Assembly (NCBI GenBank): GCA_963971425.1
Contig: OZ020524.1
Location: 6,124,417-6,188,416 of the forward strand
Source of the DNA: Bryoerythrophyllum caledonicum
Taxonomy: Eukaryota; Streptophyta; Bryopsida; Pottiales; Pottiaceae
DNA length: 64,000 nt
Direction of reading: 5' to 3'
In this document: positions 1 through 64,000 of the stretch, in pieces
How positions within the stretch are numbered: the first letter of the stretch is position 1
Layout of the letters: each line of letters opens with the position of its first letter
Translations under genes and position numbers: made by a program
The notes under the pieces: generated by a model
What the model was told of the DNA's origin: nothing
Database searches by the model: none
Seen by the model: only the letters and a program-made list of their open reading frames with translations

Positions 1-129
1 GCGCTTGAGTATATGGTGCATGTTGGGGCGCTTGTGCGCTTTGAAGTGCAGGCGAGCGCGCCCAATGATCGCCATGGTTAACACCTCCTCTAGCATGTCC
101 TCGACTACGATCAGCAGCGGGTCCACCCG
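1..129 (-). CDS. Possible C-terminal exon of a receptor-like protein kinase (partial)
   Basis: Read on the minus strand, bases 129 to 1 encode an uninterrupted peptide ending at the window edge. It contains RVDPLLIVVED, then EEVLTMAIIGRARLHF, then KRPNMHHILKR. This resembles subdomains X-XI of plant receptor-like kinases, where the Arg of a K.RP.M..V motif stabilises the lobe. A plausible 3' splice site (TTTTGAAG) lies just upstream at 130-131, and the frame hits a stop further upstream, so the exon must be spliced to something. I could not find a convincing preceding exon between 160 and 1000. The rest of the gene lies outside the window, so this may be a real terminal exon or a fragment. 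Confidence 0.35.
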
Positions 130-1479
130 CTTCAAAACGCAAATGTTTGCAAACAGCTACAACACATGTGCAACTTCATAATTGATTGTATTGCAACTTC
201 TCAGTTTAGGGTGGGACACTTGAGTGAACGAAAATGCAACAGAACACACACAAACGTCACCACCCACCTGAGCGGCCTCGTTCGATGCCGTCTTCGTCCA
301 GATCGCGATCTTATCCTGCGACCTCCGAACGCTCACTTCCGCTCCACAGATCAACCGTCATCGCAAAACCAACGCCACTCCCGCTGCAACCGACTACCAC
401 AGTTTTTGCAGATACTTCGCAGCCACGACCCAAAAATGGGAATCTTTAACCGCATATGAGAATTCACAAAATTGACATAACTCCTCGCTCGGTCACATCC
501 AAAGACGTAGACTTCTCAATGATTCTAAACCCCAATCGCTACGACGGAAATACTGCAAGAGCAATGCAGACATGAAAAAGTTGTAAACTCATCACAACCC
601 TCATTGCAAGAATGAAGCACCCTCCTCCGTCCACAAATGCTGAATCCAAAGTCTAAACAGGAAACCACGCATAAATCCTCATCCAAAGAGGCTAATATTG
701 AGTCTCTCCGACCTCGACCTACAATGCAAGAATGGAGCACACTTGTGTAACTCCTTCGAGACTCCTATAGACGCAGCGAGCTCCGCTCTGACTCTCAGCA
801 CCGTGGCCGCCTTGCATTGCGACGGTGATGTCTTCGACGCTCAAATGCAACCGCAGGCGAACGGCCAGTAGTACGCGCAGTTGCGGTACACGTGAGCCAC
901 GGGGAGGTCACGTGGTTGAAGCGGTGCTTCTTGGTCTTCTTGGTTTGCTGGTGTTGGTCTTCTTGCGCTTCTTGGTCTCATAGGAGCGGCGGACGGACAG
1001 ACTGTCGCCTGTTATAGTAGTAGATGCGCAGCATAAGTATCTACTAGTATTTCATATTTATTCTTTTACATGTTCGTAAGATAGTTGAAATTGAGCCTTT
1101 TTGAAACTTTTATGAGTTTATCTTCCTTTAGATTATACATGCCTTTTGTAACTTTATTCATGCACGTGACATCATATATTTTACTGCAATATTTATATTG
1201 TTCTTTTTCATACATGCGATACATTATTTTTGAAAGACATTGATATTTGACAAAAGCATCTCATATTTTTTCAAATAAAGTACTACAATTGCACAATTAT
1301 AAGCAACAATGTGTGGTGCTTCAAAAAGAATAATTAATCAAAATACAAGTGTGCAAATTAAAAATCAATTTCAAAATTGAAAAGATTCATATCACAAATT
1401 CATGAGTTATTGATCAAATCACTTACCTCTTATTAGGACAATTATACTAATGACTATTTTGGAAAATCCTCACACATTT
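130..1479. other. No recognised gene; CpG-rich to about 1000, then AT-rich
   Basis: The first part (to about 1000) has gene-like base composition, with a short TTCTTGGTC-type imperfect repeat at 915-985. No domain was recognised on either strand. From about 1020 composition falls to AT-rich intergenic sequence. Confidence 0.5.
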
Positions 1480-1930
1480 CTAATAGTAACCAACAAGATC
1501 TTAGATGATTTTGAACACATTCTTGTCCTCAAATATTGCTAAACTATTAATTTTTTGATCTCTGACAATCAAACAAAGTTTCTATCTTCAAAACGATGAT
1601 GACCATGTTCTCAACTTGATTATCTTGGAAAATATTAATATTTAGAAGTTGAAGTTGGAAATACCTATCTAAAATGGATATCTATTTCCTTACTATCTTC
1701 ATAATGATCAATACATCATCAATGAATACAGGTACAATGTTCCCAAGTGTTGACTAAAAAAGACTTCACCAAAATTATAAATGTGATGGGAAAATTTGTG
1801 GAAATAAAAGGCATTTTATTATATTTTAATTGGTATAATTGAAATCCAAATCTTGTCTTTTTAGCGCATATATTGATAAATGGAATTGTTTAGGTACATT
1901 CTTGAGAACAAGCTTAATTTTGAAATTTTT
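1480..1930 (-). mobile_element. Ty3/gypsy reverse-transcriptase fossil
   Basis: On the minus strand short stretches match the order expected in a gypsy-type reverse transcriptase: a segment resembling the MPFGLTNAPATF region, followed about 35 residues later by VFIDDVL, close to the family's FIDD catalytic block. The copy is broken in several places, no long terminal repeats were found near it, and it looks old. It is only a fragment of the pol region. Confidence 0.5.
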
Positions 1931-2490
1931 ATATCTTTAAAACTAGAACCTATTAGTCTCTCAACCAAAATTATTATCTCTGTCTATTCATGTTTTTAGA
2001 TGTGTTATACATTTCAATTTTTTAACAAAATGTTGAATATTATCACCTTGGCCCAAAAAAGAAGTACATACAACATTGTTCATCATACAAAGGATTTATA
2101 TTTTGATACAAGCACGGTACCTTTATTTAATTTGATACATGTCTTAGCGCATTTGCATTTGGGAATCACAAAGAAGAAGTTGTTGAAGGAACAAGTCTTT
2201 GAAAGTTCCCCAAGTCTTAACAATTCCAATACTTCAACTATCATAAGCCTTCCTTAACGTGCCATACCAATAACAAACCTAATTAATAAACAAATGAGAT
2301 TGAACTTAATTTTTTATCACTTCCATTATTCTACTAAAAGATTGTAAAATTGTAATTTGATGAATGTATAAAATATGTATGATATATAACATTGAATCCT
2401 TTCAGATTTTGTAGTTATCCTAACTATCTAGACTATTATAATCTAGTATCCTAACTAACTAGACTATTATAATCTACTGATCTTGAGAGT
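1931..2490. other. AT-rich spacer, nothing recognised
   Basis: No domain was recognised. A direct repeat containing CTAACTATCTAGACTATTAT lies at about 2420-2475, just 3' of the transporter stop codon, and would fall in or near its 3' UTR. Confidence 0.5.
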
Positions 2491-3753
2491 CTACATTACT
2501 TGAGATTCAACATCATCAAGTGGTTGAATAGGTGGTTTTGCAAGAAAAAAAGCAAAAATGATGATATATGCATATCCCAATGTTGGTATAATTTGACCAA
2601 TTCTAGTGCTTACTCTATCTGCAATAGCACCTTGAATGGGGGGGAGAATTGCACCACCACCAGCACCCATCACTACCAAACCTCCTGCAGTCTTCGTATT
2701 TTTCCCTAAATCTTGTAAAGCTAATGTGAAGATTGTTGGATACATACATGACTCAAAGAAAAAGAGTACCATAATACATATGATACCTGAGAGTCCATTA
2801 AGTCCAACTGAAAGAGCACACAAAATAGTACACATGATGGCATAAACTCCCAAAATATATCTAGCTTGAAAGAACTTCATGAGAAATGTAGCAAAGAAGC
2901 GGCCAATTGTAAAAAGAATCAAGGAATAAGACAAAAGTTGAGAAGCTTTTGAATCGGAATGTATACCATCTTCATTTGCCAAGTTGATGAAGAAAGTTGC
3001 AACCGTGACTTGTGAACCAACATATAACCACTGCGCCAATACTCCGCCAATAAAATGCTTTTGCTTCAAAAGAGGTATTGTTGAAAGATCAGAATCCTTT
3101 GACATCATTTCATCTGTAATCTCTGGTAGAGTTACAAAGAAGAAGCCAATGGCCACGAGAAAAACTCCACATGCAATTCCAAGATAAATATATTTGACTG
3201 AAGTCAAATTACCTGCATGTTCCGCATCAAAAAATAACTTTGATGCAATTAAAGGTCCCATAAAGCTACCCAATCCATTGAAAGATTGAGAAAAGTTTAA
3301 CCTGAATGAAGCTGATTTGGGATTCCCCAAAACTGTGACATAAGTGTTTGCTGCAACTTCAAGGTTTGACAATCCACATGCTATAATAAACGTTGCAACA
3401 ACAAATCCTCCAAAAGTCTTAAGTTGGGAAAACGGCCAAAAAAGAAGTGCTCCAATGACATAAAGCATAAGTCCGACGAGAATAGAGACCTTATACCCAA
3501 ATCTCTTCACAATCCGCATCCCAACAGGTGGAAAGACGATATATGCTCCAAAATAAGCTACTTGAAGTCCCGTGGATTTGAGCTTAGACAAATGAAGAAC
3601 CTCCTGGAAATGCTTGTTTAAAACGTCAAGTAATCCATAAGCAAAACCCCATAAAAAGAAGAGAATGGTCACCAATGCGAGTGGAACAAACACCTTTCTC
3701 CCCGTTGGAACAACACTTGTTGAAACATTTCCAATTGGTGCTCCACCTGCCAT
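2491..3753 (-). CDS. FHS-family (L-fucose permease-like) MFS sugar transporter
   Basis: Predicted 420-residue membrane transporter of the fucose-galactose-glucose:H+ symporter (FHS) branch of the major facilitator superfamily, probably importing a hexose with protons. The signature FFLWGFAYGLLDVLNKHFQ lies in the first membrane helix, and about 12 hydrophobic helices follow, with a soluble loop near LPEITDEMMSKD between the two halves. The start is set at 3753: the longer open frame begins with TTG and has no upstream ATG before a stop, while an intron-like 3' end (GGGTTTAG) closes 5 bases before this ATG, so translation most likely starts at MAGGAPIGN. Coding is in one exon to TAG. The family is common in fungi and bacteria and patchy in plants, so ancient transfer is possible. 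No defect is seen. Confidence 0.85.
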   Translation of the reverse strand: MAGGAPIGNVSTSVVPTGRKVFVPLALVTILFFLWGFAYGLLDVLNKHFQEVLHLSKLKSTGLQVAYFGAYIVFPPVGMRIVKRFGYKVSILVGLMLYVIGALLFWPFSQLKTFGGFVVATFIIACGLSNLEVAANTYVTVLGNPKSASFRLNFSQSFNGLGSFMGPLIASKLFFDAEHAGNLTSVKYIYLGIACGVFLVAIGFFFVTLPEITDEMMSKDSDLSTIPLLKQKHFIGGVLAQWLYVGSQVTVATFFINLANEDGIHSDSKASQLLSYSLILFTIGRFFATFLMKFFQARYILGVYAIMCTILCALSVGLNGLSGIICIMVLFFFESCMYPTIFTLALQDLGKNTKTAGGLVVMGAGGGAILPPIQGAIADRVSTRIGQIIPTLGYAYIIIFAFFLAKPPIQPLDDVESQVM

Positions 3754-4137
3754 CGCACCTAAACCCCCCAAAAAGAACCACAAATATTTTACATTTGTTA
3801 AATTAAAAAATTCCCACAACTTCAATTTCTCAAAAATTCCATAAATACAATCCTTTCATCAAAGTAAAACCTTCTTCAATTTCCACAGATTCCCACAAGC
3901 ATGCCAAACATGACCATAACAACATAAAACAAAAAAACAAAAAAAAAACGAATGAAATTCTCTCCACTCACAATGTTCCAATCAACAACCAAAAGAGAGA
4001 GCTCAGAAAGAGAAAAAGAAGCTCACCTCAAGATCAGCACAACCAAAAGAGAGAGCTCAGAAAGAGAAAAAGAAGCTCACCTCAAGATCAGCACAACCAA
4101 GAGAGAGAGAAAGAGAAAAAGAAGCTCACCTCAAGAG
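3754..4137 (-). promoter_or_regulatory. Probable 5'UTR exon and intron of the transporter gene
   Basis: Minus-strand reading shows a strong 3' splice site at 3759 (pyrimidine-rich tract with GGGTTTAG, and a branch-like TTTAAC upstream). It also shows three identical candidate 5' splice sites (CTTGAG then GTGAGC) whose last exonic bases are 4027, 4081 and 4130. Splicing from 4027 to 3758 would remove a 268-base leader intron. Confidence 0.5.
3984..4137. repeat. 54-bp tandem repeat, about 2.8 copies
   Basis: Copies begin with AACCAAAAGAGAGAG near 3987 and 4041. The third, at 4095, has lost about 5-10 bases. Each copy carries GCTCACCTCAAG, which reads on the minus strand as a consensus-like 5' splice site. 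Purine-rich on the plus strand. Confidence 0.9.
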
Positions 4138-4140
4138 CAC

Positions 4141-4808
4141 AGGTAAGAAATGAAGCTGCACACACGTCCAAGTGAACACTGGAGGAGGGGAATTATAAGA
4201 GTCACTACTGAAGTGGTAGTGTGGATGTAAGCAAGCAAAGCCTATGGAGACTGCGATGGCCCGTGCTCAGCTGTTTGGAGGTGGTGCTCCAGTCAGTTGT
4301 GGTCCTGTCAATGGAGGTTGGAGTCGCGAGTGTGAGGTGCTTTCCCTGCGGCGAGCACGTTACTTGTAAGGCTAGCTCAGTTGAGTTCCAGAGTTTTTGT
4401 GTAGCGTACTCTTGGGAGTGGTGTCCGGTAGAGAGCTTGGGTTCAAGATAATTGGCTTGTGAAATGATGTCGTTTCACGTGCACAGTACGTTACGGGTCA
4501 GACGAACATGGCCCTTGAGCAGACTGGTTCCTGGTTGTACAGATTCTGTCGGAACTACTTGTTGACTTGAGCTTAAAGACCACCAAGCTCTTCCACACTT
4601 ATGACAATTGTAGTTGAGTGGCTCTTCCACATGTGAGAGTAAACGAATCACAAAGAAATGAAAGTTGATGATGCTACAGCACCGTGAGGAACCATGAGAA
4701 AACATTAGATTCATGAGTGTCCATTGCCATGGCTGCCATTGCCCATGAGGACACAAGTGTTGGTTGGCCACAGATGTTTGAGGTGTCTTTTCTCTTGTTT
4801 AAGCGACC
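4141..4808. other. No recognised gene
   Basis: Open frames here (for example minus 4475-4771) show no known domain, and the missing C-terminal part of the dioxygenase pseudogene was not found in it. Confidence 0.5.
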
Positions 4809-4831
4809 AGGGTTAGGGTTTAGGGTTCAGG
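4809..4831 (+). repeat. Short interstitial plant telomere-type motif
   Basis: About three units of TTTAGGG/TTAGGG (AGGGTTAGGGTTTAGGG). It lies exactly where similarity of the neighbouring dioxygenase to its family stops. Such short tracts also occur as telo-box promoter motifs, so a break-repair origin is only an inference. Confidence 0.7.
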
Positions 4832-5552
4832 AGCAAGAGCGCGACCCATCTCGTAATGATGCTTGGCATCTTTGCCGCTCTGAATGGAGAGCTGGAACAC
4901 GGGGATGTCCGCCTTGGGATATATGAGCATCAGAGGCGTCCATGTCCCGTGGTCAATCCCTCTCTCGCTATCCTCCACCACGTCCTTGAATCCTGCACCT
5001 TGGAGCAGAGACTTCGCTCGCCGCGCCACATCTGGCGCTCCTGGAGGTGTGTGTTCCAACTGCCATAAACCAAAAGGGAAAAAAAAATCCATAACCACTT
5101 GGCAACTACCAGGTGTACAGTCACGTCTATGGCAAAACAATCTACACTTCTTATTTGCACGAAAATCATTTGTATATCCTCAGAGAGTGAACTCTCTAGA
5201 AAAAGAAGAAACTGGAGCTAAATTCTTGGTGCAGAACTTACTTGGTGTAGCTCAGGAGGGAAGTTGTAGAAGTCATGAATGGTGCTGTTCTTGCTGACAA
5301 CGTTAACTGCCGGCACGTTAGTATCCCAATGCGCTGAAATCGCTAGAGTAGCCTTCGGCCTGATCCAAAATCATGAATGAAAACATTAGAAACAGTCTCA
5401 ATCTCAAGTATCAGGTTGAGATTCGTACATTGTCTGAATGTTTCAACACTCAGATTTCTGTTCGCCTAACTTACTTACCTTGTGGTGTAACGCTTGGTCC
5501 AGTTCTAGTAAAAGGTCCGGATGGGGGTGTCTTCCAGGGAGTCATGGATGAC
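4820..5552 (-). pseudogene. DOPA 4,5-extradiol dioxygenase (DODA/LigB family) pseudogene
   Basis: Three exons with matching phases read on the minus strand. Exon 5552-5479 gives a peptide like the N-terminal SIDD..PAR.F..W region, exon 5359-5242 gives RPKATLAISAHWDT and FPPELHQ, and exon 5059-4820 gives LEHTPPGAPDVARR, GIDHGTWTPLMLIYPKADIP and QLSIQSG. These match class III extradiol ring-cleaving dioxygenases, which open catechol rings such as that of DOPA using Fe(II). Junctions are GT-AG (AAG/GTAAGT, CAA/GTAAGT). The first exon carries an in-frame TAG at 5507-5505. The protein stops at ALAPEP, so the C-terminal third, including the distal conserved His region, is missing. No first exon with HGSP was found. 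It is therefore a truncated copy unless the assembly is wrong here. Confidence 0.75.
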
Positions 5553-6695
5553 CTAGAAAGAAAGATGCCACACAAGACCATAAACCTACAGTACTATGAA
5601 ACAACAAATCTGCTTCAGACCGGTTATCACAATCTCAGATTCTACAATCACACCGTTTACACTGCAGAAATTGGGGTACAACTAGAAGCTTGCAAAGAAG
5701 AGGAAGACGTTAACTGCCTGAGGTACAGCTTACAATCACAGAACGTCACCGATATTATGATAATCAATTAGTTGAGGCTCAGGCATTACATATTCAATCT
5801 AGAAGCTGCGAGTCTCCACAGGCGACTTCGAGTTAAAATCAATCAAGCGTAGCATCGGTGGCAGCTACCCAAACGTCTTCGCAAGTTGTGGGTTCTAGAA
5901 AGCACTGTTTATGCCACCGACAGTGCTGCAAGTGTGTTGTCCGCATATGAAAGGCGTGTGTGGCCCCGATGTTTATCAACTAATGTAATTCTTCTTGCTC
6001 TACTTTGGCTTACAAGGGCATGGTCGAACACTGGACCAGAATCTTCTCATGTGAGGTGGGCAGAATGTAGGCGTCAAGTGTCATAATGCGTCTGCATGTC
6101 GATGTAGAGCTTGCGATCGGTTCTAAAATGATGCAACTGAACACTGAGACATAACCAGTCCTTGCGAAAAGTGATTTCGAACATGATTACAATGAGGTAT
6201 AAATTCCAGATAATATGTAAGCATGTTTCAGGTATCCTACTCACTTTCTTAAAGTGAATAATCCTCTTGAGCATTATTGTCTACTGGTGTCGCTTGACAA
6301 ACCAGACCATATCATCGTGGATGCATTATGTCGTTTTCCTGCAAGTGAAGAAGGATGTTAGTTTCTACACAACTTGTGCAACAAAAGAGAGCTGTTATAA
6401 TGGTAAATATAAACTTCCACATGGTAGAATTAACTCGGAACAAATAACAACCAAGGTGAATTCAAACCTGTAAATTGAGCACGTCGTTGACGAGTGCTGA
6501 AATGAGAGATGCCGGCTTCCCAACTACAAAATACCAGAGCACTATCCCTCCAGTATGTAATGAATCATCAAATGCGTTCTAAATACGAGTCTAGGGGCTC
6601 TTTAGTCTACTCTAACGGTTACCTGTTGGCAATGGCCATTCTTAGAAACAAGGTCGAACAGATTTCCTCATGAACTATACAGTCTAGTTTCCTGT
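5553..6695. other. Spacer between dioxygenase pseudogene and XTH; nothing recognised
   Basis: Probably holds the 3' UTR of XTH near 6500-6695. Open frames at 5373-5771 (plus) overlap the pseudogene's exon in antisense and are not credible genes. Confidence 0.5.
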
Positions 6696-8447
6696 CTACA
6701 TGTCTGAATAATAACCCTTCTTGACACTACCAATAACCATCAATCCATCCAGATGTTTTAGAGGAAGAGGACCAATGAGTTGAAGTCCTGAGTTGCGGCC
6801 ACACTCTGGGTGCCCCTTCGGATATCGGTTGAAGTCTTTACAGTAATCATACATCATAAGGTTCTCCGTCACCCATTGTAACCGAGCTACGTGCCTGGTT
6901 GTGAGTTGGTGAAAAGTATTCCTCTGCAACATAACGTCAGTTTCTGTGGAGTTGCATCTCTCGATATTCCCTTTGTACCACGGGACTTCACAACCTTCAG
7001 CTTCAAAGTTTCTATAGGCAACAATCTGTTGAACGGACAAATAATAAGAAATGGCAATACGAAATTCCGACGATCATGACTAAAACATTTCACCCATTCA
7101 GAGCTCTACCATCTTTACTACTATCGGAACAAGAGGAAGACAACATACCGGTGCAAGTGACTGTGCAGGTGCTTAAATAGGAAAGGGGGAAAAAACTCTA
7201 AGAAATGTGGTGATTGAGTGTAGAATCGTACAAATGGTGCGTGTGCCCAGTTCAATTTGATTGCTCCATTTTGAGTTGCCCATGATTCTCCGTTCCATAA
7301 ACTTGCAAAAACACTCTGAGCCTGTCGATTTGGATACGGAACACCCATATCTTCGCAATTCTTGTATATTCTGATGGGCGTATCATCCACAAAGAAGCTG
7401 CGTTGATGCACTTCATGTTAGAAAGAACATATTTCACCTACAGTTTTACGGCGGCTTCCACAATAAACCAGTGACAGTACTCACTTGAAAGCTAATGAAG
7501 AAAAGAGAAGTAAAAGATTGTGAACTTACATGACTATTTCCTTGTTCCAGTGGATCCCATATGTGTGGAAGTCTTCTGTAGGATCGAACCAAAGTCTAAT
7601 ACGCTGCTCACGGTCACCTTCTCCTGAAGCATACACATTGGTCTGCAGAACGTAAGGCTTGCCGTTCTCATTCCCGAGAAACTCAAAGTCCAGCTCGTCA
7701 TGCTTTCCGCTCAAAGACGAACTCTGTCAAACACATCACATTAAGTGGTGCTGTTAGCAACTAGGAGGTAACACACAAGTGCAACAACCGTTCAAAATCC
7801 CAGCAAACTTGCACTAGGACGATATTGCACCATGAATACCAAGCCATCAGCAATTACTTCGCTTTCTGAGAAAGTGATCTTACATAGAATGTACTGACGG
7901 TGCCCGCTGAATCACCGCGATGAACCTTTATTTGAATGGAAAAGCGCCCGAACAAATACCTCATCTTGGATGCGAAACCAGCAGCTGAATCAACACAAAA
8001 CAATACCAAGAATATGTTATAGTAAATCCCAGTTTTCAAAATAGATTCACAACGACGTAGTAATAAAATCGACCAAAAAAGTGAATCGAATTATTTAAAT
8101 CCAAGGAACATAAACTAGATCCTTGTTTAAAGTAAGATTTTCAAGCCGAAAAGACAAGCACGTAAAACATTACAACTCATTCTGCTTTGAACATTATAAC
8201 AAGTTCAGGCAACTGTTGCACCTTATTAATTACCTGCTTTCTGATCCAGAACAATTTCAGCAACCTGACCATTTTCAGATATCCTGTAGTGCTGCTTGTC
8301 GGCAGTAGACCAAAAATTACGGCCAAACGTTGTTAGCTCCCTGGGGTCCTGGTTGGATTCTGTTTCTATGCCTGCAGCCGCTCCCGTCGCCATTGAGACG
8401 ACACAGACCACGAGCAGAAAAATCTGCGACGCCATGTTCACGTTCAT
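6696..8447 (-). CDS. XTH: Xyloglucan endotransglucosylase/hydrolase (GH16), five exons
   Basis: Cell-wall enzyme that cuts xyloglucan and rejoins the end to another chain or to water. Exons on the minus strand: 8447-8234, 7984-7884, 7723-7530, 7397-7232 and 7025-6696. All junctions are GT-AG and the phases agree, giving about 334 residues, slightly longer than the usual 280-300. An N-terminal hydrophobic stretch ([18 protein letters not shown]) is a likely secretion signal. The catalytic motif [10 protein letters not shown] is at about residues 113-122, with its nucleophile and acid/base Glu intact. The usual Ile is Leu here, and the common N-glycosylation site right after it is absent (GNENG). 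FFVDDTPIR is near 171-179, and the C-terminal domain ([14 protein letters not shown], four Cys) is in exon 5, with an NST sequon. A second ATG 12 bases in (MASQ) is an alternative start. It looks functional. Confidence 0.93.
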
Positions 8448-9870
8448 GCTGTTCCTGTCTTCAGGACTCTCCTTGACCTGTTCCCAATCAATAGTAGAGA
8501 CGGATCGCCAGATTACTCACAATCCACTTGCAAGTGATGAAGGACTTTAGAGACGAGATGCACTGTGTAGAACCTTCTTCCGCATTTGCGACGCCGAATG
8601 AAACTACAACTGCATACAAACAGAACTTTAGGGCTCAGTATAGAACAGGGGAATATCTAAATATGGACAGCGAGTAGCACAATAATCATGGTTCTCGCAA
8701 GTGATCTCATCGTCACCTTTTGAGAAATCCAAACTCTTCTAGACATGCGGAAACTCGATCTAATAGATGAAAGAAGTCGTGCGAATCTGGCCGCTTAAAA
8801 ATCTAAGTTACAACCCAAACATGAAGCAGACAAGGAAGTAAAGTGAGCAGCAGGTTGTGGAAAGACCGCAAAAAACGCTTGACAGAGATCAAACTTGGAA
8901 ACCCAGCAAATAACGAGATAATAGTGTCAGGACATTTCCATCAAGGATAGTAAAAGGCATCATTCGACACACAAGTGCTCGGATTCCTCTCACACCACGT
9001 CACAAGCAATCTGAAAACTCATGTTCTTCAGAAAAACATTCGATGACGTCCTGCAAAACTAGAAGCCAACGCAATTCAAAGAAAACCCGCCTCACCACGA
9101 ACAGAACAACCAGAAAGTCTCCCAAGATCTCCAAGCCCTGAAGACACTCACAGGCTACCCCCAGCCTACACTACATCCGTTCTCAAGCAAAGAGAAAACG
9201 CCGCCCCGCACACGATCGAAAAAACCGGCCATCGGCGGGTAGTGGCGCGGATGCATTAAATCCTCACTCTTGAAAGTAAATTCTCAAACAACCGCCAGGC
9301 TAACGAACACGCAAGCCGCTGCAGCCAAACCGGAAATCTCACCGCCGAAACACCGGATCCCAACCGGAAAATCTCAATACGCGATGAACGCACTCCCTGA
9401 CGACGAAGCAGTCCTTGAGAACGACGGCATTGCGTCTAGACAGGAGTGGAACCTGGCCCTGACGTCGGCTATGGTGGCAGGCGATACAACTCAGCAGCCT
9501 GTCTGTCAGAGAACGCAACCCAATGGGTGAAACCAGAGGCGCGTCTGAAACTCACCAGACAGAGGCAGGAACTCGAGAGGCGCTCCGTGAAGATTCCTCC
9601 TCCTCCGCAGTCCGTTCGCAGGCTCCGACGCAAACGGCGACGACGCTCGTCCCAGAGCTCGAGATTCACTTGTGTTATGAACGCAGCCCGCGCGCCACAG
9701 ATTGCGCATGAACGCGAGAGTCCGAAGGCAATAAAACAATTGCACGCCGCGGGTGCGTGGGGCACTTCTCCGAGCTGGCCATTTGATGATTCCGGATGAA
9801 GGTCGTGGATGACTTTGGGCGTGTTTTTGGGTGCGTCACGAGAGATGGTATTTTGTGTTTGCCACACTAA
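8448..9870. promoter_or_regulatory. Upstream region of XTH, CpG-rich from about 9180 to 9860
   Basis: Contains the probable XTH leader and promoter. The stretch 9180-9860 is rich in CpG and GC compared with its surroundings, as at an unmethylated promoter or first exon. Open frames on both strands (up to 132 codons) have no recognisable domain. No TATA box could be assigned with confidence. Confidence 0.35.
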
Positions 9871-10941
9871 TTTGTTTAGAAATGCTATGAACTTTTACTC
9901 CTTATGAATGTTTTTACCAACCATGTTTGCGGTGATCCCCCTCTTTAATTTGTACAGTGAGATTTGCTCTCGTTAAAAAAAAAATCTTCAAAAGTAAAAC
10001 CCTACAGCATTTCCAAAACAATTCGTCTTGTTACACTAACTACCATCTTCGGTGTTGTGCTAAGAGGACGATTTGGTTAGAAGAGAATTTTGAGGTACGG
10101 TCGGCCCTCTTTTAATGTTGATGGTCGGGAGTGGGAAAACCGTAACACATATCGGAAATAACACCTATTGCATTTTCAACAAAAAAAAATCATCCGCCTA
10201 TGTGTTTTTCATCCAAATAGTCACTCTAAACCATTAATTGCGTTCTACTCGGATAGTTTTACTATCTTGCATTATATTTTTACCCTTGTTCCTATCTATT
10301 GCCCCATAATTTCTCTATTTTTACCAACTTTATCATTTATAGATTTAGTGAAGTTGATAAAGGATGGAGCGAGGCATGTCATAACAGTTAACATATAACA
10401 CTTAGTAGTGTAAATTTTTAGGGAGCAAAATTTGCATAACATACAAAGAGGTAACATTTAAAGAAAGTCGACTGTATTAGGCATTTTGAAAAATCATACC
10501 AAATACCAGAAGAGATGATAGAAAATTCAAAATTTGGAATTTATAATGTGGCTAAGATTAATTATATGCTCTCAAGTTGCAACCCTCTTTCCATTACATT
10601 CTTAACCCTGTAATGCCTAAGTGGACCATAAGAGATTGAGAGAATCTACAAGCGGAATAGTTTAGGCAAAACACCATCAACACAATGGGTACATTTTAGC
10701 ACAAACCCCCTTCACTGAAATCAGTGTAGTTTGCTAATTCTTGCATGGATTAGAGACTGGAGAGATTTGTTGGAAAGCTAACAAGGAGCTCCAAATCCAT
10801 TTAGAGTATGCAAGGGACAATGGCCAATTGTAGAAAGAGTTATTACAAGAGTAAAAGCACCAAAACCGATCATGCCTCATAGTCTCTAAAGGACAATTTG
10901 TACTTGCAAGGTACAAATTGATCTTAGGCAGATCACATTAT
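9871..10941. other. AT-rich spacer, nothing recognised
   Basis: No domain, repeat or RNA gene was identified. Confidence 0.5.
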
Positions 10942-13900
10942 TGACCCCAATCGAGCATTGCACAAAACGTGAGGTCTAGTGGGGCCCTTGCCTCTCGGTC
11001 TTTGTTCCACGCCCTCTTTCTCAAGACTCGTCCTACGGTCGTCATGTTGAAGGGCCGCCACGAAAGCGCCTACTCACAGGCGCGCGCCTGAACCCGTATG
11101 TCCGTGTGCGTCTGCCTAGCCGCCCTTCAACCGACATTCTCCCTCATCCGCCCTCCCTTCTAATCCGCTGGTACTAATTGTCTCCCTATCAATGTGCTTC
11201 AATGCCCACATCTCAACTACCTTGACGTTTAGAAACACAAACCGTCTTCTTCACTTCAATGCGTCCTTATAGTGATTGCTCACAGCCGCCCTGGCCATTC
11301 AATGCAACCGTAGATGACGGCAAGTCTTCCAAGCATGGGGGTTTGTCGTCATCCACGGTTGCCGGACAAGGCTTTTACATTTTCTAATGTTTTTTTCTAT
11401 AGATGGTTGTGTGAAGCTGTGGTGGAAGTGTTGGGTTCTAACAACGTGCGTTCAGGGAGGCATCTGCAAGGGATTTAGGGTATGAGAGGTGTTCGGTGAA
11501 GAGAGGAAGTGTGAAGTGAATTTTGTCGTTGGATGTGGTGAATTTTGTGAAGGCGGTTTAGAAAGATTCAGTGACGCCAAAATCCCTGTGTCGCAATCGA
11601 ATTGCGGGGTGGAAGCATGCCCAAAATTACGTCCGTGCAAGTTGGCTCTCACATGAAGGTGGCCGATTCGCAAGGTCGATGTTTTAGGGTACCGGGCGGA
11701 AGGCAGGAGGAGCGGCTTCTAGGAGTACTCGGCGCGGGGTGGCTTTGTGATCCACTAGAGCGCCCTGCAACAACGACCGGAGCGCGGCACACCAACCAGA
11801 GCACGAGGGTTGTAGGATTCCGCCAAACATAGGCTTGGCGGAGGGCTGTGCTAAACGGAAGCGTGAGGGAGGGTTGCGGCTTGCGGTTCAGGGATATTTG
11901 GCTACGACTACAACGATACGACGTCTGGTTGTGCCTAGCAGGGGGCGACGAAGGGCGACCTACGGTTGCGCGAAGCGAAGGGCAACTTGGGGCTGTACCA
12001 AGCGGGGTGCAAGAGAGAGCTACGTCTACATAAGTGCGATGGAGGGCTGCGCAACTGGGGGCTTCACCAAACGGAGCGCGTCGGGGGACTGTACTAAGCG
12101 GATCGTAAGATTGGACTGCGTCATGCGAGGCGCGACGAAGGGTTGCGGGTAGGGGAGCGCCGCGAAGGGCTGCATCAATTGGAGCGCAACGAAGAGCTAC
12201 GCAATGTGGAGCTTGCCACAGACATACGCCAAATCGCCCACGGTGTGGACTTTAACGTTGCGGAACGCGACATGGTTTAGAGTTATCGTGATGTATCGAA
12301 AGTAGAGCACGCGAACGAGGAATGGCGCGACATGACGTCCGTTGAAGGAGGCCTGCCTAGTGTAACGAATCGTTGTTAACCCAACCACGCGACGAGGGAT
12401 CATCTTGGGTGTGCATTTCACCTACCTCTTTCACTTCTTCACGTGTGTCTATATGTAAGAGTTTAGCTCTAGTAGTCTTTCTACGTCTATCTCTAAGTAA
12501 CTAGGATCATGCCATTTGAGGAGGGCGTAGATGGTGACGAGGGACTTAAGGGCTCTTTGAAGGCCACTGCACTTTTGGCCCACGCATTGTGGAGGGCTCA
12601 GGGCACCCTACTCGGGTAGCGACATACCATCAGATGTTTCTAGAGTTTAGGTTTTATAGTAGGATTTCAGCGGTGCGTATTAGCTAGGCTGTAGGTTTAG
12701 CACCACGGTCAAGTGTAACGTTATGTGTTGATTTAGGTTCAGGGTTGCACTCCAAAGTTTAGGGTTTATAAGTTTCAAGAGGAACCATGGCGATGCGATT
12801 CTCCAAGCCCGTAATAGTCCCTACCCTAATCATTTTCTATTATTTTGGTATTCCTTGTGTTTCCATGCATTGCTAATTTCAGCTATGTTTTATTACTTCT
12901 TGTCTTAAGTGGAGTCTAGGAACATCCCTTACATTGGCAAATTGCCAATTCAAAATGTTGTTTCCGTCCTCCAAGAAAGGGCTACCATACTTGGTGTGTG
13001 TGGGCTCCCGTTGGAGTGGCGTCTCCAAATTGACACGTGTTCAGCGGGTGTCGTTGAAGGGGTAAGTAATTGCCATTAACATTCATTCCATACATTGCAG
13101 CATATGTCATTTGCTCTCCTTACGACTATTTCTACTTCATTTTGAGCTTTAAGTACAGCGGAATTTTGGACTTCAGATGTCCTTGTGTGACACAGATAGT
13201 CCATGAACAAGGGGAGCCTAAATTATAGTACGTTGATGCGGAGTGAGTACGACTGGCTAATGGTAGAGGTCAGTACCTTGTAGCGCGGCTCCAAGTATCA
13301 AGTGGAGACTCCGAGGAAGAGACCAAGAGTTCTATTCTTCTGTAGGTATTGTAACCTCGATTTCCATGACAAAGCCGAGCTCTGCCACCATCGACAGGAG
13401 AAGAGATGCCATGTGTGAGATTATAAGAAAGGGGGTGATATGAAGATCTACCCATCGTGTGGAAGGGTCGGGAATAAGAAAGCGCGGATTGTGTTCAAAA
13501 GGTACAAATTTCATGTTCCAAGTGTGATGTCCAAGCTTCCTCGGAGTGTTGCAAATGTTGTGGAGGACGGTGGACAGATGGATATCTCCGTAGAGTGCCT
13601 CAGTAGCGGGGAGGACGACTCTAAGCCTCTACGATTATGTCGTCCTAGGAGAAAGTCGATGCCTACTTCACCAGAAGGTGCAAGTGGACCATCCGTCCAC
13701 CCTCGCCCCTTTGGACCAACCATCGAGTGTGGCCCTTATGGATCAATTGTGGCGGAGGAACTCGTAGCTAGGTCCGTAATGGAAGAGATCGTGTTGGCTG
13801 GTAGACGCAAGCGTGCGTAGTCAGCTGGCCATCCCGATGTGGTCAGTACTTTGGCCAGCTAAGCGGTCGTGTATGCCTCCGGCACGTGTTGCCCATAGTA

Positions 13901-16150
13901 GGGTAACGTTGTCCACTTCAGCATTCGCCTCCCCTCAATCTAGTGTCCAGGAGTCTCCTCCACACGTTCCTCTGGCACGGCGTCGCAAGGCACGGCATGG
14001 CTAGAATAGGCTCTTGCGCCATGTGCACCGTATGGTGAGACCCATCCCAGGGGTGCAGAAAAGCCGCTAGTAGAGTCCTCTAAACCTCCCCGCCTGCACC
14101 ACCTACGGATGCAATGCCAGCCTTGCATGGACCTGAAAAAGGGACTTTGTTGCCTTTTAGACCTGGTTTTGCCTCTCCCGTGGGATTGCCTCGCCACTCC
14201 CTTTAAAAATAAGACATTCGTCTGGGACTCGCACCACCCCCCAAAAAGGTGGCAGATCCAAGGGCCCGGGAGCATGCGAAGGCATTGAAGGAGGCATCGA
14301 CGCTCTTTCTAGATGTCGATCGAGCCTTGATGCCCAAGGCACCCCCTCCCTCCAAGACTATATCTTCAAGTCGTCAATGTCGGTGACGTGTTTTCTATTG
14401 GCATATTTGGGGACTGTAATCGGCCACTAGCGGAGGCCTTATATGTTTAATTGTATATGGATGGTTTGTGCAGAACACCTTATCCACTTAGGATCTAAAG
14501 GCCATCAACCAATGTAGGGTCAACTTCATATCCAAGATCCAGTTACAGATGGAAGGGGAGATCCAAGCTTTTGGGTTCCATCACAACCTTGTCTTCTCCT
14601 ATGAGGCTCGACTCCGTGAGTATGAGGATAGTGTAGGCTAGGTTACAGCTGCCCCAGTAGAGTTCATAGGAAGCACCTTGCGGACGTACGACTTGGGCAT
14701 GGAAATGTCGAGCGAGGATGCAACATGGTTATAGTCATCTCTTTATCTTTCGATGCAGATGTTTCCAACCCCGCCATGTTTAGAATGCCCGTTCCAGCGC
14801 ACAAAGGAGGAGTTTAAGGTTCTGACGAGCTAGATGCTTGCTAAATAGCACAACGGTGCTTTGGACGTGTCGGTGCCACTGCTAGCTAGAGCGTTGAAGC
14901 TATATTCGTGTAGCGAGTACGGGTGTGATGTTCTGATGATGTGTCCTCCCCAGGGTTTGCATGTGGACACTCTTGAGAAGAGGGTGCCTCAGCTCATCTT
15001 TGCCATGCAGGAGCTCATATGGATGGGGCGTATTTTTTTCCCCATAATGGACATAGACGGCGTTGAGTTCGTCCCATTCTGGCTAGTCATGGAGTCCGAG
15101 TCCGGCCTCGACAACTTGTATGACCAATACATGGAGTTGTGTAGGGCAACCTACGTCCAGACATGGTACCATATGCTCCACTTTGATATGGACCATGAAC
15201 TTCAGATGATGTAGATCAAAGATGCAGGCCAGATGATTTGGTAGCGGCGTCATGCTCCAAGAGAATATGGCGCTGGAGTACAACCCCGGGTGTTTGAAGG
15301 CTACTAGGACTTGGACAACCTTTGGGCAGACCTTGTATCACGTGGCCAGGTCATGGCATCAAGAGGGGTTCCCTGTATGCCAAGCAAAGCTCAATGTCAT
15401 AATGTGGAGGTCTTGCAGCCGATTTCAGCGGACTACAACGCTCACGGCTCTCTACGGATTCCCCGCATTGGTGTTCAGGGCGGGGGGCTGGGGGATGTCG
15501 TGAAGATGATGGCCTTTAAGGAGAGGGCACTGAAGCCTGGAGTCAGTCAGACAGCGTTGAGGCTGCTCAGGTTGTGGCCAACCCGATAGACATAGGACAC
15601 TCTACCGTGGTTGTTGAATAAGTACAAGAAGCACGGGACAATAGAGGCAGCCCTGCAACAAAGGGTGGAGGCCAGGGCGACATTGGAGTTACTCTTCATG
15701 TAGTTGTTTACATAGGGGAAGGCAACGAAGAGGCCACGAATAGTGGAGGCAGCCCTGGAGGTGGAACTGACAATAGCATTGTGGCAGAATTGGCATTTTA
15801 GAACACGGTAATGTTGACAGTATTTTCTTTTGGATTTAGCCGAGGGCAGCGGAAGCCGTCCAACCGAAGATCTGAAATGCCAACAAAAACGGTGAGGGTC
15901 CGGGTCCCCTAAGAGAGGTAGCAAGTATTGGAGAATGTGAGGTTGAATCCTGTAGTGATGACGACGACAACAGTGGGGACAGTGAAGAGCGTGGGGATGG
16001 TGGACACGTTGCCGAAGGCCAATACCTAGAGTCGTTGTTGCTAGATAAGGATTTTTAGTACTTTTCAAGGATTCAATGTCTATGTTTCTCAATGTTACAT
16101 GTAGCGGGTTCTTTTCTTTTGGATACTAGGTAGAGTTTTGGTTTACAATT
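10942..16150. other. GC-richer block of unidentified coding remnants
   Basis: Base composition rises sharply between AT-rich flanks. Plus-strand pieces look once-coding. At about 13330-13410 there is a zinc-finger-like CRYC followed by closely spaced His and Cys. An open frame at 13440-13820 follows it, and another at 14861-15214 (MDVSVPLLARALKLYSC, then FVPFWLVMESESGLDNLY). No family was recognised. Stops are frequent between these pieces. The left edge (near 10945) carries GACCCCAATCGAGCATTGCA, resembling the terminal repeat of the MITE at 53552. It may be a decayed large transposon or an old gene cluster. Confidence 0.35.
11830..12200 (+). repeat. Degenerate GC-rich short tandem repeat
   Basis: Units around GGCTGCGCNAAGCGGAGCG recur roughly every 27-33 bases with much variation. 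In one frame (11835-12152) they encode a repeating GC(A/T)KR(G/S)A-like peptide, which follows from the repeat and is not evidence of a gene. Confidence 0.5.
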
Positions 16151-16905
16151 TTGGGTACGGACAACTGTGGATGAGGTTGAGGATAACAATGGGCATTATT
16201 AAAGGTCTAGAAGGTTACTATCTAGGAGTTGTTACATTTCATACTACCTAGTAGGATATTATCCTGCATGTGTGATGCGGATGTTTAGCAATCAGTGTCA
16301 CTAGACACTTACTATTTGGAAATTAAAAATAGAAAAATGATTTTGAAAATGTAATTTGTGTGTTAATGTGAGAGATGGATTTTACATTTTCAATTTCAAG
16401 CACTTTGTACCAAAATAGACTATCTTCCAGTGCACATGAGTCATGTTTAAAAGAAAATGTATAACCATGTATAACATTAGGACATGAGGTTTTCCAATGC
16501 AATAACAATCTCCAATTAATTTCTGGATTTGCTTAAAACCAAGCTTCATATTAATATTTTTTATAAAGTGTAGTCCCCTACCTGTGCTCGCCCGCTTGGA
16601 CACCATATTAAAAACTATAGAGAGTACCCTTAATCCAACATTTCATGTGAGGCACCAAACATCCTTTACAGAAATCTACATTATGAACCCGTATTGCTGG
16701 AGGTAGACAATATGTGAGCTCGGATGCCCATCCGGTTACCTTAAACCGTGGATTAAGCTTTGCGCAACCCGGGAACCAAATTCTAAAAAAGGGTCCCTCT
16801 ACAACCTACCTCCTAGACAAGTTCCCGCCCTACTAGAAGACTTTTTTCTACGGCATACTATTTCACTACAAGCCTTCAAATGCCTCTTGCTTCCATTTCC
16901 CTCAT
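16151..16905. other. AT-rich spacer, nothing recognised
   Basis: No gene or repeat could be supported. Confidence 0.4.
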
Positions 16906-17770
16906 TCACATGGAACAAGGGTTGTGACAACAGGTGAAGGACTCTGCTTCTGCTCTTATTTGGATATTTATGAGCTTCCTCTTCAACTCTTGTGCACCAG
17001 CCATTGCATGAGAGAGCAAGTTTGCGTTATCCGTTGTCATCTTCTCCATTTCTCTAAACAAACATCCCAAATCAGTTAATTGTTTCACCGGATTCTCTAG
17101 GTCCTCTTGTCTTGAATTTCTACTTCCCTCGGTAGAATTGATCAATTCGTCTGATGCGTCTTGGACAAGGTCCACTGTAGTTGGTTTTGCGCCAATTGCG
17201 ATGGTACCACGTAGCGATCCACCGAAACAAATCAGGGCAACATCTTCAACATCGTGATGTATCATCTTGAAGACCTTAATTACCTTGTGCTTGCACAAAT
17301 TGCCTCGCAAATCAACCAGACAACTGTAGTGGGACCAATATGTGGTTGGGTTACTAACCACCCATATGGCTGGAAAATTTGTCTAGGTGGCCATGTATAC
17401 AACGTCTCCAGAAATATTGATGGAAATGAGTTCATCTAGAATTTCTCTAGCCCAAATGACTGCGTTGACCACCATCCCTTCTGCCTTTCCATTTTTGCAC
17501 CAATCAACGTACCAGTAGTGAGTAAGAACATCCTTCACTAGGTGATAAATGAGCCGGTCTACTCGCCGTCTATGGAAGTTCAATCTCGAGTTGTTCAACA
17601 TCAACTTTAGATTGTCGTGGTAACTCTTCACGACTACATTGGTGTCTTGGTTTGCATGAAGTATGTTACTGTAACCGGTGACTCACATCTTTAACTTTGG
17701 GATCCATGTCTTCTGAAAGTAGTTGAAGAAGGTCTTTGCTTGAGGATACTTTGCCCTCATGTGGTGAAAC
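16906..17770 (-). mobile_element. MULE-type transposase remnant with SWIM zinc finger
   Basis: Minus-strand pieces follow in family order. First comes YPQAKTFFNYFQKTWIPKLKM (about 17760-17695), then SYHDNLKLMLNNSRLNFHRRRVDRLIYHLVKDVLTHYWY (about 17630-17515) and a DVVYMAT stretch. The SWIM-like NLCKHKVIKVFKMIHHDVEDV (about 17305-17240) is next, and a probable coiled coil LFREMEKMTTDNANLL ends it. I know this arrangement from transposase-derived SWIM proteins abundant in moss genomes. The catalytic DDE half lies further upstream and is missing or unrecognisable, and at least one stop and frame change separate the pieces. No terminal inverted repeats were identified. Confidence 0.65.
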
Positions 17771-18214
17771 CTGTCTTGTGAGACCCGGACATCAAATTCG
17801 CCTTCGATAATCCCACTTCCGTACATCAAATCGGCACACTCTTCCAGTACAAGCTACGGAGATAGTTCGCCTTTTTTCTAGTAGCATTCTTCAACCATGC
17901 TTTTCGCACTTGACATAGATATAGGAAGATTTTCATGTTTTCTTCGTTCGACCAAACCTTCCTGTACATCATACCGCGATATAGTAAGAGAATGTTGTAC
18001 ATCCTTCAATGATGGCAATGGGTTAGGCTTAGGCGTTAAAAGTGAAACGTAGACTGATGCATTTTCTGAACAGATCAACACCTAATTGCATTTAGTTTTG
18101 TTTGGTCGTTATCCACAACAACGGCATTTGGCCGCCAATCCGGGTCGACATTTATGCAACGGTCTCTTAACTTCTCCAACCAGACAACAATGTCCTCCTC
18201 CCACGATTTGACAG

Positions 18215-18467
18215 GATATCCCCACGCTCGGATTTACCGCGTGGGGCCACAAGGTGGTGGGGCCAAACCCGGCCCCTATTTTGTTTTTGGATGGGGCCCT
18301 ATTTATAGCAAAGGAGGGACTTCTAGGGTAAACCATAGCTGTGGGCCCCAAATTTGTCCAAAAAATCCAAAAAAAGCCTTTGGACCCCCCAAAATAGAGG
18401 GCCAGAAATGTGACCCCATGCAATTAAGATGGGGCCCACCTCGGGTAAGTCCAAGCGTGGGGATATC
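18215..18467. mobile_element. MITE with GATATCCCCACGCT termini
   Basis: Left end GATATCCCCACGCTCGGATT and right end complementary to GATATCCCCACGCTTGGACT form about 23 bp inverted repeats. It is 253 bp long with a GGGGCC-rich core (GGGGCCCTATTTATAG, TTTGGACCCCCC). If the flanking TA is the target duplication the termini begin TCCCCACG, as in Stowaway/mariner-like elements. The core resembles the elements at 19661 and 53552. Confidence 0.75.
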
Positions 18468-19660
18468 ATGTCCGCGCCCTCCTCCCGAGTCTTCTCCTCA
18501 ATGGTGAAAGCCATAGAAATATCTTTTCCCCATTCTTTGACACTACGAGCAGGAACCCTGGTCTAGAAATAGAAATAGGATATTGAGTGAAGCTTGAGTG
18601 CACAAACGGTTCTCGGTACAAAGTGCTGCAAAGAGTGCCAGTCAAGATGGCAAGGGAATGAACTTTGATTGTTGGATGCCGTTAAGATGGATCATGGGTT
18701 GTGGATGAAAACCAGCAGCAAGTTCATTCAGAAACAGACTGGCTTTGAGTGAATCCGGTTGGAAGTGACAGTCGCCAGTTCAACTGGCGGAATGCTTTCA
18801 TATCCAAGTCGCTTGAAACAATCCTCCGACGACAGGACGCCTGGTCTATGCAAAACACGCGGTTCGACATCTGTCGAAGTTTCTGAGTTGTCACAGACTT
18901 GAATGCGAGGCTATTCTTGTGGTTCACGGCTAAATGCGAAAGCGAACGTGGGATGGGATTGACCGATTTCAAGCCTGGAAATATGCTTTGGAGACGGTAT
19001 TCACAAGGCGCTGCTTGATGAGCCCAACTGGTGAGCGACTTTTAAAAGCGGGGCCCATGACTAATGCCAGGTATTAGAGTTTTCCTGAAAGTGCTTCCCA
19101 AAGAGGCAAGGAAGGACCGTATGAGATTTAAAAACGGAATGAAAGAGAGCATCAGGAAATTCATATCATTTTTTCCTGCTCCAATGAAATGGCAATCAAT
19201 GCTCTTGGCCCTACCCGATGCAAGCTAAAGCTCGTTCAATGTCAACGTTGATTCTTATACATACAGCCGATTGAGTACCTCAAATATATATAGCATGGAT
19301 TCAACAGTTGCGTGGATCATCTTTATGGTGTGGATTCAACAGTACAGTAGCGTGGAGGATCAAGTTCTACACTAATTTTCCTTCAAGCACATGCGAGAGG
19401 TGTCAAGCCACCGCAACAAATGTAGTGTGTTACTGTAGTGTGTGGCAGTTAGAAGATTACGTGTGAGTTTCCAATTAGTGGAGAAATTCCAACTACTCCA
19501 GTCCACAGCACATAAAGTGATTCATGGTTAAGTGTATAATGATACGTGGATGGGCTGCATGGTGAAATGCACCTGTATAACGTGATCCATGCAGGAAAGA
19601 GTTTACCTCTCGGTGCGGAAGGAAGGAGACGAATCTCTTTATTTCATGTAATCGGATGTC
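18468..19660. other. Intergenic; contains one copy of a dispersed repeat (about 19060-19240)
   Basis: The segment from GAGTTTTCCTGAAAGTGCTT to GCAAGCTAAAGCTC is also present near 50690-50880 and 53970-54160. It includes CAATGAAATG and CAATCAATGCTCTTGG in each copy. No gene was recognised. Confidence 0.6.
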
Positions 19661-19861
19661 ACGGAGGGTGGACCACGGGTAGACCTCTTTTTTCTGCCTC
19701 TTTAAAAAAAAATTGGGGGTCCAAAAGTTTTTTTTGGATTTTTGGACCAAATTTGGAGTCTCTGGCCCCAAATTACCCACATCCAGCCCCACCTTGGTCT
19801 AAATAGAGCCCCCTTCAACATAAAAATAGGGGCCAAGTTTCGTCCACACCCCCCTTTCCGT
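19661..19861. mobile_element. MITE of the GGGGCC-core group
   Basis: Its ends are ACGGAGGGTGGAC and the complement of ACGGAAAGGGGGGTGTGGAC. The core, with TTTTTTGGATTTTTGGACC and GGCCCCAAATTACCC, matches the core of the element at 53552. Diverged, about 200 bp. Confidence 0.5.
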
Positions 19862-20580
19862 ACCATCCGTTTATATGGTTTAAAGTGATTCGAGGAGACC
19901 TCTGCCTTCCTAGCCCATTACTTGTGGTCTTGGGTTGAGAGGGTGTAGGAGAATGACTCTTTATTTTATTTTTTTGATAGGGTGCATGTAAGGTTGAGGT
20001 GGAATGCACTTGGGGATGGAGGAAGATGGATGTGGTCATCCCCTCTCTGTTCTCATAGCCCAATTGAAATCTTGAATTCTAATATTCACTAATAAACCAT
20101 AATCCTATCCATCAACTTTAAATTCTTAACTTCAAAATCTAGATCCTAGATCCTAGAACCTCGTCATTAGGGGAATAGTGAGGAAGTTTGACTGCCCGAT
20201 CCATCTCCATCCATCCGCTTTGGGGGCATCAAAGGAGTCATCCTCCTTGGCCATTATGAAAGGATTCAATGAAAATTTGCTTTCTAATTTCTTCCATTAG
20301 AGAAATTTATTGAGATAAGTTAATTTGGCTTCATTACAATATAAATTTTGGAACAATTTTTTTTCTCAAAGCCTTGTATGGACGAGTTCATTATTAAATT
20401 ATTGGTTTTATGACCAGTTTCCAAAATCATTTCCTTTCAAATTGAGGTTTTAGGATATGAACTTCAAAAAAAATTGTGCAAAATCAGCCTAGTTTGTGAT
20501 CCTGTGTATAAAATTGTTAGTTCTTCATATGGTTATTATACCCCATTGACTAATCTCTAAATCAAAAAAGTCCAGAAGTG
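19862..20580. other. AT-rich spacer, nothing recognised
   Basis: No gene or bounded repeat was identified. The TTAA-family copy ending at 21407 may begin in this stretch. Confidence 0.4.
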
Positions 20581-20584
20581 GGTT

Positions 20585-21407
20585 TTTGCAAATCTTGGGC
20601 ACGTTCCCATGGTTGCAATTTATGTTTGAAATTCTTGAAATTTTGTTCAAATATGCAAGAAGACAAAGCGTACGTGAAAGTATAATTTTTTTTCTCATCG
20701 GGCTTATTAAAATAAAAAAGTTATGCCAACTTAAAGAAAAAATTGTCAAGTGTGGGTACGTCAGGCAACTCCAAAAACTTTTTCTAGGACACTAGTAAAT
20801 TTGAGATTTTCAGTACTAGCAATTAATATTATTTACATTCATATTGTCAAAAAATATTTTTTGTCTTTAGTGAAAAGATGCATTTTATCCCAAGCCAAAG
20901 ATTTTCACACATTGCCAGACATTGTTGGGCAAGGAACCAAAAAAACTTCTTCTTTTCCATAAATCTTTATATTTTTCACTTCATGTGTTTTCAATTACAA
21001 GACATGGTGCAAATCTTCTTATTGACCGTTTGGATTATCATTCTAAAACATATTATTTTGTTTCCAAAAAATTAAATCGTGAATTGGCACTTTTGGAACC
21101 TCCACTCATTGCACATCTTTTTAAGTATGCTACACCCCTTCCCTACCTAAAAAATTGGTGTACAAGAAGTTAATATCATGATCAACATGACGATATAAAT
21201 TTGTGGCTTGTGTAGTGCAAAACTTTGACACAACGTGAAGTCAAAGTCTATTGATCCACTCAACGTAGGGATTTATTATGTGTTAAATGGGATCCTAACG
21301 TCAAAACTTGAAACAAATTTATTTGTTTCCTTCCTTACTCATTGCTCTAGAATTAATAGTTTTGAAGTGTTTTTGGTGTGAAATTGTGAAGGAAATTTAA
21401 GGATTAA
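20585..21407 (-). mobile_element. TTAA-family non-autonomous element, reverse orientation
   Basis: Shares a long diverged stretch with 54338-55321: TTGCAATTTATGTTTGAA, then ACATTGTTGGGCAAGG, then GCTACACCCCTTCCCTACC. It ends in AGTTTTGAAGTGTTTTTGGTG and TTTAAGGATTAA, the complement of the left end of the copy at 60091. Its other end was not found, so the start is approximate. Confidence 0.55.
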
Positions 21408-21574
21408 GGAAGTAAGGTAGGACAAACTGACTAGCAACCCAATACAACCACTTCTATACCATTCCAAGATTTCAATGGAAGTTGTAACCAATTCTGAATT
21501 TACTACATCATTTATGAATTCACTGGTCAATACATAAGTCACGTAAAGGTGGGGTTTACTTTCTTGGAGAGTTA

Positions 21575-22092
21575 GGGCCGCTTCACACCTAACGCTCGAG
21601 TCGAGAGTCCGTCAGTTTCCACCAATGAAATTGCTTGAATGGCCAAAGTCCGGCCTCTCGGCCTTCACACTAAAGGCCTAAGTCCAAAGGTCGTCGGCTT
21701 CCAATGTGCCTACATGGTAGTACTTTTAGAGAGTTTTGGCGCCAAGGCGACGGACCCTCAAGCAAAACTTGAGTCGCCGTTTATAGTCAATCCAAACTTC
21801 CTTCGAGAGTCCGTCGATTTTTTTCAATAAAATAATCAGAATCTGACAAGATCTGGACCGTTAGATGAAAGAGGTTGAATTTTTTGGCTAATTTCTATGG
21901 GCTGATTTTTTTTGACATAATGATATGGGATTTGGACTTTGGACTTGGGCTTTGGGGCTTCACACCACAGCCGCCCAAAGGCTTCAATATATATTTTAAT
22001 GTTTTTTTAATCCAAAAGTTTGAACTCTCACCATAGTTTGGGCAGAAATTTTGACGGACGGACTCTCGACTCGGTCTGGTGTGAAGCGGCCC
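21575..22092. mobile_element. Tourist-like (PIF/Harbinger) MITE, copy 1
   Basis: Terminal inverted repeats GGGCCGCTTCACAC and GTGTGAAGCGGCCC are perfect and are flanked by TTA on both sides (21572-21574 and 22093-22095), the duplication made by PIF/Harbinger elements. It is 518 bp with further internal inverted similarity (GTCGAGAGTCCGTC and GACGGACGGACTCTCGAC) and no coding capacity. Confidence 0.92.
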
Positions 22093-22153
22093 TTATAGAC
22101 GTAAGCGGTATCATAGCTCATAGCTCTTGAAGAACAATAATCCCATTAATTCT

Positions 22154-22240
22154 TCTTGCGACCTTGTGACCTTCCAATCTTGCGACCTTGTGACCTTCCA
22201 ATCTTGCGACCTTGCGACCTTGTATCCTTGCGACCTTCTT
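22154..22240. repeat. Short tandem repeat (CTTGCGACCTTGTGACCTTC)
   Basis: About 2.5 copies of a 23-bp unit, then shorter TTGCGACC repeats, just outside MITE copy 1. Confidence 0.8.
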
Positions 22241-23372
22241 CTTCCTCTTCCGACTTTAATCACCACAGATTAGACAGTCTCTAGTATCTACCATGCTGCA
22301 GTGAGTTGATGAGGAGTTTCACGTGGCCGCGTTACTCTGGGAGACATCAATCGTTGCAAGCCTATTTTAACCTGGCACGATTACAAAATAGGAAGCATTT
22401 TGCTTTGAATAACTCACTGGAGGCGGCATTCATTGTGTTGCGGTAAGGCACAAGATGTGTGACGTCGCACTGGTGAATCGTGTCGCATGCAAGTAGGATC
22501 TGCAACTTGTTGTGCCGCCCAAGAGCCTTGATTTAGAACAACTCATCGTCCTATTTCCAAGTCAACTGGAAGTTACAACGATACTGTACTAATAGACCCA
22601 GCTGGTTCCAACGTTGATAGATCCAACTTGGAGATACAGCAAAAATATTTATATCATAAGTCTTCTTACCGCTAAATATCTGATCATACATTGGACTATG
22701 GAGGAACATTTTCATGTTTATGTTCTTGTGAACCGACATTATTGTTTCCATCCATTTATTTTTGGTAGAGCGTGTATCTTCTTACAAGTTATGTGTGCAG
22801 GGGATTCAAATAGTTTTAGCATGTGCCTATTATCAGATGTTCAGTCTTGAAGTGGAGTTTTTTTTGTTTCTAGTACGGTTATTAAGCGGATAAAATAGTC
22901 ACAGCTATCCAAACGTCCTTTACGAAAAGAGAAAAGTTCAACCAAAAAAATTTGATTCTCTACCCCTCAAAAATACCAATTGTCGTATTTGGAGATCGTA
23001 CCCTAGTTTGATTTATCAACAGGAGTGGGGAATACATCCCTGAAGGATGAATCCATGAATACCTCTTTGTAAATTAGAAGGTCTCCTTGCAGTAAAGACT
23101 CCTTGCAGTAAAGACTTCCTTTGCTTGTGTCATAAAAAAATTAAAAAAATTAAAAAAATAAGGTCTTCGAAGCGTACTGGAGTTTCTCAATGGCAAAAAG
23201 GGGTTTCCATCCCCTTCTTTTTCGATATATGTATAGTTGGTGAAAAAGTGGTTAGTTGTTAGTGCTAATCCTACCTCTCCTAAGGCAATTGTGATACAGA
23301 TGCCAGTGAGGTCTCTCGTCCGCCCAAGGCGCAAGCACATCACTACAACACCACAACTCTTTGAATCTTTTA
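22241..23372. other. Intergenic, nothing recognised
   Basis: The only structure noted is a 17-bp direct repeat (CTCCTTGCAGTAAAGAC) near 23082-23118 followed by an A-rich tract. Confidence 0.5.
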
Positions 23373-23911
23373 GGGCCGCTTCACACTATGCCCAAGTCGA
23401 GAGGCCGACCGTCAAAATGAGTGGCCAAACTATGGCGAGAGGCCAAACTTTTGTGCCAAAAAAATACATTAAATAATATAGATTGAAGGTTTGTCCGGTC
23501 GTGGTGTGAAGCCCCAAAGGCCAAGTCCAAAGTCCAAACCCCATATCACTACGCCAAAAAAAATCAGCCAAAAAAAATCAGCCCAAAAAATTCAGCCAAA
23601 AAAAATCAGCCAAAAAATTTGGTCTCTTACATCTAACGGTCTAGATCTTGTCGATTTTTTATTATTTTAATTAAAAAACTCGACGGACTCTCGATTGTAG
23701 TTTGGGTCGACTAAAATGGGCGACCCAAGTTTTGCTCGAGAGGCTGTCGCTTTGGCGCCAAAACAACCCAAAAGTATTGCCATGTAGGACGACGGCCTTT
23801 GGAGTTTGGGCACAAGTGTGAAGGGCCAAAGTCCGGACTTTGGCCATTCTAGCAATCTCATTGATAGAAATCGACGGCCTCTCGACTTGGCCACCAAGTG
23901 TGAAGCGGCCC
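23373..23911. mobile_element. Tourist-like (PIF/Harbinger) MITE, copy 2
   Basis: Same termini as copy 1 (GGGCCGCTTCACAC) and again flanked by TTA on both sides (23370-23372 and 23912-23914). It is 539 bp. The interior is related to copy 1 but lies in the opposite orientation: GGCGCCAAAACAACCC here matches the complement of the GTTTTGGCGCCAAGGCGA region there. It contains an expanded AAAAAAATCAGCC tract (23560-23615). Confidence 0.9.
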
Positions 23912-25050
23912 TTAGTACGCATTTGGAAAGAGTCTTAGACCACTTCATTCTCCCCTAGTCAACAAACCAAGCCACATCTTAGCATGCAACTTTTGCTTGG
24001 GCCTCCTGGTGTTGTTGAACACGACATCATTCCTCTTGCACTAAATATACTAGATATTGATGCCACGTGACAGAAGCCAGATTTTGTTGATCCGCTTAAA
24101 CCGCCTCGTAATACAAAGATGTTGTGTTTCCAAGTGAGAGTTTGGCAAGTGAGTGGATCCAGTAGGGGGCAATTGATACTCATGCTCATGTGGGTCCTGG
24201 CGGGGTTCCGCCTTGTATCAATCCCTTTTGTAGTAAAGGTTCTCTTTACTTGTGTAAATTTTTTTTAAATTAAATTTAAATTTAAATTTAAATTAAATTA
24301 AAAGAGAGATATATATAGAGAGAGAGTTGAGGGGACCATGGATGCAACATAACATTCCATAAGCATATTAGGACAATGTCTTGTTTTTAAGTTGTTACAC
24401 AAAATTTCCACATAATTTAGACAAGCCAAAAAATAGATATATAACTAAATGTGGAAAAAAAAAAGTCCAAAAATAATGGTCGGCTACCTGCCGAGAGCTG
24501 CTAGAGTATCTTATTAGAATCTTTTGAAGAGCATAACTCACTTATATAATATCCAAATTAGGCATATGAAGTGTTTTTTGACATCTACAGAAAATTTAGA
24601 TGTCAAAACACACCTCGCATGTTTTATTTGGACAAATTTTCAGTGTGTTGTGGTCATTTGAAAATTGTGAATGAGGAGAAGCATCAGCTGGCCACTGATA
24701 AGAATTCAAAGTTAAAGTTTTCTAATTTATCCACAAATGATCATTTTCTCCAGATTTTGTTAAATATCTGTTTAAACTACCTAATAAGAAAAACTCCCAA
24801 GAATTTTGAAATTAGAACAAGCTATGTAAGGCATGTTGTATTTTACAATTTTGAATAATGTCAATTATTAAAATAATTAGTTCTTTTCCTCTTATTTGAC
24901 TTTTCGTACTTCAAGATTTATCATGAATCTTTATTTTGAAAAAAAATGATTTTCAGATTATAACAAGACAAATTTATCAAACTCAAAATGGGTTTTGACA
25001 ATTTTTGGACCTCTCTTTATTGTATTTTATTTTAAATGAAAATGCTTTAC
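23912..25050. other. AT-rich intergenic sequence, nothing recognised
   Basis: Includes low-complexity AAATTTAAATTTAAATT and GAGAGATATATATAGAGAG near 24255-24330. Confidence 0.5.
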
Positions 25051-25200
25051 TTCTCTTCTACATCTAGGATTTGGTATACACAGAGCCAACATATCTACAT
25101 CACAATGGTATCTTCACTTCAGATACTGTAATCTTTCAAGTGGTGTAGTCAAATGTTATAAAAATTTGTGGGTACATGCTTTTAATATGGCATTTTAATC
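25050..25200 (-). repeat. Fragment resembling the TTAA family interior
   Basis: Matches 55118-55190 (TGTAATCTTTCAAGTGGTGT and GTGGGTACATGC). Ends are not resolved. Confidence 0.4.
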
Positions 25201-28200
25201 CTTTAACTCCTACTGGGCCTTAACAAGGTCAATTTTGGTGCTTTAGCTCATATAATCCTTTCCACAACAAGCCATTATTTCTCATGACCTCTGGAGGGAT
25301 TTAGAGCTAGTCGTTAGCTTTCCACCAAAATTTTCTAATCTCCAATCCAAGCATGCAATGGCAAACTCCAGTGATTTGCATGAAGTGGGTCACAGTAAGA
25401 TCTACACTTTGTGTAAATGATGTTCTACCTAATCTATTATGCTTGTAGATTTTCTGAGGCCCTTTGGTCCGTATAGGCATTGAAGGGTTAAGATCATAAC
25501 GTTGGAGATGGAAATGATCTACTTATATAAAAGGCGTCTGTTGCTCCCGGTCAGGTGACCTCTCTTTCTTGATTTTGACCTCTTGATGTGAAGGGTGAGG
25601 CACGGTGATGCACTCTTCTTGACTCTTGATATTAGGTAGTAACCTAATGACTCTTGATATTGACCTCTTGATGTGAAGGGTTTTCTCCTCCTATATTAGG
25701 CAAGTGATAGTTATGTGCACAAAGGGTCGATCAAATCGCAAATGTAAAGCAAAAGTACTTTATTTTTGGAGTGGAATTAAACTAGGGTAACGTTTACATG
25801 CACTCCAAAAATATAAGTACTTTTCCATTTAGATTCGATTTGAGCTTATAGGTTTTAAAATACAAAACATATAAACCTAAATTTAACACACCACCCTCCG
25901 TTCTCCCCGTCGGGACGACGGGTACCAACCCAAGTAAATTATAATACCCACTCTTTGCACTATAATGGGTGGATTTGAAGTGTATATGGCAAGAAATTCT
26001 CAAAGATTTGGGGATAAAAATCTTATTAAATGAGGAAATTGTCCTATTACCTTTAATAATGGACTTTTGCTATATTATTTGGTGTGGTCATATTTTATGA
26101 AAACAATAGTGAGCCTCAATCCACAAGCACCTATTTTTCACTACATCTAGGCACATTTCTAAAGCATCTCCATTGTGGCATGGGTACCTAGCATATTTGC
26201 CAGCCTAGTGTGCCTTGTGACCAATTTCGGTGTTCCGTGGGAGGAAGGGCTCGCGTCCTGGTACATCGGGCTATAAGAGCAAGTAATTTGACACCAAATA
26301 TTTAGAATTTGTCGGCATGACGCTACAATTTCCTGTTGTGACTGGCCACTCTCGTACTGCCCCATGGTAGCGCGGGAGTAGTTGCAATTGTGGAACTACA
26401 CTTACCCTTTAGTAAACTCCAATTCACATGTGTTCACTTGATGACTGCATATGTAGGTTATGAGTAATACAAAATGCCGACTCCCGTTTCCCCGGCCTTC
26501 TCCGGAGCACTTCAACTTTTACACGGGAGCTTTTTGACTGAACCTAGCTTCAACCTGCCGCCTTGGCCCACCGCTAGCCGGCGTAGTGTCAAGCGGTGGA
26601 GCTGCTGTAAGAGAAGTAGAAGAAGAAGAGTAACACTAATTTTATCACAAGTGTGAATAAAGAGTTTGTTGGTGTGCAATCCTACTTGTATGCCACTTTT
26701 ATACATAATTAATTCATTTCACAATGGCATTATTTGGAAAGTTCAAGGGTTTTATCTGGGTGAAACTTATTTGATGTCTATTGTAGTGCAGAAATTTTAC
26801 TTTTTGAACACTATTCGTCTTTACAGTGTGAATAGGGATCATAAGTAGCACTAGTTTACAAATAGTATGAAACAATGTGAACAATTACCCTAATTTTTGG
26901 AATAGTGTAAAAAGACCAATAGGCGGTTAAGTTAGGTAGTAAAAGGAAGTTATAAGAGTAGTTATGGTAGTTGGGAGAGAAGATCATTGGTCTAGGTCGA
27001 GATACCAATAGTCACGAGAGGAATATAAAGGAACGGAATGCAACTTAGGAAACACCACATTTTTCTCATTGTGAATGTGTGTTCTAGGCTGGTGATTGTA
27101 ACTCTCAATTTTATGGAATACAAGCCTAGTTTTATAATTGCGGATCTGTTGGTGCAATTTATGCATTACCAGTGGACTGCATTACATCTAAAATGTTGAT
27201 TGGAGAATAGAGGATGACAAAATCAGAGTCCATGAGATTTGATGGCTGATTGCTGAAGACCAATAGTCATTGATTGGGCCTTACCAATTGGAATTCACAA
27301 TATGTTGAGTTGTGATAAGGGTGCACAATTAATGGCTCAGGAATGAACATGTGTATCTAGGATACAATTAATCGATGCTTCAACCAATTCTCAATCACCA
27401 CACTGAGAATGCTATAATATATAATTTGTCTTGAATACTACCAATATCTATAACTAAATTGAGTGCCATAAATGGAGAATCTATGAAGCACTGTAGTAAT
27501 TGAGACTTTCCATTATCTTACCATTTGTCAAATCCTTTCCGATGGTAACACTAAATGACGTGACGAATTATAAAAACCATAAAGCAATGATTACAACTAG
27601 TCATGTATGACTATTGTAATTCCCCTTAGTCTAAAACTGAGATGAGTGGATAGAGGGTGAGGTAAAATGCATACAATTATACTATTTGTCTGATAGAATT
27701 GCCAAGTGAAATTAAGTCTATAATGTATGAAATAAGGATTGATCACCCTTAGTCATTATATTAGAAGGCAATGATAATTTCCCAAAAAAGTAATTTATGT
27801 CATTGTAGTATAAATTGAAGCATTAAAAGATCATGTGGGTGAAACATGACAAATAATGAAGGTGAATTGAGAAGAAAATAATTGCTAAAAGAGAGAGAGC
27901 AATGGAGAAGATGGAGAAGTAAGACCAAAGAGCCATGAGTGGGCCGAGAGAGTCTTGAGAATTGATGTTAATGACCATGTTGTCATAAGTTGGGCTAGAT
28001 GCGTTTTGAATTAAAGTTTGGACAAGTGTACATTAAGTCAATCTAAAAAAAAGAGATTGTTTGTATGTGTCATGAGATTGACGACATAAAACAAGACCGT
28101 TTGCCATAAGAAAGTATTAGTGAGAGAACACATAGATTTGATAGCATAGGATTATTAATAACAACAATTATACGAAGGGTGAGATATAATTGTTGTCCTA

Positions 28201-29190
28201 TGTTTCTTTGAATGGAAAGTTTTGCAGGTATGATGAAATGATTAACTTAAGGCGGACCAGTGGAGCGAAAGTGGGAAGCCAAGATAGAATTCCGCACCCA
28301 AAAGCTCATGGCAATGTAGAATAGCTAGCATTGTTGTGAATTCTAATGAATACTCATGGACATGTAGAAGTACTGTACCACATTTAAATTGCCTGTGCAA
28401 ATTCAACCACAGGGACACCCCTCAAAATCATGCACATGACTGATATTTGTACACAGTCCAACTAAAGTTGTACATCTCGTCCATCTCATAAGATATGGTC
28501 AAGACACCTAGAATCAACCCTTTGTGTAAAGGTGTCCCTAATTTCTATAACTGACCCTTCATGCAAATGTTCAACAAGAATAGTGAGGGCCTATTTTACA
28601 GAAAGGGTCAATTATGTGTATTTCATCAAATTGAGAACTTCTCCACGACTCAACCCTGGATTTGATGGAAAACTCCATGCCATCTGTCATGCGAAAGTGG
28701 TGTTCTTGTTCAATTTTCGGACTCCATGAGTTCTTATCATCCCACTCATGCATACCTGTTCTTTGTACGTCATCAGAAACAACCTGCAACAAGAAGGGTT
28801 TCTGTCCCCGAGAAGTCTACTAGCGTGAATAAAGTGTCTGTTTGTTTTCAGGGAGTTTTCAAGGCAATACTAACCACCCTACTAGAGCATTGCCAGCAAC
28901 GACCCTGTTAGGTCACTCCAATGGCAGTTTCTGAAAAGGAAAAAAGGGCTCCCCATTAGCAACCCTCAAACACTCTGAAAGAAGTGCATGGCATGCCAAA
29001 TGTAGGAATCCCGTTATCAACCCCTGTTGACGGTGGGTTGGGAGGCGAGGCTTGGGGAGCGGTTGGCTCGGCGTCCAACCTTGCCCACCGTGCCCACGAC
29101 CAGTCCCCGTCCTGCCACCGTGTCGCCCTCGCCATGTCGACACCTCGCCATGGTGGCCTAGGGTTTCCCATTTCAGCCAGCTGCTGCACA
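25201..29190. other. Long intergenic stretch with no recognised gene
   Basis: No domain was recognised on either strand. A minus-strand open frame at 28571-28792 (EWDDKNSWSPKIEQEHHFRM) has the look of an exon, with a splice-donor-like ACAG/GTATGC at its upstream end, but I cannot place it in a family. Confidence 0.4.
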
Positions 29191-29395
29191 GGTTGTGAGC
29201 GGTTTAGGGTTTTGAGGTTGTGAGCGGCGACGTTGTGAGGTTGTGGGAGGTGTGGGTGAGGTTGTGAGGTTGTAAGCGGCGACGGCAAAGGATTGTGAAA
29301 GGTGTGGGTGAAGTTGTGAGGAGGTTGGGGCAAGGTTGTGAGGTGGTGCATTGAAGTGGTTGTGAGGTTGTGAGTGGCGGGGTTGTAAGATTTAC
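29190..29395 (+). repeat. G-rich minisatellite (GAGGTTGTGAGCGGCGACG)
   Basis: Imperfect units of GGTTGTGAGG with interspersed GCGGCGACG. The segment GAGGTTGTGAGCGGCGACG recurs three times before decaying into GTTGTGAGG runs. The long ORFs over it are translations of the repeat. Confidence 0.7.
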
Positions 29396-31290
29396 GGTGG
29401 GTATAAACCTTATTGGGTGTAAGGTTTTTAAAAAAGAGCAGGTAGGAAATGACACTCGCAGGAAGTGTCAAGTTTGCACAGAGAGAGCACAATTAGCAAC
29501 CATGAATAACAATGACGAGGTAGAGGGTGTTTTTGAAGCCACCATTTACATAGGACTGTTGTGATCTTCTACTACCGTTTAGTTGAATCGCCCTCTGAAC
29601 ACTTCGGATAGTGTTTTCAAGGTCCACCTCTGAGAAGAGGCAACAAGTGTGAGGTATCAGTTCGTGGTTCTAGTTTGCATCGCATTCCACGTTTGAGTCT
29701 GCACTTGTTTGGAGCATGAACAGAGTCTAGGGTTGTTACCTCTCTGCTCCTTGCATACTCACTTTTAAGGGATTTACACCGCACTCGCATTAATCTCCAA
29801 CGTCCGCACTTGCACTCGCAATTGCTCATACACATGCTCGTACATAATTTGTAGGTTGAATCACATAGAGAAATTTTAGAATTGCATTACATGAACAGAC
29901 TTTCAAATCTTCCGGGTCTTATCGATCAGAGTTGATCTTCTTGGAATTGAGCGGGTAGTGGAGGACCTTTTGGCTAAATATGTACCCATACTGTAGATAT
30001 TGGACAAATTGTGTTTCGTAAATTCACTAAACATTTGCATGTTTAGATCAACTCAAGCTTCAAATATTATTTAGAGAGGCCCTCAATCTCCCAATATAAT
30101 GAATATGGTGTTGGATGCAGTTGTGAAGATGTAGTTGTTTCAGTTCGAATGTAGTTGTGGGTATGTGAGTTTTTAGATTTGTAGAGTTTTTGTCGGTTGA
30201 GAGGGTTAGGATTTTGTTGTCGTTGCTTGATGTTTTGTGCATCTATGGCTTAGGTTTTTTTATACATGAAATTGTGTTTGCAAAGAATGGAAGAGGAAGG
30301 CAATAGTTCTGCCCATGTCTCAACATGGGCAGAAAACTTGCAATATCACCTTGCACGTCCAAACCTCCGCCTAGTCCATTGCTTTGTTTCTATTTCAAGC
30401 AGATTCTAAACTCCCTACTATATCCTTTACCACCATCTTACCTTCACTCTATTTACGTTGATAAACTCATCCACCCCACCTGCCATGTAGAATGCCAATG
30501 AGGATAGTCACTTAACTTTTAACTTTGGTTTGAACATGCATGTACAGACCACCACCCTAATTTTATGCTTACCAACTCTAGGGCCTCTTGGTGTGAAGGG
30601 GGCATTAGTCTAATTGTGGTAACCCCTTCTAGCCATGCTCATTGACATAAGAGTTATTTGTAAAGGGAACCGGTCTTTTGTCCTCCTTTTTTCATGGAAA
30701 TGAAAATCTAACCTGTATTTGAGTGTAGCCACAAAGTGATCCTGTGAAATAAATTCACGATTTGAGGGTTTTATGGAGGTATCAGTTACCACAAATGGCA
30801 CAAATCTCCCAAAAGCAAACAAGAACAATGTTGAACAGTGTTGATTGATTGGACCAGTGTGGTATGCATATTTAGCAAAGTCGCTCACATGGCTGATTGA
30901 ACAAGTGTGGCGCATACAAATGCAGAATGTTGTTGACATGGCTGACTTGAACAGTGTGTACCATGTGACAACACTGGACGCTCAATAAAAGTCAAGCTCA
31001 AACTGGAGTTTGGGAATTCTTGGGCTCAAAAACTAATATGTCCAATGTTCTATTCAAGGTCTATAGTAAAACCCTGCCAGTGGACTCGGCGACCCTGGCT
31101 TTTCCATTTCACAAGTTAGAAACTGAGGATTTGGGGTACATTGCGGATAACTCAATAACCTCTCCAATCTTGTCACTGCCCCCTATGACCGTGGGTTTCC
31201 TCACCAAAGTCAAATGAAATCATGGCAAGTTTGGCAAAAGTAGCTCCACAGTTTGGTGCATAGTTTGGCGGCACACATCCATGGGTGGTA
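29396..31290. other. Intergenic, nothing recognised
   Basis: No gene was supported. A short open frame at 31020-31217 has no recognisable domain. Confidence 0.4.
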
Positions 31291-31755
31291 CAATTTCCTT
31301 CTCCTCCTCCCAACACTGTAGTAGATAGCTATGGAATACTTTTTGGCCTACGGAAGGAACAGAGCCGTGGGCCGCAGCAATACTCTTGACGGTGATGACG
31401 ACGGGGGAGAGCCTTAGAAACTGACGCGAGGGCCGGGAAATCACCTACATCAGTAAAGAAATCACCTGCATCAGTAAGGAAATCACCTGCATCAACAATA
31501 GAATGTAATGCATGTCCTTGGATTTTCGGTGTCCTCGACCACGGTGACGAAACTCACCTGACGGGGTCCGAGTCTTGCTCCACGGCGACAGAAACACCCT
31601 GGAGAAGTTATTTTGGGTTGCCAGGTTCGGCCCCAGACCTAATTCCGAACGTAAATTATGGAACCACTTTCTAGGTTTGAGGCCCATCGGTTTGCAATAG
31701 CGCTGAACACTTGACTGGGGTTACGAAGGCCATACCAGGTGTTGTTCAGGTATTT
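31290..31755. repeat. Segment repeated near 43390-43550
   Basis: GAAGGCCATACCAGGTGTTG (31725) recurs near 43410 in the same orientation. GGCCTACGGAAGGAACAGAG and the AATACTTTTTGGCC beside it recur near 43510 in the opposite orientation. Within it lie three copies of a 21-bp unit (ATCACCTGCATCAGTAA) at 31440-31500. Confidence 0.55.
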
Positions 31756-31789
31756 CTTTGCTCATGTAAGTGATTTCTTTACTCAATAT

Positions 31790-32960
31790 TCTATTAAATG
31801 AATATATATAAATGAATTTTGTAAGTGCATTTAATATTGTTTTAATTGAATTTCTATAATTGATTTTTAATAATTCAACTTTTATAACTAAATTTCTGTA
31901 ATTGAATTTCAGAATTCAAATATTTTTGAACTTCAAGTTTTGTAATTTAATTTAATATTTTTGTAATTCAATTTTTGAAATTCAATTTTTGAAATTCAAT
32001 TTCAGAATTCAAATATTTCTATAACTCAATTTCTGTAACTCAATTTCTGTAACTCAATTTCAAAATTCAAATATTTCTATAATTCAATTTCGGTAATTGA
32101 ATTTTTGTGATTGAATTTCAGAATTCAAATATTTTTGTAATTGAATTTTTGTAAATTCATTTAATATTGTTTTAGTTGAATTTCTGTAATTGATTTTTTA
32201 AAATTATACTTTTGTAATTAAATTTCTGTAATTGAATTTTAAAATTTAAATATTATTGTAATTCAATTCTTGTGATTCAAATATTTCTGTAATTCAATTT
32301 TTGTAATTGAATTTAATATTTGAATAAATGAATTTCGGTAAATGAATTCTTGTAATTGAATTCTTGTAATTCAATTTTTATAATTCAATTTTTGTACTTC
32401 AATTTATTATTTTTTTACTTGAATTTATGTAATTAAATTTCTGTAGTTAAATTTCAAAATTCAAGTATTTCAGAATTCTATTTCAAAGTATTAAATTTCA
32501 GAATTTTTAAAAATTCTGAAATTCTGAAATTTAATACTTTGAAATAGAATTCTGAAATTTCAGAATTCAAAGTATTTCAAAATTCTTGTAATTCAAAATT
32601 TCAAAATTCAAAGTAAAAAAATTATTTATCCAAATTCAATTCTTCTTTAGAAGTTCTCAAAACTCAATTTATATAAATGTAATTTCAAAAATTAATTAAA
32701 GAAATTGCATTTTGCAATGAGAATTTTTAGAATATAAAATTTTCATTTTAAACATTGTATTTAAAAATTTTGAGTTGCAATTTTCGGTATTGAAATAATT
32801 AAAATCAGTTTTAAATTTAATATTTCTTGAATTGAAATTTTGATTTTTTAAATTTTGATTTTTAATTTTCGAACTTCAAATTTCAATTTCAAATTTTAAA
32901 TAGAAATTTTTTAAATGAAAATTTTGAATTTCAAATTTTGCAAATTCAAATTTCAAAAAT
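31790..32960. repeat. Low-complexity island built from AATTCAATTT/GTAATTGAATTT motifs
   Basis: About 1.1 kb of very AT-rich sequence made of shuffled 12-20 base motifs such as TTGTAATTCAATTT, with a short local palindrome at about 32480-32570 (AAATTTCAGAATT and its complement). No coding. Confidence 0.8.
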
Positions 32961-32964
32961 CTAA

Positions 32965-35190
32965 ATCTTTTAATTGATTCTGTAGTCTTGTGTGTAACCA
33001 TGTCTTATTTACCATTGCTACACCTAATTTGAAACCATTTAGTGAAATACTATCAAATGGTAAAGTACCATGGGTGATATTTTTATTTCTTACAAAAATG
33101 CCTGCACCATTGTCATTATCAAATTTCAAACAATGCTAAAAAACTCCAAATAATCATCTTTTTGGCGTTCCTTTAACAAACCATGTAATGAAAGAAGCCT
33201 CCATGTCTGAAGGATCAATTTGTGGTTAAATAAAAGAATTTTTAGATATATGTATTTGATGTACCTGTATTTCATAACCCTCCAATCCAATAGGTATACA
33301 ATTTATTGGATAAAATTGATTTTGAAAAAAATCTTCTATTGTAGTCCCAAACTTTGATATGTGCTTCCAAATGGATGATGCTATATTGTCTCCCATTGCT
33401 CTGTAACTCATCTGAATTTCATCATCTAAATTACTTTGAGAATACATAATTACACATCCCTTAGATGATTCTCCTCCATGGGTACTATAACCATGACAAA
33501 TTGAGGGATATTATCCCGTTCTTGGATTTGATTGATTTTTTTTGGCCTTATGTGGAGATGTTAAGTAATAATGATGAACTTCATTAACAATTGATTTATA
33601 TGAATAGTCATCCCATAGTTTAGGATTATAAATTAATAAAATCATTTCAAGAGTCAAATCTTTGAAATCCAACATATTATATTTTATAATGTCATTGCCA
33701 CTTAATACCAACAAAGATTCAAATTATATTTTAATTAAATCAGATGAATAATAGTTTTTCCATTGTGCTAAATATTGACCATTTTCTCAAAAAGACAATG
33801 GTGCAGTGGACTTTGATATATTTTTTCTCTTGTTACCTTTTTCATCTTTACATTCATTTGGAACATTAGAAAAAGATATCATAACACGCATATCTTCTTT
33901 AATACCAAACTTTCTTAATATTTGAAGTTCTGTAAATCTTTTGAATACAAACTTGCATTGAAGTATCATGAATGGTGTGGATTTCATTATCATTTTAAAA
34001 TTTAACTCATTTTTTTGAATTCTATGAGATTCTAATATTTTGTATATATCATGAAAGTCTTTGAAATCATGAATATTAAAAGATGTACATAAACACAAAT
34101 TCATTAATTCCTTACAATAAGAAAAATCATATATGGTTTCTTCTTCGCATTCACTACATTGAATGTGAGTAGAATTTTGTACGTATAAATTGTTCATACA
34201 ATCTGGGCAAATTTTATCACAATAATGTATGAAATATTATTGTTTTGAACTTACTTCTATTTCAATATCGTCAAAAGGTTTATCATCAAAAATTGTCTTG
34301 AAATAATCACATTTTGAAGTTTTTTGACATGGAAGAACATATAAATTTTAAATACATATTTGCATGACTTTTATTTTTGCATCAAATGCCATGTCCTTCA
34401 TTATATGTTAACTTAATCAGATTTCTTCATGTCACATATTGAACTTTCACAACTTGTTGTCTTTAGGATGACTATTCATATTAATCAATTGTTAATGAAG
34501 TTCATCATTATTACTTAACATCTCCACATAAGGCCAAAAAAAATCAATCAAATCCAAGAACGGGATAATATCCCTCAATTTGCCATAATTATAATGCCCA
34601 TGGAGGAGAATCATCTAAGAGATGTGTAGTTATATATTCACAAAGTAATTTAGATGATGAAATTCAGATGAGTTACAGAGCAATGGGAGACAATATAGCA
34701 TCATCCATTTCGAAGCACATATTAAAGTTTGGGACTACAGTAGAAGATTTTTTTCAAAATCAATTTTATCCAATAAATTGAAACCTATTGGATTGGAGGG
34801 TTATGAAACATAGGTACATCAAATACATATATCTAAAAATTCTTTTATTTAACCACAAATTGATCCTTCAGACATAGAGGCTTCTTTCATTACAAGGTTT
34901 GTTAAAGGAGCGCCAAAAAGAGGATTATTTGGAATTTTACAGCATTGTTTGAAATTTGATAATGACAATGGTGCAGGCATTTTTATAAGAAGTAAAAATA
35001 TCACCCATACTACTTTATCATTTGATAGTATTTCACTAAATGATTTCAAATTAGGTATAACAATGGTAAATAAGACATGGTTACACACAAGACTACAGAA
35101 TCAATTAAAAGAACGAACTTCTTTAACATTTAAAAGTAATGAGTGGTATATAGAAGATCCAGACAATAGTGAAAATATTTGAAAACAAAG
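32965..35190. mobile_element. Unidentified AT-rich element, two copies head to head
   Basis: A minus-strand copy runs from about 34450 down to 32965, and a plus-strand partial copy from about 34490 up to 35190. The shared arms (about 32965-33600 and 34500-35110) are inverted repeats. Shared segments include TTTGGCCTTATGTGGAGATG, ATTATCCCGTTCTTGG and AATTTGATAATGACAATGGT. Both copies show remnants of the same protein (for example GLEGYE, FDNDNGAGIF and TWLHTRLQNQL), and the longer copy adds a region with paired Cys (CPDC and CSEC). Both look broken. I do not recognise the family, and a virus-like origin cannot be excluded. Confidence 0.6.
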
Positions 35191-35744
35191 CATAATTTTT
35201 AATTTAAACAATTATTTATTTATTTCTTCTACTGTCCAACATAAAAATTAGAAGTATTGCAATTTATTATATATATATATATATATCATACTACTAAAAT
35301 CATAATCCGCGCAGTGAACCACGCAGCGATCAATTGCGCAGTCAACTGTGTAATGAACTATAGGAACGGTGCAGTCAACCGTGCAGTTAATTGCACAGCC
35401 AACCGCGTAGTGAATCATGTTACCTTTCTTTCAATAAAGTTTGTAATATTAAAACTACATTGGACTAATGCGTTGCAAAGCATTAGCTTGAGTTTTTGGG
35501 TGTGACAAATTTGAATTTGTGTGTTGCAATTTGTGCTTTTGATTACAAATTTGACGTTCAAAATATTTTTTGAGTTAAGCACTAAAAGATTGAACTGTAA
35601 ATTATGAGTTGTAAACTTGGAGTGAAAAAGTTGTGAAGTTGGAGTTGTGATCTTGGAGGTTGGCATACAAAGTTGGAGTTGCAAAATTGCATATTCGAGT
35701 TGTGGAGATTGAAATTACAAGTTTTGAGGTGAGATTGCAAGTTT

Positions 35745-35930
35745 TGAGATTGTGATTGCAAATTGAGTTTGTGGGTGTGTGAATTTGAGATTGTAATTGC
35801 AAATTGAGTTAATGGGCGTGTGAATTTGAGATTGTAATTGCAAGTTGAGTTTGTGGGTGTGTGAAATTGAGATTGTAATTGTAAATTGAGTTTGTGGGTG
35901 TGTGAAATTTACATTTGTGTGTTGCAGTTT
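35745..35930 (+). repeat. 41-bp tandem repeat in the left palindrome arm
   Basis: AAATTGAGTTTGTGGGTGTG recurs at about 35760, 35801, 35842 and 35883, exactly 41 bases apart. The right arm has only about two units, so the array changed length after the arms formed. Confidence 0.85.
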
Positions 35931-36411
35931 GTGTTTATCCAAAATAAATTTGGAACTCTTAATTACAAATTTGACGTTCATAACATTTTAAAAATTCCAT
36001 GTTAAAATGCAAAAAATCTAAAACCTGATTTTTTTTTTCTATTCTATTCTATTATATTATTAAAATTCATGAATAGGTTTCAGAGACATATTTCTATTTT
36101 ATGTAGATTGTTGTTACCTTTCTTTTTTAATATTTTGTGATATAAAAACTACATTAAAATGGTTGACTAATGCGTTGAACTAATGCGTTGAACTAATACA
36201 TTATATATACATATATACTAGCAGTTGGCGCTTGCTTTGCAACACATTAATTCAACCATTTTAATGTAGTTTTTGTAACACAAAATATTTAAAAAAAAGG
36301 TAACAACAATCTACATAAAATATAAATATGTCTTTGAGACCTATGCATGGATTTTAATAATGTAATAGAATAGAATAGAAGAAAAAAAATAGGTTTTAGA
36401 TTTTTTGCATT

Positions 36412-37344
36412 TTAACCTCTAAAGGACCACGACCACTTTCACTCTAAAACCAGTCCAAAACTGCCACTGCCAAAAAGAGACATGAAAATCACATTTTAAA
36501 GTGAATTTTGGATTTTCAACCGTAAGATCTTACAATAGACTTCCATATAAACATGCCATCTAATTTTGGTTGCAATCCACCGCAGGGATTGATAGATTTT
36601 AGTGTTTAAAGTCAAAACAATGGTTCAAGTTCTTCCCTGCGTTGAGTAGATCAGCAGACTTTGACTTCACTTTGTATCAAATTTTTGCATTGTACAAGGT
36701 CTAAATCTTATACCATTGTCTTAAGCATGATGTTATTTCCCAACACACCAATTTTTAGAGGTTAAAAAGGGGTGTAGCATATTCAAAACAAGTGTGCAAG
36801 GAGTGGAGGTTCAAAAATTGCGATTTCACGTTTTATTTTTTTGTGAACAACGTATGTATTCAAATGATAATCTAAACGGTCAATAAGAAGGTTTGCACCA
36901 CATATTGTTGTTAAAAAAGTAAAAAGTGAAAAATATGAAGATCTCTAGGTTTTATGTAGAAAAGATGAAGTTTTTTTCCCCCGTTGCCCGACAATGTGTG
37001 AAAATGTTTGACTTGGAATATAATGCCTTTTTACACTAAAGACAAGATTTTTTTTTGAAAATTTCCATCAAAGGAAATATTCTTTATGTGTGTGAAAAAT
37101 CTCAATGTCAATAGAAACTTTTGTCAAAAATTTTGGAGGTGCCCGGTCTCCCCACTTTTGGCTTTAAGTGGTACTAACTTTCAAACCACAAATCCAAAAA
37201 ATAAAATAAAAATATTTCCACAAAGCTCTTATCAGAGGCAATCTAGAATAAAAAATTCAATTAAAAAGGATTTTTTTCTAATTTTAGGAACCTGCCCAAA
37301 ATCAGAAATCCCCTCGAAGGAGACTTTGGTCCTTTAGGGGTTAA
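36412..37344 (+). mobile_element. TTAA-family non-autonomous element, with empty site in the other arm
   Basis: Flanked by TTAA at 36412-36415 and 37341-37344. Ends CCTCTAAAGGACCA and TGGTCCTTTAGGGG form a 14-bp imperfect inverted repeat. It lies in the right arm of the palindrome. The left arm (about 35985-36015) has the same sequence without the insert (TTTTGCATTTTAACATGGAA on the complement), which defines the insertion and its TTAA duplication precisely. About 925 bp, no coding. TTAA targeting and CC-termini are typical of piggyBac, and Kolobok is the alternative. Confidence 0.88.
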
Positions 37345-38069
37345 CATGGAATTTCAAAAATGTTTTGAAAGTCAAATTTGTAATAAAGAGTTTCAAATTT
37401 TTTTTGGATAAACACAAATTGCAACACACAAATGCAAATTTCACACACCCACAAACTCAACTTGCAATTACAATCTCAATTCCACACATTCACAAACTCA
37501 ATTTGCAATAACAATCTCAAAACTTGCAATCTCACCTCAAAACGTATAATTTCAATCTCCACAACTCAAATATGCAGTTTTGCAACTCCAACTTTGTATG
37601 CCAACCTCCAAGATCACAACTCCAACTTCACAACTTTTGTACTCCAAGTTTACAACTCATAATTTACAATTCAATCTTTAAGTCCTTAACTCAAAAATTA
37701 TTTTGAACGTCAAATTTGTAATCAAGGGCACAAATTGCAACACACAAATGCAAATTTGACACACCAAGAAACTCAAGACCCTAAATTTCAAAACCGCGCA
37801 ATAAACCACACAATAATTAGCAATTGGCGCTTGCTTTGCAACGTAATAGTCCAACCATTTCAATGTAGTTTTTATTTTACGAGAAAAAAAAACATGATTC
37901 ACTGTACGGTTGACCGCGCAATTAACTATGCAGTTGACTGTAGCGTTTCTATAGTTCACTGCGTGGTTCACTGCGTGGTTCACTGCGCAAATTATGATTT
38001 TAGTAGTATGATATATACTAAGTATCAAATTCATGCGAGAAAAAAATCAAGTTGCAATTACTTAAGATG

Positions 38070-38325
38070 TTTGGGGACCAAAATCAAGATGTTGGGTGCC
38101 AAACCCTAAAAGTTTGGGTTCAAACCCAAGAAGTTTGGATCGAGAATCAAGATGATTGGAGCCCAAACTAAATAAGTTTAGGCCCTGACCGAAGATGCTT
38201 GGGGCCCAAACATTTTAAGTTTCAGCCCAAACTCCAGATGTTAGGGGTCCAAACTCGAGATGTTAGGGGCCCAAACCCGAGAAGTTTGGGCCCAAACCCA
38301 AGATGCTTGGGGGTCCACTTACAAA
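38070..38325 (+). repeat. Degenerate GGGCCCAAACC minisatellite
   Basis: About ten variants of a 20-24 base unit (AGATGTTTGGGGCCCAAAC and GAAGTTTGGGCCCAAACCC), just outside the palindrome. Confidence 0.75.
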
Positions 38326-39400
38326 GTATAGAGGAGAATTAATGCGTTAGATTTGGATTATTTACTTCAAAACTATAAGTACATTATGACATTTCTTTCA
38401 TTATAGTAAAAATGTATGGGTCTCATCTACAAAATATGCACATTGACACAAAAGATTTTTATTTTGAATTGCAAGACTCTATTCACTTATATGCTAAATT
38501 TTTTCATACATATACTTAATTTGCATTGAAAAATGAGTCTAAAATGTTGGACCAATTGAGGTAGTTTTATAATGTAAGCCATATAGGCTAAGGAAGTGAG
38601 TGCTACCCTTGGTGCTTCTTTTTAGAGGAAGACTTTGTAGCACGAATTTCCAACCACTAAAATTGGCTTGTATCTATTGACATGTGTAGTTTTTGAATAG
38701 TTTGGCACCCTATTAGACTAGGGTATAATGCGAAAAGTCATGCCTAGACTAATACTTTGTCTCTTTGGTGGTTTGGTGTTCAATTCCTATTAACTTATAC
38801 ATCACTAAGTTGTGGGAGCTATTCTGATATTGAGCTAAACTTTCTTCTGCCTTCAGAAGATTTTAAAAATTTAAAATTCAACGTAGAATATAACGATTCT
38901 TCTGAATATTGATCTACAATCTACCTCAAAATTATTAAATGCATGAAAATAATTTGTTAACTTCTTATAATTCCAACATCCCAACTTCCATTCTCAAAAG
39001 TGGATGTGTTTTGGTCAAACCTTATTGTAATTTTGAAGTACAGAATTTGGACATTTAGTTTGAAACTAAAAGATGAAAGCCTAACAAATTATCTTTGTTC
39101 ACAATTTCAAAACATTGAAAAATTACAAAAACTTAATGGATAGTCTATTCAGAAACCTTTAAACTTGATTGAAATCCTTATGTGACCCATGCTAAGTACT
39201 CAATATTCAATTCCGTTTCCATATTCTGAAATCCCAAGTACATAAGGTCCGTAAGAAGGTCACACTCTCATGTTGTACAATTCTGGCTCCTATAGTTTGA
39301 AATGCATTTCAAGACAACATGAGTGTCTTAGTTTGTGCCGTCTCTTGTGTACTTCTGTGGACGTACCTCTGTGTCCTCGTCACACCTATTCAACAAAGGA
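38326..39400. other. AT-rich spacer, nothing recognised
   Basis: No gene, repeat or RNA could be supported. Confidence 0.5.
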
Positions 39401-39506
39401 GCTCTGAGATGATCCCATGAAGATTGTAGGATACGCAACTGTCCGCGTTGTTACATTAGTGGCCGCTCCTTGACGCTCCACCTCTCGTCAACATTGTAGA
39501 CTTCTT

Positions 39507-41973
39507 TTGTATCTCTCCGCCCCTCTGTTTGTCTGTGCAAATCAACAGATCGGAGCCCAATTCTCCTCCATGGATCATGTGATGGTTCCAAACATTGTTT
39601 GGGAGGAGCCTTGGACTTCAACATTGTATACGCCCTCTGCAGGAGATGTTCTTATTACGCTTGGCATGGACAACTTCGTAGAGATGTCTCTATGGACAAA
39701 GAGCAAGCCAACAACCCACACAGCTACACGCGGTGCATGGATCCTGGTGGTGCGCAACGTGCATAGTGGTGAGGTGCAGTCGGCTGTGCTAGATGGCGCT
39801 TGGGCATCAACGGGATTCCACCTCCTCTGCGTGTACGAAGAAGTGGAAGGTGGTCTGTGGGTGGCCTGCGACGGCGTCCCAATGCGGATCTCATCAAGGT
39901 TGGCGGAGCATGGGCTTGGTTGGGCCGACGTGACACAACCATCCGCGGAGAATGCCCTTGTTGTCATCCAGACCAACAATTTCCCTCTCACAGCACTAGT
40001 GTTGCAGGCTCGCTGGTGGTGCGATGAGTATGCAGACTCATTGCACTAGTGTTGCAGACTTCAAAATGGCTGACTCCGATGGGGACTGGGTTGGTGTTCA
40101 CGAGACGGTGGTTTCGAGGTAGACAGAAAAATTGTGGAACATGATGGATCCGAGAATGACACGGAGGGGCAAATTAGAACTCCAATACCGGAGCACAAAT
40201 TGGTGGACCACGTAGAAGAACTTCTGAATCGCGGGGATCACCTCTCCACAATAACGATGGCTCTTGGATTATCGATGAAGGTTCTTGCGCGCCGATTATA
40301 CGATTTAGGCTGGAGTGGAGTTTATCACAACCTCACACCGCACGAGTGTCAGGATGCAATATTGTCAGTTGTGCCACTGAATCGGGCAGGGTGCAATTGG
40401 AGAGTTCGACATGCCCAATCGCTGGTGCGGAAGGAGCTAGGGCTTCATATACCCCGCCAATAGGAGCGGGATGTGTTGCACACCCTGCAGCCATGCCACA
40501 TGTGTCGGAAGGAAGTGCGAGCTCTCTTTCGAAGGCAATATGACATCGTGGAACCCATGGTTCTTTGGCACATGGACTGTGAGTGCATGCACCATGATCC
40601 TTCTACTTGTGAATTTAAAGTATTGTTTAAGACCCTTCTATGTTGCAATTCCTCTTAGAAGGTACTATTTGAAAGAGGCTGCATCGTAAAGTGTAGTGGC
40701 TGATTTGGTTGCTGTGGACCATGTTTGTTCCCGTCATGTAGCATATGACAAATTGGCGAAGTGGAAATTCAGAATCCATGGTGGAATTGATGGGGCGTCG
40801 CACTTTGTGTTATGGTGCATGGTGGCTACGGATAAGCTTGCGACAACAATTTTCAAGGGATACAAGGCGGCTGTTGATTTATACGGCCACCCCATACGTG
40901 TCTGGTCTGACTATGCAGCAGATCACAGTTTGGTCCGCCGAGAGCAAGAGCGAGCACGCCCAGATGTAATCAAGACTTTCTTGACCGGGTCGTCCGTGCA
41001 CAACCATGTAAATACGGATGCCTTGAACTTGTTTCCTTGGGGTCAAGATAGGATTAAGCTTCTCAAGGTTTAGGGTCTGTGCAAATCCAATTCATACTTG
41101 AATAGGAAGGTTGAATGTGTCGGGAGCAGATTTAGTGAAAACCCGACACATTTAGATTTAGCAAATACAAATGGAAATGAGAAATTGAAATCACTGCATT
41201 TGAACTTCGAGGAGCCAAAATTTGACACTGACTAGCCCAGAACTTGTATCTATCTCGGTTGGTTTGAACTGACGGTGTTTGCCGTGCTTCTGTTGTGATC
41301 CTAGAGGATTGAATACTTCTGGGGTTAGGTGTGGAAGAAGACGGCGTGGTTCTATCAGTCGTTGTTCACTATGATGTGCAATGAGAACGTGCTCGACCTG
41401 AACAACTTGTGGCACATGAGCTCTCTACACCTCGTCTTCCTGCCTCTGATCCAGGACGATGTTGACCGCCACATTTTTGCATGGAACAACCACGGCTTGC
41501 GGAAGATAAGTGAAAACAGGCGTGATATTCCAAGCCACATTCCTGAGGCAGCTTTCCAAGCATACGAGCGACAACAAGGATGGTTAAAACCGCCCGGAGT
41601 GTTGCCCTCCGACAATGCGCGTTATGGTGTGTACGCTAGGCTCCCTGCAGTACCGGACCATGGAGAGGAACCAACAGTGTTAGACGGCAAAACCCAAGGC
41701 CTCATCGGTACACCTCTTGATCTCACAGGAGCCACACTGCCTACAGCGATTAACAATATTAGGGATCAGGCTTACGAACTTGGGAAAGGTTGGTATCCAT
41801 CCGGTGAGGAAAAATATGCATTCCATCTTGCAATAACTGTAGAGTGCTTGGAAGCGCTACGGTGGACCAATGTTACAATGATCGAGTATTTCAGGGGCCG
41901 AATGGAGGAAGTGGACGAATGTCGGCTACATTTTGTGCGAGCATTGTACGCTGTGGTGTCTCAGGGTGGTTGA
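39507..41973 (+). mobile_element. Fossil of a DDE integrase-core (rve-type) element
   Basis: Plus-strand pieces in family order. A part of unknown function lies at 39.5-40.05 kb and a helical N-terminal region at 40.13-40.46 kb. A catalytic-core region at 40.5-41.05 kb has KFRIHGGIDGASHFVLWCMV, RVWSDY and TGSSVHNH. A C-terminal region at 41.33-41.97 kb has LHLVFLPLIQDDVDRHIFAW. I recall the pattern IHGGIDGYSR with GSSVHN from a eukaryotic integrase-like family found in fungi, algae and animals. The element is broken in several places. No terminal repeats were identified, and its class (possibly virus-like) is not settled. Base composition is GC-richer than the flanks. Confidence 0.65.
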
Positions 41974-43390
41974 AATGGTTGTGGTTACGTTGTTATGGAG
42001 GCACTGGCAGAGTTTGTGAATGCTCTTCGTGGTGAGTAGCAAGAGGTGGAGGGCATTTCGTGGTTTTACCAAAATACAAGAAATTCTCTTCATGAATGCA
42101 AAATGTGTTCCCATTTGAATTCTATTTGTTTCATGATATGCTCAATCACACTGGTAGATATTTTTGAACCATGAGCTCTTGGTCCTTCATCCTTGTTTAG
42201 GATTTAGAGTATCATTCCTTGGTCTTTTCACTAGTTCTGGACACTGATTTCATGTTTGTTGGTTTTCATGATTTAGGGTTTGCTACCGAGCCCTTTCACA
42301 ATCTGAGTATGACCATGTGATCAGGTCGCCTTCTGCATTTTCCACCGGACACATCGTTAATTAAAACAAATTACAGTTCACACTCATAGAAAATAGATTC
42401 TTATTAGAGTTGATTGCTTAACTCTGCCAGCATTTCACTAACTTTAAGCATCACCTTGAACATAATTAGCCTCGCAATATCAATTTGAGCTATCCGGCAG
42501 CCTCATATTGAGCGCATTACAAAGAACATCATAAAATGATGCTCGAAAAGGGCCTCAACGTACCTGATGATACGTTCTCTTGCAAGCAAGGAAGTAATCA
42601 ATCATATGTTGTATAATATGTTGTTAACAAATGCAAATATGAACATCTTCACTGACCTTTCTACGTCTATCGACCTAGCAGCTCGCCCTCCAGATCATAC
42701 AATTAAAGTTGCCCTTCCAATTGGAGTAGAAACTGTTGACACGCAGTTCAAAGAAATGCTGCAAAGATGTTTCACGAAGTCTCTCCGAATTCTGGAAAAA
42801 AAAATTATGAAAAAGGGCCTGGATTCCTCACGATCTATCTTACACTCACACAATCTCGAGATGCAACAAATTCCTTGCTGACATGGCCTACTTACACAAT
42901 GTCAAATTCTGGTATCATGGTCCACACAATTTGCACAAATTGTTCGGGATCCACTACAACCCATTTGTTGTTGTTCACTATCTCATCGTCACAGCTTGGA
43001 GCAAGATGATGAAGAGATCGGAGTCATTGCCCGGGCGACGGAGTAGGTCATGGCGGCAAATTGTTCAAGTCAAGCGCAAGTTAGGAGGCAACGGAAACCT
43101 ACACGTTGGTGACGGAATCCTTCGCCATGGCGACGGCGACATTATAATGTTGTTGTCATGGACGCCAACCCTAAAACCAAATCTAAAACCAAACCACTTC
43201 ATCTAGGATTGGAGTTCAGGATCGGTTGCCCGTTAAAGCCCCAAAATTGCCCGACAGAACACGGAACGAAGGCGGAGAAACGTCCGGGAAGGCGCCCTTG
43301 AACCGCACGAAGGGGGCTGCATCATGCTTTGAGGGATTGGGGACTCACTGTCGCAGAAACACTACCATCTCCCTGAGGGGTAACTCCAAT
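41974..43390. other. Intergenic; short open frames without recognised domains
   Basis: Frames at 42567-42881 and 42883-43206 (plus) are not recognised. The second lies in a locally GC-rich stretch and may be coding debris. Confidence 0.4.
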
Positions 43391-43550
43391 AACCTGACCG
43401 GGGTTACCAAGGCCATACCAGGTGTTGTCAAGGAATGCCTCACGATTTCCGTTGTCCTGACTCTACACCGTCACTGCCAGGAGTGTTGCTGCACACCAGG
43501 GTCCCCACGGCTCCGCAGGCCAAAAAGTATTCTATAGATAGCTTTTAGTA
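43390..43550 (+). repeat. Segment shared with 31290-31755
   Basis: GGGGTTACCAAGGCCATACC and AGGCCAAAAAGTATTC also occur in the 31.3-31.75 kb segment, the second in opposite orientation, so one copy is rearranged. Confidence 0.55.
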
Positions 43551-43649
43551 GCCTTGACTGTCTTGATGAGTCTCCTCCAGGACATCACTCATTTGCCATC
43601 TTGCATGGATGCAGTGATAACTTAGGATTCATAGAGACTCCCCCTAGAT

Positions 43650-43755
43650 TTATTAATGGATTTAGCAACTTATTAAAGGTTATTTAAATCTATTAAAGGA
43701 TTTATCAACCTATTAAAGGTTATTTAAATCTATTAATGGATTTAGCAATCTATTA
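43650..43755. repeat. 40-bp tandem repeat, about 2.6 copies
   Basis: TATTTAAATCTATTAA begins at 43681 and 43721. The units also contain GGATTTATCAACCTATTAAA. Confidence 0.85.
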
Positions 43756-46700
43756 ATCAAGATGGTTTTCACTTAGATAGTGACTTTGTAATCTCTGAAA
43801 TTCAAAATAATGCTACAACCTTCAATTTAAATAGCATGCACAACCTTCAATTTAATGACTCGTGCATGCACCTCTGGGACCTTTGGAGCTTCAGCGTCAA
43901 TGGCCACATCACACCACTTGGTGAGAAACTTGCATTTCTCAGTTCTGGGTTCCCATTTTCTGATTTCATGTGAACTTAGGGTTTAGGGTGTGCGATTATC
44001 TTATCGGCATCACTTCGCTTTGGTATGGAACTTGCAAGTTTATCAAGGATTCAGATTTGTTGAGAAAAAAGATCTAGTAACAAAAGTATTTGTTAATGGG
44101 CAGCTGCTGGTTAAGTGCTTCTTGAGATTTGACTCAATCTTCCTAAATTCATGCTGTGGGTTTATGGTGTGAAAGCACTTACAACACCTTACATGTAGAA
44201 TATGTGACTGTTTTGTATAATTTTCATGGTCACCACCAAACATAAGGTTGCTATGAAAAAATTATATGAGTGTCCTAGGAAAAGTTTTTGGAGTAAAATG
44301 AATTGAATTTACGATCAAATATAAAATCTTACAATGCACTGCCACACCAATCGTTTGATGGAGATCATAAAATTGTAAAATACATTTATTCAAAATAAGA
44401 AATATTTATATGATAGATAAACTTATTCAATATAATAAATATATTTAGAATCTTGCTAAAAAGTTCCAACTACATAAGAAATGAATATGTGAATGTACAG
44501 TACATAGGTATAATTAAAACAGTAAATCAATTTATTTAAATATATTTACATTCATCCATTGATTTTTTGTTGTTTGATTTCATGAAAGAATATTATTATA
44601 AAAGATAAACTTCCTTATTAGTTTATTTAAAATTTCTAGGTCAAAAAAGATGATCACTTGAGGTAGCACCCATATTACCTAGATAGATCACTTTCGACTT
44701 ACAATATATAAAACCTTATTTGAATGACAATCTAAAATTTAAAAAAATTGAGTTGGAGGATAAATTAATAAAATTTAATATTGTGAATGATATTCATAAT
44801 ATAATACAAATATCATTCTCAATATTATTTTTCCTTTTAAATTTTTCTTAATATCATTGATTATATTATAATAATACTAGCTTAGAAGAACTATCTTAAT
44901 ATACATATCATTTTGAGTTGTTTTTTTTAATATCAATTTACAATAATAATATGTTTTGAATTCATTTTGAAATATAACCTTAATTCCATCAATGAAATGT
45001 AATAATAAAAATGAAGTGCATTAAGAATAGAAATTTCAATTGAAAATACTAAAAGCACCTTCATATTTTGGTCTATTAATTTGATAATTTTAATTATTAA
45101 ATGTATAAATGATCATAATATGAAAATTTAAACTTCAACAAAAGACCTCACGATACTACAAATGTAAGTTCATTGTAGGAGAGGATCAAATTCGTAATTT
45201 AGGATTAACTATAAAGTAAAAGCTATCTTCTATAGGCAAAACTCAAGTTTATTCACTATCTTTAGGATTTTAGGATTTTCTAATGTCACTCTCAAGAGAA
45301 ACACTCACAAATGAAGCTCAAGGACTCTATAGAGCTTAGAAGCTTTGCTCCTTTATCAATTGTGCCAATTCCCACCCTTGCTAACTCATAAACCTATGCC
45401 CATTGGACTAATGGAGTATTTTTATTATAACTTATTGCCTGATTCATTGATTAAATTCTTTACAATTCAAATACTTATCTTGTGCAATAAAGCTATACTT
45501 CATGTCCATTCTCCAAATCAACAACAATAATCATTTTCATACAATTGAATGAGTTTACTTCAAAGAACTTTTTCCTATCAAAGCTTTGACCTAATCCTAA
45601 TTATATGTATGCATCTGTATGTGACTATATGCAATGCATCAAAATATATGTCACTCTTGATATTCATATGCTTTAATTCCATCAATAAAATAAAAGTCTC
45701 GCACATTGATTCTTATTTCCATCAAATTTCATCACTCAAGCATAATAATTAATTGACATGTTTGCATCCAACTTTTAAGTGCATTCAATCAATTGATTCC
45801 ACATTGATTATCATAAGACTCACACTCCTATTATTAATCCTTTAAGTACTCTAGATCACAATCACTTGACCTAAATTAAGTCATTTCTTCAATTAATCAT
45901 ATGAAGACCTAATTTCATATTTTATATTTAAAATTCTCTTATGCATTTCCTTACCTCTTACAAGTAAAAGACAATGCATTGAAAACACAAATAAAAACAA
46001 GTACATATAAAACACATGTACAAAATACTTTTACAACACTTAAAGAATCTTCTTTGTACTCCAACTAGCCTTTAGAGCTAAGACTCTCACTTTAGCATTA
46101 ATCTTTGTGTGGTAATAATAATACATATTTTAGACTATTCATACTACCAATTCTTAAAGAGTATATCTATTGATAAAGGATTTTTCTTAAACTTCTACCA
46201 ATGATTTAAGTCTAATATATTTTCTTTCACCTTTATCCTTATAGGTACATTCCTACATAGGGTGTCTCTTTAACCCATTTTATAACCTTTCTTAAATTCT
46301 TAGCTCTTTTAAAGAATTAAAGCTACTTCGTGTGAATATTAATATTGATTACTTCATTTTGAAAATAATAAAAATCCACATTCAATTATCTAGTTTTCAA
46401 AATAATTAATATTAGCATTAATTATCTTAGTTTTTAAATAATATTGTCCACAACCCTTTTTATTCTATAAAGTCTTTTCAAAAAACTAAAACTAAGAAAA
46501 TGGCTCTACAACCACTAATTTGAACATTATAAATATAATAAATTTAGGTTATAATTTCCGTATAATTTGAAAATAACATAGTATATAAAATCCGATATTG
46601 TATCAAGTTCAATGTTGAAATTTATCAAATTCAATCTTGTATATTTTCAATAAAATAATCCTAAAATATATAAGTATGATGTTTCTCTAGCCAAAATTGA

Positions 46701-47630
46701 AATAAATAATGTGAAAGGGCACTTTTACCAAGGGGAATGTAAAGGGGAATTTGATGTTACCAAGACTTCACACTAAGAGGCATCAATGTAAGTTACACAA
46801 AAATCATTCTTCCATCAAAATAGATACAATTTTTAAAAGATTTTGCACTTCATTTTTTTCTTGTTACCTACTTTAAGAATACAAAACAATCTCTATGTAC
46901 ACATTTGGATTATAGTTGTATATGAAATTAAGTTAATGTTGTCAAAAAAGAAATATTGTCTCAAGCGTGAAAAAATCAACCTACAGAAAGACCATGCAAC
47001 TTTTGTGAAATGCCTAAACCTTAGTAGTTTCTTCATACTTCTTAGTAGTATGTAATAAGGTATTATGGTTAGAGGTAGAATAAGATAATTATTATGTGAA
47101 TTTATTACATGGACATTCCTTGAAGAAAACATAGTTGTGGTTCTATAAAGATTAAAGAGGAGTTCCAATTTTATAGCAATTTTATAAAAGAATGGACTGC
47201 ATATACACTCTATATCACAACAATCTTATTGATTTGATATTGTATGTTAGTTAATCATCTAAAATCTATGATATAGGATATGGAACATGGAAGAAAGAAA
47301 AGCAAAGTCTTAAAAAGTTTTTTATAAATTGGATATGAAAAGAAGTGTTTCATTCCATTACATAGGAAGAAAGTGTAATGGAAAGAAATACTTAATTTTG
47401 CAATGATACAACATCTAAACATTACCAAGAAGAAAGAAAAAAGGAAAAATAAATTGCAATGCACCCATGAGATAATGCAATAACATTGGAGAAGATAAAT
47501 TTTTGCATAAAAGAAATTCAAAAAAAATAAATCAATACATATTATCACCCTTCAATTGCCACAAATGCTTAATTGAACTATTCCGCGAGAATGTTCAATT
47601 TCAGCCTTGCCTTTAATGAGCGATCAATTT
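43756..47630. other. Very AT-rich stretch, essentially empty
   Basis: Apart from GGGTTTAGGG near 43980 (a telo-box-like motif), only short unsupported frames were seen in almost 4 kb. No repeat boundaries, RNA genes or domains were found. Confidence 0.5.
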
Positions 47631-47634
47631 AATT

Positions 47635-48545
47635 CCCTCCCTATTGTAAAAGCAATGGTACGAACAAATAAAACCTCTAAGTCTAGTTCATGTTCATCCT
47701 CAATGATCATGTTGTAAATAATGTAACATGCTAACATGATATCACACATGGTGTCCATGTCCCATTGGCGACATGGATTCATCACTATCTCAAAATGTAC
47801 TTCCAAAACACCAGAGCATTGTTTGACATCCTTACAAGTGGCCTCTCGTACTGTCGCAAATTGTGTTTGCTTCTTGTTTTGTGGCTCATGGGTTGTTTCT
47901 ACAAAACAAGGCCATGTAGGATAATTTCCATTGGTGAGCAAACAAAAGCTAGGGGAGAAAATACCATTCACACAATGACAAGTCACATCCCTCTCCCATC
48001 GAAACGTCATGTATGGTGGTAGATCTCTTCAAAACTTTAAAATTATTATCTTTTCTAAGCAACCCCAAAAATGCATGCCGAATCCATAAGAATTGATCTA
48101 CAACGGCATCTTGAATAATGCTATTCTTGCCATCTTTGTTTTGTAATTAGTACCCTTGCCAAGCCACAAGGCAATTTGTCCATATCCAATGCATACAATC
48201 TAGTAATCCAAACATTTTGGACCAATCTCTTTTGGCATTGATGCGCATCTCCTTCAAAATGTCAACACAAGTGAGCTTTTTTATGTAAGTGGATTGGAAA
48301 CATGCCGTAATCGCCTTGCAGAATCTTTTTACTACCTCCATAGCCGTGCTTCTCTAATACAACATTATTCATCCATGGCGTTAGCCCCAATTCTGTATGC
48401 TAAGATGATAATAATGATCCCATGGTATCTCCACAATTGGATCTGCGTACAAAGTAGACATCATAAGTCGTGAAGACGTCCATAATTTGTAAAAAGAGTC
48501 TCTCCGAAGTGATTGACTATGAAGGTGGTATGGAAATTATGTCAC
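47635..48545 (-). mobile_element. PIF/Harbinger transposase remnant (ALP1/HARBI1-like)
   Basis: The minus-strand translation follows the DDE_Tnp_4 family: RMSRRLFLQIMD and YDVYFV (about 48545-48430), KRFCKAITACF, MFGLLDCMHWIWTNCLVAWQG, FLWIRHAF, GNYPTWPCFVET, and FATVREATCKDVKQCSGVLE followed by WDMDTMCDIMLACYIIYNMIIEDE. The first catalytic Asp (LLDCMHW) remains, but the expected second Asp in the Y.LADGIYP block reads Asn and the expected Glu before GVL reads Lys. There are also stops and frame changes, so it is dead. This family supplies the transposase for TTA-flanked Tourist MITEs like those at 21575 and 23373, though a direct source link is not shown. Confidence 0.85.
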
Positions 48546-49701
48546 AAAAGCCAATTTCAAGGAGTTGCGACCATTCATTCGCTTCTCAAATCCAACATAC
48601 ATTTGATTTCTAAAATCTTATCATGAAATGTGATTGCTGACTTGTATACCGTCACAATTACGTAAAAAGTATGAAAAGGCGATTTGCCGTTTGATCACAA
48701 CAAATATATTATATACCACTATGTACTTGTCACACTTTCCAAAATCTTACAAATAATCTCCTTAGTGAAGATTCCGTACTTAGAATACTGTAAACTATTG
48801 GATACACAATAAATGCATAATACTCATGGAAATTATGATTGAAAATACTAAATTAAGTAGTCCAAGTGACATATATTGAAAGAATATGGCCTACTTTGTA
48901 GATTGAATTAACATTGGGGAAAAGAGTGTTTTTTATCCAAAAAAAGTATATTGGTTATGAATTATACAAAAACTAGGTGGGCCTTTAGGATATTTATAAA
49001 AACTCCATTTTTTACCTTCAAATTCATGAAACTCTAATTTTTTTTGCCATGGTAGATTTTGTATACTACAGATGTTGTATAATAAAACTGTATTGTTTGT
49101 AATGTACAAATATACCCGGCAGAAATGTGCATGGCTAATGAGGAGTGTCCACATGTTTTGTGAGTACAAATCCAAGGTTTTAGCACCAAATCCAAGATAT
49201 TTTTTGTTCATCTAACATTTAATTGATCACAATTTTGTCAATTTTTTTCAAAGGATGGTTGCGGTTCATCAAAGATTTTAGAAAGGGTTGTTAAAAAGAT
49301 ATACTAGACATACTACAATTTTTTTCCTCCGCATTCAAAGACACCGTGTGAACATAGTCAAATAAAAAATGGGATCATCGCCAAAATAATCCTAGCAAAT
49401 GCAATCGTGCCCTTGCTTAAATCGTCCATCAACATTTTGAGATCTTCTGGATCTACTACTTCCACCAGTCACTTTTTTTACTTCAACCTCATGTCCCATT
49501 TGTTCCACAAGCATGGCCTAAATATGTTCCTCACACTTGTTATCCTCAAGCTCTACTTGCAACTTCTCAACCTATTCTTTCCTCTATTGCTCCATTCTCA
49601 AATACAGTGGTTGTCAAAGAAACTTTAAGAAAAAGAACCAAGAAAAAAAGGGCACAATAAAGCTCACACTATCCTCAACTCTCTACTCGCAACTCTATAG
49701 A
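48546..49701. other. Spacer, with a possible coiled-coil remnant near 49420-49620
   Basis: On the minus strand, fragments such as PEDLKMLMDDLSKGTIAFAR could belong to the second, DNA-binding protein that accompanies Harbinger elements, but the similarity is too weak to name. Confidence 0.3.
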
Positions 49702-50447
49702 CTTAACTCTTAAAAGCCCGGGACAATTTCACACCAAAATTGCTTCAAAATTGTTGATTATAGTGCAATGAGTAAAGTAGGAAATAAAACCTTATATTCA
49801 TCATTTTGACCATAGGATCTCCATTAAGACTTACTAAATAACATACTCACAGAATTTAGACACTTTGACCGCATGGATTAAAAGATTATAGTGTTTGAAG
49901 TCAAGAAAATGATTCATTTTCTTTCCTACGATTAGTGGATCAACAGACTTTGACTTCACTTGGTATTAATTTTTGCACTACACAAGGTCTAAATCTTTTA
50001 CCATTATGCTAAGCATGATGTTAGTTCCCTATACAACAATTTTTAGAGGTAGAGAAGGGGTGTCCGAAATGTGTAAAAATGTGTAAACACCGCTTGTCCG
50101 AAATGTGTAAAAATGTTTGACTTGAGTTAAAATGTTTTTTTACACCAAAGACAAGATTTTTTTACGTCTACAAAGAAAGTAATATTCTCTACATGTATGA
50201 AAAATCTCAATGTCAATAGAGACTTCTAGCAAAATTTTGGAGCTGCCTGAGTCCCCATTTCTAGATTTGAGTGGTACTAACTTTCAAACTATGAATCCAA
50301 TAATAATAATAAAATATCTAAATGGAGCTCTTATTAGGGAAAATCTAGTATAATAGTTTTTTTAAAAATAATGTTTTTTCGAATTTTAGGAACCCGCCCA
50401 AAATCCAAAACGTACGCCCCATGTACACTTGGGCTCTTAGGGATTAA
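49702..50447 (+). mobile_element. TTAA-family non-autonomous element
   Basis: TTAA at 49702 and 50444 flank the ends CTCTTAAAAGCCCGGG and TTGGGCTCTTAGGGA. The interior shares GACTTTGACTTCACTTGGTA, TAAGCATGATGTTA and TTTTTAGAGGTAGAGAAGGG with the copies at 36412 and 60091. About 746 bp, no coding. Confidence 0.8.
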
Positions 50448-53052
50448 GGGGGAGGGAAAATCAAATTTTAAAGCGTGGGCTTGGATTGGTTTGTAGACTC
50501 GATGATTTTGAATGACGTGGCCGGTATGACATGGGGACGAGGGCTGTAGCGTGGGGTTTGGTGGAGCAATACACACCAAGTCCACGTGAACAAGGTCACA
50601 AACTAGATTTAGCCTTGCAAAAAGAGAAGTTGGGGGTCACTTCCAAGACTCTACTAGCGATGCTCTTATTTCTAAAAGCAACTAGTTTGATGCATTAGGA
50701 TTTTCTTGAAATTCCTTTCTAAAGAGGAAAGAAAGAAAGAATGAAAATTGTAGGATGATAGTTAAATATGGAAAGAAAAAGAGCATGAGGAATTTCATGC
50801 TTCCTTTTATACACCAATGAAATGCATGGCTATCAATGCTCTTATGCCGTCTCCAATGCAAGCTAAAGCTCCCCCATAGTACCCCAAGTTCTCAAAGAGT
50901 TGACCAAAAGTTCCTCCACACCCTTCTCAAGTCACCCTATCCATGTGGTCCTACTTCTAACATAAGACCATAAAGTAGGGGGTGACATGCAGCGTGACTC
51001 CCTTTCACTTTTAGGAAAACTTTGTTGAGTCGTTCAAGGCCTACAACAATATCATCTAGGTAGGATCCAAGTATCTCAAGTTTGATCTAGATAAGAAGTA
51101 AGAATTTCAACTAGTAATTTGCCTATTGAAGTTGGTTGATCGCCCAATTCATTGTTTGTTTCATCATTGAGCCCATGTTTTATAATGTAGGTTAGCAGTA
51201 TGGGAAGACTCCCCATTCCAAAAGTAGACATGTTTGTTTTGGAGTTCAACTACTTAGACATGTGGAGTTGTGCGCTAAAGATGGGGGAGCAACTATAACC
51301 TGCCATTGAAGAGTTGGAAGAGTCATAGCAGACATGTTCCATGTAGTACCACCTAATGCACCACAAAAAGTTTATTACCCACTCGAGAAATATTACTTAA
51401 TGTCAAGAAATATTGAAAATGATTTATATGTCTTAAGAATGTTTTCAAGAATATTTTTGGACACATTTGCCAAAGTGTTAAGATAACCCCCCTTCTAAAA
51501 CCGACAACTTCAGGAATGTGCATATATGGAGAGAGGAGATAATTATACTATTATTTTTCAATGATAGCTAATAGAATTACGATTCCAATCCAAGTGATTT
51601 CATATTTTTTCGATGAAAACTAAATTAGTTTTGAATTTTCAAACTCTGCAGCCATGTTTAGTGGGTGGCTAGTAGTAGGTACCCTCCATAACCAACGACC
51701 AAAAGTAAGGGTCTTGACTAATAACAAACCTCCATTTGGAGCTGAGTTGATGGTAATGGGATGGAAGAGGGTTGGATATACCTCAATTTTATAGGCGTTG
51801 GCTATGGGTTTTTGTTGGTCATGGGGGGCTTTCCTTATATGGACTTGAGTTTATGAGACTTAATTGACAAGAAGAAGAATAACCTATATAAATTGAGAGC
51901 ATGATTGAAGTAATGCTACATGAATTGACAACGACTCAAATGTGGAACTGTATATTGCATCTGTTTAATAAAAAGATTTACAAATGGGCCTTCAAGTTCT
52001 GAAGTACAATGGAAGTTCCAATTTGATTCTTGTTAATTGGATGTGGCAATAGACGGTGCAGGCTGACTTAATTCAATCCCATGGATGTATCATAGACATT
52101 TGGACCCAAGAGGATTTGAAGAAAAACTGTGCTTTATTGAAATGAGATAAATTAGAATGAAAAAATCCACTTGCAATCCACTTCTATCCTGTAACCATCC
52201 ATTTAGCTCTATTAATCTGGATCTCTTACTCTTGGTCGGCGCTTATGACGGTACCTATCAGCGGCCACCGTCTATACATGCCACCATAGTTTGAAAATTT
52301 GTAACTAATTCACATTTCATGGGAAAAATATGAAATCACTTTGGTTGAAATTGTAATTTCCTTGGCTATCATTACTTGTTTCTCCATATATGCACATACT
52401 TGATCCTTAAAAGTCAATCGGGAACCATATATACAGACACTTATTTTACTATATAGAATACAGAAAATGTAGCAAAGTTTAACAAGACATATACACTTGG
52501 ATTGGAGATTCTTCATTTGAAGGTCATTTCAAATATGTGAACCTTATCATATTGAAATACGACACCATACATATAGAATATTGTGGCCACCAATGGCGCC
52601 TTTTGACGTTTAAAAGTTAACTTGTTGGTTAAGGGAGGGGGTCTACCATAAATGCAAGTTTCCAAGCGAGCTATTCATTTCAACTTCTGCTTGGAACTAC
52701 ACAAGTTTTACATCAACTCCAGACATGGTATTAGGCAATAGTGTGGCTCTTCCCTCTTCTAAGGGCTTGTTTCCATGTGAGCCCGACATGACATTTGGAT
52801 GAAGGGTTCACTGTTGAGATTTAGATGTCCACCATTATTTCTCCCATCATGCATAAAAGACAGCTCACACGTAAAAGAAGGGAGGTTGTTGAAAATGTGA
52901 TTCTATTTTGACAAGCTCATTAGAAACTAATATCATAAATAGTGGATGTGGCTTGGGTGTACAATCATGATTAGTAAGCTTAATTTATTGTTCAATCAAC
53001 ACATGTGTGAGATGGAAATTCTTGCAAAACCAATGAGACATGGGAAAGTAGT
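50448..53052. other. Intergenic; contains a dispersed repeat copy at about 50690-51020
   Basis: CAATGAAATGCATGGCTATC, TCAATGCTCTTATG, GCAAGCTAAAGCTC and AGTACCCCAAGTT also occur near 54090-54180 and in part near 19190. No gene was found in the remainder. Confidence 0.55.
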
Positions 53053-53252
53053 CACTACACCAAACATAGTGTGGACAAGAGTAGTTTGAGTTTCTACACT
53101 AATTGGAAATTTACATCCAATTGGCAACCGAGACACACTTGCTTGAAAACAAATAGCCAATCAAATTTTGACATGCATGTGCTAGATGAAATTTAGTGTG
53201 GGTGATCCACATCAATTATGAATCCACACTATATTTAGTGATTGGTGTAGTG
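53053..53252. mobile_element. MITE with CACTACACCAAA termini
   Basis: The ends CACTACACCAAACATAGTGT and the complement of CACTACACCAATCACTAAAT bracket 200 bp with further inner inverted similarity (GTGTGGA and TCCACAC). CACTAC ends suggest a CACTA-derived element, though no 3-base target duplication is evident. Confidence 0.7.
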
Positions 53253-53551
53253 CCTTGCTTTGTCAAATTTTATCTATGCTCCCCATGCCATGGAATCATC
53301 ATCCTTATTTTATGAGTAAGTAGACTTTTATGCATGATGGGAAGGACAATAGTGCACACCCAAGTTTCAACAATAAACCTATTGTCCAAATGTCGGGTCG
53401 GGCTCACATGGAGATACATCCTAACACACCTCATTTTTTTTCCTCCACCTCTCAATCATGTGAAGGGATCAAGGTCGAGTCAGGAGTGGGAGGCTTGTGA
53501 CAAAGCTAGTGACAAAATTTGTGACAAGGTTGAGAACGGATCTCCTTATTG

Positions 53552-53803
53552 ACCCTGGTCGAGCGTTGCACCAAACCTCACCCTCGCGTCGGTCCATTTT
53601 TCTGGCCCTATCGTTTTAGGATTCAAGAGGCTTTTTTGGATTTTTTGGGGCCAAATTTGGAGCGTGCGGCCCCAAATTACCCTCGGTGGCCCCTCCATAG
53701 TTCAAATAGGACCCCCTCTACAAAAAATAAAATAGGGGCCGGTTTTGACCCTACCCTCTCCCACCCTTCCAAGCCTGAGGCTTGGTGCAACGCTCAACCG
53801 GGG
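53552..53803. mobile_element. MITE with ACCCTGGTCGAGCGTTGCAC termini and GGGGCC core
   Basis: The left end ACCCTGGTCGAGCGTTGCAC and the complement of the right end, ACCCCGGTTGAGCGTTGCAC, give about 28 bp inverted repeats with three differences. It is 252 bp. The core (GGGGCCAAATTTGGAG and GGCCCCAAATTACCC) is shared with 19661 and, less closely, 18215. Confidence 0.85.
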
Positions 53804-54337
53804 TATCTAGGCAAATCCGCTAAAAACAAGTATGGTGCTGAAATCGAGAAAAACTGACGAAAGAGCCTAGTTTTGGTAATCCCTGCAAAGATCATGTATA
53901 TATATCTGAGTTTCTCCCAAAGCTGTTTCTGAAAAGAAAAGAAATGAAAAAGGCAGGGTGAGATTTAACTTTTAAATAGAGTTTTCCTGAAATTGCTTTT
54001 GGAAGTGGAAAGCCAATATGTCAGTGGTGCGAGACATGACGAAATTTTTCATGTACAAGAATAGATTTCCAGAGTTTTTTTTTGTTTGCACCAATGAAAT
54101 GCATGAGTGTTAATGGCAATCAATGCTCTTGGGCCCTACCATATGCAAGCTAAAGCTCCTCCGTAGTACCCCAAGTTTCCAAAATGTTGATGGGTGGTTC
54201 TCCACAACTTTCCCAAGCCAAGTCACCGTGTGCATGTGATCCTTGTTACTAACATAAGACTCTATGATTTGGACTGACATGCAGGGTCACCCTCCTTTAC
54301 TTTCAAGAAAACTCTATAGTCAAAAGTCTCCACGTGG
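53804..54337. repeat. Dispersed repeat copy (about 53970-54320)
   Basis: Matches 50690-51020 over most of its length and 19060-19240 in part. It is directly followed by the TTAA-family copy, the same order as at 19.1-21.4 kb but much closer. No coding. Confidence 0.55.
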
Positions 54338-55321
54338 GCTTTCACAAATCTTCGGCATGTTTCCATGTTGCAATTTATATTTACGAGTCTTGAGAGTTTG
54401 TACAAAGATGCAAGAATACAAGAGGTACATGAAAATATACTGTATTTTTTATTCTTATCGGACCTATGGAATTTTTTTTGCCATCTTAAATAAAAACTTT
54501 TTGATTGTCAGCACGTTGGTCAACTCAATTTACTTTGCTAGAGCACTCTACTAAATGTGAGATTTTGATAATTAGCAAGTAATATTATATTCTTATATAT
54601 TGTAAAAAAAATCCTCCTGTTAAAATATCTTACCCCGGAGTAAGATATTTTCACACATTGTCACATATTGTCACACATTGTTGGGCAAGGTATCAAAAAC
54701 ATTTTTTTTTTCACATAAAATTTAGAGATCTTCATTTTTTTTTCTTCCAACATGACATGTGGTATAAACATTCTTATCGATTGTTTAGACTATAATTCCA
54801 AAACATGTTAAGTTCACAAAAAAATAAAATGTGAATTGGCAATTTTGGAACCTTCCTTGCACAATTGTTATGAATATGCTACACCCCTTCTCTACCTCTA
54901 AAATTTGGGGTACAAGGAACTAGTATCATGCTTAAACTCTAAAGGTGCCGGAAAATGAAATACAAACTGAAAAAGGGAAGCCACACTTCCCCTTGATACC
55001 ATCATGGATTAACATGATGGTAATGAATTAAGACCTTCTCTAATGCAACAATTTGGCACCAAGTGAAGTAAAAGTCTGTTGATCCACTCAACATAAGGAG
55101 GAAATTGAATTGTTTTTTCTACCTCAAACACTATAATCTTTCAATTTGTGTGGTCAAAGTTTATGAAGTTTTGTGAGTGCATTATGCAATAAATCTTGAT
55201 CAAGATCCTATGGTCAAAACTGGAAATACAAGTTTTTGTTTCCTTCTTTACTCATTGCGTAAGAATCATCATTTTTGAAATGTTTGTATGTGTGAAACCG
55301 TCCAAGAAGTTTAGAGGTTAA
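54338..55321 (-). mobile_element. TTAA-family element, reverse orientation
   Basis: Runs parallel to 20585-21407 (TTGCAATTTATATTTACGAG, CACATTGTTGGGCAAGG, ATGCTACACCCCTTCTCTAC, GTTGATCCACTCAACATAAG) and ends AGTTTAGAGGTTAA at 55321. The far end is not resolved. Confidence 0.55.
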
Positions 55322-55853
55322 TTGTTGAAAGAAACACGTGATTGAACTATGCTCACCCCTCCACTCGACATCCTCTTCAGACCAAGCCCAACTTCCGGCC
55401 CAAGCCGCCTATGCTCCAGCCCGGCTCCAACCACGTCGACATTAACCCTTTAACACCAGACTGGCTATAGCTGATAGTTGAATCTACGAGCGTCACAAAT
55501 TATGTAGAATATCATCTATTATACGCATAGATTCTTCATCAGCCATAGCCAACCCAATGTCATAGGGTTAATTATTACTCTCCACCTGATTATTCCGCTC
55601 TAATATCAAATGAAGGAGCTATCATTCTAGTTTTCTTGTCCCTAGCCATTGGTTCAACGTCTCCAATCACTAATTTGAACAAATGCACATCCAAAAGTTT
55701 GCAACAAGAATTCCAAGAGCACATCAACAGATATGCATGTACAAAATGGAAGCTTAAGATGCCTTTATTTCTGATAAAATATACTAATCCTACAGAGAAG
55801 AATAATGTTGTGATACAAAGCAATGTGGTTTAGGCATACTGTGAATGGTTTTT

Positions 55854-56265
55854 TTAAACCAACCGAAAATCTACGCTGCTACACAAACAGTGCAAATTAA
55901 ATGCCAGCAAGACTTTGCATGTTCCATTATTACTCAATGACCTTTGCAAGTGCATCCAAGTCCCTTTGATGAAATTGGTGTCAGTACCAGTGATAGGGTC
56001 TTTGAAGAATCGAGAATGATCTACAGTCACATGATGGAAACCCAAATGTGCCTTCCAAATTGAATCATAGACTGACCAACAATCGGATGTGATGGTAATG
56101 TTGGGCACATTGGGCTTGAAAATGAGCTCAATCAAAGTTTCTTTCTTACCTCTAAGAACATGTGCTCTACATTACCACCTTCCACTCCACCAAACACCCA
56201 TTGCTCTTCACATCTAGTACCTTGTGGTATTTCATCTCGCCAAATTTGGATTCAAGTATCCTCCA
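55854..56265 (-). mobile_element. Merlin-type (IS1595/ISXO2-like DDE) transposase remnant
   Basis: Minus-strand peptides match the DDE_Tnp_IS1595 domain in order: an ESKFGEMKYHK segment near 56265, a WVFGGVEGG segment near 56200, then ITSDCWSVYD, VDHSRFFKDP and TGTDTNFIKGTWMHLQRSL. The second catalytic residue (Asp of SDCW) is present. The Glu expected in the N.IEG.W block reads Lys, and a frame change separates the first pieces. The N-terminal zinc-binding part and the element's ends were not found, so it is dead. Confidence 0.7.
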
Positions 56266-57240
56266 TACTCCTCCAATATTCTCTACATCTTGACTTTCCA
56301 ATGCCTTGAAATGTGCAAATGTCTCCACAGAAATTATACCAATCTACCATTGTATTTGTACTATCTTTTGCAATCTACCACTCTCTGCCTGCTTGCATGT
56401 GGCATAAAGTAAGCCTGGACTTGAAAAAGAATGTGCAAAGAGAGCATGTTGCTCTGCAACACCATTTACATTGCCAACAAACTCATCGATCTTGAAGACA
56501 TATTTCTCACAATGCATGTTTTCACCACATCTACTACACGTTTGCTCAAGCCGGGATGAAACCCTTGTCTGCTACCAATCTCAAACAACTCTCTACAGTT
56601 AGCTCCCTTTACAACAATCCTGTTATAATGAGAGGTGTAAAACAAAGGGAGTTTTGGTCAAGGGAGCTGACTATATATCCTTGGTCCTCTCAACAAATGC
56701 TCTCCAAGCCAACAATCCTGCAGGCATGATTCAAAGTACGTGCACTACAGAAAAGAGAGAAGCAGACAATACACATAGAACCCACAGGCACACAATGCAA
56801 AGTGCCTCCAATGTAGTAAACATACGAGCACACACAGAGTAGTAGAAAACTTGCACACCAATTGAGGTTGACGTGCTCTTGATGCAAAATTTCGGATGTG
56901 CGTTCTTTAAAATTGTCACATTCTAAAAGGGCTTGGACGAAGCAGCAGACTCCTTCTAAGGACTGGTCACGTTGAACTGGAAAGGAAAGCTTGAACTAAA
57001 CTCCGAACCAAGTGCCCATGACTACAAAAGTGCCTACAAGAAATCACTAAGAACTTCCCGGAAGGGGCTGAATTGTATAAGAATATTTGTCCTACGACAT
57101 ACACAAGAAAAGCCTCTATCGTCATATATAAGAATTTGAAGTACCATTTCTAGTTAGGCCTCCCTTCTAAATGAGACGTCACTTCAAGAGATCCAACAGA
57201 AAGGTCAGGAATACTGAACCTGCAACGAATCTGATGGAGA
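56266..57240. other. Intergenic, nothing recognised
   Basis: May include the rest of the Merlin remnant and the distal 3' flank of the F-box gene. Confidence 0.4.
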
Positions 57241-57247
57241 TTGCCAA

Positions 57248-57462
57248 AAGCAAGCCATACACCTTCAGCTCCGCCATGAATCCAACGTGAAGAAGTTGCA
57301 AGCAAGCGAGTCCAGCTCTTAGGCCACTGATCTCCCTAGTCTTGATCGAAAAGCAAGTCATACACCTTCAGCTCCGCCATGAATCCATGCATTGCAACGT
57401 GAAGAAGTTGCAAGCAAGTGAGTCCAGTTCTCAGGCCACTGATCTCCCTAGTCTTCATCGTC
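57248..57462. repeat. Tandem duplication across the 3' end of the F-box gene
   Basis: Two units starting AAGCAAGYCATACACCTTCA at 57248 and 57351 (103-base period). The second unit has a 9-base insertion (TGCATTGCA) and contains the F-box stop codon and last codons. Confidence 0.9.
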
Positions 57463-58710
57463 TAGATTGATGATGTGGGGCCCCGGGGGAGCAGCTCGGG
57501 CTCCATGAACAGGCAGGCGATCCGGCAGGCCGACGATCCGGGCTCTGCGAGCTCTCAGAGCAGCATTCCAGAGCTCCATGCGTCTCCTGGGCAGAGGCCA
57601 ATCATAGGAAAGCGGCACAACAGCCGGGCTCCAATCCATGCCATCGTTCTTCTCCCACAGCTTGGTGGCGAGGTTGAAGAGGACTACCTTCTCCGCCACG
57701 CCGGTCCTGTTCACGTTCTTGCCCAGCACCGTGTACACCAGCACGAGCTCGTCGCAGAAGTTGGCGAACACTTTGGTGGTGGCGCCCTCCTCGCCCACGA
57801 GCCACGAGTACATCTCGCCCGGGATGGTGGAGGCCATCTTCCACACGCCAGCGAGTTCCCACACCGCCAGCGATCTCTGGCCGTCCGGCATCACCACGAA
57901 CACGCGCCCGTCCCAGCACCCCAACGCGCCGGCAACTGTGTCGTTGTTCTCGTGCTGAGGAGGAGGGTCCAGCGTGCGCCAGGAATCCTCCGCCAGCGAG
58001 TACACGAGAATGGTCCGTATCTGCGACCAGATGTAGACGTCGTCGCCACAGTGGAGACAGGATTTGATGGTCCACCGCTTGGAGGGCGCGGTGAGCATGG
58101 CGAAGGAGCGCATCTCGGTCCACCTGTATGTGGCGGAGTCGTAGATCTTAGTGCGCGTGTTGAGCCCGCCCACGATGACCTTGAAGGTGTGCGGCGTGAC
58201 GGAGGTGTCCACGGCCATGCCCAGTGCGCGGTAGCTCTCGATGGTGCCCGTGCACGGGTTCTCGATCTCGCCTGTGGGCGTCTGGTACGCGAGCGTGGCG
58301 GGCGGCAGGTAGATCCGCGGGCCCAGGCACTTCTTCGTGTGCACGTTGTACACCTGGAAGCCTTCCGGCCCGGAGCAGAAGCTGAGCAGCAGGCCCTTGA
58401 CGGAAAACGGCTGGCACAGCGGGTTGATCTGGTTCGACTCGAACGGTAGGCGGTTCCACTTCCACCGGCCCGACGCGATGTGGAAGCTGAGCACGCCCGT
58501 GTGGTAGGGGATGAAGGGCAGCGTCACCGGGTACGCGATCACGAAGTAGGGCCGCTGGATGGGGTCGCCCAGGCAGCGCCGCCGCCGCGCCAGCCGGTCC
58601 CAGTCCTTGCACACCGCGCGCAGCCGGAAAAACTCCCGCAGCGGCAGCTTCGAGTAGACGTTCTCCAGGCTGATGTGGTGCTGCAGGTTGCCCCACAGCT
58701 CCGGATCCAT
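57448..58710 (-). CDS. F-box protein with kelch/beta-propeller-like C-terminal region
   Basis: Predicted 420-residue substrate adaptor of an SCF ubiquitin ligase. The F-box spans about residues 12-45 (SLENVYSKLPLREFFRLRAVCKDW), which would bind a Skp1/ASK protein. The remainder has repeated kelch-like blades (IYDSATYRWTEM, ILVYSLAEDSWRTL, VFVVMPDGQRSLAVWEL, VVLFNLATKLWEK) that would bind an unknown substrate. The tail ends HIINLDDED. The coding sequence is one exon of high GC with strong third-position GC, in sharp contrast to its AT-rich surroundings. The ATG is the first after an in-frame TGA, separated from it by a repeat of AGC codons, so the start is secure. Overlapping frames on both strands are shadows of its GC bias. 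Plant F-box/kelch proteins of this shape are numerous, so the substrate cannot be named. Confidence 0.92.
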   Translation of the reverse strand: MDPELWGNLQHHISLENVYSKLPLREFFRLRAVCKDWDRLARRRRCLGDPIQRPYFVIAYPVTLPFIPYHTGVLSFHIASGRWKWNRLPFESNQINPLCQPFSVKGLLLSFCSGPEGFQVYNVHTKKCLGPRIYLPPATLAYQTPTGEIENPCTGTIESYRALGMAVDTSVTPHTFKVIVGGLNTRTKIYDSATYRWTEMRSFAMLTAPSKRWTIKSCLHCGDDVYIWSQIRTILVYSLAEDSWRTLDPPPQHENNDTVAGALGCWDGRVFVVMPDGQRSLAVWELAGVWKMASTIPGEMYSWLVGEEGATTKVFANFCDELVLVYTVLGKNVNRTGVAEKVVLFNLATKLWEKNDGMDWSPAVVPLSYDWPLPRRRMELWNAALRARRARIVGLPDRLPVHGARAAPPGPHIINLDDED

Positions 58711-58743
58711 CGCGCTGCTGCTGCTGCTGCTGCTGCTGCTGCC
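58711..58743 (-). repeat. CAG/CTG trinucleotide repeat just before the F-box start
   Basis: About ten GCT/GCC triplets on the plus strand (AGC/CAG in the transcript), ending three bases before the ATG and starting after an in-frame TGA. It would lie in the 5' UTR. Confidence 0.9.
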
Positions 58744-60090
58744 GCCTCAGGCTACCTCCCACACTACCTCCTGCATCAGCCCTGCTTCTGCAATTGCACC
58801 CGCAAACAAGTGTCACAAGCAAGAGGAGCTAGCACATGGAAAAAAACTAAAACACACAGCAATTGAGCTCCTTCTGGGGTATCAGCTCGCATAACTCTTC
58901 CAAACTCTACCCAGCAACACCAACGCAACTAGATTTTCTAAAACAGAAGCTCTTCACTCCAATGCTGAGAGACCTACTAGTCTACCTTGAAACTCACAGA
59001 GCCACATATCACCACTTCTACCGACTGCCATTTCCCAAAAAAATTAATGCAACTTCTAATCAACTCTTTACAGCACCGTAACTCAATCCTACCATGCTAG
59101 ATGATCACACTTGCTGTCCTCAAACAACGCCAGAGTAGCGACCACATAGACAAAACCTCAAACCCACAGAAATTTAGCACACTCTACGTCTCCCTCGCTG
59201 CACATATCACTAGCATCTCATTCTAGATGTCGGCCCTGAATCCAAACGACCCGATACACTTAATGTTTATCAGAGAAATTCGCATGCCAAACCGAAGCTC
59301 TTAAAATTTTTCACAACCTGAATTAGGGTTTTCACAAACTTTTAAAACTCAAATCCAAATTGTCAATCATGTAGAAAAGAAATAAGCTCCCTCGCTGCAC
59401 ATCTCATTCCAGCTTCAACAACTCCACTCTAGGGCTTTCCAGACAGCACCAAGGCAATCACACTCGACTGCTTTCAACAAAGCCCTTCGCTAAAGTATGG
59501 GAGATCGGCTACACCACTTCTACCGACTACGCAATTTTCTAACTACCACAACTCACCCTCTCACAATACCCACAGCAAGCTCCACAGCGAACGATCACAC
59601 ACACACACACAACAAATTCCAGAATTCAAAGATGATGCACACACAGACCTAATACGGCTGTCGAAGTGTGAGGTAAATGAAGAGCAAATTTGCGCAATTA
59701 GAGAGTAGAAGCCACCTTCCTGATCGCACAACTCTAATGTTCAGGGAGCTCCTCGCATGCTAGACGATCATACTTGTTCTCGGGTGTGAGCTTGCACATA
59801 CAAGATGACTTTTACTATCCAAAAGCACCATCAAGTGTGCACAGTGCTTAGAATATTGTGTAATCTTTTCAGATGGGACCAACAAATATAGGGCTAAATC
59901 AAACCCACTCCCAAAAATTGTTTTAGGCATTGATCACATAAAACGAGTGCAGCATTGAGGTGTGGGAAGTGCTTTGTTTGTTCAAGACATTTGTGGAGGT
60001 TTGTTTATATAGGAGGGGATGGAGGGTGAGAGGAGCATGGAACCCCAGAGCCTCGGCGCAAGTTCGGGTTGTGAGGCTCCAACTCTCCGC
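58744..60090. promoter_or_regulatory. Upstream region of the F-box gene
   Basis: Probable leader and promoter. Pieces recur in the same order about 0.2-0.7 kb apart: CACCACTTCTACCGACT (59011 and 59513), CTCCCTCGCTGCACAT (59189 and 59390) and CATGCTAGAYGATCA (59093 and 59756). This suggests an old internal duplication. A CA repeat lies at 59598-59612. No second gene was recognised. Confidence 0.4.
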
Positions 60091-61049
60091 TTCAACCCTT
60101 AAAAGGCCCAAGGCATTTTCACACCAAAAACACTTCAAAACTGCTCGTTCTAGTGCAATGAGTATTGAGGTAATCGAAACCTTTTATCACTACATCTAAC
60201 CATAGGATCTAAATTAAGACTTATTCATGAACGTCCTCACAAAATTTCATTAGCTTTGACGGCACGGATTGAAAGATTTTAGTGTTTGAATTAGAGGAAA
60301 TTGTATTTTTTCTTCCCTGTTTTGAGTGGATCAGCAAACTTTGACTACGCTTGGTGTCAAATTTTTGCACTACACAAGGTCTGTAAACATTACCATCATG
60401 TTAATCATGTTGTTATTTCCTTGCACGCCGATTTTTAGAGGTAGAGAAGGGGTGTAGCGTATTCAAAACAAATGTGCAGGAGTGGAGGTTCAACAGCTAC
60501 CAATTCACGTTTTATTTTTTTGTGAACTAAATATGTTTTGGAATGATAATTCAAATGATTGATAAGAAGGTTTCACCACATCTTGTAGTAAAAAAAACAA
60601 AATGTAAGAGGTATAAAGATCTCAAAGTTTTATGTGGAAAAGATTTTGAAGAAGTTTTTTTGGCACCTTGCTCGACAAAGTGTGACAATGTGTGAAAATG
60701 TTTGACTTAGATTATTATGCTATTTTCCACTTAAGACAAGAGATTTTTTTGACAATATGAAAGCAAATAATATTATTTGCTAGTACTGAAAATCTCACAT
60801 TCAATAGATTGTCCTAGGAAAAGTTTTTGGAGTTGCCCAATGTGCCCGGTCTCCCCATTCAAAATTCAAAACACTATAACTTTTTCACAAAATGTTGGAT
60901 TTAGGAAAAAATTAGACTCACATTAAGCTTTTAGCAGTTTCCATCTACACTAAAAAATTTAAGAAAAAAATGTTATAAATTGACACCATAGGAACCTATC
61001 CAAACCTTCAAGAGTCCCCTGAGGGGACTCTTGGGCCTTTAGGGGTTAA
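60091..61049 (+). mobile_element. TTAA-family non-autonomous element
   Basis: The left end reads TTCAACCCTTAAAAGGCCCA and the complement of the right end TTAACCCCTAAAGGCCCAAG, an inverted repeat of about 20 bp with one side of the TTAA changed. The interior matches the copies at 36412 and 49702. It is 959 bp with no coding. Confidence 0.82.
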
Positions 61050-61262
61050 ATGTTAGAAGGTGCCACTAGTGACCACAATATTCTACATGTATAATGTCGT
61101 ATTTGAACATGAAAAGATTAAGATAATGAAATGACCTCCAAATGAAAGATGTTAGTTGAAGAATCTTCAATCCAAAGGTGTAATTCTTGCTAAAACTTAA
61201 TACATTTTTTGTATACTATATAGTATTATACGTGACCATATATATGGGTCTCACCTAACGTA
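61050..61262. other. Spacer between two TTAA-family copies
   Basis: Nothing recognised. Confidence 0.5.
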
Positions 61263-61622
61263 TGACCCCTAAAGTTCCTTAACAATTTTCCTCAAAAACT
61301 AGTTCCAAACTGCCTCTTTCAAAAAGAGGCACAAAAATCACATTTTTGAGTGACATTTTGGACTTTATGCATAAGATCTTAAAACTTGTGTTTCATTGGT
61401 TTAGAGAAGTGCCTAGGCTGCCCAACATCCCCATTTCTGACTTTGAGCGGTACTAACTCTCAAACCATAAATCCAAAAATAACAATAATAATTCTTCCAG
61501 AAAGCTCTTATCAAGGAAAATTCTAGTATAAAATTTCAAAAAAATATATTTTTTTCAAATTTTAGAAACCTATCCAAACTCGAAATTGCCCTCCCAAGGA
61601 GATATGGTCTTTTAGGCGTTAA
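61263..61622 (+). mobile_element. Short TTAA-family element (internally deleted)
   Basis: Left end TGACCCCTAAAG; right end TCTTTTAGGCGTTAA at 61619-61622. It keeps both flanks of the longer copies (AACTAGTTCCAAACTGCC and AGCGGTACTAACTCTCAAAC) but lacks most of the middle, giving 360 bp. Confidence 0.7.
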
Positions 61623-62680
61623 GGGTAAACCCTGAAAGGTGAATGGGGGACCATATACAGTCACGTTTTTTACTATTGACATACGTAAATGTATTAAAAC
61701 ATTGTACCAAGACATACATCTTTGGATTGAAGATTCTACAACTAACATCTTTCATTTGGAGGTCATTTCAATATCTGAACCTTATCATGCTCAAATACAA
61801 CACCATATATGTAGAATACACAACCATTTTGCAACTTTTCTAGCATATACTATAGTAGGTGTAATAATGATCTAAATTTGAATTGTCATGTGTCATTGAA
61901 TCGGGTTCAGAACAAATACAAATTTTTGTAACTAATGTTTCCATTAGTTCTTACACCTTGAATGTCAAATACACATTAAAACATCTTTAAATGTCACACT
62001 ACTTGTATTGAATTTGGGGCAAGAGACCAAGTACTACAAATTCTTTACACTCTACACTCAATGGCCCCTAATCCTATGGCTTTTATTGCATGTAAAAAGT
62101 ACACTTAAGTATATAAATTTATTGTTGTATCCATGGTTCAAGAATCAACTTAGAATGTCAAATCCATTTAAAATTTATAAAAATTGAGAATGATAATAGT
62201 TGAGTGCGCAAAAAAGTACCACTTGGCCACCACTCCTATGAAATGAAGTATAGTTGAAGTGTTTAGTGTATTTGACATCACTGTAACACATGAATGATGA
62301 GCTTTGAGTACTATGTCGCATGAGTACATGTTGTACACCGTTATGGGTGGAATTATGACAACTATCCATTGTGAAGGCTAAAGATGTCCATGTGATTGTC
62401 AGTAATATTTAATATTGAAATATGAGATGAAGTGCTTTTATAAAAGGAGTATGGACATTCTCATTGCCATCTCTTCTTCTATTCTAGAGCATCAACCAAG
62501 TTATAAAGAATCATGGTTGAGACAACCATTGTTTGAAAAAAAAAATATAGGCGAGGAACTTAAAGAGACTATGTGAGGGACTTAGACATGAGTGTTGAGA
62601 AACAGTGGACATGTCCAACATAACCACAATTCCCTTTCCTCCCATTGATGTTGTAGATGGTGTATGTAAGTAGGTTATCG
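61623..62680. other. AT-rich spacer, nothing recognised
   Basis: No gene or bounded repeat. Part of 61630-61860 resembles 52490-52580 (CATTTGGAGGTCATTTC and CTTATCAT). Confidence 0.5.
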
Positions 62681-62818
62681 CTACTAGAATTAAGGGGTTT
62701 TAGCAATGTCATAAACAGACCCCCTGGTGGTGCTAAAGTTACTTTTATAAAAAAAAATTACATTTAGCAACATCGAGGGGTCTGCTTATGATGTTGATTA
62801 GACCCCTTAATCCTAGTA
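62681..62818. mobile_element. Small hairpin MITE (CTACTAGAATTAAGGGG termini)
   Basis: TACTAGAATTAAGGGG on the left and CCCCTTAATCCTAGTA on the right fold over almost the whole 138 bp, with matching inner blocks (CATAAACAGACCCC and GGGGTCTGCTTATG). Confidence 0.85.
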
Positions 62819-63239
62819 CACTAAACATTGCATATAATGTGGACCAAACTATTAAAAATACCTACACTAATTCAAGTACATGCGATTTACAATGGTCCAC
62901 CTCAATTCTCAATCCACATCAAAATCATGTCCCTTAGAAAATAATGTGGGATGTTTTAAAATTGTTCACACAAAATTAATGTGGATTATGGAAGGATGGC
63001 GGCGAGCGGCGGTGAGGTGGCGGCAAGCAACAAATAGTGGAAGATATTTGGTAGTGAGTGTGGGTGAGGTGGCAAAGAATGGCAGGACACATGTTGAAAT
63101 GTGTCCACATCAATTTTGTTCCAAAACCAAAATTGATGTGGTCCACCTCATTTTTTTCCAAAACCAAAATTGATGGGGTCCACCTCATTTTTCACCCACA
63201 TTACTAATGCATCCACACTATATCTAGTGTTTGGTGTAC
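62817..63239. mobile_element. CACTA-like MITE, long form
   Basis: The ends TACACTAAACATTG and the complement of TACACCAAACACTAGATATA resemble those at 53053. It is about 423 bp, abuts the hairpin MITE, and holds an inner GGCGGCGAGCGGCGGTGAGG patch and two copies of CCAAAACCAAAATTGATG. Confidence 0.6.
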
Positions 63240-63754
63240 ACTCATCCCTCCCATAAGTTATAGCTAGATCTAGCGCCGAATCGCCGATGGATGGAGGTGA
63301 TAAGAACTTAGTAGAGGTCAAAAGTTAGTGGTGGCTTTAGTAAAGGACTTGGTAACTTCAGCACAATTTCATCTCCATCCACCCACTGTCATTTCCTAAA
63401 ATTGGCCTAGCATCAAACGCCACCTCAAATGGCATGTGAAAATGTCATATGACCATGCCGACTTGAGTTTGCCCTTTTGTACCCTATTCATAGGCAAGTT
63501 GGATGGTTGAAAAGCTTAAAAAGAGTTAAAAAACCATTCAATACAGTCTTGTAAGGAAGATGGCACCACATGTGAGGATTGTGGCACTATTGAAATTGAA
63601 TAGTGATCTTGTTGTGATTGAATAGTGACATGTGGAGTAGTAGCACTGTTGAGTGATATAGTGATATAGTGATTGATTGGTCTCAAAAACATAAAACAAC
63701 ATCTATGGATTTAAGCTTTAATTCTCAAACATGTCAGCATTAGTCACATGGCAA
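63240..63754. other. Intergenic, nothing recognised
   Basis: Short ATAGTGATATAGTGATTG repeats near 63650. Confidence 0.5.
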
Positions 63755-63962
63755 CACTACACCGTTCCGTGAATATAATGTAGACCAAACTATTTGAAAT
63801 TTCCTACACTAATTGAAAACTTACATGCAATTGTTGACTGACACACACTTGCTTGAGAACAAATACCCAATCAGAACTTGGCATGCACATGCTTTGATGG
63901 AAATTAGTGTGAGTGATCTACATCAATAATCCCTAAAAACTATATTTAGTGTTTAGTATAGT
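63755..63962. mobile_element. CACTA-like MITE, short form
   Basis: Starts CACTACACCGTTCC and ends AGTGTTTAGTATAGTA. The interior (CCTACACTAATTGAAAACTT, ACACACTTGCTTGAGAAC, GCATGCACATGCT) matches 53090-53180. Confidence 0.65.
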
Positions 63963-64000
63963 AAGAACATAGTCATGTTAAATTTGGCTAAGGTTATAAG

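Follow-up and report, generated by a model that had tools for sequence, protein, structure and literature searches.

The window, by which we mean the whole stretch of 64,000 nucleotides of moss DNA that was analysed, contains at 36416-37340 an element of 925 bp. It is inserted in one arm of a palindromic repeat and bordered by TTAA on both sides, and no transposase gene was found in it. The features of the locus are:

35280-38017, no strand: palindromic repeat that hosts the insertion, arms of about 1 kb, a repeat family in its own right
36002-36005, no strand: empty target site, a single TTAA in the uninterrupted palindrome arm, from comparison of arm with arm
36412-36415, no strand: left target-site duplication TTAA, read from the window sequence
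36416-37340, plus strand: very probably a non-autonomous piggyBac element (MITE), 925 bp, with near-full-length copies and with ends shared with a transposase-bearing element
36416-36429, plus strand: left terminal inverted repeat CCTCTAAAGGACCA, 14 bp
37327-37340, minus strand: right terminal inverted repeat CCCCTAAAGGACCA, 14 bp, one mismatch to the left repeat
36416-36612, plus strand: left region (element 1-197), of which element 50-197 matches bp 35-182 of C1:1664943-1673624 at 74.7%; both elements have the same type of 14-bp end
37140-37340, plus strand: right region (element 725-925), matching the last 203 bp of C1:1664943-1673624 at 84.8%
37341-37344, no strand: right target-site duplication TTAA, read from the window sequence

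The interval 36412-37344 named in the original prediction is thus the element with both its duplications, and the predicted ends of CC(T/C)CTAAAGG type were confirmed as the 14-bp pair CCTCTAAAGGACCA / CCCCTAAAGGACCA. The same prediction had placed the insertion in one arm of a palindrome whose other arm is uninterrupted, and the pairing bears this out. The stretch 36001-36416 pairs with itself at 85.7%, 35886-36005 with 37341-37460 at 92.5%, and 35280-35852 with 37410-38017 at 77.4%; the uninterrupted arm, read on the reverse strand, is ...GCATTTTAACATGG... with one TTAA. A genome search with the palindrome arm gave at least 61 matches (from the best 40 of 1,736 first-look candidates), and among the matches listed 35 (rows 2-36) cross the insertion site without the insert of about 930 bp. 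Two further copies of the element, at C1:31869411 (L085) and C14:14748188 (L076), lie inside other copies of the palindromic repeat at different positions, with flanks 93-94% and 75-78% like the window, respectively. The window holds uninterrupted counterparts of both sites with one TTAA each, which makes two further empty sites. The palindromic repeat is dispersed in the genome and sometimes stands in tandem, e.g. at C1:1850871-1853573.

Copies of the element and choice of target

In the 437-Mb assembly of the host genome the exact 14-bp end occurs 7,000 times (3,533 + 3,467) against 40 times for a reversed control pattern, and TTAA followed by the end 5,910 times against 0 for the reversed control. 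The bases before the other ends are [ACG]TAA in 257 cases and something else in 833. Different sequences come after the 14-bp end at different copies, and several subfamilies thus share it. Fifteen facing pairs 0.8-1.0 kb apart were seen among the first 100 listed ends, i.e. about 85 elements per 100 ends, and a very rough extrapolation from one stretch of contig C1 suggests around 6,000 elements in which one or both ends are exact. Thirty ends taken in order along C1 (L009-L038), some of which are segmental duplicates of one another, have an exact TTAA in 25 cases (16 of the 18 plus-strand ends, 9 of the 12 minus-strand ends). Other C1 ends around 310-434 kb come back, with the same flanks, at 1,373-1,494 kb.

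A similarity search with the window element yielded at least 43 matches (from the best 40 of 5,876 candidates), and 40 of these, counting the window copy, are close to full length. These copies are 923-928 bp long, and the 39 others are 94-98% identical to the window copy. TTAA stands on both sides in 37 of the 40, on the right in 39 and on the left in 37, the three exceptions being CTAA/CTAA, TCAA/TTAA and TAAA/TTAA, and the base immediately outside the TTAA is variable. The window flanks, the empty sites and these copies agree that the element selects TTAA and that exactly these four bases are duplicated, as had been claimed. Among 45 full-length copies, 40 of which (window copy included) were picked for their likeness to the window copy, the mean pairwise identity is 94.9%; the remaining five come from C1, are in part duplicates of one another, and show 91.8-92.0% identity to the window copy.

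A transposase-bearing partner and other piggyBac elements

The original prediction had proposed a search for a longer copy with the same 14-bp ends, and such a copy names the family. With the protein of locus L041 as query, a piggyBac transposase was found at C1:1669884-1670921 (66% identity across residues 133-483 of the query, E 2e-153); an exact 14-bp end lies on either side of it. The partner so delimited, C1:1664943-1673624, is 8,682 bp long and has CCCCTAAAGGACCA at both ends, with TTAA as its left and TTAT as its right flank. Sequence near each end of the window element has a match in it (74.7% and 84.8%), with order and orientation preserved, and at E 0.001 it has no match to the middle of the element (198-724). 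No additional TTAACCC or GGGTTAA was found inside it. The C1 partner is decayed: its transposase is frameshifted, with similarity across 3430-5976 in overlapping frames, and its right duplication reads TTAT.

The coding region of this C1/C6 family is present at five places, on C1, C11, C6, C2 and C9, and the best pieces of the latter four are 89-95% identical to C1, while the next matches are at about 72%. The C6 copy (C6:21033531-21035494, 95% identical to the C1 partner DNA) has a stop-free PF13843 match within a frame of 618 aa, and its right end, the same 14 bp (...TGGTCCTTTAGGGG) followed by TTAA at about C6:21037836, is 94.6% identical to the C1 copy over the last 37 bp. A piece of the left half is found some 84 kb distant, and this copy may therefore be broken up. 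The ends of the C11 and C9 copies were not found in the stretches L110, L111 and L113; the one exact 14-bp end seen in L110 is that of a different MITE-like stretch and is no partner terminus. Another pair of exact ends on C1, 7.67 kb apart (955058/962717; an inverted copy lies at 1157693/1165351), does not qualify as a partner, since it is two MITE ends around what is, by our reading of the frame, a cyclin-like host gene. The stretches C1:955000-962800 and C1:1157600-1165400 are an inverted segmental duplication, 99.5% identical and about 200 kb apart. Element 163-729 is 78% like DNA beside the transposase genes L041-L045, which we do not take as proof of direct descent, since MITE-like blocks adjoin those genes.

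The genome contains many more transposases of this kind. A profile search with PF13843 (DDE_Tnp_1_7) gave at least 120 scored matches, all above the cut-off (116 of 305 candidates were scored), and 47 of the 120 listed are stop-free, although a stop-free match does not prove an intact gene and some genes make up two of the 120 matches. No match to the profile was found in 14 control genomes, one of them a Synechococcus, a set that is no control for eukaryotes. Three transposase-bearing stretches have TTAA at both ends: L096 (4,933 bp including both TTAAs, with the terminal repeat CCCTTAAACGCCCAGG matching at 16 of 16 bases), L097 (3,960 bp) and L098 (4,159 bp), the last two with 12 of 16 end bases matching. 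So has C10:18464557-18470105, which is 5,549 bp long, carries a piggyBac transposase and has the termini CCCCTAAAAGCCC / CCCCTAAAGGCCC. Its relative on C3 has the same end points and is 97-98% identical, with the left flank TATAA rather than TTAA. A further family is 99% identical between C3 and C162, and its right end is ...TCTTTTAGGGG followed by TTAA.

Compared with proteins of known structure, the L096 frame matches piggyBac (6x67, E 3e-31) and piggyBat (9c0f, E 4e-28). Three aspartates, D471, D558 and D676 in the L041 frame, align with those of 6x67 and are invariant in all five aligned transposase frames, none of which is from the C1/C6 family; we take them to be the catalytic triad. Their counterparts in the C1 partner are visible as DE, DN and VD motifs in separately read frame pieces, and a cysteine-rich C-terminal part is invariant in the five aligned transposases as well. 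The C-terminus of a more distant piggyBac-like transposase, 33-37% identical to the query transposases, is found at C1:953558-954850 (L020); it was rejected as the partner, as its right end (...GACGCTTAGGGG followed by TTAA) is that of a different family. The exact 14-bp end was not found in eight right flanks of other transposases (L101-L108, where L101 is the first part of the flank of the C6 partner copy), and the right end in L102 is ...ATTTTAGGGG followed by TTAA.

A probable piggyBac MITE in a moss

The window element is, with a probability of roughly 95%, a non-autonomous piggyBac transposon (a MITE), presumably mobilised by piggyBac transposases from other loci of the genome, because a longer copy with identical 14-bp ends carries a piggyBac transposase. 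Its terminal repeats begin with CCC or CCY (CCT on the left), as is characteristic of piggyBac ends. A transposase encoded elsewhere would recognise and bind terminal repeats of the CCCCTAAAGGACCA type, cut the element out and insert it into a TTAA, the four bases being duplicated. For piggyBac in general, hairpin intermediates and footprint-free excision have been described (PMC7351741). We infer that the transposase which moved the window copy was supplied by the C1/C6 family, or by one with nearly identical ends, and that some of the transposases may be active today; the MITE itself would have derived from that family through loss or replacement of the middle.

It is possible, though we consider it the less likely course, that other piggyBac families, such as C10/C3 with the end CCCCTAAAGGCCC or C3/C162 with CCCCTAAAAGAC, mainly move the MITE and that the core CCCCTAAA is sufficient for this. 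Each is represented by several copies with stop-free matches, the copies are highly similar to one another, their ends have the first 8-10 bases in common with the MITE end, and the right end of C3/C162 is similar to element 870-925 (72% in 58 columns, E 0.07). Against this stands that, among the ends seen, all 14 bp are shared by the C1/C6 family only, and that a match near both ends was seen in the C1 copy only. The wider idea, that several native piggyBac lineages, perhaps still mobile, jointly move thousands of MITEs through the shared end core CCCCTAAA, is put forward tentatively; it is suggested by copies 97-99% identical, stop-free transposase matches and elements flanked by TTAA. If true, this would mean that a land plant has a piggyBac system active in nature.

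The original prediction had left the choice between piggyBac and Kolobok, and the first of these stood. Kolobok elements likewise duplicate TTAA, and a Kolobok transposase could thus account for the target site, but the transposase between these ends is of the piggyBac type in both partner copies examined, which makes a Kolobok element very improbable. Still less credible is a Stowaway (Tc1/mariner, TA) or Tourist (PIF/Harbinger, TAA/TTA) MITE whose TTAA is a local appearance: one locus alone cannot separate TTAA from T-TA-A, and PMC10004981 describes both kinds of MITE from plants, but the fourth base should then be free, with T at about its genome frequency, and the T seen in 5,910 of 6,167 ends preceded by NTAA argues against TA or TAA targeting, as does the piggyBac transposase of the partner with the same ends. 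A hAT element, with its 8-bp target duplication, was rejected, as the flanks of the 40 copies show no repeat beyond TTAA.

The type element of the superfamily, piggyBac of Trichoplusia ni (structures 6x67/6x68), has the TTAA duplication in common with the element described here. Terminal repeats that start with CCC (CCT at the left end in the window) are likewise shared, and so is, in the related elements of the host, a DDE_Tnp_1_7 transposase with three conserved aspartates. The host is a plant, the window copy is short and without a transposase, and the transposase-bearing elements are 4.0-8.7 kb in comparison to 2,472 bp for the T. ni element as given in PMC10140906. The piggyBat element of Myotis lucifugus, the source of the homologous transposase 9c0f, comes from an animal and is distant in sequence. 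The angiosperm PiggyBac MITEs of PMC10004981 are likewise short elements assigned to PiggyBac; here, the assignment is made through elements of the host genome itself that have the same ends and carry a transposase.

The kind of element is already known, and piggyBac is already listed for plants, so the remark in the original prediction that reports of such elements from plants are rare needs some caution. PiggyBac is among the superfamilies that PMC4438587 gives for all groups studied, land plants included, and it is counted among angiosperm MITE superfamilies in PMC10004981 and among plant DNA transposon superfamilies in PMC10794571. It is known from plants also according to PMC10140906 and PMC10813416, and for a fern PMC6890710 counts 1,230 PiggyBac repeats. 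The genome paper of the moss Pohlia nutans (PMC9247546) reports 23.68% DNA transposons, and the word 'PiggyBac' is absent from its main text; another moss paper (PMC10619864) was set aside as a piggyBac report, as its abstract merely uses the word 'piggybacking'. No description of piggyBac in bryophytes was found in the literature searched, which took in few subscription papers and no repeat library such as Repbase, and we do not claim that there is none. The present case stands out by its abundance, by how many of the transposase matches are stop-free, and by a matched pair of MITE and partner in a moss.

The piggyBac transposon is widely used as a tool and is best known from animals. The present genome offers a branch of the superfamily from the plant side, with transposases that are possibly adapted to plants. 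It also offers a test of how MITEs and transposases are paired. The case shows, further, that assignment of a plant MITE flanked by TTAA can be made through its partner and not through the target site alone.

Old relatives in the window and further observations

The window holds several old relatives of the element. A second, more diverged MITE-like element occupies 60096-61045 (TTAA at 61046-61049), with TTCAA before CCCTTAAAAGGCCCA... on the left and ...CTTGGGCCTTTAGGGG followed by TTAA on the right; its ends resemble those of the 5.5-kb C10/C3 family (CCCCTAAAGGCCC), and a portion of the interior shows 75% identity to the element at 36416-37340. At 61266-61618 (TTAA at 61619-61622) there is a relative of 353 bp that has only stretches like element 1-120 and 734-923, and its flanks are ATGA on the left and TTAA on the right. 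Fragments 75-83% identical to the interior of the element are found at 20843-21271, 49868-50405 and 54660-55145. An open reading frame at 41329-41973 matches 'Integrase core domain' (PF24764, E 2e-11) and is possibly another mobile element.

The host genome also gave 58 light-harvesting matches, which mark it as that of a photosynthetic eukaryote. On C7, C4, C10, C1 and C3 these include pairs of equal score that lie on opposite strands and are separated by a few kb to tens of kb, which suggests inverted gene duplication or conversion. Three of the light-harvesting proteins indicate by their best structural matches that the host is most likely a moss. For the light-harvesting protein L114 the first match is 9vfj, followed by 7xqp and 8htu, and the best four for L116 are 6l35, 7xqp, 7ksq and 8htu. 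The structure 7XQP is from the moss Physcomitrium patens (PMC13066549), and 7KSQ and 8HTU are PpPSI (PMC10005731). The best matches of the protein L115 are chain 9 of 7xqp (E 1e-93) and of 8htu (3e-93), followed by 9vfj (LHCI-2) at 2e-82, with the others shown at 1e-66 or weaker; chain 9 of these two structures is presumably Lhcb9.
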